Assembly (NCBI GenBank): GCA_030680405.1
Contig: JAUXVT010000001.1
Span: 1-64,000, forward strand
Direction: 5' to 3'
DNA: 64,000 bases
Origin: Thiobacillus sp.
GTDB taxonomy: Bacteria; Pseudomonadota; Gammaproteobacteria; Burkholderiales; Thiobacillaceae
In this document: positions 1 through 64,000 of the stretch, in pieces
How positions within the stretch are numbered: position 1 is the stretch's first letter
How the letters are laid out: each line of letters opens with the position of its first letter
Position numbers and translations under genes: made by a program
Notes under the pieces: generated by a model
What the model was told of the DNA's origin: nothing
What the model saw: only the letters and a program-made list of their open reading frames with translations
Database searches by the model: none

Positions 1-130
1 CCGCACCGCCAAATTTCTTCGCCAAAATGGTGGTGATCGCCGCGGTCAAGGTGGTCTTGCCGTGGTCAACGTGTCCAATCGTGCCAACGTTTACGTGCGG
101 TTTGGTCCGCTGGAATTTTTCCTTAGCCAT
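1..130 (-). CDS. tuf: Elongation factor Tu, N-terminal part (cut by window edge)
   Basis: Only the first 43 codons lie in the window, read leftwards from an ATG at 130. The product begins [20 protein letters not shown] and continues through the P-loop GHVDHGKTT (G1 of the translation GTPase), which is diagnostic for EF-Tu, the carrier of aminoacyl-tRNA to the ribosome. It lies 113 bases downstream of tRNA-Thr in the order Tyr-Gly-Thr-tuf, the arrangement known for one tuf copy of gamma- and betaproteobacteria, so it is probably cotranscribed with the tRNAs. A GAGGGG-like ribosome binding site precedes the ATG. Confidence 0.97.
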
Positions 131-243
131 TTCAAGTACCCCTCAAATTTGCACAAGAACGATGCGGTCAATCACGATCAACATCTCGACTACCGTTTTT
201 CAAATACTGGTGCGCCACCTTAAAATCGGCAGCACCTAAAAAC

Positions 244-318
<75 letters not shown>

Positions 319-368
319 GCAAGGTTTTGACATACAGAGAACATCAAAACACAAAAACTCTTACAAAC

Positions 369-442
369 TGGAGCGGGAGAAGGGAATCGAACCCTCGTCA
401 TAAGTTTGGAAAACTTCTGCTCTACCATTGAGCTACACCCGC
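369..442 (-). tRNA. tRNA-Gly (TCC)
   Basis: A 74-nt cloverleaf with encoded CCA. The anticodon loop TTTCCAA gives anticodon TCC (glycine GGA/GGG). The T loop TTCGATT is canonical. Two positions do not pair: acceptor pair 6-67 is T-T (5' GCGGGTG against 3'-side CTCCCGC) and the outermost anticodon-stem pair is G-A. The gene is otherwise normal and in its conserved place in the cluster. Confidence 0.95.
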
Positions 443-467
443 CTCGCCCTGCTCGAACTGCATATAC

Positions 468-552
468 TGGTGGTGGGGGAAGGATTCGAACCTTCGAAGG
501 CAGAGCCGTCAGATTTACAGTCTGATCCCTTTGACCGCTCGGGAACCCCACC
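468..552 (-). tRNA. tRNA-Tyr (GTA)
   Basis: An 85-nt class II tRNA with encoded CCA and a long variable arm. The acceptor GGTGGGG pairs with CCCCACC. The anticodon loop contains GTA (tyrosine TAC/TAT). It is the first gene of the tRNA-tuf transcription unit and begins about 15 bases downstream of a near-consensus -10 box. Confidence 0.97.
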
Positions 553-567
553 CAAACGAAGCCCGAG

Positions 568-597
568 ATTATAGGGTGTTTCAGAACCCCCTGTCAA
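568..597 (-). promoter_or_regulatory. Strong sigma-70 promoter of the tRNA-Tyr/Gly/Thr-tuf unit
   Basis: Read on the minus strand, TTGACA (592-597) is followed after 18 bases by TATAAT (568-573). Both boxes match the consensus exactly. The discriminator after the -10 is GC-rich (CTCGGGC), the kind associated with stringent control of stable RNA promoters. It sits between the ychF stop codon and tRNA-Tyr, so it separates the tRNA-tuf unit from the upstream pth-ychF genes. Confidence 0.88.
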
Positions 598-623
598 ACA
601 TCCTTGCAGGAAAATCCCCTGTT

Positions 624-1715
624 TCACACATTGAACAGGAAATTCAGGACATCGCCATCCTTGACCACATATTCCTTGCCTTCGGCGCGCATCTTGCCCG
701 CTTCCTTGGCACCCTGCTCACCCCTGCAGGCGACAAAGTCCTCGAACGAGATGGTCTGCGCGCGAATGAAACCGCGCTCGAAATCGGTGTGGATGACCCC
801 CGCCGCCTGCGGTGCCGTGTCGCCCTTATGGATAGTCCACGCCCGCACCTCCTTCACCCCGACGGTGAAATAGGTCTGCAGACCCAGCAAATCATAGGTG
901 GCGCGAACCAGGCGATTCAGCCCCGGTTCGTCCCAGCCGAGTTCTTTCAGATATTCCACGCGATCTTCCGGCGACAACTCCTGCAGTTCGGCCTCCAGCG
1001 CCGCGCACACCGGCACCACCGGCGCGCCCTCCTTGTTGGCAAAGGCGCACAAGACATCGAGCATGGGGTTGTCGTGAAAACCCTCTTCACTGACGTTGGC
1101 GACATACAGCGTGGGCTTCACCGTCAACAGGCACAGCGGCTTGATCGCCGCGAGGCCATCCGCGTCCAGACCGGCGGCACGGGCGGGGCGGCCTTCATTC
1201 AGCGCGGCCACCACGGGCTTCAACGCGGCAACCACTTTCTGCGCCTCCTTGTCGCCTGCGCGTGCCTGCTTTTCATAGCGCATCAGCGCTCTTTCGGCAC
1301 TCGCCAGGTCAGCAAGCGCCAACTCCGTAGCAATGGTTTCCACATCCGACAGGGGGTCGATCTTGCCCGCAACGTGGATCACATTGTCGTCATGGAAGCA
1401 GCGCACCACGTGGCAGATCGCGTCGGTCTCGCGAATGTTGGCGAGGAACTGGTTGCCCAGACCCTCCCCTTTGGAGGCGCCCGCCACCAGGCCAGCGATA
1501 TCGACGAACTCGACAATCGCCGGCACGACTCTCTGCGGTTTGGCGATCTCGGCCAATTGCGCCAGACGCGGATCCGGCACCTCGACCACACCGGTATTCG
1601 GCTCGATGGTGCAGAAGGGATAGTTTTCCGCCGCAATGCCCGCCTGGGTCAGCGCGTTGAACAGGGTAGATTTTCCGACGTTGGGCAAGCCAACGATGCC
1701 ACATTTGAGACTCAT
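624..1715 (-). CDS. ychF: Ribosome-binding ATPase YchF (OLA1/Obg-like)
   Basis: 363 aa beginning [17 protein letters not shown], so the P-loop GLPNVGKS is at residues 8-15. The usual NKxD base-specificity motif is replaced by a NVSE-type sequence, typical of YchF and consistent with ATP rather than GTP use. A C-terminal TGS domain ends in [11 protein letters not shown]. The start at 1715 is chosen over upstream in-frame codons because homologues begin exactly at MSLKCGIVG, and this ATG overlaps the pth stop codon (ATGA), implying translational coupling. The family binds ribosomes and is implicated in stress responses. The pth-ychF pairing is conserved in proteobacteria. Confidence 0.96.
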
Positions 1716-2323
1716 GGTTTTTCCTGGGATTGGGAGGGAGCTGCTTTGGTGTTGGCGCGCTGGGTGGCCGCGCCCCACTCGCCTTTTTCGATCAGCGGCC
1801 ACAAGTCGAGTGCGCGCTCGATGGCGGTGTCGATTTCGGCCTGCTCCTCACGGCGCGGCGGTTTCAGAACGTAGTTCACGACTTCGTTGCGATCGCCCGG
1901 ATGACCGATGCCGATGCGCAACCGCCAGTAGTCCTGCGTGCCAAGATGCGAGGTGATGTCTTTCAGGCCGTTGTGCCCGCCCATGCCACCACCAAACTTG
2001 AGGCGCAGCTGACCGGGCGGAATGTCGAGTTCGTCGTGCACAACCAGAATCTCGGCTGGCGCAATGCGATGAAAACGCGCGAGTGCACCGACTGCCTGAC
2101 CGGAACGGTTCATGAAGGTCTGCGGCAGCAGCATCCAGACGTTTTTCGCGCTGCGACCGACGATGCCGTGAAAGCGCGATTCATGCGCCAACGACATGCC
2201 CCATACCTGCGCGAGACGCGCGCAAAACCAAAACCCGGCATTGTGCCGGGTTTCTTCGTAGTCGCGCCCCGGGTTACCGAGGCCGACTATCAGGCGCGGT
2301 GTGATTAGGCTTGGCGCTGTCAT
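1712..2323 (-). CDS. pth: Peptidyl-tRNA hydrolase
   Basis: About 203 aa. Recycles peptidyl-tRNA released by ribosome drop-off. Family motifs are all visible: GLGNPG with the following HNAGF (catalytic His and Asn), [14 protein letters not shown] and GGHNGLKD. The ATG at 2323 ([10 protein letters not shown]) is preferred; ATG 2332 and TTG 2341 are also in frame and no strong ribosome binding site decides between them. The 3' end overlaps ychF by four bases. A 10-bp hairpin lies just upstream, between rplY and this gene, so coupling to rplY is less certain. Confidence 0.95.
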
Positions 2324-2334
2324 GCCGCACATAG

Positions 2335-2359
2335 CGTGCAATCCACAGCGGATTGCACG
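2335..2359. terminator. Perfect 10-bp hairpin between rplY and pth
   Basis: CGTGCAATCC and GGATTGCACG form a perfect inverted repeat around a 5-base loop. There is no T-run after it on either strand, so it may be an attenuator, a processing or stability element, or a weak terminator rather than a classical intrinsic one. On the minus strand its 3' arm runs close to the candidate pth start codons. Confidence 0.55.
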
Positions 2360-2365
2360 ACCGGC

Positions 2366-3004
2366 TTAAGCCGCAGGGGCAGCCGGGGCAGCCGGGGCAG
2401 CTGGGGCAGCAGGCGCTTCTTCGGCAGCCGCACCGACCTTGGGCGCACTGATTGACGCCACAGCGGGGTTTTCCGTCTGCAAGTGGGCAACCAGTTCGAC
2501 GCCCGCGGGCAGCGTCAGGTCATTCGCATGAATGGAATGTCCGACTTCGAGATTGCCCATATCCACCTCGATGAACTCGGGCAGGCTGCCGGGCAGACAC
2601 TGCACGTCAAGCTCGGTCACAATGTGGTGCGGCTTGCCGCCGCCGGTCTTGACGCCCGGCGCGCTGTCGGAATTGAGGAAGTGCAGCGGCACCTTGACGT
2701 GAATCTTGTGATCCTTGTCGACACGCTGAAAGTCGATGTGCAGCACTTGCTGCTTGTAGGGATGCCATTGCGTATCACGCAGCAGCACCGATTCCTTGGT
2801 GCCGTCGATATTCAGCGTCAGCAAGGAGGCATGGAACGATTCCTTGCGCAGCGCGTGATACAGCGCGTTGTGATCCAGTTCGATCTGCACCGGAGCAGCG
2901 GTGCCGCCGTAGACGATGCCGGGGACTTTGCCCGTGTGACGCAGACGGCGGCTCGCACCCGTACCTTGCAATTCACGCTTGGCGGCGATGACTTCAATTT
3001 CCAT
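2366..3004 (-). CDS. rplY: 50S ribosomal protein L25, long CTC form
   Basis: 212 aa. Binds 5S rRNA. The N-terminal L25 domain ([22 protein letters not shown], roughly residues 1-95) is followed by the beta-rich TL5/CTC domain. The protein ends in a low-complexity tail of repeated Ala-Ala-Pro units (about residues 192-212), encoded by a short tandem DNA repeat at 2368-2410. It is downstream of prs, the usual betaproteobacterial neighbour, separated by 86 bases. Confidence 0.96.
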
Positions 3005-3090
3005 AGTATTTCTCCAATAATCAACTCAATGATGCATGCCCAAACGGAACATGCATGAAAGCCCCCGCGACCAGGGGCATTCGGCCAGAT

Positions 3091-4041
3091 CTACTCGATA
3101 AAAAGCGAGCTGACGGAATCTTCGTCGCTGATGCGGCGGATGGTTTCCGCCAGCAGTTCAGCCACCGACAATTGCCGGATTTTTGTGCACGCGCGCGCAT
3201 CGTCGCGCAGCGGAATGGTATCGGTCACCACCAATTCGTCGAGCGCGGAATGGGTCACGCGTTCGGCAGCGCTGCCGGACAACACGGCGTGGGTGCAATA
3301 GGCCATCACCTTCTTGGCACCGTGCTCCTTCAGCGCATTGGCCGCCTCGCACAGCGTGTTGGCGGTGTCGACCATGTCATCCATGATGATGCAGGTACGA
3401 TCCTTCACGTCACCAATGATGTGCATCACCTTCGCCACATTCGGCTTCGGGCGGCGCTTATCGATGATCGCCAGGTCGCATTCGAGGCGTTTGGCTATCG
3501 CCCGCGCCCGCACCACCCCGCCCACATCGGGCGACACCACCACCAGGTTCGGATGGTTGCGCTTCCAGATGTCGCCCAGCAGGATCGGGCTGGAATAGAT
3601 GTTGTCGACCGGGATATCGAAAAAGCCCTGAATCTGGTCCGAGTGCAGGTCCATCGTCAACAGGCGGTCGATACCCACGCCCTGCAGCATGTTGGCCACC
3701 ACCTTGGCGGTGATTGCCACCCGCGCCGAACGGGTGCGCCGATCCTGGCGCGCGTAGCCGTAATACGGGATCGCGGCGGTGATGCGTCCGGCCGAGGCGC
3801 GCTTCAGCGCATCGACCATCACCATCACTTCCATCAGGGTGTCGTTGGTCGGCTGGCAGGTCGATTGCAGCACGAACACATCCTTGCCGCGAACGTTCTC
3901 GAGGATTTCGACCATCACCTCACCATCGGAAAACCGCGACACCGTGGCGCGGCCGAGATGGATATTGAGATGGCGCACCACATCACTGGCAAGACGCGGG
4001 TTGGCATTCCCGCTGAACACCATCAAGTTGTCTATGGACAC
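3091..4041 (-). CDS. prs: Ribose-phosphate pyrophosphokinase
   Basis: 316 aa, the normal length. Makes PRPP from ribose 5-phosphate and ATP for nucleotide, histidine and tryptophan synthesis. It starts [15 protein letters not shown]. It carries the [12 protein letters not shown] region, VVSPDVGG, and the PRPP-binding loop [12 protein letters not shown] near residue 220. It lies directly after tRNA-Gln and its terminator and before rplY, so it probably has its own promoter in the 50 bases after the terminator or depends on read-through. Confidence 0.97.
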
Positions 4042-4090
4042 ACAAGTCTCCGGCGGTTTGGCTGGACCGACACAACGACAAAAACAGCCA

Positions 4091-4123
4091 CAACAACAAA
4101 AACAGCCGCCACCGGCGGCTGTT
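4091..4123 (-). terminator. Intrinsic terminator after tRNA-Gln
   Basis: On the minus strand AACAGCCGCC, loop GGT, GGCGGCTGTT forms a perfect 10-bp stem. It is followed by TTTGTTGTTG, a T-rich tail. It is placed 8 bases after the tRNA-Gln 3' end and before prs, as expected for a terminator that ends the ispE/tRNA-Gln transcript. Confidence 0.85.
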
Positions 4124-4131
4124 CGCTTAAC

Positions 4132-4206
4132 TGGCTGGGGAGGTAGGGATCGAACCTACGAATGTCGGAATCAAAATCCGATGCCTTACCACTTGGCGAC
4201 TCCCCA
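4132..4206 (-). tRNA. tRNA-Gln (TTG)
   Basis: A 75-nt cloverleaf with encoded CCA. The acceptor begins TGGGGAG and pairs with CTCCCCA. The anticodon loop contains TTG (glutamine CAA). It sits 7 bases downstream of the ispE stop codon on the same strand, so it may be processed from the lolB-ispE transcript. Confidence 0.97.
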
Positions 4207-4213
4207 ATGGACA

Positions 4214-5104
4214 CTACTCGGCGCAGTAGTCGTACAGCGGATGCCTGTCGAGACCCTGCGCCACAAAACCCCGCATCGTTTCAGGCAACTGGCGCAGCAC
4301 GTTCCACGCTGCGTCTTCCGTTCCGAACGATGCAAACACACAGGCACCCGAACCGGTCATCCGTGCCTCGCCAAATTGCGCCAGCCATTCGAGATGACGC
4401 GCGACTTCAGGATAGCGGCTGATGACCACGGGCTGCAGGTCGTTATGACCCACAAGGGAACTCCGACTTTCTACGGACTTAAGCCCATGAAAGGTCGTAT
4501 GACCCATGCCTGCGGAAAAGCGCGCTATTTTGAGGGGTGGCGTGTTGCGTGTCAATTCCGGCGCTGCAAAAATTGCAGCGGTCGGCACCTGCACCGGCGG
4601 CATCAACACCACATACCACGCCGGCGGGGCGCTCACCGGGTGCAGGATTTCGCCCACCCCTTCGGCAAATGCGGTCTGGCCGAACACGAATACCGGCACA
4701 TCGGTGCCCAACTGCAAGGCCAGCTGTTGCAGGGTTGCTCGCGGCAGATTGACCTGCCACAAGCGGTTAAGCGCCAGCAGCACGGTGGCGGCGTCCGAAC
4801 TGCCGCCCCCAAGGCCGCCGCCCAGCGGCAATACCTTGTCGAGCCGAATGCTCACGCCGGCGCCAGTCGGGGCATGCGCCTGCAGCAGACGCGCCGCGCG
4901 CACGGTCAGGTCATCGTCCTCGGCCACCCCCGGCAACTCGCCCTCGCGCACCACCCGGCCATCGTCGCGCAGTTCCAAATGCACGGTGTCGGCCCGGTCG
5001 ATCAGACGGAACACGCTCTGCAGCAGGTGATAGCCGTCGGCACGCCGGCCGACGACGTGCAGGAACAGATTGAGCTTGGCAGGAGCGGGGTAGGCGTGGC
5101 TCAT
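4214..5104 (-). CDS. ispE: 4-diphosphocytidyl-2-C-methyl-D-erythritol kinase with in-frame repeat insertion
   Basis: 296 aa. Phosphorylates CDP-methylerythritol in the MEP isoprenoid pathway. It shows PAPAKLNLFLHV at the N-terminus, the GHMP kinase glycine loop LPLGGGLGGGSSDAA near residue 92-106, and the C-terminal motif MTGSGACVFASF. Residues about 200-219 (GHTTFHGLKSVESRSSLVGH region) have no counterpart in the family as I know it and are encoded by a 60-base insertion at 4448-4507. That insertion is a copy of the element found at the 3' end of bioC. It falls between the PELTRNTPP segment and the NDLQPVV segment, so both conserved blocks stay intact and the frame is kept. The start overlaps the lolB stop codon (ATGA). 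Confidence 0.94.
   Translation of the reverse strand: MSHAYPAPAKLNLFLHVVGRRADGYHLLQSVFRLIDRADTVHLELRDDGRVVREGELPGVAEDDDLTVRAARLLQAHAPTGAGVSIRLDKVLPLGGGLGGGSSDAATVLLALNRLWQVNLPRATLQQLALQLGTDVPVFVFGQTAFAEGVGEILHPVSAPPAWYVVLMPPVQVPTAAIFAAPELTRNTPPLKIARFSAGMGHTTFHGLKSVESRSSLVGHNDLQPVVISRYPEVARHLEWLAQFGEARMTGSGACVFASFGTEDAAWNVLRQLPETMRGFVAQGLDRHPLYDYCAE
4448..4507 (-). repeat. In-frame palindromic element, copy A (inside ispE)
   Basis: Aligned over 58 bases with 39362-39420, 52 bases are identical and both copies are read in the same frame. The core on the coding strand is ATGGGC-TTAA-GTCCGT, which still folds as RNA using two G-U pairs. The stem is extended by an outer CTTTC/GAAAG pairing. A TGGGTCATA sequence occurs at both ends of the insertion, which could be a target duplication or part of the element. 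Confidence 0.82.
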
Positions 5105-5658
5105 TCGGCTTGCCAGCTGTCTGCCACCAGGCGGATTTCCAGCCCCTCACGGGTCACCACCAGCTTGCGCGGGCGCGCATCGGCGGCGTATTGCAGGTAA
5201 TCGATCACCCAGCCATTCTGCCTCAGTTGCGTGAGACGTCCGGCGGCGTCGCGCGTGGCTTCGAAGGCATTGTCCGGATCGGGGCGCGCCTGCACCCACC
5301 AGACCAGGCCCGACACCGGCAGCACGTAGCCGAGCGCCTCGCGCGTCAGGGATTCGGCATCCGGTGCGTGGCGCGGGGGCTGGTTCGGCACCTCGAGCAT
5401 CACGCCTTCGACGTTGCGCACGATGCGCGCCACCCCCTGCCCCAGCGGCGAGGTCATCAGCACCTCATCCGTTTCCGCGCGGTGCTGCCAGTGAATTTGG
5501 CCCGACAAGCTCTGCTCGCCCGCCTGGACGCCGATGCGCCCCTGCAGGGTCCACCTGGCCTGGAGGGGCGATTCGACATTGATGCGCGGGGCGGAAGGAA
5601 CCGATGCGCAGCCCCCCAGAATCAGCGCCAGCAGCGCTGTCACGGTGAAGCCTCGCAT
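5101..5658 (-). CDS. lolB: Outer-membrane lipoprotein receptor LolB
   Basis: 185 aa. Accepts lipoproteins from LolA and inserts them in the outer membrane. The ATG at 5658 gives a clean lipoprotein signal peptide MRGFTVTALLALILGGC with the lipidated Cys at residue 17; longer in-frame starts would bury this signal and are rejected. The body WTLQGRIGVQAGEQSLSG and the LTREALGYVLPV segment match LolB. The start codon overlaps the upstream TPR gene stop (TGATG) and the end overlaps ispE (ATGA), so the three genes form a coupled operon. Confidence 0.93.
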   Translation of the reverse strand: MRGFTVTALLALILGGCASVPSAPRINVESPLQARWTLQGRIGVQAGEQSLSGQIHWQHRAETDEVLMTSPLGQGVARIVRNVEGVMLEVPNQPPRHAPDAESLTREALGYVLPVSGLVWWVQARPDPDNAFEATRDAAGRLTQLRQNGWVIDYLQYAADARPRKLVVTREGLEIRLVADSWQAE

Positions 5659-7427
5659 CAAGGATTGAGACGGCGCTGGGTTTCCAGCAGCACTTCGTTC
5701 TGCGGATGGGTTTGCAGGCTGGTCTGCCACAGTTTTCCGGCCTCGTCGCGCTGGCCGCGCGCCCACAGCACCTCGCCCAGATGCGCCGCGATTTCAGGGT
5801 CGGGGCGGACCTTGTAGGCACGCTCCAGATATTCCTGCGCACGCGCCAGGTTGCCCGAGCGGTATTGCGCCCAGCCCACGCTATCGAGAATGAAAGGGTC
5901 TTCCGGCGCCAGGGACAATGCCTTGTCGAGCAAGCCAATGGCCTCGGCCAGGCGGTTCGTGCGATCGGCCAGCGTGTAGCCCAGCGCGTTGTAGGCCTGG
6001 GCATCGTCGGGTCGCAGCACGATCACGCGGCGCAGGTCGGCTTCCAGCACATCGAGCTTGTCGAGTTTTTCCGCCACCATGGCGCGGTCGTACAGCAAAT
6101 CCGCCGAATCAGGAAAGCGCTTGAGCCCTTCCGACAGCACCTCGAAAGCCGCCGTGTGTTCCTTGCTGTCGCGCAGCAGTTCGGCCTGCGCCTGGATCAG
6201 CCGCACGTTTTGCGCGTCGTTCTCGCCCCGCGTGGCCGCCAGCAACGCGCGCGCTTCATCCAGCTTGCCCGCGCGCGCCAACAACGCCGCCTGACGCGCG
6301 CGCGCCGGCACCAGGTAATTGCCCGTCCTGACTTCAACATAATGGGCTGCCGCCGCTTCGGGCTGTTTCATCTGCTCGGCCACCTGCCCCAAGTAGTACT
6401 GCACCGTGTCGGGGTCGCGCGGGTTGTATTCCAGGGTCTGGGTCAGCAAATCGCGCGCCACCTCGACATCGCCCATCTGCAGCGACAGCAGGCCGGCGGC
6501 AAAACTGACTTCGGCATTGCGCGGAAAATCGCCCGTCAGGCGGGTGAACTCGGCGCGCGCCTCGGTGAACTGGCTGGCATTGACCAGGGCGCGCGCATAG
6601 GCCAGCCGCACTTCGCGCGCACCGGGGTGGATCGCCAGAAAATCGCGCATGAAGGCCAGCGCATCGGGGCGTGAAGTTTTCGCCAGGATCTGCGCACGCA
6701 GCAGCGCGGCAGGCTCCCAGCCGGGACGCAGGCTGTCGGCCTGCTGCAAAACCGCGACCGCCGCCTCAAAATGCCCGGCACTGGCCGCGGCCTGGGCGAC
6801 CGCAAAGCGCGCTTCCGGCAAGGCCGGATAGTCGATGGCCAGGCGCTCGACCAGCGCCAACGCGGCCTGGGTGTCGCGCATTTTTCCCATCAGCGCCGAC
6901 AGGTGGAGAAAGCCGTTGGCGCTATCCGCTTTCAGCAGGGTGCGCAGGATCGGCTCGGCCTCGTCGAGGCTTCCCGCGTTCAGCAACAGCGCCGCCAGCG
7001 TCTGCTGCGCGCGCTCCGAATCCTGCTCGGCCGCCGCCCACAGGCGGGTCGCTTCCAGGGCGCCTGCCTGGTCGCGGGCAAACATCGCCACCTCGGCCGC
7101 ACGGCGCGCGATGCGCGGATCCTTCGTCTGCCGCGCCAGGTCGAGATAGGTCGACTGGGCGACGCCGATCGCGCCGCGCTGACCGGCCACCTCGGCCACC
7201 AGGAACTTGAACAGGATTTCGGGGGTGAGCGGCTGCCTGGGCAGGGCGGCGGCGGCCTTGGCAGCGGCCTCTGCCTCCGGGTCTGCGACCACCTCGACGA
7301 CCGCCGCGACAGGCTGCTGCGCTTGCGATTCCACTGCCACGGGCTGTGACGCCTTGACGCCGGGCTGGCTGCACGCGGTCGCGAATAATAGCGCTGCGGA
7401 GAGGGGAAGGATTTTGAGGTTTGCCAT
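5658..7427 (-). CDS. Tetratricopeptide-repeat lipoprotein
   Basis: 589 aa. The signal peptide MANLKILPLSAALLFATAC has a lipobox ending at Cys19, predicting anchorage to a membrane facing the periplasm. An Ala/Val/Gln-rich linker (about residues 25-65) is followed by TPR-like helical repeats through most of the protein. The clearest are at the C-terminus (DDAQAYNALGYTLADR, PFILDSVGWAQYRSGN). This gene precedes lolB in many betaproteobacteria, which suggests an envelope role, but no specific function is known to me. It is probably the first gene of the lolB-ispE operon. Confidence 0.85.
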   Translation of the reverse strand: MANLKILPLSAALLFATACSQPGVKASQPVAVESQAQQPVAAVVEVVADPEAEAAAKAAAALPRQPLTPEILFKFLVAEVAGQRGAIGVAQSTYLDLARQTKDPRIARRAAEVAMFARDQAGALEATRLWAAAEQDSERAQQTLAALLLNAGSLDEAEPILRTLLKADSANGFLHLSALMGKMRDTQAALALVERLAIDYPALPEARFAVAQAAASAGHFEAAVAVLQQADSLRPGWEPAALLRAQILAKTSRPDALAFMRDFLAIHPGAREVRLAYARALVNASQFTEARAEFTRLTGDFPRNAEVSFAAGLLSLQMGDVEVARDLLTQTLEYNPRDPDTVQYYLGQVAEQMKQPEAAAAHYVEVRTGNYLVPARARQAALLARAGKLDEARALLAATRGENDAQNVRLIQAQAELLRDSKEHTAAFEVLSEGLKRFPDSADLLYDRAMVAEKLDKLDVLEADLRRVIVLRPDDAQAYNALGYTLADRTNRLAEAIGLLDKALSLAPEDPFILDSVGWAQYRSGNLARAQEYLERAYKVRPDPEIAAHLGEVLWARGQRDEAGKLWQTSLQTHPQNEVLLETQRRLNP

Positions 7428-7510
7428 GTTGTGCCTTGTTGGTGGGGGGTGCCTGCCACGATTCTAAGCGTTCGAGGCCTGCCTGCAAGTAAGGTTCAGG
7501 CGCGCGTCGT

Positions 7511-8734
7511 TTATTGCGAACGCAGCGCCTCGATGGGGTCGAGCCCGGCCGCGCGGCGCGCCGGATAAAAGCCGAAAAACACGCCGATGAGGAAGGACAC
7601 GCCCACCGCCATCAGCACCGAGGCCGGCGTCACCGCGACCGGCAGGCCTGCCAGTCGCTCGACCAGCCAGGCGCCGCCGATGCCGAGCAGCAGGCCGATG
7701 GCGCATCCGATCAACGACAGGGTCAGCGCCTCGATCAGGAACTGCCACAGCACGTCACGGCGGCGCGCGCCGATCGCCATGCGGATGCCGATTTCGCGGG
7801 TGCGCTCGGTCACCGACACCAGCATGATGTTCATGATGCCGATGCCACCGACCACCAGCGAGATGGCGGCGATGGCACCGAGCAGCAGGCTCATGATGCG
7901 GGTGGTCGACGCCGCCGCCTCGGCGATCGCCGTCAGGTTGCGTACGGTGAAATCGTCCTCCTGGCCCACGCCGATGCGATGACGGTTGCGCAAAAGTTCG
8001 TTGATGGCGGATTCCGCCGTGTCCATGCGCTTTTCCGACACCGCCTGCGCCATGATCATGCGGGCGCGGTTGCGCAGGCTGCTGCTGAAAATCTTCTGCT
8101 GGGCGCTGCTGATCGGCACCATCACCGTATCGTCCTGATCGCGCCCATCCAGGCTCTGGCCCTTGGACGCCAGCACGCCGATCACCTCGAACGGCGCCTG
8201 CCGGATGCGGATGATCTTGCCGATGGGGTCCTCGTCGCCGAACAGTTCGCGCGCCACCACCGCACCGATCACCGTCACCCGCGCGCCGCTGCGTACGTCG
8301 GCCTCGCTGAAGAAGCTGCCCGACGCCATCGGCCAGTCGCGCACCACAGCATAGTCGGGCGTGGTGCCGAAGACCGACGTGCTCCAGTTGATGCCCCCAA
8401 AGATCAGCTGAGCGCTGCCAGGCGACACCGGTGCCGCCGCCGCGATGTCATCCAGCTCGCGGATGGCATTGGCATCGTCGAAGGTGAGCGTGGGCGCCAT
8501 GCCACCGGCTACGCGCGCGCCGCCGGCCGTGGTGGCGCCCGACATGATGATGAAGAGATTGCTGCCCATCGATTCGATCGAGTCGCGCACCATGGCCTGA
8601 GCGCCCTGGCCGATCGCCAGCATGAGAATCACCGCCGCCACGCCGATCATCATGCCGAGCATGGTGAGAAAGCTGCGCATGCGGTGTGTGACGAGCGCGT
8701 GCCATGCGGTCTCGAACAGGCTGGCGAAGATCAT
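7511..8734 (-). CDS. MacB-type ABC transporter permease
   Basis: 407 aa with the MacB/FtsX-like architecture. There is one N-terminal membrane helix (SFLTMLGMMIGVAAVILMLA), a large periplasmic domain (about residues 50-280), and three C-terminal helices after the TREIGIRMAIGARR motif. E. coli MacB fuses ATPase and permease; here they are separate genes. The start ATG overlaps the stop of the ATPase gene by four bases. It is the last gene of the efflux operon. The substrate (macrolide, peptide, lipid or siderophore) cannot be told from sequence. Confidence 0.9.
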   Translation of the reverse strand: MIFASLFETAWHALVTHRMRSFLTMLGMMIGVAAVILMLAIGQGAQAMVRDSIESMGSNLFIIMSGATTAGGARVAGGMAPTLTFDDANAIRELDDIAAAAPVSPGSAQLIFGGINWSTSVFGTTPDYAVVRDWPMASGSFFSEADVRSGARVTVIGAVVARELFGDEDPIGKIIRIRQAPFEVIGVLASKGQSLDGRDQDDTVMVPISSAQQKIFSSSLRNRARMIMAQAVSEKRMDTAESAINELLRNRHRIGVGQEDDFTVRNLTAIAEAAASTTRIMSLLLGAIAAISLVVGGIGIMNIMLVSVTERTREIGIRMAIGARRRDVLWQFLIEALTLSLIGCAIGLLLGIGGAWLVERLAGLPVAVTPASVLMAVGVSFLIGVFFGFYPARRAAGLDPIEALRSQ

Positions 8735-9444
8735 GCGGCGGCCTCCACCTGTGCCACGTCCTCGACCACGCGACCATCCTGGAAGCGGATGCGTCGCCGC
8801 GCATAGGCGGCGATGTCGGCTTCATGGGTGACCAGGACCAGCGTGATGCCCTCTTCGCGGTTGAGCTGGCTGAAGAAGTCCATCACCTGGCGGCTGGTTT
8901 CGCTGTCGAGGTTGCCGGTCGGTTCGTCGGCAAAAATGATGCGCGGACGGCTGGCCAGTGCGCGCGCAATCGCCACCCGCTGCTGCTGGCCGCCTGACAG
9001 CTGCAGCGGCGTGTGGTGCGAGCGTTCGCCCAGTCCCACGCGGTCGAGCGTGGCTTGGGCCTGCTTTCGCCGCGCCATGCGCCCCATGCCGGCGTACATC
9101 AGCGGCAACGCGACATTGTCGAGTGCAGTCAGCTTGGGCAGCAGGTTGAATCCCTGAAACACGAAGCCGATCTCGCGGTTGCGCAGCGCGGCCAGCTGGT
9201 CTGACGACAGCCGGCTGACATCCTGTCCGTCGAGATGGTAGCTGCCGCGGGTGGGGCGGTCGAGGCAGCCGAGCAGGTTCATGAAGGTGCTCTTGCCCGA
9301 GCCCGAGGCGCCCATGATGGCGACGAACTCGCCTGCGGCAATGCTGAGGCTCACCCCGCGCAGCGCCTGGAACACGCCGCCGCCGGTCGGGTAGTCCTTT
9401 TCGAGATTCACCACCTCGATCAGCGGCTTGCCGGGTTGTGCCAT
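8731..9444 (-). CDS. MacB-type ABC transporter ATP-binding protein
   Basis: 237 aa in the LolD/MacB ATPase family. It has Walker A GASGSGKST, a Q-loop (FVFQGFNLL), signature LSGGQQQR, Walker [13 protein letters not shown] and the H-loop THEAD. The ATG at 9444 (MAQPGKPLIEVVNLEKDY) is chosen because it starts at the domain and overlaps the previous stop codon as TGATG. It powers the permease encoded by the next gene, which it overlaps by four bases. Confidence 0.93.
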   Translation of the reverse strand: MAQPGKPLIEVVNLEKDYPTGGGVFQALRGVSLSIAAGEFVAIMGASGSGKSTFMNLLGCLDRPTRGSYHLDGQDVSRLSSDQLAALRNREIGFVFQGFNLLPKLTALDNVALPLMYAGMGRMARRKQAQATLDRVGLGERSHHTPLQLSGGQQQRVAIARALASRPRIIFADEPTGNLDSETSRQVMDFFSQLNREEGITLVLVTHEADIAAYARRRIRFQDGRVVEDVAQVEAAA

Positions 9445-10577
9445 CAGAACAGGCGCCCGCGCGGCATGCTGCTGTTGTTGTCCTTCTGGGCTTTCAGGTC
9501 CGCCATGATCACCGCATCGCCCGGCTTCAGCTTGCCGGAGACGATTTCGGTGTGGGCCTTGTCGCTGATGCCGGTCCTGACCGCCACCCGTACCGGTTTG
9601 CCGTCGGAACCCAGCACGTGCACCGCCGCGCCGCGTGGCGTGCTGCCTCTTTCTGCGGCCGAATCGACCTGCGGACGGAACCGCAGTGCCGCCGTCGGCA
9701 CCCGCAATACATTGGGACGGGTTTCGACTTCCACCCGCAGATTGGCAGTCATGCCCGGCATCAGGGCCAGGTCGGGGTTGGCGACGTCGACCACCACGTT
9801 GTAGGTGACGACGTTCTGCTCGGTCTTGGCGTTCAGCCGCACCTGCCGCACCGCGCCGCTGTATTCGGCATCGGGAAACGCATCGACCAGGAACTTGACC
9901 GGCTGTCCCACCTTGACCAGCCCGATGTCGGCCTCCGACACGGTGGAATCGATCTGCATCTGCGTCAGATCCTTGCCGATCTGGAACAGCGTCGGCGTCT
10001 GGAAGCTCGCCGCCACCGTCTGGCCGACGTCGACCTGACGGTTGATCACGGTGCCGTCGACCGGCGAACGGATCACCGTAAAGCCCAGATTGGTCTGGTC
10101 GCGCGTCACCTGCGCGCGCGCCACCCGCACCTGCGCCATGGCCTGCTCGTGCGCCGCCTGCGACTGGTCGAGCTCCTGGCGCGACACGTATTCCTGCCTG
10201 AACAGCGTCTGCATGCGCGTGGCGTTGGCCTCGGCCAGGCCCAGCTGCGCCTGCGCGTTGGCCAGGTTGGCGCTGCTCTGTGCCAGCGCCGCCTGGAACA
10301 GCGCCGGGTCGAGTTCGGCGAGGATCTGTCCCGCCTTCACCTGCTGGTTGAAGTCGGCATAAATACGCCGCACCGTGCCCGATACCTGGGTGCCGACGTT
10401 GACCAGGGTGACCGGGTTGAGCGTGCCGTTGGCCGACACCTGCGCGCTGATATCGCCGCGGTCCACCGCCACGGTCCGGTATTGCGGCTCGGCCGGCTTG
10501 CCCTTGCTGCTCCACCACCACCAGCCCGCTGCGGCAATCGCGATGACCAGCAGCACAAGCATTCCTGTTTTTTTCAT
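9444..10577 (-). CDS. Periplasmic adaptor (HlyD/MacA family)
   Basis: 377 aa. The N-terminal membrane anchor MKKTGMLVLLVIAIAAAGWWWW is followed by a biotinyl-lipoyl half (GTLNPVTLVNVGTQVSG), an alpha-helical hairpin (about residues 90-170, rich in Ala/Gln), a second lipoyl half (PVDGTVINRQVDVGQTV) and beta-barrel and membrane-proximal domains. It bridges the inner-membrane ABC permease to the outer-membrane TolC-like channel. The start overlaps the TolC-like gene stop by four bases and the stop overlaps the ATPase start by one. Confidence 0.92.
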   Translation of the reverse strand: MKKTGMLVLLVIAIAAAGWWWWSSKGKPAEPQYRTVAVDRGDISAQVSANGTLNPVTLVNVGTQVSGTVRRIYADFNQQVKAGQILAELDPALFQAALAQSSANLANAQAQLGLAEANATRMQTLFRQEYVSRQELDQSQAAHEQAMAQVRVARAQVTRDQTNLGFTVIRSPVDGTVINRQVDVGQTVAASFQTPTLFQIGKDLTQMQIDSTVSEADIGLVKVGQPVKFLVDAFPDAEYSGAVRQVRLNAKTEQNVVTYNVVVDVANPDLALMPGMTANLRVEVETRPNVLRVPTAALRFRPQVDSAAERGSTPRGAAVHVLGSDGKPVRVAVRTGISDKAHTEIVSGKLKPGDAVIMADLKAQKDNNSSMPRGRLF

Positions 10578-11952
10578 TGCGTGGTTTCCTGTTGCACGAG
10601 TTCCATCCAGTCCCAGCTCAATTCCCCCATGGCCTGCGCCAGTTCGGCCCGCGCCACCCGCAGGCCCAGCCGCGTAAGCAACTGGGTATAGCGCGCCTGC
10701 GTCAGGTTGGCCTGCGCGGTCAGCACGTCGAGCAGGATGCCGAGCCCCGCCTGATAGCGCCCAAGCGCCAGTTTTTCGGCTGCCGCGGCGCTTTCCACCA
10801 GATCGGCGCTGCGGCTGTCCGCCTCGGTTTCGCTCTGCAGCCGGTAATAGGCGCGCCACACGTCCAGCGCCACCTGGTTGCCGACGCGATCGCGCTCCAC
10901 CGCCGCCAGTTCGGCCTGGGTCTGCGCGGCGGCGATCTGATAGGTGCTGCGGTAACCGGTGAACAGCGGAATGGTCAGACTGACCCCCACGCTGGAGCTG
11001 GTGGCGGCCAGCGAACCGCTGTCCTGCCGGCGCGCATCGAAAAAGGCCGACAGGCGCGGCTTGCCATCGGCCTCGGCGCTGCGCACGCCGGCCTCACGGG
11101 CAAGCAAGGTCGCTTCGGCCGCACGCAATTCCGGCCGACGGCTGCGCGCGGCCTCGATCAGCGCATCCACCGCGCGGGTGAGGTCGAGCGGCTGGCTGAA
11201 GGCCGCCTCGTCATCCAGCAGCGTCCACGCCGTCTGCCTGACATCCCCCATCAAGGCTGCCAGTTCACCGCGCAGCCGCGCGGTTTCGCCCTCGACGCGA
11301 ATGCGTTCGATCTGGCGCTGGGTATGCACCGTTTTTGCCTGCAGGCGATCGACCGGGATGCCCGTCCCCGCCGCTACCCGGGCCGAGGCCGCCTTGAATG
11401 CCTCGAGCGCGGACGCTTCAGCTTCACGTGCCGCCGTCACGGAACCCTGCGCCGTCAGCAGGTCGAAATACGCCGTGACGGTTTGCAGGTACAGCACGCG
11501 CACGCTCGCGTCGTGGCTGGCGCGCGCGGCGGCCAGCAGCGCTTCGGCGGCATCGTATTGAGCCGCGCGCCCGCCAAAGTCAAACAGCAGATACTGCGCC
11601 TCCAGCCCCAATTGCCAGGCGCTGCGGTCGTTCGGCGGCACGGCGTCGCCGTCGCGCGCCAGGTTGCTGCTGAGCGAAAGCTCCGGCAGATAGGCGCTGT
11701 AAGCCTGCCCCAGCTCGGCGGCACGCAACCTCGCCGTGAGCCAGGCACTGCGGGTGGTGGGATTGGCGCACAGCGCACGCTCGACCGCGCGCGCCAGCGT
11801 GAGCGACCCGGCAACGGCAGTCACCTCACAACCCGTCTCGGGGCGCAGCTCGGCCGCCGGCGACGGCAGCGTGCGCTCCAGCACCATGAAAGGATCCGCA
11901 GTCGAAGCCGCACTGCTGAACAGCATCACCAGCAGCAGCAGAAAGAGTCGCA
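10574..11952 (-). CDS. TolC-family outer-membrane efflux protein
   Basis: 459 aa from ATG 11952 (a TTG two codons upstream is in frame). It has a signal peptide (MRLFLLLLVMLFSSAASTA) followed by two structurally repeated OEP halves. These include SLTLARAVERALCANPTTRSAW and the corresponding second-half segment AALIEAARSRRPELRAAEATL-like, both long amphipathic helices. It is the first gene of the efflux operon, divergent from mutM across 167 bases that must hold both promoters. Confidence 0.9.
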
Positions 11953-12119
11953 TGTTCAAAATAGGGGAGAAGCTTCAGGGGGTGAAGTGCGTTCTATAGA
12001 ATTGCAGTGTATCGGTTCGGTTCCCGCTTGCGGGAGCAAAACATTGCAGGGCGTCACGCGTAGTGTCGATGTCCCGTTTATTTCAATCCAGCATCACAGC
12101 GCAGCCCGCCCCCCACGCC

Positions 12120-12932
12120 ATGCCCGAATTACCCGAAGTCGAAACCACCCGCCTGGGCCTGTTGCCGCGCCTGCAGGGCCGCGCGCTCAGGCGCATTGTG
12201 GTGCGCAATCCACGCCTGCGCTGGCCAGTGCCGGACGACCTGGAAGCACGGCTGGCGGGGCTGGCGCTCACGGGGCTCACCCGGCGCGGCAAATACCTGC
12301 TGTTCGACTTTGGCGCGGTCACGCAGATCGTGCACCTGGGCATGTCGGGCAGCCTGCGCTTTGTCGAGCCCGACGAGCCCGGCGCCCTGCATGACCATGT
12401 CGACTGGCTGTTCGACGACGGAACCACGCTGCGGCTGCGCGACCCGCGCCGCTTCGGCGCGGTGTTGTGGACCGACGACGCGGCCCGGCATCCCCTGCTG
12501 GCGCATCTGGGACCGGAGCCGCTGACGCCGGCGTTCGACGCCGCGTATCTGCATGCGCAGTGCCAGCGCCGTAACGCCGCCATCAAGCAGGTCATCATGG
12601 ATGGGCAGGTCGTGGTCGGTGTCGGCAACATCTACGCCTCCGAGTCGCTGTTCCATGCCGGCATCCGCCCCGCCACCGCTGCGCGCCGCCTCAGTCGCCC
12701 GGCCTGTGCACGGCTGGTGGCGGCGATTGGGCAGGTGCTGACGGCAGCGATTGCCGCCGGCGGCAGCTCGCTGCGCGATTACGTCCACAGCAGCGGTGAG
12801 CTGGGCTATTTCCAGTTGCAGACGCGGGTCTATGACCGCGCGGGCCTGCCGTGCAAAACCTGCGCCACGCCAATCCGCCGCATCGTGCAGGGCCAGCGCG
12901 CGAGCTTTTACTGCCCGACCTGTCAGCGTTGA
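12120..12932 (+). CDS. mutM: Formamidopyrimidine-DNA glycosylase
   Basis: 270 aa. Removes 8-oxoguanine and ring-opened purines. The mature N-terminus must be Pro2-Glu3 ([11 protein letters not shown]), as seen from ATG 12120; upstream in-frame codons are rejected because Pro2 is the catalytic nucleophile. The helix-two-turn-helix region ([13 protein letters not shown]) and the C-terminal zinc finger [16 protein letters not shown]...CPTC are intact. It is transcribed divergently from the efflux operon. Confidence 0.97.
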
Positions 12933-13007
12933 TGCCGCCCTGCCGCCTAAATCAAGTTTGTCATTAACATGTCGTTAAATGACGATGCCTTATCTGGTGG
13001 ATCCCCC

Positions 13008-14972
13008 ATGAAACCCACGGCCCTGGTTGACGAATTCGAGCATTACAGTGCTTGGCGCGACGCCGTGTACGTCCGCGTCGAGGCCCTGCGCGACTGGCTC
13101 AACACGCAGGAACTGGGCGATGCCGAATCCGATTTGCGCCTCAACCAGCTGCTGGGCCGTCTGCAGGAGGACACGCTGAACGTGGCCTTCGTCGCCGAGT
13201 TTTCGCGCGGCAAGTCCGAACTGATCAACGCGATTTTCTTTTCGGACTACCGGCAGCGCGTGCTGCCGTCCTCTGCCGGGCGCACCACCATGTGCCCCAC
13301 CGAGCTGTACTACACCCCCACCCGGCGCCCCTCGCTGCGCCTGCTTCCAATCGACACCAAAACCCGCGAGGGCAGCATTGCCGACTTCAAGCGCGATCCA
13401 GATGCCTGGAGCGAATTCCCGCTCAACCTCGATTCTGCCGAGGAAATGAGCGCAACGCTAATGCGGCTTGCCGACACGATCGAAGTCGATGCCGCCACCG
13501 CAGAAGCCTACGGCCTGATCAATCCTGATGACGAGGAAACCGCGCGCAGCCTGGCGCGCGACGGTGGCATCGCGATTCCACGCTGGCGCCATGCGCTGAT
13601 CAACTTTCCGCATCCACTGCTGAAGCAGGGCCTGGTCATCCTCGACACCCCGGGCCTGAATGCCATCGGCACCGAACCGGAGCTGACGCTCAACATGCTG
13701 CCCAGCGCCCATGCGGTGCTGTTCCTGCTGGGTGCCGACACCGGCGTCACCAAGTCCGACATCGAAATCTGGCGTCAATACCTCGCCCCGCTGCAGGGCG
13801 CCAGCCGCGCGCGGCTAGTGGTGCTGAACAAGATCGACGGGTTGTGGGACGAACTCAGGACGCCGGCCGAAATCGACGCCGAAATCGCCAAGCAGGTCGC
13901 CGCGAGCGCGGCATTGCTCGATCTGCCCGCCAGCCAGGTTTACCCGGTGTCGGCGCAGAAAGCGCTCGTCGCCAAGGTGCGCAACGATCCCGCCCTGCTG
14001 GCGAGAAGCCGCCTACCCGAGCTGGAAGCCGCACTGACCCAGGAGCTGATTCCCTGCAAGCAGGCGCTGGTGAGCGAATCCACCCAGGCCAGCGTGGAAG
14101 ACGTGGTGATCAACACCACCGAACTGCTGGAAACCCGGCTCGCCAACATCCAGGATCAGGTTGACGAACTGCAGGGGCTGCGCGGCAAGAATCGCGACGT
14201 CATCCAGCACATGATGGTCAAGGCCAACGAGGACAAGCAGCAGTTCGAACGCGGCCTGCAGCAGTTCAATGCGCTGCGCAACGTATTCGCCTCACAGGTC
14301 GATACGCTGCGCCAGCGGCTCGGCATGCAGGCGCTGCGCGACGAGGTGCGCCAGACCCGGCAGGCGATGGAAAAAAGCCACTTCAGCACGGGCCTGCGCG
14401 AGGCGATGGGGCACTTCTTCCGCGAAGTTGGCGGCAACCTGATGGCATCTGCGGCGATCACCCAGGAAATTCGCGCCATGATGACGGCGATGTACCAGAA
14501 ATTCAGCGACGAACACGGGCTGGCGGCGGTCAACCCGCCGGATCACAGCCTGAACAAGTACCGCAAGGAAATGGCGCGACTGGAGCGTATTTTCGAGGAA
14601 CGCTTCAACACGGTTTTCAAGATGCTGACCGTGGGCCAGCACCAGCTGACCGCGCGTTTTTTTGAAACGCTGGCCAGCAAGGTGGTGCAGGTGTTCGAAC
14701 TTGCCAACAGCGAAACCGAAGCCTGGCTGAAGGCGCTGATCGCGCCGATGGAAACCCAGGTGCGCGAGCACAAGATCCAGCTCAAGCGCCGCCTGGAAAG
14801 CGTCAGCCGCATTCACGCCGCGACCGAAACGCTGGATGACCGTATCGCCGAACTCGAAACTTCAATCGGAAGCGTGAGCGACCAACTGGACCAGCTGGCG
14901 CGCATCAACACGCGCATCGTCGATGCCCTGTCCGATGATCTGACAGGGGCGCGACTGGCCAAAACGGCCTGA
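13008..14972 (+). CDS. Dynamin-family GTPase
   Basis: 654 aa from ATG 13008, which has GGTGGA upstream; an ATG at 12969 would add 13 residues without a visible ribosome binding site. The GTPase domain is N-terminal. The P-loop reads AEFSRGKSE, lacking the first Gly of GxxxxGKS but keeping RGKS. G3 is DTPGL and G4 is NKID. The C-terminal half is helical and coiled-coil-like (DQVDELQGLRGKNRD, LEKSVSDQLDQLARIN-type heptads). Bacterial dynamins act in membrane remodelling, but no role is assigned for this betaproteobacterial group. It has no operon partner; it converges on the ferredoxin gene. Confidence 0.82.
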   Translation: MKPTALVDEFEHYSAWRDAVYVRVEALRDWLNTQELGDAESDLRLNQLLGRLQEDTLNVAFVAEFSRGKSELINAIFFSDYRQRVLPSSAGRTTMCPTELYYTPTRRPSLRLLPIDTKTREGSIADFKRDPDAWSEFPLNLDSAEEMSATLMRLADTIEVDAATAEAYGLINPDDEETARSLARDGGIAIPRWRHALINFPHPLLKQGLVILDTPGLNAIGTEPELTLNMLPSAHAVLFLLGADTGVTKSDIEIWRQYLAPLQGASRARLVVLNKIDGLWDELRTPAEIDAEIAKQVAASAALLDLPASQVYPVSAQKALVAKVRNDPALLARSRLPELEAALTQELIPCKQALVSESTQASVEDVVINTTELLETRLANIQDQVDELQGLRGKNRDVIQHMMVKANEDKQQFERGLQQFNALRNVFASQVDTLRQRLGMQALRDEVRQTRQAMEKSHFSTGLREAMGHFFREVGGNLMASAAITQEIRAMMTAMYQKFSDEHGLAAVNPPDHSLNKYRKEMARLERIFEERFNTVFKMLTVGQHQLTARFFETLASKVVQVFELANSETEAWLKALIAPMETQVREHKIQLKRRLESVSRIHAATETLDDRIAELETSIGSVSDQLDQLARINTRIVDALSDDLTGARLAKTA

Positions 14973-14976
14973 TCGA

Positions 14977-16301
<1,325 letters not shown>

Positions 16302-16312
<11 letters not shown>

Positions 16313-17609
16313 TGCCGGTCCCCACCACCACAGTCACCAGCTTGTCGGGATCGATACGGCGGGCAAACGCCTGCTTCACCGCCGCCACATCCACCGCGCT
16401 AACCTTGTCAACCCAGGTATCCAGGTAATCCAGCGGCAGTTTGTAAAAACCGATCAGCGACAGGTAATCGAGAATTTTCTTGTTGCTGTCGATGCGCAGC
16501 GGGAACCCGCCGGTGAGGTTGGCCTTGGCCTGGGTGAGTTCGGCATCCGTGGGACCGTCGGCGATGTATTGCCGCAGCGTTGCCTGCGCCACCTTGAGGG
16601 CGTCGTCGGTCTGCTCCAATTTGGTCTGCAGGCCCAACTGGAACGGCCCCGCCTCCATCATCGGCAGGAAATAGCTGTAGGCGCTGTAGGCGTAGCCGCG
16701 CTGGTCGCGCACCTCCTTCAACAGTCGCGAGTCGAAGCCGCCGCCACCCAGCACGTAGTTGCCGACAAACAGCGGGAAGAAATCGGGGTCGTTGCGCGCC
16801 ATGCCCACCGCCCCCACCAGCACATGGCTTTGCGTGGAGGGATGGGCGATGCGCGCGTCGGAGGCCGCCGCCGGGACAGGCTTGGGCAGCGCCGGCAGCG
16901 CCGCCGTCCGGGACAAACCGTCGGTCAGACGAACAGCGATGGCTTCGGCCTCGGCGCGCGTGACGTCGCCCATCAGTGAAATCACCACGTTGGGCACGCT
17001 GTAATGCGTGCGATAAAACGCCTGCAGGTCACCACGCGTCAGCCGCGCGATGGCAGTGGGGTCGCCCGCCGTATCGTGCGCATAAGGATGCGTGCCATAC
17101 AGCGCGCGGTAAAACGCCTTGCTGGCGACATCGCCAGGGTCGGCTTCGGCCTCGCGTATCGATGAGATCAGGCGCTGCTTTTCGCGCTTGACCACCGCCT
17201 GCGGAAAATCGGGGCGTTGCAGCACGCGCGCGAGGATATCGAGCGCCTTGTCCTTTTCGGCGGCAGACGACAGGGTGCGCAGCGTCACCCCGGCGCGGTC
17301 GCGGTCAAAGCGTCCCGACAGCTCCGCACCCACATCGGCCAGGCGATGGGCGATGGCGGAGTCGGAGAGACCGCCCGCGCCCTGATCGAGCAGGCCATGA
17401 GTCAACTGGGCGAGACCCGCCTTGGCAGCAGGATCGCGGGCACTGCCGGCAGGAAAATCCACTGCGATATCGAGCATCGGCAATTCGTGGCTTTCGACGA
17501 AAACCACCCGCGCGCCCTGCGGCGTTTGCCAGTGCTGGATAGCCAACGCAGCCTGCGCCGACAGCGGCAGGCTCAGCAACAGGGCAAATAGGAAGGTCTT
17601 AATTGACAT
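16302..17609 (-). CDS. M16 peptidase-family protein, non-catalytic partner
   Basis: 435 aa with a signal peptide (MSIKTFLFALLLSLPLSAQA). It has the M16 fold, but the position of the zinc motif HxxEH reads HGLLDQ, so metal ligands are missing and the subunit is probably inactive by itself. It directly follows an intact M16 gene, overlapping by 11 bases. Such pairs are known to form heterodimers in which one subunit has the HxxEH motif and the other helps bind substrate. The substrate is unknown. Confidence 0.88.
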
Positions 17610-18957
17610 GGCGCACTCCCGGCACGGCAGTGCCGCGTGCCTGCGGTTTCAGGGCTTGCGGGTCGAGTTCGGCCACGCTCAGCCGGTCGTCCTGCAGCCA
17701 TTGCTGCGCGGCGGCCTGCACCGCTTTGGCGGTCACCGCACGCAACTTGTCGACCCGGCGCGCCAGCGCTTCGGGCGGCAACCCGGCGGTCGCGTATTCG
17801 CCCAGCTGCATGGCCTGATAAAACAGCGAATCGCGCTGGTAGACATCGGCCGCGATGACTTGCGCCTTGACCCGCGCCAGTTCCGCTTCGCTGATGCCGT
17901 CGCGCTGGACACGTGCCACTTCCGTACGGATCGCCTGCTCCAGCGCGGCCACCGATTTGCCCTGCGCTGGGGTCGCGTCGATCACGAACAGGCCCGGCCC
18001 GCGCGCGACGGCGTCGTAGCCCGCGCTCGCATTCACCGCAATCTGCTGCGTTTTGACCAGCGTTTTTTGCAGCCGCGCCGAGTCGTTGCCGGACAGCACG
18101 CCGGCCAGAATCTGCAGTGCGTAAGGCGCGGTGTCCTTCTCCCAGTCCTTCAGCGTAGGCGCATGCCAGGCCATCAGCAGATAGGGCACTTGCGCGGGCG
18201 CTTTCACCACGATGCGCTTGTTGCCGACCTGCGCGGGCTCGGCCTGCGGCTTGCGTTCCGGCAGCGCGCGCGCGGGCAGCGCACCGAAATACCGCTTGGC
18301 CAGCGCGATCACCGCGTCGGCCTTCACATCGCCCGCCACCACCAGGGTGGCATTGTTCGGCGCGTACCAGTGCGAATACCAGTCGCGCGCGTCCTGCCCG
18401 GTCATGTGCTGCAGATCGTCCATCCAGCCGATGATGGGACGGCGGTACGGGTGCGTCTGGTAAGCCGTCGCCATCAGGCGTTCGTACACCACCGATTGCG
18501 CCTGGTCGTCGGTGCGCAGCCGACGCTCTTCCATCACCACCTGGATTTCCTTGGCGAACAGTTCGTCACTGATGACGAGGTTGGCCATACGGTCGGCTTC
18601 CAGCTGCATCGCCAGTTCCAGCCGGTCTTTCTGCATCTGCTGGAAGTACGCCGTATGGTCGCGGCTGGTAAACGCGTTCTCACGCCCGCCCGCCGCGGCG
18701 ATACGCTTGGAGAATTCGCCCGGCGGCACGTTCTGCGTGCCCTTGAACATCATGTGCTCGAGCACGTGCGCCACCCCGGTGGTGCCATTGAATTCGTCCA
18801 TCGAACCGGCGCGGTACCACACCTGCGACACCATCACCGGCGCGCGATGGTCTTCCTGCACGATCACCCGCATGCCATTGTCCAGCGTGACATCCGTCAC
18901 CGCCGCCTGCGCACTGCCCACCAGCAGCGCCAGCAGCATTCCCCACATGCCTTGCAT
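17599..18957 (-). CDS. M16 zinc peptidase, catalytic subunit
   Basis: 452 aa from ATG 18957, which gives a signal peptide MQGMWGMLLALLVGSAQA. The inverted zinc motif is intact in GVAHVLEHMMFKGT (HxxEH), with the downstream glutamate in the EEIQVVMEERR-like helix. The protein is predicted periplasmic and pairs with the next gene. A hairpin repeat at 18999-19024 lies between its start and the divergent ftsY. Confidence 0.9.
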   Translation of the reverse strand: MQGMWGMLLALLVGSAQAAVTDVTLDNGMRVIVQEDHRAPVMVSQVWYRAGSMDEFNGTTGVAHVLEHMMFKGTQNVPPGEFSKRIAAAGGRENAFTSRDHTAYFQQMQKDRLELAMQLEADRMANLVISDELFAKEIQVVMEERRLRTDDQAQSVVYERLMATAYQTHPYRRPIIGWMDDLQHMTGQDARDWYSHWYAPNNATLVVAGDVKADAVIALAKRYFGALPARALPERKPQAEPAQVGNKRIVVKAPAQVPYLLMAWHAPTLKDWEKDTAPYALQILAGVLSGNDSARLQKTLVKTQQIAVNASAGYDAVARGPGLFVIDATPAQGKSVAALEQAIRTEVARVQRDGISEAELARVKAQVIAADVYQRDSLFYQAMQLGEYATAGLPPEALARRVDKLRAVTAKAVQAAAQQWLQDDRLSVAELDPQALKPQARGTAVPGVRHVN

Positions 18958-18998
18958 GTTTTCACCTCTGATTGAATGAGCCCTGAAGGACACCGATC

Positions 18999-19024
18999 CA
19001 CTCCGGGCTGAAGCCCGTGTGGAG
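18999..19024. repeat. Small palindromic intergenic repeat with CGGGC-TGAA-GCCCG core
   Basis: The core CGGGC TGAA GCCCG is flanked by CCAC and GTGG, giving an imperfect hairpin in the divergent gap between the M16 operon and ftsY. The core resembles that of the bioC element (ACGGGC TGAA GCCCGT), but the flanks differ, so it is probably a related hairpin type rather than the same element. Confidence 0.5.
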
Positions 19025-19085
19025 TCGACTGCCTGAATGATAAGATACAGCGTCCGTCAAACAGTTGTGCTGACTGCCTTTATCC

Positions 19086-20104
19086 GTGTTTAGTTTCTTC
19101 AAGTCCAAACCCCCTGCCGCTGAACCGGCCACCCCTGACGCGCAGACCGAAGCCGTCGCCCCTCAGCCTGTCGAACCTCGTCCGGGCTGGGCGCAACGGC
19201 TGAAGCAGGGGCTCGCCAAAACCCGCGACCGGCTCGGCGGCCAGCTGTCGAGCCTGTTCGGGGTCGGCCGCAAGATCGATGCCGAACTGTTCGAGGAACT
19301 CGAAACCATCCTCATCACTGCCGACGTCGGCGTCGACGCCACCCAGGCGCTGCTCGACACCCTGCAGAAGCAGGTGCGGCGCGAGGGGCTGACCGAGGCG
19401 TCCGACCTGCAGGCCGCGCTGAAGCAGGCGCTGGTCGACATGCTGACGCCGCTGCAGGCGCCGCTCGACGTCACCCTGCACAAGCCCTTCATCCTCATGC
19501 TGGCCGGGGTCAACGGCGCCGGCAAGACCACCACCATCGGCAAGCTCGCCAAGCTTTATCAGTCGCAGGGCCTGTCGGTGCTGCTGGCGGCCGGCGACAC
19601 CTTCCGTGCGGCCGCGCGCGAACAGCTGCAGGTCTGGGGCGCGCGCAACAACGTGACGGTAGTGAGCCAGGAAAAAGGCGATTCCGCCGCGGTGATCTTC
19701 GACGCCATCCAGGCCGCGCGCGCACGCGGCATCGACGTGGTGCTGGCCGACACCGCCGGCCGTCTGCCAACCCAACTGCATTTGATGGAAGAGATCAAAA
19801 AGGTCAAGCGCGTGATCGAAAAAATCGCCCCCGGCGCGCCGCACGAGGTGCTGCTGGTGCTCGACGCCAACACTGGGCAGAACGCGGTGACGCAGGTCAA
19901 AGCCTTCGACGATGCGCTCGGTGTGACCGGCCTCGTGCTGACCAAGCTCGACGGCACCGCCAAGGGTGGCGCGATTGCCGCCATCGCCCAGGCTCGGTTA
20001 AACCCGGTGCGGCCGATCCCGGTGCGCTACATCGGCGTGGGCGAAAGCGTGGACGACCTGCGGCCTTTCGATGCGCGTGAATTCGTCGAGGCGGTGTTCA
20101 GCGC

Positions 20105-20108
<4 letters not shown>
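19086..20108 (+). CDS. ftsY: Signal recognition particle receptor FtsY
   Basis: 340 aa with a GTG start ([10 protein letters not shown]). A short acidic/proline-rich A domain precedes the NG domain. GTPase motifs are [34 protein letters not shown] and [10 protein letters not shown]. It docks SRP-ribosome complexes at the inner membrane. It is the first gene of ftsYEX and overlaps ftsE by four bases. Confidence 0.97.
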
Positions 20109-20763
<655 letters not shown>

Positions 20764-20767
<4 letters not shown>

Positions 20768-21672
20768 TCGGCTGGCTGCGTCACCAGAAGCATGCGCTCA
20801 CGGCCGCGCTGCACCGCCTGCGCGCCCAACCGGTCGCCACCCTGCTCACCGCCCTGGCCATGGGGGTGGCGATCAGCCTGCCCAGCGGGCTGTATCTGGG
20901 ACTCGGCCACCTCGGCCGGCTGGCGGGCGAGGTGCCGGCGCAGCCGGAAATCAGCGTATTCCTCGACGCCGGGGTGTCGGCTGCGCAGAAACAGATCATC
21001 GCCGCACGGCTCAAGCAGCCCGACATCGCCGAGGCCCGCTACGTGCCCAAAGACGAAGCGATGGCGATGCTCAGCGCATCACAGGATCTGGCCGACATCA
21101 CCGCCGGCCTGACACAGAACCCGCTGCCGGATGCCTGGGTGGTGCGGCCGCAAGCAAGCTCGCGCGAGGAACTGGCACGGGTCGCGGACGATCTGGGCAA
21201 ACTGCCGGGCGTGGCGGAAACCCATCTCGACAGTCGGTGGGCAGACCGCCTACAGGCAGCGCTCGCCTTCGGGCGCACCGGCGTGTGGCTGCTGGCCGGG
21301 CTGTTTGCCATCGCGCTGATCGCCATCTCGGGCAACGCCATCCGTGTTCAGGTGTTGGTCCGTCGCGACGAAATCCACGTCAGTCGGCTGATCGGTGCCA
21401 CCGACCGCTACATCCGCCGCCCCTTTCTCTATGTGGGGTCACTGCAGGGTCTGCTGGGGGGGCTAGCGGCGGGCGGCGTGCTGGCCGTTGCGGGCGGGAT
21501 ATTGCGCGCACCGGTCGAACGTCTGGCCGGCTTGTACGGGTCGGCCTTTCACCTGCTGCCGCCGACCGGGATCGAGATCGCCGCCGTGCTCGGCCTGACC
21601 ACCCTGTTTGGCTGGCTCGGCGCCTGGCTCTCGGTCACGCGGGCGCTGCAGCAGGTCGAAGCGACACGCTGA
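20764..21672 (+). CDS. ftsX: Cell-division ABC permease FtsX
   Basis: 302 aa from ATG 20764, which overlaps the ftsE stop (ATGA); longer in-frame starts inside ftsE are rejected. It has a cytoplasmic N-terminus, a first helix (VATLLTALAMGVAISLPSGL), an extracellular loop (about residues 60-165) and three further helices in the FtsX fold, with the QVLVRRDEIHVSRLIGAT motif between helices. It ends about 30 bases before the CIRCE operator of rpoH. Confidence 0.96.
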
Positions 21673-21702
21673 TTCCCGCTGATTGCGGAACCCTTCATTG
21701 CC

Positions 21703-21729
21703 TTAGCACTCTTATGTTGCGAGTGCTAA
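21703..21729 (+). promoter_or_regulatory. CIRCE operator (HrcA site) upstream of rpoH
   Basis: TTAGCACTC, 9 bases, GAGTGCTAA: a letter-perfect match to the CIRCE consensus bound by the heat-shock repressor HrcA. It ends 27 bases before the rpoH start codon, a position that would overlap the promoter or leader. hrcA itself is not in the window. Confidence 0.93.
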
Positions 21730-21756
21730 AATGTTTTTAAAGGGGTTTTTACACGC

Positions 21757-22602
21757 ATGAATCAAACGATATCTTTACCCGTCCCTGCGGCTTACAGCTT
21801 GGATAGCTATATCCAGACCGTCAACCGCTATCCCATGCTCAGTCTGGAAGAAGAGCAGCGGTTTGCGCGCGCCTGGCACGACAAGCAGGATGTCGAGGCG
21901 GCCCGTCAGCTGGTGGTATCGCATCTGCGCGTGGTGGTCAGCGTGGCACGCCGTTATCTGGGCTATGGCCTGCCCCAGGCCGACCTCATCCAGGAAGGCA
22001 ATGTCGGCCTGATGAAAGCCGTGAAGCGTTTCGACCCGGACCGCGGCGTGCGCCTGGTGTCGTTTGCGCTGCACTGGATCCGCGCCGAAATCCACGAATA
22101 CGTGCTGAAGAACTGGCGCCTGGTCAAGGTCGCCACCACCAAGTCGCAACGCAAGCTGTTCTTCAACCTGCGCAGCCTGAAGCAGTCGCTCAACGCCCTG
22201 ACGTTCGAGGAAGCCGATGCCATGGCGCTCGAGCTCAATGTCAGCCGCAAGGATGTGCTGGAAATGGAAACCCGCATGTCGGGCCATGACGTTTCCATTG
22301 ATCCGACGGTGGACGACGGCGAGGAAAGCTACAGCCCGCTGGCTTTTCTGGCGAGCCCGGACGAAAACCCGGCGCAGCTGCTGGAGCGCGAGCAGACCGA
22401 ACGCCTGCGCCATACCGGTCTGGCCACCGCGCTGGAAAACCTCGACGAGCGCAGCCGCCACATCATCAAGGCACGCTGGCTGACCGAAGGCGAAACGGCG
22501 ACCCTGCACGAACTGGCCGCTGAATATGGCATCTCCGCCGAGCGCATTCGCCAGATCGAAGCCCGCGCCCTGCAAAAAATGCGCACCTTGATTCCGGCGT
22601 AA
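21757..22602 (+). CDS. rpoH: Heat-shock sigma factor RpoH (sigma-32)
   Basis: 281 aa, normal length. Region 2 is LRVVVSVARRYLGYGLPQ...DLIQEGNVGLMKAV. The RpoH-specific box QRKLFFNLR follows it, and region 4 has the helix-turn-helix TLHELAAEYGISAERIRQIE. It directs RNA polymerase to chaperone and protease promoters. The perfect CIRCE element upstream means that its transcription is probably repressed by HrcA, linking the two heat-shock circuits. A 20-bp hairpin terminator follows. Confidence 0.97.
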   Translation: MNQTISLPVPAAYSLDSYIQTVNRYPMLSLEEEQRFARAWHDKQDVEAARQLVVSHLRVVVSVARRYLGYGLPQADLIQEGNVGLMKAVKRFDPDRGVRLVSFALHWIRAEIHEYVLKNWRLVKVATTKSQRKLFFNLRSLKQSLNALTFEEADAMALELNVSRKDVLEMETRMSGHDVSIDPTVDDGEESYSPLAFLASPDENPAQLLEREQTERLRHTGLATALENLDERSRHIIKARWLTEGETATLHELAAEYGISAERIRQIEARALQKMRTLIPA

Positions 22603-22612
22603 CGTCCGGCCC

Positions 22613-22655
22613 CCCCAATGACAACGCCCCGCAATGCGGGGCGTTGTCATTGGGG
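22613..22655. terminator. 20-bp perfect hairpin downstream of rpoH
   Basis: CCCCAATGACAACGCCCCGC and its exact reverse complement are separated by the 3-base loop AAT. The stem is unusually long and uninterrupted. It lies between the convergent rpoH and cco maturation genes, so it probably terminates transcription from both sides. No long T-run is present. Confidence 0.8.
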
Positions 22656-22665
22656 CTACGGTCAA

Positions 22666-22773
22666 TCAGAAAAACGAGGCGATCAGGACCGAAAGAACGC
22701 TGATCCATGCCCAGATGATCAATGCGGCCACCACCACCATGGGGAAACCTTGAAAGGTCAGAAGCTGTTTCAT
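22666..22773 (-). CDS. 35-aa membrane peptide at the end of the cco maturation cluster
   Basis: MKQLLTFQGFPMVVVAALII... ends in SVLIASFF and is mostly one hydrophobic helix (about residues 10-35). GGAG lies about 8 bases before the ATG, which supports translation. It is 35 bases downstream of ccoS on the same strand and ahead of the rpoH hairpin. I do not recognise a family. Its size and place recall single-helix oxidase subunits (CcoQ- or CydX-like), but that comparison is inference. Confidence 0.6.
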   Translation of the reverse strand: MKQLLTFQGFPMVVVAALIIWAWISVLSVLIASFF

Positions 22774-22808
22774 CGTGCGTACTCCATATACAGTTAGTAA
22801 ATTTTAGT

Positions 22809-22994
22809 TTATTCGTCTTTACTGCTCAAGCGGCGGGTCGGCAACAAGGGATCGTCGTCATCCATCAGGATGCGTTCGGCCGGGCCTTCCAGGTCGTCGA
22901 ACTGGCCGTTTTTAATCGACCAGAACACGCCCACGATAATCAGCAGCACAAAGATACCGGACAGCAGGAATAAAAACCCCATGATGCCGCTCAT
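22809..22994 (-). CDS. ccoS: cbb3 oxidase maturation protein CcoS
   Basis: 61 aa. One N-terminal helix (MGFLFLLSGIFVLLIIVGVF), then WSIKNGQFDDLEGPAERIL, the conserved CcoS signature, and a short charged tail with four consecutive Asp. In studied bacteria it is needed to insert cofactors in cbb3 oxidase. The start overlaps the stop of the FixH-like gene by four bases. Confidence 0.93.
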   Translation of the reverse strand: MSGIMGFLFLLSGIFVLLIIVGVFWSIKNGQFDDLEGPAERILMDDDDPLLPTRRLSSKDE

Positions 22995-23767
22995 GGCACG
23001 ACCAGCTCCTGCGTGAGTTGATAGTGCATCTTGTGGTCGCGCAGCAGGCGCAGTTCGACCAGCCAGCGCCCGCTGGCTGGCGGGCGCAGCACCCCGCCGT
23101 AGGTGCCGGCGTCGAGTGCGCTCAGCGGCAAAGTCAGCGCAGCCTGCACGGCGCCGGGGCGCAGCAGGCGCAGCTCCGCCTCGATGCGATCGACGGGCAG
23201 GCCTGTGCGATCCTTGACGCGGACCTGGATCACACGCACGGGATCGTTGCCGTCCAGGCCGCTGACTTCGACCTGCCAGCCGAGTTCCGACTCGCGCTGC
23301 GCCTGGGAAAGTTCGGACGAGACCGCTCTGGCCGCACCCTGACCATGCGCGACCACCCCGGAAAATCCACTGTAAACCGTGGTCCCGTCGCTGCCCAGCC
23401 ACCAGCGGGCAAGCGGATCGGGCAGCCCTTTGGTGGCGATATAGAGCAGGCTACCGTTGACCACGACGAGTCCCAGGAAAAACGCCGTCAAGAGCTTGGG
23501 CGCCCAGTGCATGCGCCCGACGCTGTACTGGCGGAACTGGGTCACCGCAAACAGCACCAGCCCCGCCGCGAGAAATACCGAGATATGCATGGCCACCACG
23601 TCCAGCCCCGGCCAGCGCCCGACGATAAGAACGAAATACGCGAGCAGTGGGATCAGCCCCGCCAGCACCGCGCGCAGTATCGGGGGCAGGCTGCGAATCG
23701 CGCCCCCCATGACGTAGAGGACGAGAACCGCCGCCAGCCCGCCAAACAGGGTGATCATCGTATTCAT
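22991..23767 (-). CDS. FixH-domain protein with extra N-terminal membrane region
   Basis: 258 aa. About four hydrophobic helices span residues 1-115 (LFGGLAAVLVLYVMGG, VLAGLIPLLAYFVLIVG, ISVFLAAGLVLFAVTQF, LLTAFFLGLVVVNGSLLYIA). They are followed by a periplasmic FixH/CcoH-like domain (VKDRTGLPVDRIEAELRLLRP, TYGGVLRPPASGRWLVEL). Classical FixH is about 150-170 aa with a single helix, so this looks like an extended or fused form. It lies between ccoG and ccoS with four-base overlaps on both sides, supporting a role in cbb3 assembly. ATG 23767 is chosen for the overlap with ccoG. Confidence 0.8.
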   Translation of the reverse strand: MNTMITLFGGLAAVLVLYVMGGAIRSLPPILRAVLAGLIPLLAYFVLIVGRWPGLDVVAMHISVFLAAGLVLFAVTQFRQYSVGRMHWAPKLLTAFFLGLVVVNGSLLYIATKGLPDPLARWWLGSDGTTVYSGFSGVVAHGQGAARAVSSELSQAQRESELGWQVEVSGLDGNDPVRVIQVRVKDRTGLPVDRIEAELRLLRPGAVQAALTLPLSALDAGTYGGVLRPPASGRWLVELRLLRDHKMHYQLTQELVVP

Positions 23768-25200
23768 GGGCGTTTTCCGGGGGTGTCGAAACGGACGATT
23801 TCAGTATTGGCTTCAGCAGGTTTGCCCAGCGGCGTGATGACCAGCTCGAAGCGCTGTATTTGCGCCGCCACCGCCGGGGACAATCGGACGCTGGCCTGCA
23901 CCAGTCCGCTGTGGCCGGACTTGATGGTGATTTCGCGGAAGTTGCCGAGGTCGAGCGCGTCCGCCGGGATGCCGCGCGCGCTGATCACATAGGTCTGCTC
24001 CTGCGTCGCCTTGTTGGTGATGCGGATCTGGTAGCGGTTGCGGATGTCGCCGTTCGACAGCACGACGTAAAGCGGCTGGCGGATCTGGTTGACGGCACGG
24101 TCGAAGCTGCCGCGCGTGGCCACGCTGTAGACAAGGTAGGCGCTCATCAGCACCACCGCCACCCCGTAACCGATACTCTTCAGCCGCTTCCAGTGCACGC
24201 TCGGCGCAGCCGGCGTGGGCGAGGCCAGATTCTGTTCCGAATCGTAGCGGATCAGGCCACGCGGAAATTCGAACGAATCCATGATGGTGTTGCAGGCGTC
24301 GATGCACAGCCCGCACGAGATGCATTTGTATTGCAGGCCGTCGCGGATATCGATGCCGACCGGACAGACCTGCACGCACAGGCCGCAATCGACACAGTCG
24401 CCGAGACCCTTTTCGTGGCGCTCGGCCAGGATGCGCTGGCCGGCACGCGCGGTGGCACGCCCATGCGCCGCTTCGCCGCGCCTGGCATCGTAATGCACGG
24501 CCAGCGTCTCGGGTTCGTACATCACGCTCTGGAAGCGGCCATACGGGCAGACATAGGTGCATATCTGCTCGCGCATCAGGCCTGCCGCGACGTAGGTCGA
24601 CAGCGTAAGGATGCCAACCGTGATGTAGGCGGCGGCCGCAGCCTGGCCGCTGAAGAAATCCACCACCAGCTGCGGCGCGTAGGCGAAATAGAAAATGAAC
24701 GTCAGCCCCGTCCACAATGACGCCAGCATCCACAGGGCATGGGTGCCGCCGACCTTGAGAACCTTTTCGCGATCCCATGGCTGACGGTAGAGGCGCACCC
24801 GCGCCGGACGCTCACCCTGGATCTTGTGTTCGATCCAGATGAAGAAATCGGTCCACAGCGTCTGGAAGCAGAAGTAGCCGCAGAACGCACGCCCGACCAG
24901 CCCGGTGACGAAGAACAGCAGAATGGCGGCGATGAACAGCAGCAGCGCCAGCCAGATGACATCCTGCGGATAAACCGTCAGCCCGAAGATCAGAAAGCGG
25001 CGACCGGGAAGATCGAACAGGACTGCCTGCGCCGGGGTGTCCAAGCGCGACCATGGCAGCCACGGCAGCAGAAAGTAAATCGCATAGGCCAGCACCAGCA
25101 CCGAGGTCTTGAAACGGCGAAAGCGCCCCTTCACCGAACGGGTGAAGATGGGGATGCGTTTCTGATAGAGCCCGAGCTGGTCTTCTAGACCTGTTTGCAT
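23764..25200 (-). CDS. ccoG: cbb3 oxidase accessory iron-sulfur protein CcoG (RdxA/FixG)
   Basis: 478 aa from ATG 25200 (MQTGLEDQLGLYQKR). Membrane helices in the first half carry FCGYFCFQTLWTDFF. Two ferredoxin-like clusters follow (CVDCGLCVQVCPVGID and CISCGLCIDACNTIMD), and a C-terminal Ig-like periplasmic domain ends the protein. CcoG is a copper-reducing or electron-transfer protein needed for cbb3 biogenesis in several bacteria. It lies downstream of ccoNOQP but behind a terminator, so it may have its own promoter. Confidence 0.95.
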   Translation of the reverse strand: MQTGLEDQLGLYQKRIPIFTRSVKGRFRRFKTSVLVLAYAIYFLLPWLPWSRLDTPAQAVLFDLPGRRFLIFGLTVYPQDVIWLALLLFIAAILLFFVTGLVGRAFCGYFCFQTLWTDFFIWIEHKIQGERPARVRLYRQPWDREKVLKVGGTHALWMLASLWTGLTFIFYFAYAPQLVVDFFSGQAAAAAYITVGILTLSTYVAAGLMREQICTYVCPYGRFQSVMYEPETLAVHYDARRGEAAHGRATARAGQRILAERHEKGLGDCVDCGLCVQVCPVGIDIRDGLQYKCISCGLCIDACNTIMDSFEFPRGLIRYDSEQNLASPTPAAPSVHWKRLKSIGYGVAVVLMSAYLVYSVATRGSFDRAVNQIRQPLYVVLSNGDIRNRYQIRITNKATQEQTYVISARGIPADALDLGNFREITIKSGHSGLVQASVRLSPAVAAQIQRFELVITPLGKPAEANTEIVRFDTPGKRP

Positions 25201-25226
25201 GGTGCGGCCGGTAGGATGGGTGGGAA

Positions 25227-25256
25227 GCAAAAGCCCCCATGAACGGGGGCTTTGCT
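25227..25256 (-). terminator. Intrinsic terminator after ccoP
   Basis: On the minus strand AAAGCCCCC and GGGGGCTTT form a 9-bp stem around a 6-base loop, continuing into TTTTGCTT. It separates ccoNOQP from the ccoG-fixH-ccoS unit. Confidence 0.8.
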
Positions 25257-25276
25257 CATCTCGTCAGCTGGCGGCC

Positions 25277-26197
25277 CTACTGCCCGCCGCCCAGTTCATG
25301 AACGTAGACTGTCAAAACCTTGATTTGTTCAGGCGACAGACGCCCGGCCCACGCCGGCATCACGCCCTTGTTGAGACCGTTGGCGATGACGCCGCGAATC
25401 ACTGCGACCTTGCCCTCGGCCGCGTCTGTCGCCGGCACGTCGGCCCACAGCCAGATGTTGTCGGTCAGGTTGGGCGCGCCGATGTCCTTGCGCCCCTTGG
25501 CATTGCTGCTGTGGCAGTAATAGCAGGCTGCAGTTTCGCCATGGAACAGCGCATCGCCGGCAGCGGCCTTGGTGGTGTCGTGGCCAATGCCCGACAGGCT
25601 GGCCACGTAGTTCGCCAACTGGTCGATCTGCTCGCCGGAGAGCACTTCGCTGAACGTCGGCATGTAAGCACGGCGGCCACCCGTCAGCGTCGTATGAATC
25701 GTGTCGAACGAACCGCCATACAGCCAGTCGTCATCGGTCAGGTTGGGGAAGAAGCCGATCACGCCTTGGCCACCGGCCTGGTGGCAGGGCGCGCAGTTTT
25801 CCGCAAACAGCGACTTGCCCGCGGAAAGAATAAAGCCGCTCATATCCGGATCTTTGGCGATCTGCTCGTAGGACATCGCCGCCACCTTGTCGAAGTAGGG
25901 CTTTTGCGTGATCGCGGCCCGGTTCAGGTCTTCCAGCAGCAGCGCGCGGGTGTTCCAGCTGTGCGTCCTGGTTTCGCCCGCGCTATTGACGTAGGTGATG
26001 TCCGAAACGCCGCCGATCCAGCCCTTGCCAAGCGGCCACGACGGATAGATGGTCCAGTACACGAGGGCGAAGATCACTGTGGCGTAAAACGTGTAGACCC
26101 ACCACACCGGCAGCGGATTGTTGTATTCCTGCAGGTCGCCGTCCCAGGCATGACCGGTGGTTTGAACCGTTTGAGATTGTGGTTTTTGCTCGCTCAT
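25277..26197 (-). CDS. ccoP: cbb3 cytochrome c oxidase subunit III (diheme)
   Basis: 306 aa. An N-terminal membrane helix (PVWWVYTFYATVIFALVYW) is followed by two cytochrome c domains with heme motifs CAPCH (about residue 133) and CYYCH (about residue 217). A later Met ligand candidate is GVMPAWAG. It passes electrons from soluble cytochromes to CcoO/CcoN. The start overlaps ccoQ by four bases. Confidence 0.97.
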   Translation of the reverse strand: MSEQKPQSQTVQTTGHAWDGDLQEYNNPLPVWWVYTFYATVIFALVYWTIYPSWPLGKGWIGGVSDITYVNSAGETRTHSWNTRALLLEDLNRAAITQKPYFDKVAAMSYEQIAKDPDMSGFILSAGKSLFAENCAPCHQAGGQGVIGFFPNLTDDDWLYGGSFDTIHTTLTGGRRAYMPTFSEVLSGEQIDQLANYVASLSGIGHDTTKAAAGDALFHGETAACYYCHSSNAKGRKDIGAPNLTDNIWLWADVPATDAAEGKVAVIRGVIANGLNKGVMPAWAGRLSPEQIKVLTVYVHELGGGQ

Positions 26198-26391
26198 TGC
26201 TTGTCCTTCGTGCCGTCTTGATCGCCTGGCTGATCGTCGAGAAACGGGATGTCGCGGTAAGACTCCAGTTTCGCGCTCCGTTTTTTGCTACCGTAGACGT
26301 AAATCACGATGCCGATAAAGGTGACGAAAAAAATGATCAGGGCCAGTGGCTTGGTGTTTTCGGGTTTGGAAAACCACATCAACCATTCCAT
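26194..26391 (-). CDS. ccoQ: cbb3 cytochrome c oxidase subunit IV
   Basis: 65 aa, a single-helix protein (LALIIFFVTFIGIVIYVYG) with a charged tail ending in acidic and Lys residues. Its position between ccoO and ccoP and its size identify CcoQ, which stabilises the complex. Overlaps ccoP by four bases. Confidence 0.92.
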   Translation of the reverse strand: MEWLMWFSKPENTKPLALIIFFVTFIGIVIYVYGSKKRSAKLESYRDIPFLDDQPGDQDGTKDKQ

Positions 26392-26414
26392 TTCCTGGCC
26401 TCCTACCGTGTCGT

Positions 26415-27161
26415 TCAGCGGAACTCGACGAACGCGTCGTCGGTGTATTTGCTGAAATCGACCATGGTGCCCAGCACTTGCAGATAGGCAACCAGTGCAT
26501 CCATTTCAGAAATACCGGAACGATCGCCGTCGTAATTGCCAAAGTTGGCCTGCTCGACCAGGTTCTTCTGCGCATCGGGGATATGCAGCTGGCGTGCGAC
26601 GGTTTCGCCGAACTGGGTCACGTTGGCGTCGAATTCAGCCTGCGACAGCGAATACGGCACGCCAACCTTGCGCAGCGCCTTCATGCGGTTCGCGGTATCG
26701 GAAATATCCAGCGGCGTCGACAGCAGCCAGGGATAATTCGGCATCACCGATTCGGGCACCATCGAACGCGGCGCCACCATGTGCTGCACATGCCATTCGT
26801 TGGAATACTTGCCGCCCACCCGCGCCAGGTCGGGTCCGGTTCGCTTGGAGCCCCACTGGAAGGGGTGATCGTATTGCGACTCCGCCGCCAGCGAGTAATG
26901 GCCGTAACGCAGCTTTTCATCACGGAACGGGCGAATCATCTGCGAATGGCAGGCGTAGCAGCCTTCGCGCTGAAAGATGTCGCGGCCGCGCTGTTCCAGC
27001 GGTGTGTAGGGGCGCACGCCCTCGACTTTTTCGATGGTCTTGTCGATGAAGAACAGCGGCGCAATTTCCACCAGGCCGCCAACGCTGATCGCCAGCATGG
27101 TCAACACGGCCATCAGGCCGATGTTGGTTTCAATCCATTCGTGTTTGAAGTTGAAGTTCAT
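26415..27161 (-). CDS. ccoO: cbb3 cytochrome c oxidase subunit II (monoheme)
   Basis: 248 aa from ATG 27161 ([11 protein letters not shown]); a TTG two codons upstream is less likely. One N-terminal helix, heme motif [12 protein letters not shown], and the family segments [13 protein letters not shown] and MPNYPWL are intact. It lies 17 bases after ccoN. Confidence 0.97.
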
Positions 27162-27178
27162 TTTCAATCGTCCCCGAA

Positions 27179-28633
27179 TCAGGCATGTGCCATCTTGGCG
27201 GCCAGCCTGGCATCCAGCGCAGCGCTTTCGCGCTTGCCCTGGCGGATGGTCATCAACATGTTGACCGTCATCAGCACGGTGCCGGTGAGGAAGAACATGC
27301 CGCCGATGGCGCGCATTGCGTAGAAGGGCATCATCTCCACAACGGATTCGACGAACGAGTATTGCAGATTGCCGAACTCGTCAAACGAGCGCCACATCAG
27401 GCCCTGGGTGATGCCGGAAATCCACATTGCGACGATGTACAGCACGATGCCGATGGTGGCCAGCCAGAAGTGCGCCTCGACCAGTTTCTGACTGTAGATC
27501 TTGGTGTCCCACAGCTTGGGCATCATGTGATACAGCGAGCCGAAGGAAATCATCGCCACCCAGCCCAGCGCGCCGGAATGCACATGGCCCACGGTCCAGT
27601 CGGTGTAATGCGACAGCGCGTTGACTTCCTTCAGCGACATCATCGGACCTTCGAAGGTCGACATGCCATAAAACGACAGCGCGACGATCATGAAACGCAT
27701 TATCGGGTCGGTGCGCAATTTGTCCCACGCGCCGGACAGGGTCATGATGCCGTTGATCATGCCGCCCCAAGAGGGCATCAGGAGCAGGATGGAGAAGGCA
27801 GCGGCCAGCGACGAGGTCCAGTCGGGCAGCGCCGTCCAGTGCAGATGGTGCGCACCCACCCACATGTACATGAAACTCAGCGCCCAGAAGTGGACAATGG
27901 ACAGGCGGTAGGAGTAAATCGGACGGCCGGCCTGCTTCGGCACGAAGTAGTACATCATGCCGAGGAAGGCGGCGGTGAGGAAGAATCCCACCGCGTTGTG
28001 GCCGTACCACCACTGCGTCATCGCGTCCTGGGTACCGGCAAACAGGCTGTACGACTTCATCGAGAACAGGTCGATGGGCATCGCCAGGTTGTTGAAGGTA
28101 TGCAGCAGCGCGGTTGCCAGAATGAACGACAGATAGAACCAGTTGGCGACATAGATGTGCGGCTGCTTGCGACGCATGATGGTGCCGACGAACAGGATCA
28201 GGTAGGTCACCCACACCACCTCGATCAGGATGTCGATCGGCCATTCCATTTCGGCGTATTCGCGCGACTGGGTGTAGCCTAGCACGTAGCTGATGTCGGC
28301 CAGCACGATGATCGCCATCCAGCCCCAGAAGGTGAAGCTGGCCATGCCGTCCGAAATCAGCCGGGTCTGGCAGGTGCGTTGCACGACGTAGTAGGAGGTG
28401 GCAAACAGCGCCGAACCACCGAAACCAAAGATCACCGTGGTGGTGTGAACCGGACGGAAGCGTCCGAACGAGAAGTACGGACTATCGAAGTTCAGTAATG
28501 GCCAGGCCAACTCGGAGGCGATATACACCCCAACGAACATGCCGACGACCGCCCAGACAAGCGACATGACGGCAAATTTTTTAACGATATCAAAATTGTA
28601 CCGCTCTGTACCGGAATATGTGGTTACCGCCAT
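27179..28633 (-). CDS. ccoN: cbb3 cytochrome c oxidase subunit I (catalytic)
   Basis: 484 aa from ATG 28633, preceded by AGGAG. A twelve-helix heme-copper oxidase of the C family. Conserved ligands include [11 protein letters not shown] (low-spin heme His), the [13 protein letters not shown] region (Cu-B His and cross-linked Tyr zone), GAHHLHW and [11 protein letters not shown]. High-affinity terminal oxidase for growth at low oxygen. First gene of ccoNOQP. Confidence 0.98.
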
Positions 28634-28713
28634 CGACCGCTCCTGTTGTTCCCGAAATAGCGCTTCGCCGCGCATTCATTAAACAGCATATGCTTATATT
28701 AAAAAACTGCGGA

Positions 28714-28743
28714 ATTATAGGGCAGCCCGCCTCCGCACCACAA
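28714..28743 (-). promoter_or_regulatory. Candidate promoter of ccoNOQP
   Basis: On the minus strand TATAAT (28714-28719) lies 18 bases after TTGTGG (28738-28743). The -10 is perfect and the -35 poor, suggesting dependence on an activator. A perfect palindrome AGCATATGCT is at 28685-28694, just downstream of the -10. It does not match the FNR/Anr consensus TTGAT-N4-ATCAA. Confidence 0.5.
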
Positions 28744-28757
28744 GCCGAAAACCCTCT

Positions 28758-29351
28758 TCAGGATGGTGCCAACAACGTCTTCAGGTCCTGGGCGATGGCA
28801 TCGGGGCTGCTGCCATAAGGCATGAGCAGTCGCAAATTCCCTTGTGGGTCATAGACATAAGTGCCAGCGCTGTGGTCGATCAAATAATCGTCCATGCCCT
28901 TCACCGGAGTCTTTTGATAGACCACTTTGTATTCTTTCGCCAACTGCTTCAGCGTCTCTTCGTCGGCAACCATCCCCAAAAAGCCCGGATTGAAGGCCGG
29001 CATGAATTGCTTCAGCAGCTCCGGGGTGTCGCGTTGCGGATCCACCGTCACGAAAATCACCTGCACCCGATCGGCCTGCGGTCCAAGCTGCTGTAGCGCA
29101 AGCGCAAAATCCGCCAGCGTGGTGGGACAGACGTCCGGGCAATGGGTGTAGCCAAAGAAGACGGCCACAGCCCTCCCCTTGAAATCCGCCAGGGTGCGCA
29201 CCTGGCCGTTGTGATCGGTCAGCCTGAAATCCCGCGCGAAGTCGGCGCCGGTGATATCGGTCGCCTGAAATGCCGGGGGCGGCGGGGCGGGCTGGCAGCC
29301 GGCCAGGGTGAACCCAGCAATAGCGCAGGTTGCGAGGAGCCAGCCTTTCAT
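28758..29351 (-). CDS. Sco1/SenC copper chaperone lipoprotein
   Basis: 197 aa. Lipoprotein signal MKGWLLATCAIAGFTLAGC with Cys19. A thioredoxin-like fold with the copper ligands CPDVC (about residue 73) and the distal His in DHSAGTYVYD. Delivers copper to cytochrome oxidase. It lies between the two oxidase clusters and overlaps the Rrf2 regulator gene by four bases, so the two are coexpressed. Either the CuA site of CtaC or the Cu-B site could be its target. Confidence 0.95.
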   Translation of the reverse strand: MKGWLLATCAIAGFTLAGCQPAPPPPAFQATDITGADFARDFRLTDHNGQVRTLADFKGRAVAVFFGYTHCPDVCPTTLADFALALQQLGPQADRVQVIFVTVDPQRDTPELLKQFMPAFNPGFLGMVADEETLKQLAKEYKVVYQKTPVKGMDDYLIDHSAGTYVYDPQGNLRLLMPYGSSPDAIAQDLKTLLAPS

Positions 29352-29812
29352 ACCTTGACCTGATCGAACAACATCCCCGGAACGTCGGCCAGGCGGTATT
29401 TGCCGGATTCAACCGCCTTCGCAAGTTTTTCCAGCGTGGTGTCCAGCAGCATGTCGATAATTTTTTTCTTCACCGGCACCCAGCGGAAATGCAGCGGACA
29501 GGCGGTTTCATCACTGCATTTTTTCAGCCCCAGCAAGCAGCTCTCGGTGAACGCCGGGCCTTCGGTCAGCAGCAGGATCTGCAGGAGCGTGATTTTGTTG
29601 CCCTCCTCGCGCAGGCAGAAACCGCCCAGACGGCCGCGGAGGGAAAAGAGCAGGTTGCCCTTGGCCAGGCCTTGCAGGATTTTGGCGAGATACGGCGCAG
29701 GCACGCCGAGTTGCGAAGCGATATCCTTGTTTAACACGGGCGTAGCGTTCGGCTGGGTGGCCATGTAGATCAGCGCCTGCACGGCATATTGACTGGTTCG
29801 GGAGAGGATCAT
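29348..29812 (-). CDS. Rrf2-family transcriptional regulator, probably iron-sulfur sensing
   Basis: 154 aa from ATG 29812 (MILSRTSQYAVQALIYMA). A winged helix-turn-helix (NKDIASQLGVPAPYLAKILQ) precedes three cysteines spaced C-x6-C-x5-C (about residues 93-106), the arrangement that holds an Fe-S cluster in IscR/NsrR-type members. Overlap with sco1 and location between cbb3 and caa3 genes suggest that it regulates respiratory genes in response to oxygen, NO or redox state. The signal is not determinable from sequence. Confidence 0.85.
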   Translation of the reverse strand: MILSRTSQYAVQALIYMATQPNATPVLNKDIASQLGVPAPYLAKILQGLAKGNLLFSLRGRLGGFCLREEGNKITLLQILLLTEGPAFTESCLLGLKKCSDETACPLHFRWVPVKKKIIDMLLDTTLEKLAKAVESGKYRLADVPGMLFDQVKV

Positions 29813-29895
29813 CTCGTGCCCCTGTGAATGAATTGGGCACAATATAAAACAATCCTGTCCGAATATCCAGTTAGAAGCTTAATTTACCATATAAA

Positions 29896-30798
29896 TCATA
29901 TGGGTATTGAAAAGTAGTGATCGACCAGCATCACGGCAAACAGCAAGCTCAAATACCAGATGGAATAGCGGAAGGTTTCTTTCGCCAGGTCATCGCTGTA
30001 TTGGCGGTGCAGCCGCCAGCCGTAATGGATGAAACGGCCGCCCAGCACCGTGGCGCCCACCAGATAAATCCAGCCGCCCATGCCGGTGCCGACCGGCAGC
30101 ATGGTCACGGCAAACAGCAGCAGCGTGTAAAGCAACACATGCAGGCGGGTGTAGGCCTCGCCATGCGTCACGGGCAGCATCGGCAGCCCGGCTTTGGCGT
30201 ACTCATCGCGGCGATAGAGCGCCAGCGCCCAGAAATGCGGCGGTGTCCAGGCAAAAATGATGAGGAACAGCAGCAGGGCGTCGTGATGGATTTCGCCGGT
30301 GGCGGCGACCCAGCCGAGCACCGGCGGCATCGCGCCGGAGGCGCCGCCAATAACGATGTTTTGCGGCGTGGCCGGTTTCAGCAGTGCCGTATAGATCACT
30401 GCATAGCCGACAAAGGTGGCGAGGGTGAGCCACATGGTGAGCGGATTGACAAAGACGTGCAGCAGATACAGACCCATGCCGCCGACCACCCCGGAAAACA
30501 CCAGCGTCTGCGTGTTGGTCAACTCACCGCGTGGCAGCGGACGCGCGCGTGTGCGTGCCATCACGGCGTCGATTTTCTGCTCGATCAGGCAATTGAACGC
30601 CGCCGCCGCGCCGGCCACCAGCGCGATTCCCAGCGTGCCCGCCCACAGCGCGTTCCAGGCCGGCCAGCCGGGCACGGCGAGGAACATGCCGATGACCGCG
30701 GTGAACACGATCAGACTGATCACCCGCAGCTTGCACAGCGCCAGGAACTGCTGGCAGCGGCAGGCCACGCCCTGCATCATCAAGGACTCCATACTCAT
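29896..30798 (-). CDS. cyoE: Protoheme IX farnesyltransferase (heme O synthase)
   Basis: 300 aa from ATG 30798, which overlaps the ctaA stop (ATGA). UbiA-type prenyltransferase with the motif [21 protein letters not shown] near residue 80, a second acidic loop RRDEYAKAG, and about eight helices. Converts heme b to heme o, the substrate of CtaA for heme a in the caa3 oxidase. Confidence 0.96.
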
Positions 30799-31778
30799 CT
30801 CCTGAGCACCTGATAGTTCAGCCACACAAGACTGGCCAGCAACAGCGCCGCCCCGGCATTATGGGCTACCGCCACTGCCAGCGGCAGGCTCAGCAGCACA
30901 TTGCTGATTCCCAACGCGACCTGCAGCACCAGCAGCCCGCCTATGGCCATCCCCATGCAGGCATACCCCGGTGTACGCTGCAGTCGCAGCACCAGCCAGC
31001 CCAGATACAGGATGACGATCAAGGCCATGACGCGGTGCACCCAGTGAATCGCCGTCAGCGCGGTCATCGGCAGCAAGGCGCCGGATGCGGTCTCGCCGAG
31101 TGCGCGGTGCAGGGTGAAGCCGTGCTCGAAATCCTTCGACGGCATCCACAGGCCCTGGCACAGCGGAAAATCGGTGCAGGCCAGCGCCGCGTAGTTGCTG
31201 CTCACCCAGCCGCCTAGCGCGATTTGCGTGACCACCAGCGCCAGTCCAAGTGCCACGCTACCACGCAGATGGTCGACACGCGCGAAATAGGCACGACTGG
31301 CCCGGCCGCGTTCGCGCAACCACAGCCAGAGCAGCAGGGACAAGGTCGCCATCCCCCCCAGCAGATGCGCGCTGACGACCAGCGGCTTGAGCAATTGGGT
31401 GACCGTCCACATCCCCAACAGTGCCTGAAACACGATCAGCCCCAGCAACAGCACGGGCAAACCGGGACCGCCGCCCGTTTCTCGCCGCCCGCGCCAGCCC
31501 AGCACCGCAATCCCCAGCACCAGCAACCCCAGCGTCCCGGCAGCGTAACGATGCACCATTTCCTTCCACGCCTTGGCGTGCGACACCGGGCCTTCGGGAC
31601 GTTCGGCGAGTTCGGCGTTGATGGCGTCGGCGGCATGGTGCGGCGTCAGTTTGCCATAACAACCCGGCCAGTCTGGGCAGCCCAGACCAGCGTCGGACAA
31701 GCGCACGTAGGCGCCCAGGCTCACCACCCCGAACGTCAGGATGAGCGCGACCAGAATCAGGTTTCGGTACAGGGTCAT
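30795..31778 (-). CDS. ctaA: Heme A synthase (CtaA/COX15)
   Basis: 327 aa from ATG 31778 ([27 protein letters not shown]). Eight predicted helices, a conserved [16 protein letters not shown] loop, and His ligands in the EMVHRYAAG and VHRVMALIV helices. Oxidises heme o to heme a. A much longer open frame upstream is rejected because it runs into the next gene and lacks the family start. Coupled to cyoE by a four-base overlap. Confidence 0.95.
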
Positions 31779-31780
31779 GG

Positions 31781-32344
31781 TCAGCCGATCTGGGAGGCTT
31801 TGAGCAACAGCTTGAGGTCTTTCATCATGCGTTTGGCATCTGGCTGGACAGGAAAACGCAGCATTAGGTTGCCCAGCGGATCGACCAGATAAATATGTCC
31901 GGCCCGGCCATCCCCGGCGGGAAACTGCTCGACAAAAGCGGCATCCGCCGGGCGCCACACGTGCAGGCCGGGATAATCCTGCAACAGGGCCGGGTCGACC
32001 GCGCCGGCGTCGGTCAACACCCACAGCCGCTCGATGCGCGACTGCTCCTTGCCCTGCGCGATCCGTATCTGGCGCATCAGGTACAGCTGTCGCACACAAG
32101 CGGCATCGCAGCTTGCCGGGCCGACGTGCACCATCAGCCACTTACCGCGCAGCGCCTCCAGATCAAGCGGCGTGCCATCGTGCGTCGCGCCGGACGTCTG
32201 TTGCAGGGGCGCCACCTTGAGCAGGTCGCCGTAATTGGTGTGCCCTGCCGGGCGCCAGCCGAAAAAGGCCAGATACGCCGCCACCACCGGCACCACGAAC
32301 ACGCCGAACAACAACAGGAATTTACTACGCGGGGTCAATTGCAT
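31781..32344 (-). CDS. Sco-like membrane-anchored thioredoxin-fold protein
   Basis: 187 aa. An N-terminal anchor helix (KFLLLFGVFVVPVVAAYLAFFGW) is followed by a thioredoxin-like domain. It keeps a CxxxC pair (GPASCDAACVRQ, about residues 79-83) and a later His (RAGHIYLVDPLG), the three-ligand pattern of Sco copper chaperones. Overall similarity to Sco1 is low. It lies between surf1 and ctaA, the usual betaproteobacterial place for an uncharacterised cytochrome-oxidase assembly protein. A copper or disulfide role is inference. Confidence 0.75.
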   Translation of the reverse strand: MQLTPRSKFLLLFGVFVVPVVAAYLAFFGWRPAGHTNYGDLLKVAPLQQTSGATHDGTPLDLEALRGKWLMVHVGPASCDAACVRQLYLMRQIRIAQGKEQSRIERLWVLTDAGAVDPALLQDYPGLHVWRPADAAFVEQFPAGDGRAGHIYLVDPLGNLMLRFPVQPDAKRMMKDLKLLLKASQIG

Positions 32345-32361
32345 GGGTCTACGTTATTGAT

Positions 32362-33111
32362 TCAAGGCTTCGGGTCCACGTCGCCGTCACGGCAACGCTT
32401 GACGTTCATTATCAGCCACAACACCGTCAGTGTCGCCGCCAAACTGTACCACTGGAAGGCATAGCTGACATGGGTATTGACACCGGTATCGGGTCGCGGC
32501 CAACTGCGTTGCAATCCGTCAGCCGTGCTGCTGGTCTGCAACAGCAACACCGGCTGCAGCCTCAGCCCGGTGGTCGCCGCATAGCGCGCAAAGTCAAGAT
32601 TCTGCCAGACGCGTCCCTGCGGCGTGATCGGCGCCAGTTCGACATAGCGCGTATGCGGATCGACCACCATGCCTTCCAGCCGCACCACGCCAGCCGGCGT
32701 CGGTGGCGCCGGCACCTGCTCGCGCGTGCGCCCGGCCGCCACCCAGCCGCGATTGACCAGGATGGCAAGCGGGCCCCCGTTGATCCGCAGCGGCGTCAGC
32801 ACGTGATACCCCGCCACGCCATTCATCACCCGGTTGTCGAGCAGGATGGTGTGCGCATCGTCAAATACCCCCTCGACCTCCAGCTTGCGGTACAACACGC
32901 TGTTGCGATCGAGCAGCGTACTGCCGATGTGGATGGGGGCTTCGCGCACCGCGGCATCGTAACGCGCCTGCAGGGCGCGTTTGGCATCGGCACGTCCACT
33001 TTGCCAGTTACCGAGTGACAGCGTCAGCACAAAGAAAAAAAGGGCCGCCAGCGTTGGCCACAAGGTCGGCGCAAACTGCCACGGTCCGACACGCAGCTTC
33101 AGCAAGTGCAT
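32362..33111 (-). CDS. SURF1-family cytochrome oxidase assembly protein
   Basis: 249 aa from ATG 33111. Two membrane helices, at the N-terminus (LWPTLAALFFFVLTLSLGNWQ) and C-terminus (FQWYSLAATLTVLWLIMNV), flank a periplasmic domain. The domain has LLDNRVMNGVAGYHVLTPL and ILVNRGWVAAGRTR, which are SURF1 hallmarks. Assists heme a insertion in CtaD. It lies upstream of the Sco-like gene and ctaA and is divergent from the DUF2909 gene. Confidence 0.93.
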   Translation of the reverse strand: MHLLKLRVGPWQFAPTLWPTLAALFFFVLTLSLGNWQSGRADAKRALQARYDAAVREAPIHIGSTLLDRNSVLYRKLEVEGVFDDAHTILLDNRVMNGVAGYHVLTPLRINGGPLAILVNRGWVAAGRTREQVPAPPTPAGVVRLEGMVVDPHTRYVELAPITPQGRVWQNLDFARYAATTGLRLQPVLLLQTSSTADGLQRSWPRPDTGVNTHVSYAFQWYSLAATLTVLWLIMNVKRCRDGDVDPKP

Positions 33112-33159
33112 GGGCCACGCAATCCGGTTAGACTTGAATTTTGTTGAGCGGCCTCTTTC

Positions 33160-33360
33160 ATGCGCATCCTTGCCCTGCTGTTTATCGTCTTCATCCTGGC
33201 CAGCCTCGCCAGCGCGCTCTACTATCTCATCAAGGACAAGGGACAGTCCGACCGCGCCGTCAAAATGCTGACCGTGCGGGTCGCGCTTTCCCTCACCCTG
33301 TTCCTTCTGCTGATGGGCGGATATTACTTCGGCGTCATCCCTCAAAACGGCCTGCGTTAA
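33160..33360 (+). CDS. Twin-transmembrane protein (DUF2909 family)
   Basis: 66 aa with two helices (ILALLFIVFILASLASALYY and VALSLTLFLLLMGGYYFGVI) joined by the loop KDKGQSDRAVKMLTVR. This small family is regularly found divergent from surf1 and next to ctaE in proteobacterial oxidase loci. Its function is unknown. It is the only plus-strand gene of the respiratory island. Confidence 0.87.
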   Translation: MRILALLFIVFILASLASALYYLIKDKGQSDRAVKMLTVRVALSLTLFLLLMGGYYFGVIPQNGLR

Positions 33361-33379
33361 TCCCGCCCGCCGCAACAAA

Positions 33380-33400
33380 AAGCCGCGTTATACGCGGCTT
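33380..33400. terminator. Bidirectional hairpin between DUF2909 gene and ctaE
   Basis: AAGCCGCGT, loop TAT, ACGCGGCTT: a perfect 9-bp stem flanked by A-rich sequence on the left and a T-containing stretch on the right. It is correctly placed between the two convergent 3' ends. Confidence 0.75.
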
Positions 33401-33455
33401 CGTTGTTAAACCGGGCCCGCGCCTGCGCGGTCGCCCGGTTTGACGGAACAGGCTG

Positions 33456-34319
33456 CTAAATCATCCAGTAAACCACGACGAACAGCAGCACCCACACCAC
33501 GTCGACAAAGTGCCAGTACCACGACACCGCCTCGAAGGCGAAATGATGCTCGGCCGTGAAATGGCCGGCGATTGAGCGCAGCAACATCACGATCAGCATC
33601 GTCGTGCCGACCAGCACGTGAAACCCATGGAAACCGGTCAGCATAAAGAAGGTGGCACCGTAGACGCCCGCGCCCAGCGTCAGCCCCATTTCGGTGTAGG
33701 CATGATGGTATTCGTAGGCTTGCAGGCCGAGAAAGACCATGCCCAGCGCCACCGTCATCGCCAAGCCGAGGATCAGCTGCGTGCGGCTGCTCTTTTTCAG
33801 CCCCCAATGCGCCCAGGTGACCGTTACACCCGAGCTCAGCAGCAGCAGGGTGTTGATCGCCGGAATCCCCCAGGCACCCATCGGAGTGAACTGGACGCTG
33901 TCCTGCAGACCCGGCCCCGCGCTCGGCCACGCCGCCTTGAACGTGGGCCAGAGTTGTTCCATCGTATCGGACTCGCCCAGCCAGGGCACTGACAGCACCC
34001 GGGTATAGAACAGCGCGCCGAAAAAGGCGGCGAAGAACATCACCTCGGAAAAGATGAACCAGCTCATCGACCAGCGGAACGAGGCGTCGACCTGCTTGTT
34101 GTAACGGCCCGCCTCGCTGTCGCGAATCACTTCGCCGAACCAGCCGAACATCATGTAGAACAGGATCGCCACCCCAGCGAGGAGCACCCAGCCTCCGTTG
34201 TCGATCTCGCGCATGGTCATGACGCCGCCCACCGCCATCAGTAGCAGTGCGACCGAGCCGATAATCGGCCAGAGCGAAGGTTGCGGCAAATAATATTTAT
34301 CGGTTTGTGCCAGGCTCAT
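33456..34319 (-). CDS. ctaE: Cytochrome c oxidase subunit III
   Basis: 287 aa. Seven-helix CoxC/CtaE protein with RWSMSWFIFSEVMFFAAFF, GLQAYEYHHAYTEMG and the C-terminal SWYWHFVDVVWVLLFVVVYW signature. The last gene of the caa3 structural operon, 30 bases after the DUF2970 gene. Confidence 0.97.
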   Translation of the reverse strand: MSLAQTDKYYLPQPSLWPIIGSVALLLMAVGGVMTMREIDNGGWVLLAGVAILFYMMFGWFGEVIRDSEAGRYNKQVDASFRWSMSWFIFSEVMFFAAFFGALFYTRVLSVPWLGESDTMEQLWPTFKAAWPSAGPGLQDSVQFTPMGAWGIPAINTLLLLSSGVTVTWAHWGLKKSSRTQLILGLAMTVALGMVFLGLQAYEYHHAYTEMGLTLGAGVYGATFFMLTGFHGFHVLVGTTMLIVMLLRSIAGHFTAEHHFAFEAVSWYWHFVDVVWVLLFVVVYWMI

Positions 34320-34350
34320 CTCATCCCCTCTTTCTTGTTTGGTAGATCGT

Positions 34351-34548
34351 TCATTTCACGAACTGCATCGCTAGATACACCAGCAACAACAACGTCAATA
34401 CAAATACCAGCCCGCCTATCAGCCCAGCGATGATGACCTGGGCCGGCGTCAGGCTTTGCGCGTCGGCGTCATAATCGCGCCGCTTGCGCACGCCAAAAAA
34501 ACTCCAAAACACTGCCAGGACCGCCTTGAGGTTGCCGCCTTCAGCCAT
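34351..34548 (-). CDS. Small membrane protein (DUF2970)
   Basis: 65 aa. A basic N-terminal part (FFGVRKRRDYDADAQSLTPAQ) is followed by one hydrophobic helix (VIIAGLIGGLVFVLTLLLLVYLA). DUF2970 proteins sit between ctaG and ctaE in betaproteobacteria. No activity is known. It overlaps the end of ctaG by eight bases. Confidence 0.87.
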   Translation of the reverse strand: MAEGGNLKAVLAVFWSFFGVRKRRDYDADAQSLTPAQVIIAGLIGGLVFVLTLLLLVYLAMQFVK

Positions 34549-35095
34549 GGGGCTGCCCCTTCTGCAAATCCGTCGTTTGCGTCTTCGTCCCGATATCGAA
34601 GAAGGTGTACGACAAGGTCACGGTATGCACATCCCCGCCCATCGCCGGATCCAGCACGAACAGCACCGGCATGCGACGGGATTCGCCCGCCGCCAGGGTT
34701 TGTGGCGTGAAACAGAAGCACTCGATCTTCTTGAAGAAAGCCGCGGCGCGCGCCGGACCATAGCTCGGCACCGCCTGCCCCACGATTGCCTGATCGCTGG
34801 TGTTGATCACCTCGTATTCCACCTGCACCAGCTGGCCCGGATGCACCTTCAGAGTGCGCTGCAAGGGCTTGAACTGCCACGGCAGCCCGGCATTGGTATT
34901 GGCGTCGAATTCCAGCGTCACCCAGCGGTTGGAATCGACCTGGGTGTTTTTCACCAGACTTTGCTCGGCGCCGGAATTGATCCCGGTCACTTCGCAAATC
35001 TTGTAATAAAACGGCACCAGGGCAAAGCCAAACCCGAACATGCCCAGTGTTACTACGATGAGCTTGGTCAAGGTTTTGGCATTGCCGGCGGCCAT
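34541..35095 (-). CDS. ctaG: Cytochrome c oxidase assembly protein CtaG (COX11)
   Basis: 184 aa. A single N-terminal helix (LIVVTLGMFGFGFALVPFYY), the conserved KICEVTGIN segment, and the copper-binding CFCF motif (KKIECFCFTPQTL, about residue 130). Delivers copper to Cu-B of CtaD from the periplasmic side. It begins 3 bases after the stop of the small assembly protein gene. Confidence 0.96.
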   Translation of the reverse strand: MAAGNAKTLTKLIVVTLGMFGFGFALVPFYYKICEVTGINSGAEQSLVKNTQVDSNRWVTLEFDANTNAGLPWQFKPLQRTLKVHPGQLVQVEYEVINTSDQAIVGQAVPSYGPARAAAFFKKIECFCFTPQTLAAGESRRMPVLFVLDPAMGGDVHTVTLSYTFFDIGTKTQTTDLQKGQPHG

Positions 35096-35098
35096 GGC

Positions 35099-35218
35099 CT
35101 ATTTCAACCCGTTGTAGAGGGTGAACAAAAACAGGCCGATGACAAGTGCCGCCAGAATGGCTGCCGTGCGGTATTTACCGTTGCGCTTGTCCGTCATGCC
35201 TGCCAAGCCCCCGCTCAT
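35099..35218 (-). CDS. Small cytochrome-oxidase assembly-type protein, 39 aa
   Basis: Starts [20 protein letters not shown] and continues with one helix ([20 protein letters not shown]). Its start codon overlaps the ctaD stop (ATGA) and its stop lies 3 bases before ctaG. Betaproteobacterial oxidase operons usually carry such a 35-45 aa protein between ctaD and ctaG. No biochemical role is established. Confidence 0.8.
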
Positions 35219-36792
35219 TTCACCACCGGCGCGGTTTCAAAGGTGTGATACGGCGCGGGCGACGGCAGCGTCCATTCCAGTCCTTCGGCACCTTCCCAGA
35301 CGCGGTCGGCCGCCTTGGCGCCGCCCTTAATCGTCTTCAGCACCAGCACCAGGAAAACCAGCTGCGAGAAGCCGAAGATGAACGCACCCACCGTGGCGAT
35401 CTGGTTAAACTCGGTGAACTGCAGCGCGTAGTCGGGAATGCGGCGAGGCATGCCGGCCAGGCCGAGGAAGTGCATCGGGAAGAACACGATGTTCATGCCG
35501 ATCACCGACAGCCAGAAGTGCCACCTGCCCAGCGTCTCGCTGTACATGTGGCCGGTCCACTTCGGCAGCCAGTAGTAGATGCCGGCGAAGATGGCGAACA
35601 GCGCGCCGGAGACCAGCACGTAGTGGAAGTGCGCCACCACGTAATAGGTGTCTTGCAGCTGGATATCGACCGGCGCGACTGCCAGCACCAGCCCGGAGAA
35701 GCCGCCAATCGTGAACAGGCAGACGAAGGCGATGGCGAACAGCATCGGCGTCTCGAAGGTCAACGAGCCCTTCCACATCGTGGCCACCCAGTTGAACACC
35801 TTCACCCCGGTCGGCACCGCGATCAGCATGGTCGAGAACATGAAGAACAATTGCGCGGCGGCGGGCATCCCCACGGCAAACATATGGTGCGCCCACACGG
35901 TGAACGAAAGGATCGCGATGGAAGCTGTCGCGTACACCATCGACGCGTAACCGAACAGCGGCTTGCGTGCGAAGGTCGGGATGATCTGCGAGACGATGCC
36001 GAACGCAGGCAGGATCAGGATGTAGACCTCGGGATGGCCGAAGAACCAGAAGATGTGCTGGAACATCACCGGGTCGCCGCCACCGGCCGCATTGAAGAAA
36101 TGGGTACCGAAGTTGCGGTCGGTCAGCAGCATGGTCACCGCGCCCGCCAATACCGGCATGGTGGCAATCAGCAGGTAGGCGGTGATCAGCCAGGTCCACA
36201 CGAACAGCGGCATCTTCATCAGCGTGAGGCCGGGCGCGCGCATGTTGAGGATGGTGGTGACGATGTTGATCGAGCCCATGATCGACGACAGACCCATGAT
36301 ATGGACCGCCAGAATCGTCAGGTCATAGGAAATACCGCCCTGGATGAACAGCGGCGGATACATCGTCCAGCCACCCGCCACTGCGCCGCCGGGCAACAGG
36401 AAAGACGACATCAGCATGAGGGCCGCCACTGGCAGCAGCCAGAACGCCCAGTTGTTCATGCGCGGAAACGCCATGTCGGGCGCGCCGATCATCAGCGGCA
36501 CCTGCCAATTCGCAAACCCGGAAAAGGCCGGCATGATCGCGCCGAAAATCATGATCAGGCCGTGCATAGTGGTGAGCTGGTTGAAGAAATCCGGGTTGGT
36601 GAGTTGCAAACCCGGCTGGAACAGTTCGGCGCGAATCAGCAGCGCCATGGTGCCCGCCGAAAACAGCATGATCAGTGCGAACCACAGGTACATCGTACCG
36701 ATGTCCTTGTGATTGGTGGTGGTCAGCCAGCGCATGATCCCGCTGGGGTGGCCGTGGCTGTGATCGTCGTGGGCGTGTGCAGCGTCAGACAT
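35215..36792 (-). CDS. ctaD: Cytochrome c oxidase subunit I
   Basis: 525 aa. Twelve-helix aa3/caa3-type oxidase. Visible are [12 protein letters not shown] (heme a His), the [18 protein letters not shown] helix with the Cu-B His and cross-linked Tyr, [10 protein letters not shown], and [18 protein letters not shown]. The His-rich N-terminus ([14 protein letters not shown]) is a minor oddity. It pumps protons while reducing oxygen. It lies 25 bases after ctaC. Confidence 0.98.
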
Positions 36793-36817
36793 CGTGTGCT
36801 CTCCTCTTTAATATTGT

Positions 36818-37972
36818 TTACTGCGCAGCAGGTGCGCCGGCTTCGCTGGCGGCGCCACCGCGTGCGGCGGCAATCTCGGCAGGCTGCGCCAGGTCGCCCA
36901 TCTTGTTGTCCCACGCATTGCGCTGGTAGGTCACGACAGCGGCAATGTCGGCGTCGGATAACTGGCCGGCGAACGCTGCCATCGCCGTGCCCGGCCGGCC
37001 GTTCAGAACGACATTGATGTGTTCGGCAATCGGCCCGGTGGCCACTTTGGACCCGTTTATCGCCGGAAACACGCCGGGCATGCCCATGCCGCTGGCCTGA
37101 TGGCAGGCGGCGCAGTTGGCTTGATAGACCTTCTCGCCACGCGCCACCAGATCGGCGATTTCAAAGGATTTGGCGTTGTCGGCCACGGCGGCTTGAGTTG
37201 CGCCTTTCTTTTTCACCACCCAGGCCCGGTAGTCCTCTTCCGACACCACTTCGACCACGATCGGCATGAAGCCATGATCCTTGCCGCACAACTCGGCGCA
37301 CTGGCCGCGATAGGTGCCGATCTTGTCAGCCTTGAGCCAGCTGTCGCGGATGAAGCCTGGGATCCCGTCCTGCTTGACGCCAAGCGCGGGCAGCCACCAG
37401 GAATGGATCACGTCGTTGGCGGTAATCAGCAAACGCACCCGTTTGCCAACCGGCACCACCATCGGCTCGTCCACTTCCAGCAGGTAGTGCTCGCCCTTGG
37501 CGGCGGTGCCGTTGATCTGTTCGCGCGGGGTGGAAAGGTTGCTGTAGAAGCTGATGTCGTCGTTGAGGTAGTCGTAACCCCACTTCCACTGATAGCCGGT
37601 TATCTTGATGGTCATGTCAGGATTGGACGTGTCCTTCATGTCGATCACCACCTTGGCGGCGGGGTAGGCCATCCCCACCAGGATGACGAAGGGGATCACC
37701 GTCCAGATAATTTCAACCGTGGTGTTTTCGTGGAAATGCGCCGCCTTGTGGCCGAGCGATTTGCGATGCTTCAGCAGCGAATAGAACATCGCGCCAAATA
37801 CCACCACGAAGATCCCCAGACACACCAGCATGATGAGGTTGTGCAGATCGAACACATCCTGCGCCACCCCACTCGCCGGTGTTTGCAGGTTGTAGGCGTA
37901 TTCCGCCAGTGCCGGCTGGCTGGCTGCCAGCGCCGCTCCCACCATTCCTGCCCGTTGCCACATGCTTTTCAT
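36818..37972 (-). CDS. ctaC: Cytochrome c oxidase subunit II fused to cytochrome c (caa3 type)
   Basis: 384 aa from ATG 37972, which has GGGGGA upstream; ATG 37984 is in frame. A signal peptide and two helices are followed by the CuA domain (DVIHSWWLPALGVKQD and QCAELCGKDHGFM). A C-terminal cytochrome c domain has CAACH (about residue 290), making this a caa3-type enzyme. The tail is Ala-rich. First gene of ctaC-ctaD-ctaG-ctaE. Confidence 0.96.
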   Translation of the reverse strand: MKSMWQRAGMVGAALAASQPALAEYAYNLQTPASGVAQDVFDLHNLIMLVCLGIFVVVFGAMFYSLLKHRKSLGHKAAHFHENTTVEIIWTVIPFVILVGMAYPAAKVVIDMKDTSNPDMTIKITGYQWKWGYDYLNDDISFYSNLSTPREQINGTAAKGEHYLLEVDEPMVVPVGKRVRLLITANDVIHSWWLPALGVKQDGIPGFIRDSWLKADKIGTYRGQCAELCGKDHGFMPIVVEVVSEEDYRAWVVKKKGATQAAVADNAKSFEIADLVARGEKVYQANCAACHQASGMGMPGVFPAINGSKVATGPIAEHINVVLNGRPGTAMAAFAGQLSDADIAAVVTYQRNAWDNKMGDLAQPAEIAAARGGAASEAGAPAAQ

Positions 37973-38053
37973 CGCGTCCCCCATCCTTTCATCCCCGTTA
38001 TTGGTATCGATCGCGGCACAGGTTGCGGTATCCCTTCAACCTGCTGCGCCTCG

Positions 38054-38539
38054 CTATCCCTGCAACCTGCTGCGTAACGTGGCAGCCAACTGCAGCCGCC
38101 CCTCGTCACTCAGATACTGCCCGACTTCCGTTGCGCGACCATGCGAACTCACGCTGAGGCGGCAATTTCTGCCGGGCGTCCTGCAATCGCATGCCACGCG
38201 TGCCCAATGGCGATTCATTTCGCGACGCTCTCCGCGTGTACCGACATGCCATTCCAGCACCACCACGTCGCCTTCGATCATGAGGGCTTCGTAATCGCCC
38301 TCACGGCCGCGCAAGACTTTGAATGCCCAGGCCAGCAAGCCGATCTCCAGTCCGGCAAACGGCAGGGTCAGCCAGTAGCCCATCAGCGCAAAACCGAGCG
38401 CCATCGCAGAACACAGTGCCGCCAGGCTCCAGAACACGAGCCGTTCCTGGGGGCGCGTCAGCGAATGGTTGGGGCGGGATTGGAATACAAACGCGCCTGC
38501 TGACTCGCCAGCACAGTCTTCCGTTTTCACCTGTTCCAT
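38054..38539 (-). CDS. DUF2244 membrane protein
   Basis: 161 aa from ATG 38539 (in-frame alternatives extend 18 residues upstream). Two close helices (LVFWSLAALCSAMALGFALMG and PFAGLEIGLLAWAFKVLRG) are followed by a cytoplasmic part with WHVGTRGERREMNRHWARV. DUF2244 genes commonly precede ctaC/coxB in proteobacteria. Function unknown. The 133 bases upstream are AT-rich and probably hold the promoter. Confidence 0.8.
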   Translation of the reverse strand: MEQVKTEDCAGESAGAFVFQSRPNHSLTRPQERLVFWSLAALCSAMALGFALMGYWLTLPFAGLEIGLLAWAFKVLRGREGDYEALMIEGDVVVLEWHVGTRGERREMNRHWARVACDCRTPGRNCRLSVSSHGRATEVGQYLSDEGRLQLAATLRSRLQG

Positions 38540-38672
38540 ATCTATCTGGAATCGAGGAAACCGCGTGCGGCAATATGTCGCAGACAATAGCACGACGCCA
38601 CTCGTCCGAACAAGCAGTACGATCGTATTAACTTATTGATATATCGATTGAATATCGTTATTAAAGACTATT

Positions 38673-39356
38673 CTAATATATGCTGAATTCTTCGGGCAGC
38701 GTAAGCCATTGCAGCGTATCCGCCGATGAGACTCCCTGCAGAAGATAGGCCTGCACTCCCAGGCACGGACCGGGCAGGCGCGCGTACAGCGCGGCAACAT
38801 TCTCGGCCTGGCAGGCCATCGCCGGATCGACGTGGTTGCCCACCCAGCCGACCCACGGCAACTGTCGGTGTGCAATCGACTCTGCTGTCAGCAACGCATG
38901 GTTGAGGCAACCTAGGCGCAGGCCCACCACCAGCACAACGGGCAGGCCCAGACGCTGCGCCAGGTCCGCCATGTCCTCCCGCTCGTTCAGCGGCACGCGC
39001 CAGCCGCCCGCACCTTCGACGACCACCACATCGGCTGCGGCGGCCAGCCGGGCGTACGCCTCTGCGATGACGGTCAGTTCAATCCGCACGCCCGCCTGCT
39101 GTGCGGCGATATGCGGCGCGATCGGATTGTCAAAGGCATACGGATTCACATCGCGCACGGTAGCCGCCACGTTGGCCGCCTGCAGCAACGCCACCACATC
39201 CTCATTCAGCCCACCCGGCGCGTTGCCTGCCGACACCGGCTTCATCGCCGCCACGCGCAGGCCTTGCGCACGCAGCGCGTGAATCAGCGCCACCGCCACC
39301 CGCGTCTTGCCGACGCCGGTATCGGTGCCGGTGACGAACAGGCCGCGCGCCTTCAT
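38673..39356 (-). CDS. bioD: Dethiobiotin synthetase
   Basis: 227 aa. Closes the ureido ring of biotin from DAPA, CO2 and ATP. P-loop GTDTGVGKT at residues 10-18, MKPVSAG, and VVVEGAGGWRVPL are intact. Its ATG overlaps the bioC stop codon; that junction is made by the palindromic element at the end of bioC. Last gene of bioBFHCD. Confidence 0.97.
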   Translation of the reverse strand: MKARGLFVTGTDTGVGKTRVAVALIHALRAQGLRVAAMKPVSAGNAPGGLNEDVVALLQAANVAATVRDVNPYAFDNPIAPHIAAQQAGVRIELTVIAEAYARLAAAADVVVVEGAGGWRVPLNEREDMADLAQRLGLPVVLVVGLRLGCLNHALLTAESIAHRQLPWVGWVGNHVDPAMACQAENVAALYARLPGPCLGVQAYLLQGVSSADTLQWLTLPEEFSIY

Positions 39357-40327
39357 CCCAGCCCCACAAGGGGGCTCCGACTTTCTACGGGCTGAAGCCC
39401 GTGAAAGATCGTATGACCCAGCTTGCGGCGGCGCTCGCCGATGTTGAACTGGATCACCTGACGCCCGTCTTCACGCTGCGTCTTGTCGCCTGCCCAGGCG
39501 TGGCCGTAGATGACCTCAAAAGTGGCCGGCAGGCGGCCTTCCAGCCGCCGCGCTTCATACGCCTGCTCCAGCCGCGCCCACGCCGACTTGCCGAGCAGAC
39601 CGCGCCGTCGGGTCGTTGCCGCGTTGTGCGCGCCGATGCCCTTGAGGTCGCGCATCAGGGTTTTGAGATCGGCGTAAGTCAGCGTCAGCATTTCCATTTC
39701 CATCACCGGGCTGGCAAAGCCGGCGTGAATCAGCATGTCGCCGATGTCGTGCAGATCGACAAACTGGTTCACGTGCGGCGCGTCGTCGATGGCCGAAAAT
39801 GCCGCCCGCAATTCCTTCAGAGTATCGGGTCCGAAGGTGGCGAAGATCAGCAGGCCGCCCGGCGCCAGCACCTCATGAAAGCCTTTGAGTGTGGTTTCCA
39901 GATCGTGCGCCCACTGCAGCGCGAGGCTGGACCAGACGAGGTTCATGCTGTTGGGCGCGAGCGGCAGCCGCCCCATATCGGCGCACACCAGATGCGTGCG
40001 GCGAGCAGGAGAAGGCGTCAGGCGAGACAGGGCGCGCTGCGCCCAGCTCGGCTGCGGCAGGCGCGTACGCACGGCGTTCAGCATGGCCGGGGCAATGTCG
40101 ATCGCGCAGAATTCGGCCTCCGCGTAATGCGCGCGCAGATGCGCCAGCCCGTAACCGGTACCGGTGCCGACATCGAGCACGCGCCCCGGCTGCAGGGTCA
40201 TGAAATCGAGCCGCTCCAGCAAGCGATCGCACACCTCGCGCTGCAATACCGCGTGCGCATCGTAGCTGGCGGCGGCATGGTCGAAGGCGCGCCGCACTTC
40301 GGCGAAATCGAGTTCGGATTCAGTCAT
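39353..40327 (-). CDS. bioC: Malonyl-ACP O-methyltransferase, C-terminus supplied by a repeat
   Basis: 324 aa. Methylates malonyl-ACP to start pimelate synthesis. DHAAASYDAHAVLQREVCDRLLERL is near the N-terminus, the SAM motif is VLDVGTGTGYGL, and the FSTFGP-like motif reads FATFGPDTLKEL. The last 22 residues (KLGHTIFHGLQPVESRSPLVG onward) come from the element at 39362-39420, whose ispE copy encodes nearly the same peptide. The true family C-terminus has therefore been extended or replaced. The ATGA overlap with bioD is kept. It overlaps bioH by eight bases. Confidence 0.94.
   Translation of the reverse strand: MTESELDFAEVRRAFDHAAASYDAHAVLQREVCDRLLERLDFMTLQPGRVLDVGTGTGYGLAHLRAHYAEAEFCAIDIAPAMLNAVRTRLPQPSWAQRALSRLTPSPARRTHLVCADMGRLPLAPNSMNLVWSSLALQWAHDLETTLKGFHEVLAPGGLLIFATFGPDTLKELRAAFSAIDDAPHVNQFVDLHDIGDMLIHAGFASPVMEMEMLTLTYADLKTLMRDLKGIGAHNAATTRRRGLLGKSAWARLEQAYEARRLEGRLPATFEVIYGHAWAGDKTQREDGRQVIQFNIGERRRKLGHTIFHGLQPVESRSPLVGLG
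39362..39420 (-). repeat. In-frame palindromic element, copy B (3' end of bioC)
   Basis: Aligned with 4448-4507, 52 of 58 positions are identical in the same reading frame. The core hairpin is perfect here (ACGGGC-TTCA-GCCCGT on the coding strand), with outer CTTTC/GAAAG pairing across a one-base bulge. The encoded peptide FHGLQPVESRS parallels FHGLKSVESRS in IspE. The element ends 6 bases before the bioD start codon. Confidence 0.82.
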
Positions 40328-41117
40328 GGGCAAAGCGTCCGATCGCAGCGGCCACCTCTTTCCCGTGCGACAAGTGCGGCGCATGCGCGGCACGAGCAAA
40401 TTCGAGGTACTGCACATGTGGCAAGGTCTCGGCTAACCAGGCGCCTGCAGCCGGCGGCGTCAGCGTATCGAGCGCGCCGTGCAGGATCAAGGTCGGTTGC
40501 GTCAGCTGCGGCAGTTCCGCGCGCAGGTCGGTGTCGCGCAATATCGCCAGTCCGCCCGCCAGCGCCTCGCTGCTTGCGGCGGGCGCGGCCAGCAGCGTCT
40601 GCCGCAATTGCTGCAACATTGTCTTCTGCCCACTCATGCCGCGCGTCTGTAGGCTCAGAAAACGCAGCAGCGTAGCCTGCGGATCGGCGAGCAGTGCAGC
40701 GCCGAAATCTTGCAGGTCGGCGGCTGCCATGCCGCGCTGCCAGTCTTCTGTTGCAACGAATTTCGGCGTCGACGCAAGCAGAATCAGGCGCGTGATTTTG
40801 CGAGGGTAATCGAGCGCCGCGCGCATCGCCACCTGGCCGCCGAGCGACCAGCCGAGCAGCGTGGCACCCTGCGGCAGCTGCTGCGCCAAGTCGTTCGCCC
40901 AGGTTCGCAAAGTGTTTTCCACCAGCGCATCGCGTCCACCGTGGCCCGGCAGGTCAAACACGCGCACCTCGAAATCGTCCCCCAGCAGATCGGCCAGTGC
41001 GTCGAACACGCGGGCGTTCATGCCCCATCCGTGCACCAGTGCGAGGACGGGTTTAGGCGCACACCTATCCAAGCCGTCATCGCGAGGCCCGCAGGGCCGT
41101 GGAGATCCAGCGCTCAT
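40320..41117 (-). CDS. bioH: Pimeloyl-ACP methyl ester esterase, N-terminus altered by a repeat
   Basis: About 265 aa from ATG 41117; ATG 41132 and 41201 are also in frame. Alpha/beta hydrolase starting LALVHGWGMNARVFD, nucleophile GWSLGGQ, acid HGALDTLTP and catalytic His AAHAPHLSH. Cleaves the methyl ester to release pimeloyl-ACP. All available ATG starts lie in or before a dispersed repeat (41076-41162), so roughly the first 15-20 residues are repeat-encoded. The ATG that touches the bioF stop (41188) is out of frame and ends after six codons. Translation initiation of bioH has therefore probably been rearranged by the insertion. Confidence 0.88.
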   Translation of the reverse strand: MSAGSPRPCGPRDDGLDRCAPKPVLALVHGWGMNARVFDALADLLGDDFEVRVFDLPGHGGRDALVENTLRTWANDLAQQLPQGATLLGWSLGGQVAMRAALDYPRKITRLILLASTPKFVATEDWQRGMAAADLQDFGAALLADPQATLLRFLSLQTRGMSGQKTMLQQLRQTLLAAPAASSEALAGGLAILRDTDLRAELPQLTQPTLILHGALDTLTPPAAGAWLAETLPHVQYLEFARAAHAPHLSHGKEVAAAIGRFAHD

Positions 41118-41162
41118 TGATTCCGGCGACATTCTGGATTGCTTCGCTTTGCTCGCAAGGAC
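41076..41162. repeat. Dispersed inverted-end repeat at the bioF-bioH junction
   Basis: 87 bases bounded by GTCATCGCGAG and CTCGCAAGGAC, imperfect inverted ends. The interior has GGAGATCCAG and CTGGATTGCTTCG, also roughly inverted. This matches a widespread bacterial intergenic repeat type whose translation gives strings such as ASKAKQS and GPRDDG, which indeed appear here in the BioH frame. Confidence 0.75.
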
Positions 41163-41187
41163 AGCAGTTAAGTTGTCCGGTACTTCA

Positions 41188-42351
41188 TTAGACGATGGCA
41201 TGCAGGGCCTCGACGAGTTGTGCGACATCGTCGGCGCTGTGCGCGGCAGACAGGGTGATGCGCAGCCGCGCCGTGTTGACCGGCACGGTCGGCGTGCGGA
41301 TCGCAGGCACCAGCAGGCCGCGCTGCAACAGGCTTTGTGACAGCCGCACCGCGTCGGCGTTCGCGCCGATCAACAGCGGCTGGATCGGAGTGCCGGACGG
41401 CATCAGCGCGCCGTACTTCAAACTGGCCAGTCCTTCACGCAATTGCATGATGTGGCTGCGCAGGCGTTCGCGCCGCACTTCGCCTGCCTCGATCTGGCGC
41501 AGGCTTTCCAACAGGCACGCCGCTAGCAGCGGCGGCGAGGCGGTAGTGTAAATGTAGGGGCGCGCTTTCTGGATCAACCAGTCGATCACGGATTGGTGAG
41601 CAGCCACTGCCGCGCCCGACACGCCGGCGGCCTTGCCCAGCGTGGCCAGATAGATCACGCGGTCATTCGCACGCGCACGCTCGGTCAACCCGCCGCGGCC
41701 GTCGTTCAGCACGCCGAAACCGTGCGCGTCGTCGAGGTAGAGCCAGGCGTCATAGCGTTCGGCCAGGTCGAGCAGCGCATCGACCGGAGCAAGGTCGCCG
41801 TCCATGCTGAACACCAGATCGGAGACGATGAGCTTGTCCTGCGCCGTGCTTTTCGCCAGATGGCTTTCGAGCCGCACCAGATCGTTGTGATGATAGCGGC
41901 GGGTGAAGCTCGCGCCGGACAGCTGCGCGGCATCGACCAGCGAGGCGTGATTCAGCTTGTCGGAAAACACTTCTCCATGCCGCCCGACCAGCGCGGCAAT
42001 CAATCCCAGATTGGCCAGGTAGCCGGTGGAAAACAACAGCGCCGCAGGCTTGTCGACGAAGCGCGCGAACGCGGCCTCGAAGTCGTGATGGAAGCGGTGA
42101 TGACCGGTGATGAGATGCGCTGCGCCCGCGCCGACGCCGCACTGGTCAAGCGCGGTGTGCGCGGCGGCAACCAGCGCTGGATCGGCGGCGAGGCCGAGAT
42201 AGTCGTTGCTGCAGAACGAGATGACGCGCTGGCCGTTGATCGTGACGTGCGCACCCTGTGCGCCGTCGAGCAGCAGGTGCCGCCGTTCGAGGTGATCGGC
42301 CTTCAGCGCCGCCAGCCCCTGCTGCAGGCGGGTCAGCGCGGCGTGGCTCAC
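41188..42351 (-). CDS. bioF: 8-amino-7-oxononanoate synthase
   Basis: 387 aa with a GTG start at 42351 that overlaps the bioB stop (GTGA); a long upstream extension inside bioB is rejected. PLP enzyme that condenses pimeloyl-ACP with alanine. [11 protein letters not shown], the [12 protein letters not shown] motif and the PLP lysine in [12 protein letters not shown] are intact. Confidence 0.96.
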
Positions 42352-43301
42352 AACGCGGTCAGGCCCAGATTGTCGAACAGGCGCTGGTCGCGTTCCCATT
42401 CCGGGTTGCCGGTGGTGAGCAGTTTCTCGCCGTAGAAAATCGAGTTGGCCCCGGCGAGGAAACACAGCGCCTGCACCGCGTCGCTCATCTGCTGGCGGCC
42501 GGCTGACAGCCGCACGAAACTCTTCGGCATGCAGATCCGCGCCACCGCAATGGTGCGCACGAATTCCAGCGGATCGAGCGCCTCGGTGCCGGCGAGCGGC
42601 GTGCCCTCGACCTGCACCAGCAGGTTGATCGGCACCGATTCGGGCTGCGGATCGAGCGACGCCAGCTGCGCGATCAACCCCGCGCGCTGGGCGCGCGACT
42701 CGCCCATGCCGACGATGCCGCCGCAGCACACGTGCAGGTCGGCGTGGCGCACGCGCTCCAGGGTGTCGAGGCGATCCTGGTACTGGCGGGTGGTGATGAT
42801 GTCGCCGTAAAACTCGGGCGCGGTGTCAAGGTTGTGGTTGTAGTAATCGAGCCCGGCTTGCTTCAGCTGCTCGGCCTGGCCGTCCTTCAGCATGCCCAGC
42901 GTGGCGCAGGTTTCCAGCCCCAGCGCCTTGACTTCGCGCACCATGTTGAGCACGGGCTCCAGGTCGCGCTGCTTGGGCCCGCGCCAAGCAGCGCCCATGC
43001 AGAAACGCGAGGCGCCGGCGGCCTTGGCGGCGCGGGCGGCAGCCAGTACGTCGTCCAGGTTCAGCAGTCCCTGATTTTCGACGCCAGCGTCGTAGCGCGC
43101 CGACTGCGGGCAGTAGCCGCAGTCCTCGGAGCAGCCGCCGGTCTTGATCGACAGCAGAGTGGACAGCTGCACGCGATTGGGGTCGAAGTGTGTGCGGTGC
43201 ACCGTCTGCGCCTGGTACATCAGGTCGGCAAAGGGCAAGGCGAACAGGGCCTCGATCTCGGCCATGGAAAGCCTGCTAACGGGTTGAGTCATATCATTCA
43301 T
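42348..43301 (-). CDS. bioB: Biotin synthase
   Basis: 317 aa. Radical SAM sulfur insertion into dethiobiotin. The cluster motif [11 protein letters not shown] (CxxxCxxC) is at about residues 57-64, with [11 protein letters not shown] and [12 protein letters not shown] further on. ATG 43301 is preceded by GAGG. First gene of the coupled bioBFHCD operon; no clear BirA operator is seen in the 100 bases upstream. Confidence 0.98.
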
Positions 43302-43404
43302 TGATTGTCGCCTCGTAAAATCATCAAGCTACGCGAACGCCATACGGCGACTGGAGCTACTCGCGGTCGTGCGCATCCCGCTGCGCGGGAACCCTGCTTA
43401 CTGC

Positions 43405-43857
43405 TCATAGCTCCACCTCGATGGTCATGTCCTGCCACGGCTCGCGCGCGGCCTTGTAAATATCAAACAGCGCCCACGGCACGATGATTGTCACCGCCAG
43501 CCCCAGCACCAGCATCAGCCCCTGCCAGCCGCCAAGCAGGCCGTAGATCGCCGGGCCGATCACCACCAGGCTGCCCATCACGCCATAAAACCGGTAGCCT
43601 GCCCACTTGTTGAAATTCGCAGTGCGCGGGTTGGGGTGGTGGGCGATGCTGGCATAGACAAAAATCGACCCAGCCAGCCAGATCATCACCGGCGGCAGCG
43701 ACATCACGAAAGGCAAAAAACCGATTTTCTGGCTAGCCAGCAGCTTGCCCAGCAACAACGCGGTCAGTGAAATCAGCATCACCGCGACGGTGATGAGGTT
43801 GAACAACTGCGCGGCAAAACGGGAGGATGAGGCGGAGATGACGCGTTTTACTTTCAT
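43405..43857 (-). CDS. Four-helix inner-membrane protein of unknown function
   Basis: 150 aa from ATG 43857. A basic N-terminus (MKVKRVISASSSR) is followed by about four helices (LFNLITVAVMLISLTALLLG, VMSLPPVMIWLAGSIFVYAS, VMGSLVVIGPAIYGLLGG, LMLVLGLAVTIIVPWALF). I do not recognise a named family. It is divergent from comF across 39 bases. The stop is followed by 103 bases to the bioB start region, where I see no other gene. Confidence 0.7.
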   Translation of the reverse strand: MKVKRVISASSSRFAAQLFNLITVAVMLISLTALLLGKLLASQKIGFLPFVMSLPPVMIWLAGSIFVYASIAHHPNPRTANFNKWAGYRFYGVMGSLVVIGPAIYGLLGGWQGLMLVLGLAVTIIVPWALFDIYKAAREPWQDMTIEVEL

Positions 43858-43896
43858 GGCCCGGATTTTCGGGGGCGGCGCCGTCCCTGTCAAATT

Positions 43897-44610
43897 ATGA
43901 CGACCCACAAATTGAACATCAGATCAATTTTTAAGCAGGTCTTCCCCTTCACCTGCCTGCTGTGCGGCGCGACATCGGGAACCGGCCACCTCTGTAGTGC
44001 CTGCCTGGCTGGCCTGCCCTGGCACAGCCAGCCGCAGTGCCCGCAGTGCGCCATCCCCTCGCCCGACGGCCAGGTGTGCGGCGCCTGCCTCAAGCACCCG
44101 CCCGCGTTCAACCACACCTGTGCGGCGCTGGCCTATGCGTTTCCGCTCGACCGCCTGATCCCGCGCCTGAAATATCACGGCCAGCTCGCCATCGCGCCGG
44201 CGCTGGGCGAATGTCTAGCCCAGGTCGCGGCATCACGCCCCCGCCCCGACCGCCTGATCGCCATGCCATTGCATGCGAAACGCATCCGCGAGCGCGGCTT
44301 CAACCACGCCACCGAAATCGCACGCGAGGCGGCGAAGCGGCTCGGGCTCCCGCTCGACACCGCCAGCTGCCAGCGCATCCGCGACACCCCGCCGCAAATG
44401 GGCCTGAAGCACGATGCGCGGCGACGCAATGTGCGCGGCGCATTCATGTGCACAGGCGACGTTCGGGGGCAACGCATCGCCCTGATCGACGACGTGATGA
44501 CCACCGGCACCAGCCTCGACGAACTGGCGAAAACACTCAAACAAGCGGGCGCGCTGGAAGTGGAAACCTGGGTAGTGGCGCGCACGCTGCCGCCAGGTGA
44601 GGTCGCCTGA
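43897..44610 (+). CDS. comF: ComF-family phosphoribosyltransferase-like protein
   Basis: 237 aa. An N-terminal Cys-rich zinc-binding part (CLLCGATSGTGHLCSAC and CPQCAIPSPDGQVCGAC) is followed by PLHAKRIRERGFNHA and the PRTase loop ALIDDVMTTGTSLDE near residue 195. The family is linked to DNA uptake in competent bacteria, acting in the cytoplasm after import. It ends just before the left copy of the dgt-aroB inverted repeat. Confidence 0.93.
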   Translation: MTTHKLNIRSIFKQVFPFTCLLCGATSGTGHLCSACLAGLPWHSQPQCPQCAIPSPDGQVCGACLKHPPAFNHTCAALAYAFPLDRLIPRLKYHGQLAIAPALGECLAQVAASRPRPDRLIAMPLHAKRIRERGFNHATEIAREAAKRLGLPLDTASCQRIRDTPPQMGLKHDARRRNVRGAFMCTGDVRGQRIALIDDVMTTGTSLDELAKTLKQAGALEVETWVVARTLPPGEVA

Positions 44611-44620
44611 GCCCCTGACC

Positions 44621-44740
44621 TTCGCGGCGAGGGCGCCGGTGCGCGATTGTTGCCGATTAATCGGCTTTACAACCACGGCCTACCCCTTGCGGGTGCTCCT
44701 ACAACAGGGAGGGGGGTTGTGGGAGGCCCGCCCCCGGGCC
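44621..44740 (+). repeat. Inverted repeat flanking dgt-aroB, left copy
   Basis: About 115 bases, nearly identical to the reverse complement of 47118-47229. Shared segments include the AATCGGCTTTACAACCACGG core, CCCCTTGCGGGTGCTCC and GGAGGCCCGCCCCCGGGCC. Both copies point their CCCGGGCC end towards the enclosed dgt and aroB genes. Confidence 0.85.
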
Positions 44741-44759
44741 GAATGCGGCGGGCGACGCC

Positions 44760-45941
44760 TCAGCCGTAAATCTCTTCCACCGCAAAAATCCGCCGGTGTT
44801 CGCGTATGGCGTAGCGATCAGTCATGCCCGCGATGTAATCGGACACCGCGCGCGCGCCTTCCAGCGATTCGCGCGCCTGGTGTTCGGGCGGCAGCAGGCG
44901 GGCATCGCCGATAAACGCGGTATAGAGATCGGTGATGATGCGGCTGGCCTTGGCGCTCATCCGCGCCACCTTGTAATGGCGGTACAGATGATGCATCAGG
45001 AAGCGCTTGAGTTCGCGGTGCTCGTCGAGCAGCGCGGGGCTGAATGCCGCCAGCGGCGGCGCGGCACGCACCTCGGCCAAGGTCTGCACGCCGCTGTTCT
45101 CGATGTTCATCCGCGTGGTATTCACCAGATCGAGGACCAGCGTGTTGATGATGCGGCGCACGGTTTCGGTCACCACGCGGCGGCCATTCAGCGCCGGGTA
45201 TTTGGCGCGGATCTCATTCAGGTGGCGGGTAAAGATCTGCACTTCGGACAACTGTTCCAGCGTGATCAGACCGGAGCGCAGGCCGTCGTCGACGTCGTGG
45301 TTGTTGTAGGCGATCTCGTCCGCCAGGTTGGCAATCTGCGCTTCCAGCGAAGGCTGCTGCTTGTTCAGAAAGCGCTCGCCGATGTCGCCGAGTTTCTCGG
45401 CGGTGATGAGCGAGCAATGCTTGAGGATGCCCTCTCGCGCCTCGAAGGTCAGATTGAGCCCGTCGAATTCGGCATAGCGCTCCTCCAGCAGATCCACCAC
45501 GCGCAGCGACTGCAGGTTGTGCTCGAAGCCGCCGTGTTCGCGCATGCAGGCATTCAGCGCATCCTGCCCGGCATGGCCGAACGGCGTGTGGCCGAGGTCG
45601 TGCGCCAGCGACACCGCTTCCACCAGGTCTTCGTTCAGGCTCAACAATCGGGCAATGGTGCGGCCGATCTGCGCGACCTCGAGGCTGTGGGTGAGCCGGG
45701 TGCGAAACAGGTCGCCCTCGTGGTTCACGAACACCTGGGTCTTGTATTCCAGCCGCCGGAACGCGGTGGAATGGATGATGCGGTCGCGGTCGCGCTGGAA
45801 TTCGGAGCGCGGCGCAGCGGAGGACTCGGGATGCAAGCGCCCGCGAGTTTGACTCGAATGCGCTGCGTAGGGGGCATACGACTCCACACGCGCTTCAGCA
45901 TGGTGTGGATCGAGATCCCCTTGTGGGGCGAACGGTTCCAT
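44760..45941 (-). CDS. dgt: dGTP triphosphohydrolase-like protein (HD domain)
   Basis: 393 aa from ATG 45941 (a GTG two codons upstream is also in frame). HD-domain metal ligands are visible: [12 protein letters not shown] (His), [15 protein letters not shown] (HD) and [14 protein letters not shown]. Hydrolyses dNTPs to nucleosides and triphosphate in studied members. It is 10 bases downstream of aroB, with which it forms an operon common in betaproteobacteria. Confidence 0.94.
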
Positions 45942-45951
45942 CGACACTCCT

Positions 45952-47031
45952 TTAGTGCGGCGCGGTGAGCACGCCGGTCAGCACATCGGTCGGCACGTCG
46001 GCGGTAATCACCGCCTCGCCCAGTTTTTTCAGCAGCACGAAACGCATTTTTCCGCCCTCCACTTTTTTATCGTGGCCCATGTAATCAAGGTAAGTGTCCA
46101 CGCCCAGATCCGGCGCCCCGTCCGGCAATCCCGCAGCGCGGATCAGCGCACGGGTGCGCGCGACGTCCGCCTCGGCGAGCCAGCCCAGCCGCCACGAGGT
46201 TTCCGCCGCCATCACCATGCCCGCCGCCACCGCCTCGCCATGCAGCCAGGTACCGTAACCCATGCCGGTTTCGATCGCGTGACCGAAGGTGTGCCCCAGA
46301 TTGAGGATCGCGCGGATGCCGCCTTCGCGCTCGCCCTGCCCCACCACCTGCGCCTTGATTTCGCACGAGCGGTAAATCGCATGGTTGATCGCCGCCGGGT
46401 CGAGCGCGCGCAGCTTGTCCATGTTGGCTTCCAGCCAGTCGAGGAAGTCAGCGTCCCAGATCAGGCCGTACTTGATCACCTCGGCCAGCCCCGCCGACAG
46501 TTCGCGCGCCGGCAGGGTTTTCAGCGTGTCGGTATCGGCCAGCACAACCCTAGGCTGATAGAATGCACCGATCATGTTCTTGCCGAGCGGATGGTTGATC
46601 CCGGTCTTGCCGCCCACCGACGAATCAACCTGCGACAGCAGCGTGGTGGGAATCTGGATGAACGGCACCCCGCGCTGGTAGCTCGCCGCCGCAAACCCGG
46701 TCATGTCGCCGATCACCCCGCCGCCCAGCGCGATCAGCGTGGTCTTGCGCTCGGCGCGCTGGGTCAGCAGAGCATCGAAAATCAGGTTCAGCGTTTCCCA
46801 GTTCTTGTACGCCTCGCCGTCCGGCAGCACCACCTGCGCCACCGTCACCCCGCCCGCCTCCAGCGTCGCCGTCAGTTGCGTCAGATAAAGCGGCGCCACC
46901 GTGGTGTTGGTCACCACCATCACCCGCTTTTGCGCCAGATGCGGCAGGATCAACTCGGCCTGACCCAACAGGCCGGCGCCGATGTGGATGGGGTAGGAGC
47001 GGTCGCCGAGATCGACGGTAAGGGTTTGCAT
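45952..47031 (-). CDS. aroB: 3-dehydroquinate synthase
   Basis: 359 aa from ATG 47031 ([15 protein letters not shown]). Second step of the shikimate pathway. [33 protein letters not shown] and [11 protein letters not shown] with the zinc His are intact. An in-frame extension upstream to 47325 reads through the inverted repeat and is rejected. aroK, the usual upstream partner, is not present. Confidence 0.97.
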
Positions 47032-47117
47032 AGGGAAATCGGTTGCGTGAGCATGATGGCTGATTGTAACCAAAGCCGACCTGCTGTCGCGGATGCGCAA
47101 TTGATGGGGGCCATACC

Positions 47118-47229
47118 GGCCCGGGGGCGGGCCTCCTACCTCCCTTTGTGGGAGCACCCGCAAGGGGTAGACCGTGGTTGTAAAGCCGATTAATTGGCAA
47201 CAACCGCGCACCGGCGCCTTCGCCGCGAA
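47118..47229 (-). repeat. Inverted repeat flanking dgt-aroB, right copy
   Basis: Reverse complement of the 44621-44740 repeat, with few substitutions and a short gap around the GGGAGG segment. It lies 87 bases upstream of the aroB start codon, so any aroB promoter is either in that gap or inside the repeat. Confidence 0.85.
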
Positions 47230-47339
47230 CGACGTCAGCGCCGCACCCACGATCCTTTCGGCCCGAGGTGAACCTCCTGCGTAAAGTGCTCTGGGGGCAG
47301 CTGCTTTGCATCCCAGCCTACTCACCCCATAATCCGTTT

Positions 47340-47747
47340 ATGAACATGCACGTCCAATCCGAACTGGCGAGCACCCTCAGGGAAACACTGACCGAACACG
47401 GTGGCGTGCGCCTGGCGATCCTGTTCGGCTCCCAGGCGGCCGGTCGCGCCACAATGCACAGCGACCTCGACCTTGCCGTGCAGACGTCCGCCCCGCTTGC
47501 CGCCGCCGACAAAATCGCGCTGATTGAGAAGCTCGCCCAAGCCACCGGCCTGCCGATCGACCTGATCGACCTCAAACACGCCGGCGAGCCCTTGCTGGGG
47601 CAAATTCTGAAACACGGCATAAGACTGCTGGGCAGCGACGAAGACTACGCCTCCCTGCTTACCCGCCATCTGCTCGACGCGGCCGATTTTCTGCCTTATC
47701 GCAACCGCATCCTGGCCGAACGAAGACTGGCCTGGATCGGCAAGTAA
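47340..47747 (+). CDS. MNT-type nucleotidyltransferase, orphan MntA-like protein
   Basis: 135 aa from ATG 47340. Minimal nucleotidyltransferase motif FGSQAAGRATMHSDLDLAV (GSx10DxD) near residue 34-50. In HepT-MntA systems this protein is the antitoxin that AMPylates the HEPN toxin. No HEPN gene follows; the next gene is a glycosyltransferase 20 bases on. It could be a solitary antitoxin or the remnant of a module. A complete pair lies 8 kb downstream. Confidence 0.8.
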   Translation: MNMHVQSELASTLRETLTEHGGVRLAILFGSQAAGRATMHSDLDLAVQTSAPLAAADKIALIEKLAQATGLPIDLIDLKHAGEPLLGQILKHGIRLLGSDEDYASLLTRHLLDAADFLPYRNRILAERRLAWIGK

Positions 47748-47767
47748 TCCAACAGAAAATCGTTCCC

Positions 47768-48736
47768 ATGGACAACTTCGACCCCGCGCTGATTTCCGTC
47801 GTCATGCCCTGCTACAACGCCGCACCCTATGTGGAAGAGGCGATCGAGAGTGTGCTTGGGCAAGGCTATCCACAGGTGGAACTCATCGTGGTGGACGACG
47901 GCTCGACCGACGGCTCGACCGAAATCCTGCAACGCCTGGCAACTGACCATTCAGCGCGCATCACCCTGATCTACCAGAACCGCGCCGGTCCCTTTGCCGC
48001 GCGCAACCGGGCACTCGCCCACGCGAACGGCAACTACATCGCCTTTCTCGACGCCGACGACACTTGGCACCCGGACGCGCTTCGCCTGATGCACGACGCG
48101 CTCGAAGCCGATCACACCGATATCGCCTATTGCGGCTGGCAAAACGTCGGCGTCGCGGCCACCGACCCGCACCCGCAAATTCCGCCTGTCCTCGACGCGG
48201 GCGAGGTGGTCAGCCAATTCCTGGAGCATGCCCCGTGGCCGATCAACAGCGTACTGATCCGCCGCCACCTCATCGACGAACTGCGCGGATTTTCCGAACG
48301 CGCGCCCACCGCCATGGACTACGACCTGTGGCTGAGGATGCTCGCGCGCCAGCCCAGGCTCGTGCGTGTACCCGAGGTGCTGGCGTTTTACCGCCATTAC
48401 CCCCGCGGCGATGCCCACATCCCGCGCTGGCGGCAGGTATTCGATGCCGTCGCCGTGCGCCGCGACTTCGCCCGCCATCATCCCGAACTCATCGCCCGCA
48501 TCACCCCCGCCCGCCTCAACGAACTGATCTACGACCCCCTGCTGCGCGAAGCCTATCGCTGCCACTGGCGCAACGACACCGAATCCGCCCGCCGCCTGTT
48601 CCGTCGCGCCTTCCGCAAGGCAGACTGGAAAGCCGGCGACCTCAAGCACCTCGTCGCCAGCCTGCTGCCCGCCCCGCTCTATCGCAACCTGGTCGACCTC
48701 GTCACCCGCCGCCGCAGCGCTCGCATCGAAGGGTGA
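47768..48736 (+). CDS. Family 2 glycosyltransferase
   Basis: 322 aa. GT-A fold: SVVMPCYNAAPYVEEAIESV at the N-terminus, VVDDGSTDGSTEIL, and the metal motif FLDADDTWHPDA (DxD) near residue 95. No membrane helix. It probably adds a sugar to the lipid-linked polysaccharide made by this locus. The donor and acceptor are unknown. GC content is like the chromosome's. Confidence 0.88.
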   Translation: MDNFDPALISVVMPCYNAAPYVEEAIESVLGQGYPQVELIVVDDGSTDGSTEILQRLATDHSARITLIYQNRAGPFAARNRALAHANGNYIAFLDADDTWHPDALRLMHDALEADHTDIAYCGWQNVGVAATDPHPQIPPVLDAGEVVSQFLEHAPWPINSVLIRRHLIDELRGFSERAPTAMDYDLWLRMLARQPRLVRVPEVLAFYRHYPRGDAHIPRWRQVFDAVAVRRDFARHHPELIARITPARLNELIYDPLLREAYRCHWRNDTESARRLFRRAFRKADWKAGDLKHLVASLLPAPLYRNLVDLVTRRRSARIEG

Positions 48737-48875
48737 ACAGCCTGCGCCGAATCAAGGCTCACCTCCTCCACACCGGGCATGTTTCTGGCATATCCCTTGC
48801 TGTCATCTTCAGCAATTACAATAGCCGACCATGAATCCCATCGCCTCCACAGCCCCGACCTCTTCCCGCCTCGAC

Positions 48876-48962
48876 GTCGGCGGAGCAGGATATATCGGGT
48901 CGCACAGGGTCAAGCACCTGCTGCGCCGGGGTGGCGATGTCGTCATTTTCGGCAATCTTTCT
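48876..48962 (+). pseudogene. Remnant of the N-terminus of a GalE-like epimerase
   Basis: About 29 codons (VGGAGYIGSHRVKHLLRRG onward to NLS) match the Rossmann start of UDP-glucose 4-epimerase (GGAGYIGSH, DVV.F.NLS). The match then ends and the rest of the about 340-aa enzyme is absent. It sits in a gene-poor stretch (48737-49397) with another gene fragment, consistent with deletion of an earlier polysaccharide gene set. Confidence 0.65.
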
Positions 48963-49113
48963 GCGCGTTGCCACAGTCCCGTGCGCAAGGGCATATCTAT
49001 GCTGCTGGGCAATCTTGCTGACCGGGCGAATCCCGTAACCAGCCTCTTGCGTTCACCGGCTTACGACAAACACCGTGCTGCTGACGGCAAGGCCGATTCC
49101 ACCTGATACCCCC

Positions 49114-49239
49114 ATGCTTACCATCGCCAAAAACCTCTACGACTACCGCGAACTGATGGCCACGCTCGCATGGAAGAATATCGCCCTGCGCTACAAGCAG
49201 GCCTACCCGGGCTTTGCCAGGGCGAAAAAGGGTGCCTGA
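49114..49239 (+). pseudogene. Truncated duplicate of the wzm 5' end
   Basis: 41 codons. The first 31 (KNLYDYRELMATLAWKN...RYKQAY) are almost identical to the start of the intact wzm at 54367, also at the DNA level. The frame then diverges and stops. Wzm needs about 270 aa and six helices, so this copy cannot work. It marks an earlier location of the exporter gene or a partial duplication. Confidence 0.8.
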
Positions 49240-49397
49240 CCACATTTGCCCGGGTGTCCTTTGCCCATCCTATAGGGTGAGCCATGTTCCTATGCCCACC
49301 GCACTGGACACCCCCCGTTCCGATAACGGGAAAGAATAACCATGCAGTGGCTGTTTTTTCATCACCTGCCTACTCAACAGAAACGACGGTGACTGCT

Positions 49398-50396
49398 ATG
49401 AATGCCTTCTCGCCCGAGAACTACATCCCCAGGATGATGCACGGCATGAGCCGGGTACTGAACAAGTATGGAGATGGGGTGCTGTTTCGCGCAGTCAGCG
49501 GGACGCCGCCGATTCCGGCCAATCCTCGTGCGGAAACGGGCATTCATACTGCCGTCCCCCATCGTTACCTTTTCGCCTATCTGACGGCGATCAAGTCTTT
49601 TCTTCGGTACTACGCGGACGTGGCAGTCTATGTCCATGACGACGGCTCGCTGCGCGAGGAGGACAAAGAGCTGATCCGGGCCCATGTGCCCGGTGCGCAA
49701 GTCATCGATCGGGCTTGGGCTGACCAGGCATTTGCCGACCAGGTAGGCGACGAGTTTCTGATGAAGGTACGCAAGAGTTATACAAGCTACCTGAAGCTGT
49801 TCGACCCGACATTAGTCAGCACCCACCAGCGCATCATCATCGTCGATACGGACGTCCTGTTCCTTAATCACCCGGCAGCGATTATCGAGTGGGCTCAAAA
49901 TGGGGGCACGGCCTGGTACCACAGATCCGGGCCCTGGATAAAGCAAAGCCCCAATCCAGGCAACACCGGAGGTGACGCGCAATCCCCCGCCGTTGCCCAA
50001 CCCACACACATCCAGCATATGGTGGTCCAGCGTATCCCCGAGATAAACCAGGCGCTTCACAAGGACTTCGCCTTCGTGCCCGGCTTCAACTCCGGGTTTA
50101 TCGGCTACGACCATGGCACCGTGCAATACAGCGACCTAAAGGCGTTGCTGACGCACCTCTATGGCATGTTCGGCGACCGCATTTTCCGCTGGGGATCCGA
50201 GCAGACAATGCACGGCCTCGTCCTCTGCGGCAAAGGGGCGGTTGCGCTGCCATTGGACGAATACATGGTCTACACAAGCCTGAGCAGTGAAAAGGCTGCA
50301 CAGGCGACCTTTGTCCATTTCATCGGAGAATTCCGCTACCACCGTCTGCAGTATCCCCGATTGGCGGCCAAGGTCATCCGCGAGCTAAAGCGGTGA
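49398..50396 (+). CDS. Putative glycosyltransferase (GT-A type, unassigned)
   Basis: 332 aa from ATG 49398. It shows YLKLFDPTL and then IIIVDTDVLFLNHP, a DxD-like metal motif after a beta strand as in GT8-like enzymes that act on nucleotide sugars, and GFNSGFIGYDHGTVQY later. No signal peptide or helix. I do not recognise the exact family. The context is a surface polysaccharide locus. Confidence 0.7.
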   Translation: MNAFSPENYIPRMMHGMSRVLNKYGDGVLFRAVSGTPPIPANPRAETGIHTAVPHRYLFAYLTAIKSFLRYYADVAVYVHDDGSLREEDKELIRAHVPGAQVIDRAWADQAFADQVGDEFLMKVRKSYTSYLKLFDPTLVSTHQRIIIVDTDVLFLNHPAAIIEWAQNGGTAWYHRSGPWIKQSPNPGNTGGDAQSPAVAQPTHIQHMVVQRIPEINQALHKDFAFVPGFNSGFIGYDHGTVQYSDLKALLTHLYGMFGDRIFRWGSEQTMHGLVLCGKGAVALPLDEYMVYTSLSSEKAAQATFVHFIGEFRYHRLQYPRLAAKVIRELKR

Positions 50397-50437
50397 TCTC
50401 AATTTCCATCTCACAACAAACCTGGTGGTGTTGAAAC

Positions 50438-51118
50438 ATGAATCCAATATCGGCGTCCAAAAAAATTCTAAGCATGGCAGGGGAGCTTCGCCGGCATCCG
50501 CGGGAGTTGCCCTATGCCCTGCGCTGGTTGCATTCCTTGCTGCCCGGACACAGCCCCCTGTACGACGAGGTGCCCTGGATCACGTTTCGGGCCATCGACT
50601 GGCTTGACACTTACCTCAAGTCGGACATGAGCGTTTTCGAGTACGGGGCGGGCGGTTCCACCCTCTATCTGGCGAAGCGGGTGCGCAACGTGGTCTCGGT
50701 TGAGCACGATGAGGGGTTCTACCAATGGGTGAAGGGGATCCTGTCCCAGCGCGCCAACCCCAATTGCCAGCTGATGCTGCACAAGCCGGAACCCTGTGAG
50801 GAGAGTGACCCCGCCTTTGCCTCTTACCAGGAGAAGTATCGGGGTCTGTGTTTCGAATCCTATGTGAAGGCGATCGACAGTTATCCTGACCAGAGTTTTG
50901 ACTTGGTCCTTGTAGACGGTCGAGCAAGAATGGCCTGCATTAAGCGGGCGCTCGCCAAGATCAAGCCAGGCGGGGCGCTCATGCTGGACAACTCGAATCG
51001 GCCGGCTTATGCACAGGCTGCCCATTTGATGGGTGATATCCCGCATTCAGACCTGGCCGGAATTACGCCCTGGAATTTAGAGGCGTCGCAGACAAGTGTT
51101 TGGCAGATCCCGTCCTAG
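50438..51118 (+). CDS. SAM-dependent methyltransferase-like protein
   Basis: 226 aa. SAM loop VFEYGAGGSTLYLAKRV (motif I), VVSVEHDEGFYQWV (motif II acidic residue) and FDLVLVDGRARMACIKRAL with PGGALMLDNS. Similar to class I methyltransferases of the FkbM-like type that methylate sugars. The substrate is unknown. It starts 41 bases after the preceding glycosyltransferase gene. Confidence 0.78.
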   Translation: MNPISASKKILSMAGELRRHPRELPYALRWLHSLLPGHSPLYDEVPWITFRAIDWLDTYLKSDMSVFEYGAGGSTLYLAKRVRNVVSVEHDEGFYQWVKGILSQRANPNCQLMLHKPEPCEESDPAFASYQEKYRGLCFESYVKAIDSYPDQSFDLVLVDGRARMACIKRALAKIKPGGALMLDNSNRPAYAQAAHLMGDIPHSDLAGITPWNLEASQTSVWQIPS

Positions 51119-51217
51119 CATGACCTTCCCTGACTCCCAATATTTTTCCCGGTAACCGCGGCATGCAACAGATGCAATACATATTGAGCCGGCAGGCATT
51201 CAGTATAGGGCTCGTCA

Positions 51218-51235
51218 CCCCGGCGAAAGCCGGGG
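51218..51235. repeat. Small GAAA-loop hairpin repeat in the 51119-51392 gap
   Basis: CCCCGGC GAAA GCCGGGG is a perfect 7-bp stem with a GNRA tetraloop, preceded by GTCAC. This is the common CCCGGCGAAAGCCGGG-type intergenic hairpin of proteobacteria. The rest of the 274-base gap shows no gene. Confidence 0.6.
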
Positions 51236-51392
51236 GCCATTTGCATCTCTTCCTCGTCATGCACAACTCCTGGCCGAGCCGGGAAATCAAATTCAGGAGC
51301 CGCTCTATCGTGGACGTAATGTCGGACTTTGTAACCGGCATTATGTCTCCTTATTGGCTGCTGAAATCACCCACAACCTGCCTTGATTCATT

Positions 51393-53426
51393 ATGACGAA
51401 CCCATCGAATACCCTGCTACGCATCCTTGTCCTGCTCTTGCTGACCGGGGTGGCCTTGGCGCTCTATTCAGCCAGAGGCGACCTCAAACCCTCCGTCATC
51501 CGTTTCCTGTCCGGAGAAGGTAATTGGTTTGCGGCGGAAACGCCCCCCATCAGCACGATTTCGCAGATATTCGACATGGGCATTGTCGACGCCAACGGGG
51601 ATGGACGGCTGGATATCTACACATCCAACCACAACTACAAACAATACCTGTTGCTAGCCGACGGCCAAGGGGGCTACCGGAACGTGGTGACTGAATGGGG
51701 ACTGGACCAGAGCCACAGTTTCCCTGGCTGGGAGCAGGCCTCGCAGGCACCGGATGTCGACAAGGCGGGGCTCTATATCTACTGGGTGGACGACACCCTC
51801 CATTTCCGTACCCATAACTTGGACAAAATCGGTGCCGTGAATGGAACGCTCCGGATATTCAGTGCAGTTCAGGTCGTCCGGAATGACGGTTTCCGGGTGG
51901 AAACACGCACCACATCCAAGCAAGCCAATTCCCTTCTTGAAACCACCACGGATTTTGCAGCGTCGGGTGACGCACACCTGGTGTTCTACATCACCTCGAG
52001 AGGGGGCCCGCTCACTTTCGACTTTGGCAAGTCATTGCCTCTGGCCAATGTGTACCTGGGTTTCCAGAAAGTTTCTCCCACCGCCCATCCCTTTACCGTG
52101 TCACTGCAGGACCGCCACGGGATGGCCTGGGCAGACATCAATCATGACGGTCAGCTGGATGTCTTCATCTCCAGGGGCGCCATAGGTGGCACACTCAGAA
52201 TGTTCCCTGAAAGCATCAGGCGATCGATTACAGACGAGCTTTTCGTTTCCGAAGCGGGTCAGCCCCGTTTTCACGAAGCATCACGCGAAGTGGGCATCAA
52301 GAAAAAAGATTGCTCCGGCCGACACGTCAAGTGGGTGGATTTCGACCGAGACGGTCTGCTGGATCTTTACATCAATTGCCAAGACCGTGGCAACGTCCCC
52401 GGCGGTTATCCGAAGCAGTTCTATCGGCAGGATGCAAAGGGGCATTTCAGTGATGTCTCGGCAGAAGTCGGACTCGACATCCCCCAGAATCAGCTCATCG
52501 ATTTTGCCTGGCTCGATGCGGATAACGATGGTGACATGGATCTGCTGAGCCATGAAGACACGGGCTATTTCCTTTATCGCAATCAGGGTGGGAGATTTGC
52601 TCGCGAATTCATCTCCAGGGGAAAATTTGAAAGGTCCGACGTAAAGGGCCTTAAGGGCAATACCTATGACTACTGGCAATTCGATGGAAAATTATCCCTT
52701 GCCGATTTTGATTCGGATGGCGACCTGGACGTATTTGTCGCCTCGAAGAAAGGTAACACCTTCCTGATCAATAATGTAGGAACTTTCAAACCGCTCGACC
52801 CCACCGCCCTAGGGCTACCGGTGGAGAGTGTGGCAGCCGCGTGGGTCGATTATGACAATGATGGCCATCCCGACCTGCACACCGTTCCCGAGGGCTTGCT
52901 CCATCAGAACAAGAACCACACATTCGAAGCCACGGGATTCTTATCGCTTCCAGACAAAAAATATCAGGCTGCGATCATCAACTGGTTCGACCGGGATAAT
53001 GATGGCGCCATGGATGTGCTGATCGCGCTACAGGATAATGCCACCCTCTGGCGCTGGTGGGAAAAGCCCTTCAAATCAAAGGACGTCAAGGGGAAGGACG
53101 ACAGATTCAAGTGGAAAATCTTGGCCTACCGCAATGTCGGCATGAAAAATCACTGGCTGCAATTGAATCTGGTTGGATCGGCCGGCAACCCCCAGGCGAT
53201 CGATGCACGAGTGACCCTGGTCACACCAGAGGGACAACAGACTCAAGACGTAGGCAGCAACGATGGGGCGTTCCTTTCCCAGGGACACTACCGACTATAC
53301 TTTGGCCTGGGAGGCCACGACAAGGTGGACACGGTAAAGGTCCGGTGGCCGGATGGGCGCCTGCAGGAACTCAAGGACGTGACAGCAGACAAGCTGCTCA
53401 ACATTGAACATCCGGGAGGCGTATAA
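51393..53426 (+). CDS. VCBS/FG-GAP repeat protein with ASPIC/UnbV domain
   Basis: 677 aa. The N-terminal helix RILVLLLLTGVALALYS acts as a signal or anchor. At least seven calcium-binding-like repeats follow: DANGDGRLD, DINHDGQLD, DFDRDGLLD, DADNDGDMD, DFDSDGDLD, DYDNDGHPD and DRDNDGAMD, forming an integrin-like beta propeller. The C-terminal ASPIC/UnbV domain (HWLQLNLVGSAGNPQAIDARV, VRWPDGRLQELKDV) ends the protein. It is predicted extracytoplasmic. Such proteins bind carbohydrates or surfaces; a role in the surface glycan is inference. Confidence 0.88.
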   Translation: MTNPSNTLLRILVLLLLTGVALALYSARGDLKPSVIRFLSGEGNWFAAETPPISTISQIFDMGIVDANGDGRLDIYTSNHNYKQYLLLADGQGGYRNVVTEWGLDQSHSFPGWEQASQAPDVDKAGLYIYWVDDTLHFRTHNLDKIGAVNGTLRIFSAVQVVRNDGFRVETRTTSKQANSLLETTTDFAASGDAHLVFYITSRGGPLTFDFGKSLPLANVYLGFQKVSPTAHPFTVSLQDRHGMAWADINHDGQLDVFISRGAIGGTLRMFPESIRRSITDELFVSEAGQPRFHEASREVGIKKKDCSGRHVKWVDFDRDGLLDLYINCQDRGNVPGGYPKQFYRQDAKGHFSDVSAEVGLDIPQNQLIDFAWLDADNDGDMDLLSHEDTGYFLYRNQGGRFAREFISRGKFERSDVKGLKGNTYDYWQFDGKLSLADFDSDGDLDVFVASKKGNTFLINNVGTFKPLDPTALGLPVESVAAAWVDYDNDGHPDLHTVPEGLLHQNKNHTFEATGFLSLPDKKYQAAIINWFDRDNDGAMDVLIALQDNATLWRWWEKPFKSKDVKGKDDRFKWKILAYRNVGMKNHWLQLNLVGSAGNPQAIDARVTLVTPEGQQTQDVGSNDGAFLSQGHYRLYFGLGGHDKVDTVKVRWPDGRLQELKDVTADKLLNIEHPGGV

Positions 53427-53449
53427 GATCATGCGCGAATACAACTCCC

Positions 53450-53507
53450 GTAGGAGCGCCTTCAGGCGCGAACATTTGCGGGGATTCGCAGCTATTGCCG
53501 CTCCTAC
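53450..53507. repeat. Intergenic palindromic repeat with GTAGGAGC ends
   Basis: GTAGGAGC at the left and GCTCCTAC at the right form inverted ends around a smaller hairpin GCGCCTTCAGGCGC. It lies in the 146-base gap between the VCBS gene and the sulfotransferase. GTAGGAGC-ended repeats of this kind are common in proteobacterial intergenic DNA, and part of the dgt-aroB repeat (GGTGCTCCTAC) resembles it. Confidence 0.65.
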
Positions 53508-53572
53508 ATACAAATATTTAAACCCGGAGCAACAGAATAACAGGGCGCCACAGCCCGTATGAAAGACAGTGA

Positions 53573-54262
53573 ATGATCATTTCCCACACCCACAAATTCA
53601 TCTTCATCAAGTCATGGAAAACAGCAGGGACGAGCATTGAGGCGGCCCTGTCAGAATACTGCAGCGGAGACGACATCGTCACGCCGCTGGGCGACTATGG
53701 CTTCAACCGCGACGAGAAGGGCGAGTGGATACACAAGTCGATGAACGCCGGCGATTTTAATCAACACGACGATGCGCTCATCATCAAGCGTCAGATTCCG
53801 TCAGAGGTGTGGGCCGACTACTTCAAATTCAGCATCGCCCGCAATCCCTGGGACCGCATGATTTCCCTGTTCTATTGGGAACACCGAAGAACTCCGCCCC
53901 CTTTGGCGAAAAAACGCTTCTATCACCATCTCGGCGTGCCCTTCGATGAATTGCGGGATGCCAGGAAATTGTTCTCCGAGTTCGTGAAAAAAGACGACTG
54001 GGAAACCAATGACCGCTTCTACGCCATCGACAACCAGTTGTGCGCCGACTTTGTAATTCGCTACGAAAACCTTGCGGACGGCCTCAGCGAAGTGTGCAAG
54101 GCCGTGGGCATTCCAATCACCGGCCTCCCCCAACTGAAATCGGGGATGAGGGAAAAAAGCCACCACTACTCCGAGTATTACGACGAAGAGACCAAAAACA
54201 TCGTCACCGAGCGGCACAACAACGATATCCGGCTGCTGGGCTATCGGTTCGAAGGCGCTTAG
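53573..54262 (+). CDS. Sulfotransferase-family protein
   Basis: 229 aa. The PAPS-binding 5' loop FIKSWKTAGTSIE (residues 11-23) and the 3'-phosphate-binding segment FSIARNPWDRM (about residue 87) identify the Sulfotransfer_2 type, cytosolic here because there is no membrane helix. It may sulfate a sugar of the polysaccharide, using PAPS. A second sulfotransferase lies at 63463. It is separated from wzm by 104 bases that contain a hairpin. Confidence 0.83.
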   Translation: MIISHTHKFIFIKSWKTAGTSIEAALSEYCSGDDIVTPLGDYGFNRDEKGEWIHKSMNAGDFNQHDDALIIKRQIPSEVWADYFKFSIARNPWDRMISLFYWEHRRTPPPLAKKRFYHHLGVPFDELRDARKLFSEFVKKDDWETNDRFYAIDNQLCADFVIRYENLADGLSEVCKAVGIPITGLPQLKSGMREKSHHYSEYYDEETKNIVTERHNNDIRLLGYRFEGA

Positions 54263-54299
54263 ACAGAGCCATGCGCCCCACCACACCCCTTACGTAAGA

Positions 54300-54313
54300 G
54301 CGGCTTCAGCCGC
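54300..54313. repeat. Short hairpin repeat upstream of wzm
   Basis: GCGGCT TC AGCCGC is a perfect palindrome followed by GAAC, like the inner part of the GTAGGAGC-type repeat at 53450 but without its right end. It may be a degenerate copy. Confidence 0.45.
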
Positions 54314-54366
54314 GAACAAAAAAGCCTGCCCGGCACCCAATCAATCCAACAAGTGAGCATGCATCA

Positions 54367-55185
54367 ATGCTGGCCGTAATTAAAAACCTCTACGACTACC
54401 GCGAGCTGATGGCCACGCTCGCGTGGAAAAACGTCACCCTGCGCTACAAGCAGGCTTACCTGGGCATCGCCTGGGCCATCCTCAAGCCCATCACGCTCAT
54501 GCTGATCTTCACCCTGGTGAAGAGCTTTGTCGGCATCGAAAGCGGGGATATTCCCTATCCCATCCTGGTTTTCGCTGCGCTTATGCCCTGGACCTTCTTC
54601 CAGGAATCCGCCTCCGAAGGCGTCAGCAGCGTCGTCAGCAACACCGCGCTGATCAAGAAGATCTACTTTCCGCGCGAAATCTTCCCCATCACCTCGGTCC
54701 TCACCAAGCTGGTTGAACTGGGCATCAACTTCATCATCCTGGCGGGGCTGATGGTGTGGTACCAGATGATGCCCAGCATCTATATCCTGTGGGTGCCCCT
54801 CATCATCGCCTACACAATTCTGGCGGCGCTCACCATCGCCTTCGTCGGTGCGGCCATCAATGTTTATTACCGCGATGTGGGCGCAGCCCTGCCGGTGCTG
54901 CTGTCCCTGCTGATGTATGCCTCGCCGGTCATCTATCCCCTGCAACTGGTCAAGGACAAACTGCTCGTGCAGCAGGCCGCGGGCGAGTGGTCCGATACGC
55001 TCTACACCCTGTACACCCTCAACCCCCTGGCCGGCATCATCGACGCCTTCCAGAGCGTCGTCCTGCGGAGCACGCCGCCCGACCTGAACGCCATGATCCC
55101 CGGCGCGGTCATGATCGCCATCCTGCTGCCGCTGAGTTACCTTTACTTCAAGCACGCCGAAAGCTATTTCGCCGACGTGATTTAG
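54367..55185 (+). CDS. wzm: Polysaccharide ABC exporter permease (Wzm type)
   Basis: 272 aa. ABC-2 permease with an amphipathic N-terminus (YDYRELMATLAWKNVTLRYKQAYLG) and six helices, including MLIFTLVKSFVGI, MPWTFFQESASEGVSS, ILAGLMVWYQMM, LLSLLMYASPVIYPL and ILLPLSYLYF. Exports lipid-linked polysaccharide across the inner membrane together with the Wzt ATPase at 56008. The two genes, normally adjacent, are split by a toxin-antitoxin pair. A truncated copy of its start lies at 49114. Confidence 0.93.
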   Translation: MLAVIKNLYDYRELMATLAWKNVTLRYKQAYLGIAWAILKPITLMLIFTLVKSFVGIESGDIPYPILVFAALMPWTFFQESASEGVSSVVSNTALIKKIYFPREIFPITSVLTKLVELGINFIILAGLMVWYQMMPSIYILWVPLIIAYTILAALTIAFVGAAINVYYRDVGAALPVLLSLLMYASPVIYPLQLVKDKLLVQQAAGEWSDTLYTLYTLNPLAGIIDAFQSVVLRSTPPDLNAMIPGAVMIAILLPLSYLYFKHAESYFADVI

Positions 55186-55275
55186 GGTGGTAGATTTAAA
55201 TTGTAATTTTGCTCAACACATAACGTGCCGGTTCAATCATGATCTCCGCCCCACCCCAATTTGATGGAGTGCCCC

Positions 55276-55566
55276 ATGCGTCCCTCTGAAGCCCTACGTG
55301 CTCATCGCGAAGACATCCGCCGCGTGGTTGCTTCACATCGCGCCAGCAATGCCCGCGTGTTTGGCTCCGTTCTGCATGAAAATGACGTTGAAGGCAGCGA
55401 CCTTGATCTCCTGATAGACCCGACCCCTGAGACAACCTTGCTCGACTTGGGAGGAATTCAGGCGGATCTTGAAGATATGCTTGGCGTTCCCGTTGACGTC
55501 CTCACCCCAGGCGATCTCCCGAATAAATACCGGGTGCAAATTCTTCGAGAAGCCCGTCCATTATGA
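55276..55566 (+). CDS. mntA: MntA-type nucleotidyltransferase antitoxin
   Basis: 96 aa from ATG 55276, with GGAG upstream. The minimal nucleotidyltransferase motif FGSVLHENDVEGSDLDLLID is at about residues 32-51. In characterised HepT-MntA pairs it inactivates the HEPN toxin by AMPylation of a tyrosine. It overlaps the toxin gene by four bases (ATGA). Confidence 0.9.
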   Translation: MRPSEALRAHREDIRRVVASHRASNARVFGSVLHENDVEGSDLDLLIDPTPETTLLDLGGIQADLEDMLGVPVDVLTPGDLPNKYRVQILREARPL

Positions 55567-55928
55567 ATGCCGAACAACTCGGGTCGCGCCACATCGACTA
55601 TTTGGACCACATGCTTGACGCCCTGCGTCTGGCACGCAGCTATACCGATGGACAGAAAAAAGAAGATTTCCTTGAAGACCGGAAAACACAGCAAGCCGTA
55701 ATACTGAACATTTTGATTATCGGCGAGGCAGCAACAAAACTCGCCAACGAATACCCCGAGATTGTTTCAAAGCATCCAACTTTTCCATGGAAACAAATGC
55801 GCGGCATGCGAAACAGAATGGCACACGGTTACTTTGAGATAAACCTCGATATCGTCTGGGAAACCGTTCAGCAGTCCCTGCCAGAACTAGAGCAGCAAAT
55901 TCTCCAACTCATGCAACAGGCAGAGTAA
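55563..55928 (+). CDS. hepT: HepT-type HEPN toxin
   Basis: 121 aa, all helical. The HEPN RNase motif Rx4H is present as RNRMAHGYF (about residues 83-91), with the tyrosine that is the AMPylation target in the family. Preceded by mntA with a four-base overlap. The pair sits between wzm and wzt, so its stable inheritance may help to hold the exporter locus. Confidence 0.9.
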   Translation: MNAEQLGSRHIDYLDHMLDALRLARSYTDGQKKEDFLEDRKTQQAVILNILIIGEAATKLANEYPEIVSKHPTFPWKQMRGMRNRMAHGYFEINLDIVWETVQQSLPELEQQILQLMQQAE

Positions 55929-56007
55929 TGAGCAGCAAACTCATCGAGACACTTGTTCCATGCACAGCCCTTTCTTTTTTTCTTAGTGCCTTAGTGGTTA
56001 ACTAATA

Positions 56008-57267
56008 ATGCCCATCATTGAAGTCGACCACCTCACCAAGGAATACCGCCTTGGCGCCATGCAGGGCATCAAGCAGACCCTGCTCAACACGGCGGCCCGC
56101 CTGACCGGCAAAAAAGCAGAAGAACGACCGCTGTTCAAGGCCCTGGACGACGTCAATTTCTCCATCGAGCAGGGCGAGGTGGTGGGCATCATCGGCCACA
56201 ACGGCGCCGGTAAATCCACCTTGCTGAAGATGCTAGCCAAGATCAGCACACCCACCCGCGGAACCGTCAAGGTGAACGGCCGCATCGCGCCGCTCATCGA
56301 GGTGGGCGCCGGCTTCGTGCCCGACTTCACCGGGCGCGAGAACGTCTATCTGAACGGCGCCATCCTCGGCATGTCGCGCCAGGAAATCGACAATAAGTTC
56401 GACGAGATCGTCGACTTTGCCGAGATGGCCGAATTCATCGACACCCCGGTCAAGCGCTATAGCTCGGGCATGAAGGTCAAGCTGGCGTTCGCTGTAGCCA
56501 CCAGCATCGAGTCCGAAATCATGATTGTGGACGAAGTGCTGGCTGTGGGGGATCTGGCGTTCCAGCGCAAGTGCTTCGACCGAATGGAGGAATTGATCAA
56601 GCGGCAGGGAAAAACAGTGCTGCTGGTAAGCCACAACATTAGGCAGGTAGAACGGCTGTGCTCACGCGTTGTTTTGCTTGACAAGGGCGCGCTATTAGAA
56701 GATGGAAATCCCACACTGGTTTGCAATCGCTTTACCAGTCTAATGAACCTTAGTATTCAGGCTGAACGCGCTCATAGGCAGGTTAGGGAGATTCAGAATA
56801 GCGGGGAAATCAGAAACGTCCGGGCAGTGACGCAAAGCGCAGATGGGCAACCTCTCGGGCAAATGAAATTTGGTGAGCGTACAGTATTAAGGTTTTATTT
56901 TGATGTTGTATCAGAACTGAAAGGGGTTGCCGTATACGTCGGGATTCACACTTCTGACTTTGTATACCTTACAAACAATAACACCGCATACCAAGTGCGT
57001 GATTTTTCAGTTGGCCCTCACATTGTGGACCTCATTTTTGATGAGGTTACTTTAATACCAGGGCCTTACTCTGTGCTGCTCTGGATGGGCACCCCGGAAG
57101 GGAAAGTGAGTTTTCACACAGAAAATCTCGCAAGTTTTGTAGTTGTGTCTGATGATTTCGCCATTTCCAGACAGCAGGGCCAAGCCCTATTTTCCATGCC
57201 TGCATCTTGGTTTTTTGATGGAGTTGAAATCTCGCAAACGCAGTGCCCGCCCACAAGCCAACTCTGA
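56008..57267 (+). CDS. wzt: Polysaccharide ABC exporter ATPase (Wzt type) with C-terminal glycan-binding domain
   Basis: 419 aa. ATPase domain at residues 1-about 235: Walker A GHNGAGKST, KRYSSGMKVKLAFA (signature variant), Walker B IMIVDEVLAVGD. A Wzt-type beta-sandwich domain (about residues 260-400) recognises the finished, end-modified chain before export. Base composition changes near 56690: the ATPase part is GC-rich like the chromosome, while the C-terminal part and the next genes are clearly AT-richer. This suggests that the specificity domain was exchanged. Confidence 0.93.
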   Translation: MPIIEVDHLTKEYRLGAMQGIKQTLLNTAARLTGKKAEERPLFKALDDVNFSIEQGEVVGIIGHNGAGKSTLLKMLAKISTPTRGTVKVNGRIAPLIEVGAGFVPDFTGRENVYLNGAILGMSRQEIDNKFDEIVDFAEMAEFIDTPVKRYSSGMKVKLAFAVATSIESEIMIVDEVLAVGDLAFQRKCFDRMEELIKRQGKTVLLVSHNIRQVERLCSRVVLLDKGALLEDGNPTLVCNRFTSLMNLSIQAERAHRQVREIQNSGEIRNVRAVTQSADGQPLGQMKFGERTVLRFYFDVVSELKGVAVYVGIHTSDFVYLTNNNTAYQVRDFSVGPHIVDLIFDEVTLIPGPYSVLLWMGTPEGKVSFHTENLASFVVVSDDFAISRQQGQALFSMPASWFFDGVEISQTQCPPTSQL

Positions 57268-57307
57268 CTTTCCGCACACTTATAATTTATCGCCCAAAGA
57301 GGAAAAA

Positions 57308-58318
57308 ATGCTAATTAAAAAAAGCGTGCAAGCTATAGCTAAAGCGATTTGTTGCCACTTATCTCCAGCGGGCCGAGCCATTGTGGTTCGCGATTCAATC
57401 CCGATGAAAGACTTAGCGCATCATCTGCCGCGATACCAACTAACCGAACTGCTGCTCGAGACAGCATTAAAACTAAACCTATCCTCCATTCGAGTTAATG
57501 GGCAATACGGTGAAATAGAAGGAAGCCCATCCGACAAAGTGATATTGAGGCGTTACGCTTTAACAGGCAGTTGGTCGCCGAGGCTTCAGACTGAAATTAT
57601 TGACCGCGCTTTTAAACATACCGAGGGAACTTTCATAGATATCGGTGCCAACATTGGACTAACAGCCATCCCCGCCGCCAAGAATCACGCTATAACTTGC
57701 TTTGCACTTGAGCCAGATCCTATTAACTTCGGTTTTCTACAACGCAACATTGAACTAAATGATCTAGGTTCGAAAGTGAAACCTTTAAATATTGCAGCAT
57801 ATGCTACCGAGACGCAGTTGGATTTCGAACTTTCACCTGACAATCTTGGAGATCATCGAATACGTCCGCATGATAGCAAACCGCTAGTTGCGCCTCTGCA
57901 ACACGAGGAAAACCGCAAGGTAATTCAGATCAAAGCGCTACCCCTTGATACGATCCTTGCAACAGAATCGCTATCTCACCCTCTTGTTATGAAAATCGAT
58001 ACGCAAGGCTCGGAGCCAATGGTTTTTCGTGGCGCACGGGAACTGCTAAAACAAACCGACTGCCTCATTGTTGAATTTTCGCCTTATACACTTGCAAGAG
58101 CCGGTTTTGACGTTGAAGATTTTTTCTTGGATCTTCGTGACTTTTCTTATGGTTATATGCTTTCTTTTGACCATGAAAATAACGGTTCAACTTGCACTTC
58201 ATCACAGCCATTGGAGTTCGATAAAATCGTTACAAAGTGTCGTTTAAATGCCTTGAATAAGAACCCAGATAATTACTACGACGTGGTGCTATTGAAGCAA
58301 CCGGGCTTTCTCGCGTAA
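57308..58318 (+). CDS. FkbM-family methyltransferase
   Basis: 336 aa from ATG 57308, preceded by AGAGG; a longer in-frame start inside wzt is rejected. The SAM motif TFIDIGANIGLTAIPAAK, ALEPDPINFGFLQRNI and MKIDTQGSEPMVFRGA are typical of FkbM O-methyltransferases. In Wzm/Wzt systems, methylation of the chain end can be the signal read by the Wzt C-terminal domain. The adjacency to wzt fits that, as inference. AT-rich composition. Confidence 0.85.
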   Translation: MLIKKSVQAIAKAICCHLSPAGRAIVVRDSIPMKDLAHHLPRYQLTELLLETALKLNLSSIRVNGQYGEIEGSPSDKVILRRYALTGSWSPRLQTEIIDRAFKHTEGTFIDIGANIGLTAIPAAKNHAITCFALEPDPINFGFLQRNIELNDLGSKVKPLNIAAYATETQLDFELSPDNLGDHRIRPHDSKPLVAPLQHEENRKVIQIKALPLDTILATESLSHPLVMKIDTQGSEPMVFRGARELLKQTDCLIVEFSPYTLARAGFDVEDFFLDLRDFSYGYMLSFDHENNGSTCTSSQPLEFDKIVTKCRLNALNKNPDNYYDVVLLKQPGFLA

Positions 58319-58438
58319 CCGAATTATTCACAACCCGATATGAATACCCCCTCAAGACCTATATCTCATGCAAATTTAGTCAAAATGCTGAGAGTCGAAT
58401 TTGGCATTGCTGATCTTCAACCTGTTTGATCAAGTGCA

Positions 58439-59623
58439 ATGAAAATTCTCGCCGTATCCTATGACGTACCACATCCTGACCAAAGCTCAGGTGAGCTACG
58501 TTTTTGTACGCTTCTCTCGCTCCTGGCTCGCGACCATGAAGTGTCGTTCTACTCGAACGATCAGCAATCAATTCCGGAACGTGACCATGACCTAGCTTCG
58601 GGAAACCTACGGAAACTCGGCATCCGGGTTGAAAGGGGCACTTTCGAACATCTACTGCGCAGAGCAGGCTTCGACATCGTAATTTTCGAGTTTTACCACG
58701 TAGCGGAACGTTTTCTGGACGCAGTACGGACATGGCAACCGGGTGCGCGGGTTATCGTGGATTCAGTGGATGTCCATTTCCATAGGCTGCGCTCCAAGGC
58801 GCGATTGACTGGTTTACCTTCTGATCATAACCATGCCGAAACCGTGCGCGACCACGAAATGAGCGTTTATGACAAGGCGGATCTTGTATTAACAGTAAGT
58901 GAGGAGGACAGCCATATCCTTCGTAAAGAAGGTCTGCAAAGCGACATCGACGTCATTCCCAATATCCATGACATGCATCCGCTTATTTCTCACCAATGGT
59001 CGGACCGATTGGAACTGATTTTTATCGGAAGTTATAAATGGGCGCCGAACGTCGACGCCATGGCTTATTTCTGCCAAGAAGTGCTTCCGCTTGTACGGAA
59101 AAGGATTCCCAGCCTCCGATTACGCATCGTGGGCAACGCCCCCACCGAAGAGGTAAAAGCTCTGGCTTCAGAGGAAGTCGATGTAGTAGGTTTCGTTCCG
59201 GAAACGACCACATATTTGTTATCCAGTGACATATCCATCGCACCGCTTCGCTTTGGCGGAGGGATAAAAGGAAAAATTGGTGAGGCGATGGCCCACGGGC
59301 TGCCTGTTGTTACAACCACGATTGGCGCAGAGGGCTTCGGTTTCGAGGTGGGCAAGGATGTATTGGTGGAAGACACACCCCAAGCCTTCGCTGATGCAAT
59401 CGAAGCTTTATGGCAAGACAGAGACCTCTATGAGCACGTTCGAAAAAATGGCTGGAATTACATCAACGACCGTTACTCTGTGCAGGCAGTAGATCGTCTA
59501 ATAACACCCCTATTCGAACGCTTATCAGCTCGAAGAACAAAACGCCTTTCACCGATTAGACGCTTAAAAAATCTAGCTCCGCACTACCTTGAAAAATACG
59601 TGTGTTGGAGGTTCAGGGGATAA
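58439..59623 (+). CDS. Family 4/1 glycosyltransferase (GT-B)
   Basis: 394 aa. MKILAVSYDVPHPDQSSGELRF is the N-terminal acceptor domain. The C-terminal GT4 region has FIGSYKWAPNVDAMAYF, LRIVGNAP, VDVVGFVPETTTYL and IAPLRFGGGIKGKIGEAMAHGLPVV with the E-x7-E-like nucleotide-sugar site. Retaining transferase of unknown sugar. Followed immediately by the WbsX-type pair. Confidence 0.9.
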   Translation: MKILAVSYDVPHPDQSSGELRFCTLLSLLARDHEVSFYSNDQQSIPERDHDLASGNLRKLGIRVERGTFEHLLRRAGFDIVIFEFYHVAERFLDAVRTWQPGARVIVDSVDVHFHRLRSKARLTGLPSDHNHAETVRDHEMSVYDKADLVLTVSEEDSHILRKEGLQSDIDVIPNIHDMHPLISHQWSDRLELIFIGSYKWAPNVDAMAYFCQEVLPLVRKRIPSLRLRIVGNAPTEEVKALASEEVDVVGFVPETTTYLLSSDISIAPLRFGGGIKGKIGEAMAHGLPVVTTTIGAEGFGFEVGKDVLVEDTPQAFADAIEALWQDRDLYEHVRKNGWNYINDRYSVQAVDRLITPLFERLSARRTKRLSPIRRLKNLAPHYLEKYVCWRFRG

Positions 59624-59625
59624 AA

Positions 59626-60729
59626 TTGTTTAACGATTCAGCCAGCACGGCACGACTAATTGCCTTTTACCTCCCCCAATTCCACCCCATCCCAGAAAAT
59701 GACGAATGGTGGGGTAAGGGATTTACCGAATGGCGCAACGTCGCTAAAGCCAAACCTCTGTTTCCGGGGCATTACCAGCCGCATTTACCTGCCGATCTGG
59801 GTTTCTACGATCTTCGAGTGTCAGAAACTCGCGTAGCACAATCCGCTCTGGCCAAAGAATACGGCATCGAGGCGTTCTGTTATTGGCACTATTGGTTCAA
59901 CGGAAAACGGTTACTGGAACGCCCTTTCAACGAAGTTCTGGCGTCTAGGGAACCTGATTTTCCGTTTTGTCTAGCTTGGGCTAACGAAAGTTGGTCACGC
60001 CGTTGGCTGGGTGAAGCGAGGAACCTACTGGCTGAACAGACATATTCCCCTGAAGATGATGTGGCACACGCACGCTGGCTTTTGCCTGCCCTGGCCGACC
60101 GCCGATGCGTTAAGGTTCATGGACGCCCACTTTTCCTGATTTATCGTCCCCGTCACCTTCCAAACCCGCAAAAAACCACAGAGATCATACGAAGTGAGGC
60201 ACTACGGGCGGGTTTACCTGAGCCTTGGCTGTTGGGTATTGATGCTCATTGTCCTGGTGTGGATTGCCGTACCCTTGGATTTGACGGCACAGTGAATTTT
60301 GCGCCGCAACTAGGGAGACTCCCGCTTGCTTTAGATGACTCTCCCTCCTTCAGTCGCCTGCTGCAGAATTCACGTTTGGGGGTTTTGAGTCGTGAACTAA
60401 AGATTTATGACTATGAAGATGCTTCGCAAAAAATGAATGCGAAACAATCCGATTTTCCTGTTCAGCCCTGTGTATTCGTCGGCTGGGACAACACACCAAG
60501 GCGCGGAAACAAAGGGGTAATCGTGGTCAACAATAGCCCCGAGAAATTTGGGCAGGCCCTGCGAAGAGCCGCCGATTTAGTCAGGCCCAGGGAACCGGAA
60601 GAACGTATCGTCTTCATTAACGCGTGGAATGAGTGGGCCGAGGGGAACCATTTGGAACCCGACGTAAAGAATGGTCTAGCTTTCCTGGAACAAGTCCGTG
60701 ATTCATTGGAGTGTAAATCGGACACATGA
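59626..60729 (+). CDS. WbsX-like glycan enzyme, copy 1
   Basis: About 367 aa. The domain begins RLIAFYLPQFHPIPENDEWW and shows GFTEWRNVAKAKPLF, FCYWHYWFNGKRLLERPF and FINAWNEWAEGNHLEP, the glycoside hydrolase 99-like/WbsX fold. No ATG fits. A TTG at 59626, with AGGGGA 5-6 bases upstream and directly following the previous gene's stop codon, is the best start; GTG 59602 is the alternative. The role is probably in sugar transfer or trimming of the polysaccharide; activity is unproven for the family. Overlaps copy 2 by four bases. Confidence 0.8.
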   Translation: MFNDSASTARLIAFYLPQFHPIPENDEWWGKGFTEWRNVAKAKPLFPGHYQPHLPADLGFYDLRVSETRVAQSALAKEYGIEAFCYWHYWFNGKRLLERPFNEVLASREPDFPFCLAWANESWSRRWLGEARNLLAEQTYSPEDDVAHARWLLPALADRRCVKVHGRPLFLIYRPRHLPNPQKTTEIIRSEALRAGLPEPWLLGIDAHCPGVDCRTLGFDGTVNFAPQLGRLPLALDDSPSFSRLLQNSRLGVLSRELKIYDYEDASQKMNAKQSDFPVQPCVFVGWDNTPRRGNKGVIVVNNSPEKFGQALRRAADLVRPREPEERIVFINAWNEWAEGNHLEPDVKNGLAFLEQVRDSLECKSDT

Positions 60730-61970
60730 CTCTGCCTACGCATGATTTGCGCGCCATCGCTTTTTACCTTCCCCAATACCACCCCGTCCCTGAAAACGAC
60801 GAGTGGTGGGGCCGCGGCTTTACCGAATGGCGTAACGTCGTCAAAGCCAGACCACTTTTCCCCGGTCATTACCAGCCGCATCTACCGGCCGACCTGGGTT
60901 TCTACGATCTGCGCCTACCCGAAGTACGCGAGGCACAAGCCGAACTCGCACAACAATATGGCATCCATGGTTTTTGTTACTACCACTACTGGTTCAATGG
61001 CCGCCACATTCTGGAGCGACCTTTTAATGAAGTGCTGGAGAGCGGCAAGCCGGACTTACCTTTTTGCCTGTGCTGGGCCAACGAGAACTGGACGCGCGTG
61101 TGGGATGGCGGTGAGAAAAATGTCTTATTGGAACAGAAATACAATCATGAGGACGACCTGGCTCACATCGAAAGTCTGATTCCTGCCTTTCAGGACTCAC
61201 GCTATATACGCGTTAACGGCCGGCCACTGTTTCTGGTCTATCGCACCGAATTGATGCCGGATCCCAAGCGCACGGCGGAGATCTGGCGGGAAGCGTGTAT
61301 CAAAGCCGGCGTTGGGAATATTTATCTGGTGCGGGTAGAAAACTTCGTGGCTGGAATTGATCCAGTCTCTATTGGATTCGACGCAGCGGTGGAGTTCGCC
61401 CCCGACGGCAGAAATATGGGCAAACAAAAATTCCGCGAGGGATTACCTGGGATGCTGAGTCGCTGGGGTGTCATCCCACGTGCATTTGTTGAAAACAAGG
61501 TCGTAAATTATGGCGCCCTGGCAACAGGCACGATGGGCAGACCCGAGCCCGGCTTCAAGCGATTCCGCTGCGTGACCCCCATGTGGGACAACAGCGCCAG
61601 GCGCAAGAAGGGCGCCCGAATTGTTATCGGCTCAACACCAGCGCTGTACGAGAAATGGCTGAAAACGATCGTGGTTAAAACCCAGAGCCAGATGAAGGGC
61701 GACGAACGTCTTGTATTCATCAATGCATGGAACGAATGGGCGGAGGGGAACCATCTGGAACCCGACCTCAAGTGGGGGCGAGGCTACCTGGAAGCCACAC
61801 GTCGTGCACTTGCCTCCGCCCAAGATGTGCGTGTACCAGCAGCATCTCCCACCTTACCGCCCCCTTCCGCCAGGGCAGAGTCTGGACTGCGACGCGCCTT
61901 CTGGAAACTTCGCGCCTATCTTGGTTCTCAGCTGGATCTAATCCGCCATATATTCTGGCGGTGTCCCTAA
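60726..61970 (+). CDS. WbsX-like glycan enzyme, copy 2
   Basis: 414 aa. Same domain as the preceding gene (AIAFYLPQYHPVPENDEWWG, GFTEWRNVVKARPLFPGHYQ, FINAWNEWAEGNHLEPD), sharing long identical stretches at both ends, so the two arose by tandem duplication. The middle is more divergent, and this copy has an extra 40-residue Pro/Arg tail. Differences in the central region may reflect different substrates. Confidence 0.85.
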   Translation: MTLPTHDLRAIAFYLPQYHPVPENDEWWGRGFTEWRNVVKARPLFPGHYQPHLPADLGFYDLRLPEVREAQAELAQQYGIHGFCYYHYWFNGRHILERPFNEVLESGKPDLPFCLCWANENWTRVWDGGEKNVLLEQKYNHEDDLAHIESLIPAFQDSRYIRVNGRPLFLVYRTELMPDPKRTAEIWREACIKAGVGNIYLVRVENFVAGIDPVSIGFDAAVEFAPDGRNMGKQKFREGLPGMLSRWGVIPRAFVENKVVNYGALATGTMGRPEPGFKRFRCVTPMWDNSARRKKGARIVIGSTPALYEKWLKTIVVKTQSQMKGDERLVFINAWNEWAEGNHLEPDLKWGRGYLEATRRALASAQDVRVPAASPTLPPPSARAESGLRRAFWKLRAYLGSQLDLIRHIFWRCP

Positions 61971-62015
61971 TATGTCACCAGCCAAAACCAGCTCCAAGGA
62001 CCCATTCTCCAGAAA

Positions 62016-63071
62016 ATGAGCACATCGCCACTTGTTAGCGTTTGTGTCCCAACCTACAACGGGGCACAGTATCTGAGGGTTTGTCTGGACAGCATTCTGA
62101 GCCAGACCCTGACAGATTTCGAGGTGCTGATAGTCGATGACTGCTCCACGGATGAAACCCTCGTTATCGCGACTGAATATGCACAACGCGACAAGCGCAT
62201 TCGTTTCGTGAAAAACGAGCGCAATCTGGGCCTCGTTGGCAACTGGAACCGCTGCGTGGAACTCGCCGAGGGGGAGTGGATCAAGTTTGTCTTTCAGGAC
62301 GATCTCATTGCGCCCCACTGCGTCGAATCGTTAATGCAGGCCGTGCAGCCCGGGGATGCCTTCGTGTTTTGCCGCAGGGATTTCCTCTTTGCAGACAATA
62401 CGCCCGAACCGACCCGGCGCTACTACCGGAGCAAAATGGAGCTGGTGGCAAACCATTTTCCGCGCGCCGGCAGGTACACTGCTGAGCAGTTCTGCACGGT
62501 GGCCCTGACCCGCGTAGGCGACAATTTTGTGGGCGAACCCACGGCCGTGATGCTGCACCGGGAACTGTTTGAGCGATTTGGCAACTTCAACCCCCACCTC
62601 ATCGTGTCTTGCGACGTGGAATACTGGACACGCGTGGGCATCCATGTCGGGTGCGTGCACGTGCCAGAGTGTCTTGCCACCTTTCGAGTCCACGCCGGTG
62701 GAACCAGCGCGGTCAGCCGAGCAAACCGCAAGTACCGCATGCGCGTGCTCGACGACCTCTTGATGCTGCACGAAGCGGCGTACGCGCCGCTCTATGCACC
62801 TTTGCGCAAGGTGGCGAGTAGGCAACAACCGCCAGTTTCCTTGGCGCGTGCCTTCCGAAAGAAGGCACGCTGGGCTTATGGTGTCGCAGTTCAGGCAGCG
62901 CGTGATCCGGTGCAACCAGATGATAGCCTCATCAGGGAGTGGGACCATGTGGCTGCCCATTTCGCGAGACTGCGCTCTATTCCTTGGCACTATGGATTCT
63001 CCTGCTGGCGGAATAAATGGGCCGGCCAGATCGTGGCTTTGCTTAGGTGCAAGAGAGAGGGCCGACATTAG
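62016..63071 (+). CDS. Family 2 glycosyltransferase
   Basis: 351 aa. VSVCVPTYNGAQYLRVCLDSIL, LIVDDCSTDETLVIA, FVFQDDLIAPHCVE (DxD-like QDD) and CDVEYWTRVG are the usual GT2 landmarks. No membrane helix. GC-rich again, unlike the AT-richer block at 56.7-60.7 kb. Confidence 0.9.
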   Translation: MSTSPLVSVCVPTYNGAQYLRVCLDSILSQTLTDFEVLIVDDCSTDETLVIATEYAQRDKRIRFVKNERNLGLVGNWNRCVELAEGEWIKFVFQDDLIAPHCVESLMQAVQPGDAFVFCRRDFLFADNTPEPTRRYYRSKMELVANHFPRAGRYTAEQFCTVALTRVGDNFVGEPTAVMLHRELFERFGNFNPHLIVSCDVEYWTRVGIHVGCVHVPECLATFRVHAGGTSAVSRANRKYRMRVLDDLLMLHEAAYAPLYAPLRKVASRQQPPVSLARAFRKKARWAYGVAVQAARDPVQPDDSLIREWDHVAAHFARLRSIPWHYGFSCWRNKWAGQIVALLRCKREGRH

Positions 63072-63089
63072 ACCTCATCAGGTCGCGCC

Positions 63090-63392
63090 ATGCGCGACAT
63101 GCAACACAAGGCCTTAACCGTGAGCGCCATGACATGCGCTTGCATTGTCATTGGTTATCACGGCTGGGGCGGCAAGGCATTCTTCAAGGAAGAATTCTCG
63201 TTCCCGGTGGCGGACGGCGACATTTTCGGCTTCCTGCGACGGGTCGAGGAGGTGATCCGTGCCTATAGCGCGGATGAGAACTACTTGCTGGAGCAGCGTC
63301 TCAGGGCCTCGCAGTTCATTACGGAAGAATATTCGCCGGAGCGGGAAGAGCGTGAGTTGGTACAAGCATGGAAGCATATCCTGCAGGGATGA
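63090..63392 (+). pseudogene. C-terminal remnant of a glycosyltransferase
   Basis: About 100 codons. The segment GYHGWGGKAFFKEEFSFPVADGDI with FITEEYSPEREERELVQAWKHI resembles the last part of glycosyltransferases in which the acceptor pocket and C-terminal helix follow a PVADGD-like turn. The catalytic N-terminal domains are missing, so the gene is a leftover or a non-catalytic fragment. The start codon is uncertain. Confidence 0.5.
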
Positions 63393-63462
63393 GAAGATTG
63401 GGGTTCGCGCCTGACGGCACGAACAACACCAGAACAACAATTACCGGAATTTGGAGCATCTA

Positions 63463-64000
63463 ATGGGAGCGGACAATTCGAAAATTTTCGGCATCGGCCT
63501 ATCCAAGACCGGAACGACGAGTCTGGCACACGCGCTCGAAATATTGGGCTACAAAACCAAGGACTATCCGGGGATCGAAAACTACCGCGCCGGGGATCTT
63601 TCTTGTGTCGATCTGCAGGTGGTCGACACTTATGACGCGCTCACGGATACGCCCATCCCCAGTTTCTATCGCGAACTCGATGCACGGTATCCGAACTCCA
63701 AGTTCATCCTGACGGTCAGGGATAAAGCAGGTTGGCTGAAGTCCTGCAAGAAACAGTTCACGGAACGTCTCGCGGAAAAGCAGACCGAGGCCCATAACCA
63801 GCTCTTCAAGGACCTGTATGGCTGCACGGTGTTCGACGAGCAGAAATTCCTGAGTGGCTATGAAAAGTTCGTCAGCGGTGCCCTAGAGTATTTTAGGGAC
63901 CGGCCGCACAATCTGCTGGTGATCAATGTTACCGCTGGCGAAGGCTGGGAGAAGCTGTGCCCTTTCCTCGGCCAGGCTGTGCCCGATATCCCTTTTCCGA
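63463..64000 (+). CDS. Sulfotransferase-family protein (cut by window edge)
   Basis: 179 complete codons in the window. The PAPS loop FGIGLSKTGTTSLAHALEIL is at residues 9-28 and the 3'-phosphate segment FILTVRDKAGWLKSC is near residue 80, matching the P-loop sulfotransferase family with KTGTTS. ATG 63463 has GGAG about 8 bases upstream. With the gene at 53573 it makes two sulfotransferases in this locus. Confidence 0.85.
   Translation, partial: MGADNSKIFGIGLSKTGTTSLAHALEILGYKTKDYPGIENYRAGDLSCVDLQVVDTYDALTDTPIPSFYRELDARYPNSKFILTVRDKAGWLKSCKKQFTERLAEKQTEAHNQLFKDLYGCTVFDEQKFLSGYEKFVSGALEYFRDRPHNLLVINVTAGEGWEKLCPFLGQAVPDIPFP

Follow-up and report, generated by a model that had tools for sequence, protein, structure and literature searches.

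Why does the ispE gene of a Thiobacillus genome contain a palindromic stretch of DNA that is found again, in the same reading frame, at the 3' end of a bioC-like gene? We addressed this question in a stretch of 64,000 nucleotides (the window), in the draft genome it belongs to and in relatives of that genome. Our best explanation is a mobile DNA repeat that forms a hairpin and is non-autonomous; a Y1/HUH-type single-strand transposase may act on it in trans. We put the probability of this reading at roughly 0.7. Its two parts differ in strength: a mobile palindrome that is tolerated in frame is close to certain, and mobilization by a Y1/HUH enzyme falls somewhat short of an even chance. The ispE locus has the following features:

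4214..5104, minus strand: host gene ispE, with GHMP kinase domains flanking the insertion and a match to E. coli IspE (1oj4) at E 1e-82
4448..4501, minus strand: element copy in ispE, 54 nt or 18 codons, read in element frame f0; exact empty sites in relatives, covariance model E 4e-16
4460..4501, minus strand: hairpin core of this copy, 42 nt, with 12 Watson-Crick and two G-U pairs among its 14 pairs
4448..4459, minus strand: spacer of this copy, 12 nt, TCCCTTGTGGGT; the consensus is CCCCTTGTGGGG

The translation around the insertion reads ...FSAGMG-HTTFHGLKSVESRSSLVGH-NDLQ..., and in the alignment to E. coli IspE (1oj4) the insertion is found opposite a gap between two conserved blocks. A preliminary description of the locus had reported an insertion of 60 bases at 4448..4507. 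The insertion is real, but the empty sites of relatives define it as 54 nt (18 codons), and the remainder of that interval is old ispE sequence. As drawn here it runs from CATACGA to GGGT, and it can be slid from 4444-4497 to 4453-4506 with the empty site unchanged.

The IspE alignment comprised 30 genomes, with 23 rows from the same genus and seven from other families. The insertion-free state expected of IspE orthologues was found in 20 of the 23 genus rows and in all seven rows from other families, none of which (0/7) had the insertion residues; G036 has a few other residues at this place. The remaining genus rows were G000 and G012, filled at the same site, and G001, with a 17-residue insertion at a different place.

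The other copies in the window, with the host of the second, were as follows:

39353..40417, minus strand: host ORF, a bioC-like methyltransferase gene with methyltransferase domains, adjoining a bioD-like ORF
39362..39415, minus strand: 3'-terminal element copy of the bioC-like gene, in frame f0; detected by blastn and by covariance model
39374-39415, minus strand: core of this copy, covariance model E 1e-17
39362-39373, minus strand: spacer of this copy
18990..19031, minus strand: diverged B-type core directly upstream of a peptidase M16 gene (Pfam M16 downstream), E 5e-9
45875..45915, plus strand: diverged core within the N-terminal part of a dGTPase-like gene whose reading frame, on the minus strand, stays open; E 9e-5

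These four copies were found by a covariance model built from 13 units of the same genome, with two extra rows that are opposite-strand echoes of the bioC-like and ispE copies; the ispE and bioC-like copies are among the 13 model-building units, and the other two window copies lie outside that set. The names bioC and bioD are presumptive and follow from gene position. The bioC-like ORF terminates with ...KLG-HTIFHGLQPVESRSPLVGLG-stop, in overlap with the start of the bioD-like ORF. The reported identity of its copy to that in ispE was reproduced at 52 of 58 ungapped positions, and blastn within the window aligned the two at 59/67 with one gap (E 1e-18). Likewise, both copies are read in one common frame, their peptides have three motifs in common, and the two G-U pairs described for the ispE hairpin are present (pairs 15-28 and 18-25). 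The core at 18990..19031 is probably outside translated sequence. The dGTPase-like gene has HD and HD_assoc domains and an uncertain start codon.

An Rfam scan of the window returned tRNAs only. ARAGORN called a second tRNA-Thr at 10055-10146, inside a protein-coding region and lacking an Rfam match, which is probably a false positive. The 17 nt at 28837-28853 of the window are identical to the end and junction found for the ispE copy and have no hairpin. They lie inside an ORF (28758-29351, minus strand), resemble native coding DNA and may represent a target-like site.

Many further copies of the element were found in the same genome and in relatives. With the 13-unit model 30 copies were placed in the draft genome (E ≤ 0.0052); at E ≤ 1 the model gave 40 rows, partly opposite-strand echoes, and blastn of the ispE region against the genome gave 14 matches. 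The 42-nt core has the architecture CATACGA-stem-CTTNAG-stem-TCGGAGT and a spacer comes next, either 9 nt and resembling CCTTTAGGG or 12 nt and resembling CCCCTTGTGGGG, which gives a common unit length of 51 or 54 nt. A script search found a length divisible by three in 177 of 185 cores and tandem periods of 51 (n = 15), 54 (n = 4) and 60 (n = 2) as well as 57, 72 and 56, counts that lean on search patterns favoring 42-nt cores and 9- or 12-nt spacers. The element ends, CATACGA and TCGGAGT, are partially complementary (CGA with TCG), and there is a single internal hairpin. Both sides had changed in eight of the 14 pairs among the first 13 units, and certain pairs were seen as three or four Watson-Crick types in 86 distinct cores. 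Copies occurred in tandem, not inverted, in nearly all groups seen.

Interior in-frame insertions that are absent from orthologues were found in the unrelated genes ispE, rsmE, fmt and an HI0933-like oxidoreductase gene. The rsmE site was filled in two of 30 rows (G000 and G001) and empty in 28. For the HI0933-like gene 24 of 30 loci were aligned; site 1 was filled only in G000 (1/24) and site 2 in two genomes (2/24), G006 and, partly deleted, G005. In fmt (30 rows, one cut by a contig end) a full double unit was present in G000 and a shortened one in G001 and G016, with possible traces of the insertion in G005, G021, and G022 (loci L267-L273), as if it were decaying in place through in-frame deletion. 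It is from the empty sites of relatives that we infer movement of the element. Old protein homology or ordinary loop growth would account for two peptides that are in the same frame and have three motifs in common, but the identity is at the DNA level, spans unrelated genes and intergenic DNA in several frames and comes with exact empty sites; we give this explanation practically no weight. Both it and chance similarity were ruled out by the dispersed DNA copies.

The empty sites also define the target. The base 5' of the unit was G in 123 of 141 distinct clusters, and the base 3' of it was C in 86 of 111, with A as the next base in 54 of 111; the preference for G|C is strong but not fixed. 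A constant target duplication was found at none of the five sites compared. At the ispE site of G012 there is no duplication, because the left target is GGGT and the element ends in GGGG. In L255 (approximately 1479-1529) the element lies within another dispersed repeat (GCGACGTGG|CAATCCAG), which provides an extra empty-site comparison.

The target sequences bear on the possibility that the unit moves as a circle which recombines with short similar sequences, through a site-specific recombinase or homology. Targets such as GGGTCATAACGA resemble the junction of the unit itself, GGGGCATACGA, and such similarity was found in ispE and at HI0933-like site 2; tandem arrays with the period of the unit and the filling of the same sites in non-sister genomes would also fit. 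The targets in rsmE, at ispE site 2 and at HI0933-like site 1 have only a few bases in common with the junction, and we consider a circle an unlikely route.

We proceeded to classify 161 distinct insertion clusters, taken from named loci (82), the best loci of relatives (28), G000 (24), G005 (12), G001 (11), G019 (2), and G038 (2), by a script with a codon model that was right for 239 of 243 windows when scored on its own training ORFs. In this sample, which is not random, 37 clusters were interior and in frame, 60 had one coding flank and 41 had neither flank coding. The rest were on the same strand in another frame (8), between opposite strands (2), in the same frame with a stop (2) or too close to an edge for a class (11). 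The script missed diverged copies (hypF, dGTPase-like) and made at least one spurious match (L020, 645-703). Merging identical sites across genomes by manual count reduces the 37 interior clusters to approximately 28 gene sites, and an open frame is part of the definition of the interior class, so that zero failures within it constitute no test. A classification of 27 loci from the order sample had orientation problems in several rows and does not enter these counts. In the draft genome the copies in or at protein genes were as follows:

Open-frame copies: ispE, fmt (double unit), pyruvate-ferredoxin oxidoreductase (nifJ-like), fructosamine kinase, flgJ-like, cheZ (near the start), Hpt kinase, rsmE-like, HI0933-like oxidoreductase, hypF and the L042 protein
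C-terminal copies: bioC-like and dacB-like genes
N-terminal copies: cobW-like and dGTPase-like genes, where the true start may be downstream of the copy

A Pfam scan of host ORFs or their relatives (20 in the main scan, and others) found known domains around many insertions, and no family for L042 and L136.

In element orientation the 37 interior clusters used frames f0 (9), f2 (6), r0 (4), and r2 (18). Frames f1 and r1 contain stops in the four common versions of the element, as does r0 in the versions with the 9-nt spacer. The preliminary description had taken the frame shared by ispE and bioC, and the hairpin retained in ispE, as signs of constraint on coding and structure. Neither sign was borne out: interior copies use all four stop-free frames, and they have on average 13.69 Watson-Crick pairs of 14 compared to 13.74 in copies without a coding flank. 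The number of open frames was not found to be unusual either, since 1814 of 5000 shuffled 54-mers reach at least four.

These numbers also concern the idea that genes retain the hairpin because it serves them as RNA, in stability, termination or regulation. This idea has strong covariation in its favor, and many copies are near gene ends or have a single coding flank (60/161). It is set against interior copies that occur in both orientations, 22 of the 37 being transcribed as the reverse complement (r0 and r2), against equal pairing in coding and non-coding copies, and against the absence of the insertion from most relatives. We consider an RNA function very improbable.

Insertions that break genes were looked for among the non-interior classes. 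Seven of the eight clusters on the same strand in another frame were at gene junctions or gene ends. The eighth is L385 (1580-1640, G005), an out-of-frame insertion of approximately 58 nt in a short truncated gene remnant, presumably queG-like, located after the stop of an xseA-like gene. Of the two stop-bearing clusters, one is the N-terminus of the cobW-like gene, with the stop upstream of the gene, and the other is a stop-carrying insertion in an ORF whose product has a Mu-type transposase domain. This transposase and the remnant were the only clear breaks seen, compared to 37 open insertions.

Because the common unit length is divisible by three and stops are absent from three or four of the six frames, about half or more of the intragenic insertions would leave the protein readable and longer by 17 or 18 residues, and selection would remove most of the others. 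The predicted peptide is most likely tolerated rather than useful and, judged from the aligned fmt genes, would be able to decay in place.

We suggest that the element may be moved by a transposase supplied in trans, which would recognize the single-stranded hairpin together with the conserved ends, in the manner of Y1/HUH enzymes (IS200/IS605, RAYT). Such an enzyme is suggested because the ends are conserved, the hairpin is compensatory, the insertion is clean and a G|C target is preferred. At 30 Y1_Tnp loci we found no copies, a count that could miss unassembled loci, and 20 larger regions, partly at the same places, gave only 14-nt partial matches (E 0.25). Copies occur in genomes G004, G011, G016, and G019 without a match to PF01797; in G009 and G013 the PF01797 family is present and copies are not. 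Shared flank repeats revealed no autonomous element in 20 regions of strain RG.

The same results bear on another possibility, that of an outlying GTAG super-family REP for whose spread a RAYT transposase, missing or lost in these draft genomes, would be responsible. The copies are imperfect palindromes, dispersed and grouped in tandem; the core repeatedly contains GTAG or ATAG, and intragenic REPs are already known from the accessible text of PMC3733652. The recurring tag is paired or internal, with no unpaired end, and RAYT genes are described as always flanked by REPs in the part of PMC2817692 available to us, yet the Y1_Tnp loci examined were without a copy. An outlying REP accordingly seems a poor prospect to us, on a par with the circle.

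The element was matched in 20 of 24 other genomes of the genus. In a sample of the order 24 of 399 genomes and eight of 158 genera matched, own genome included, and eight listed genomes from other genera of the same family gave no match. A wide spread outside the order was rejected, since the own genome was the sole match among 369 genomes in a sample of the class. Among the matches listed were MAGs titled "Lysobacteraceae", "Gammaproteobacteria" and others, labels and bins that can be wrong; the family is present in strains (Thiobacillus denitrificans RG, Sulfuricella sp. T08) as well as MAGs. This patchy distribution suggests horizontal spread or frequent loss.

The same site was filled in non-sister genomes in ispE (G000 and G012) and in the HI0933-like gene (G005 and G006). 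A four-protein tree placed G012 with G004 and G015 (support 100) and G000 elsewhere, with weak deeper branches, and ispE of G004 and G015 is without the insertion. The DNA flanks gave no clear sign that G000 and G012 had exchanged this locus. Possible histories are two separate insertions at the site or a single gain followed by several exact losses. The two inserts differ at nine codons, of which six change a residue and three are silent, as expected if the predicted segment is tolerated. A more far-reaching view is of a horizontally spread element, its enzyme not yet recognized, that would hit such sites repeatedly and add ready-made peptides of 17 or 18 residues to the proteins of free-living bacteria because its common unit length is a multiple of three; we hold this to be rather doubtful.

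The proposal that this is a protein-invading palindromic element behaving like the Rickettsia palindromic elements (RPEs) agrees with the dispersed copies, the 37 interior clusters and the empty sites. The preliminary description had added that no such element was known in betaproteobacteria, the group to which Thauera belongs. That claim of novelty is too strong: intragenic REPs outside Rickettsia are already published, with REPs inside ORFs of known function reported for several species including Thauera in the accessible text of Di Nocera et al. (2013, PMC3733652). We found no description of this Thiobacillus family in the literature consulted; the element and peptide strings were unmatched in the PubMed Central texts searched, a set that leaves subscription papers mostly outside.

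RPEs and the Thiobacillus element are both dispersed palindromes found in frame in genes of unrelated function, and RPEs are tolerated by host proteins. RPEs are set apart by their described size: their ten families (Ogata et al., 2000, 2002, as outlined in the available part of PMC10969869) measure about 150 bp, compared to 51 or 54 nt of presumably other sequence here, and the Thiobacillus element uses all four open frames in hosts that are free-living sulfur oxidizers. MITEs usually carry target duplications. According to the accessible text of PMC3733652 they are 70-300 bp with terminal inverted repeats of 15-30 bp; MITEs such as ERIC resemble our element in being small, non-autonomous and capable of in-frame gene fusion (PMC10969869, in part), whereas the Thiobacillus unit is shorter, with one internal hairpin and no constant duplication. 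GTAG/CGTC REPs are likewise small palindromes and some are intragenic (PMC3733652, as far as accessible), but their defining unpaired GTAG or CGTC end tag was not found in the Thiobacillus element, which has a longer core (14 pairs), fixed spacers and tandem grouping. End hairpins and, as far as the five sites compared indicate, the lack of a larger target duplication recall RAYT and IS200/IS605 systems as described in the available text of PMC2817692, while target and ends differ and no transposase gene was found beside any Thiobacillus copy examined. A plain REP, RAYT or MITE assignment was ruled out by the missing tag, the missing flanked transposase, and the missing terminal repeats and duplication.

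Rickettsia provides the best-known in-frame palindromic insertions, and REPs of several species were subsequently added. The Thiobacillus case adds free-living sulfur oxidizers, sharp empty sites, certain genes with more than one insertion and apparent decay. It makes an old question testable, namely whether such peptides are tolerated or recruited, in hosts such as IspE, Fmt, RsmE, and UvrD. The mobilizing enzyme, if found, is a possible tool for in-frame peptide insertion.

A UvrD-like helicase gene (L086) has two insertions in one C-terminal domain, at 4738-4788 (diverged) and 4957-5007. The nifJ-like genes (L015, L128, L147, and L148) have two distinct insertion sites in one gene, the second of which is filled in three differently titled genomes, one of them titled Gammaproteobacteria bacterium. 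In a purK-like gene of G001 (L252, 1517-1567) a single insertion near the N-terminus has an imperfect duplication of LPILPGA on either side.
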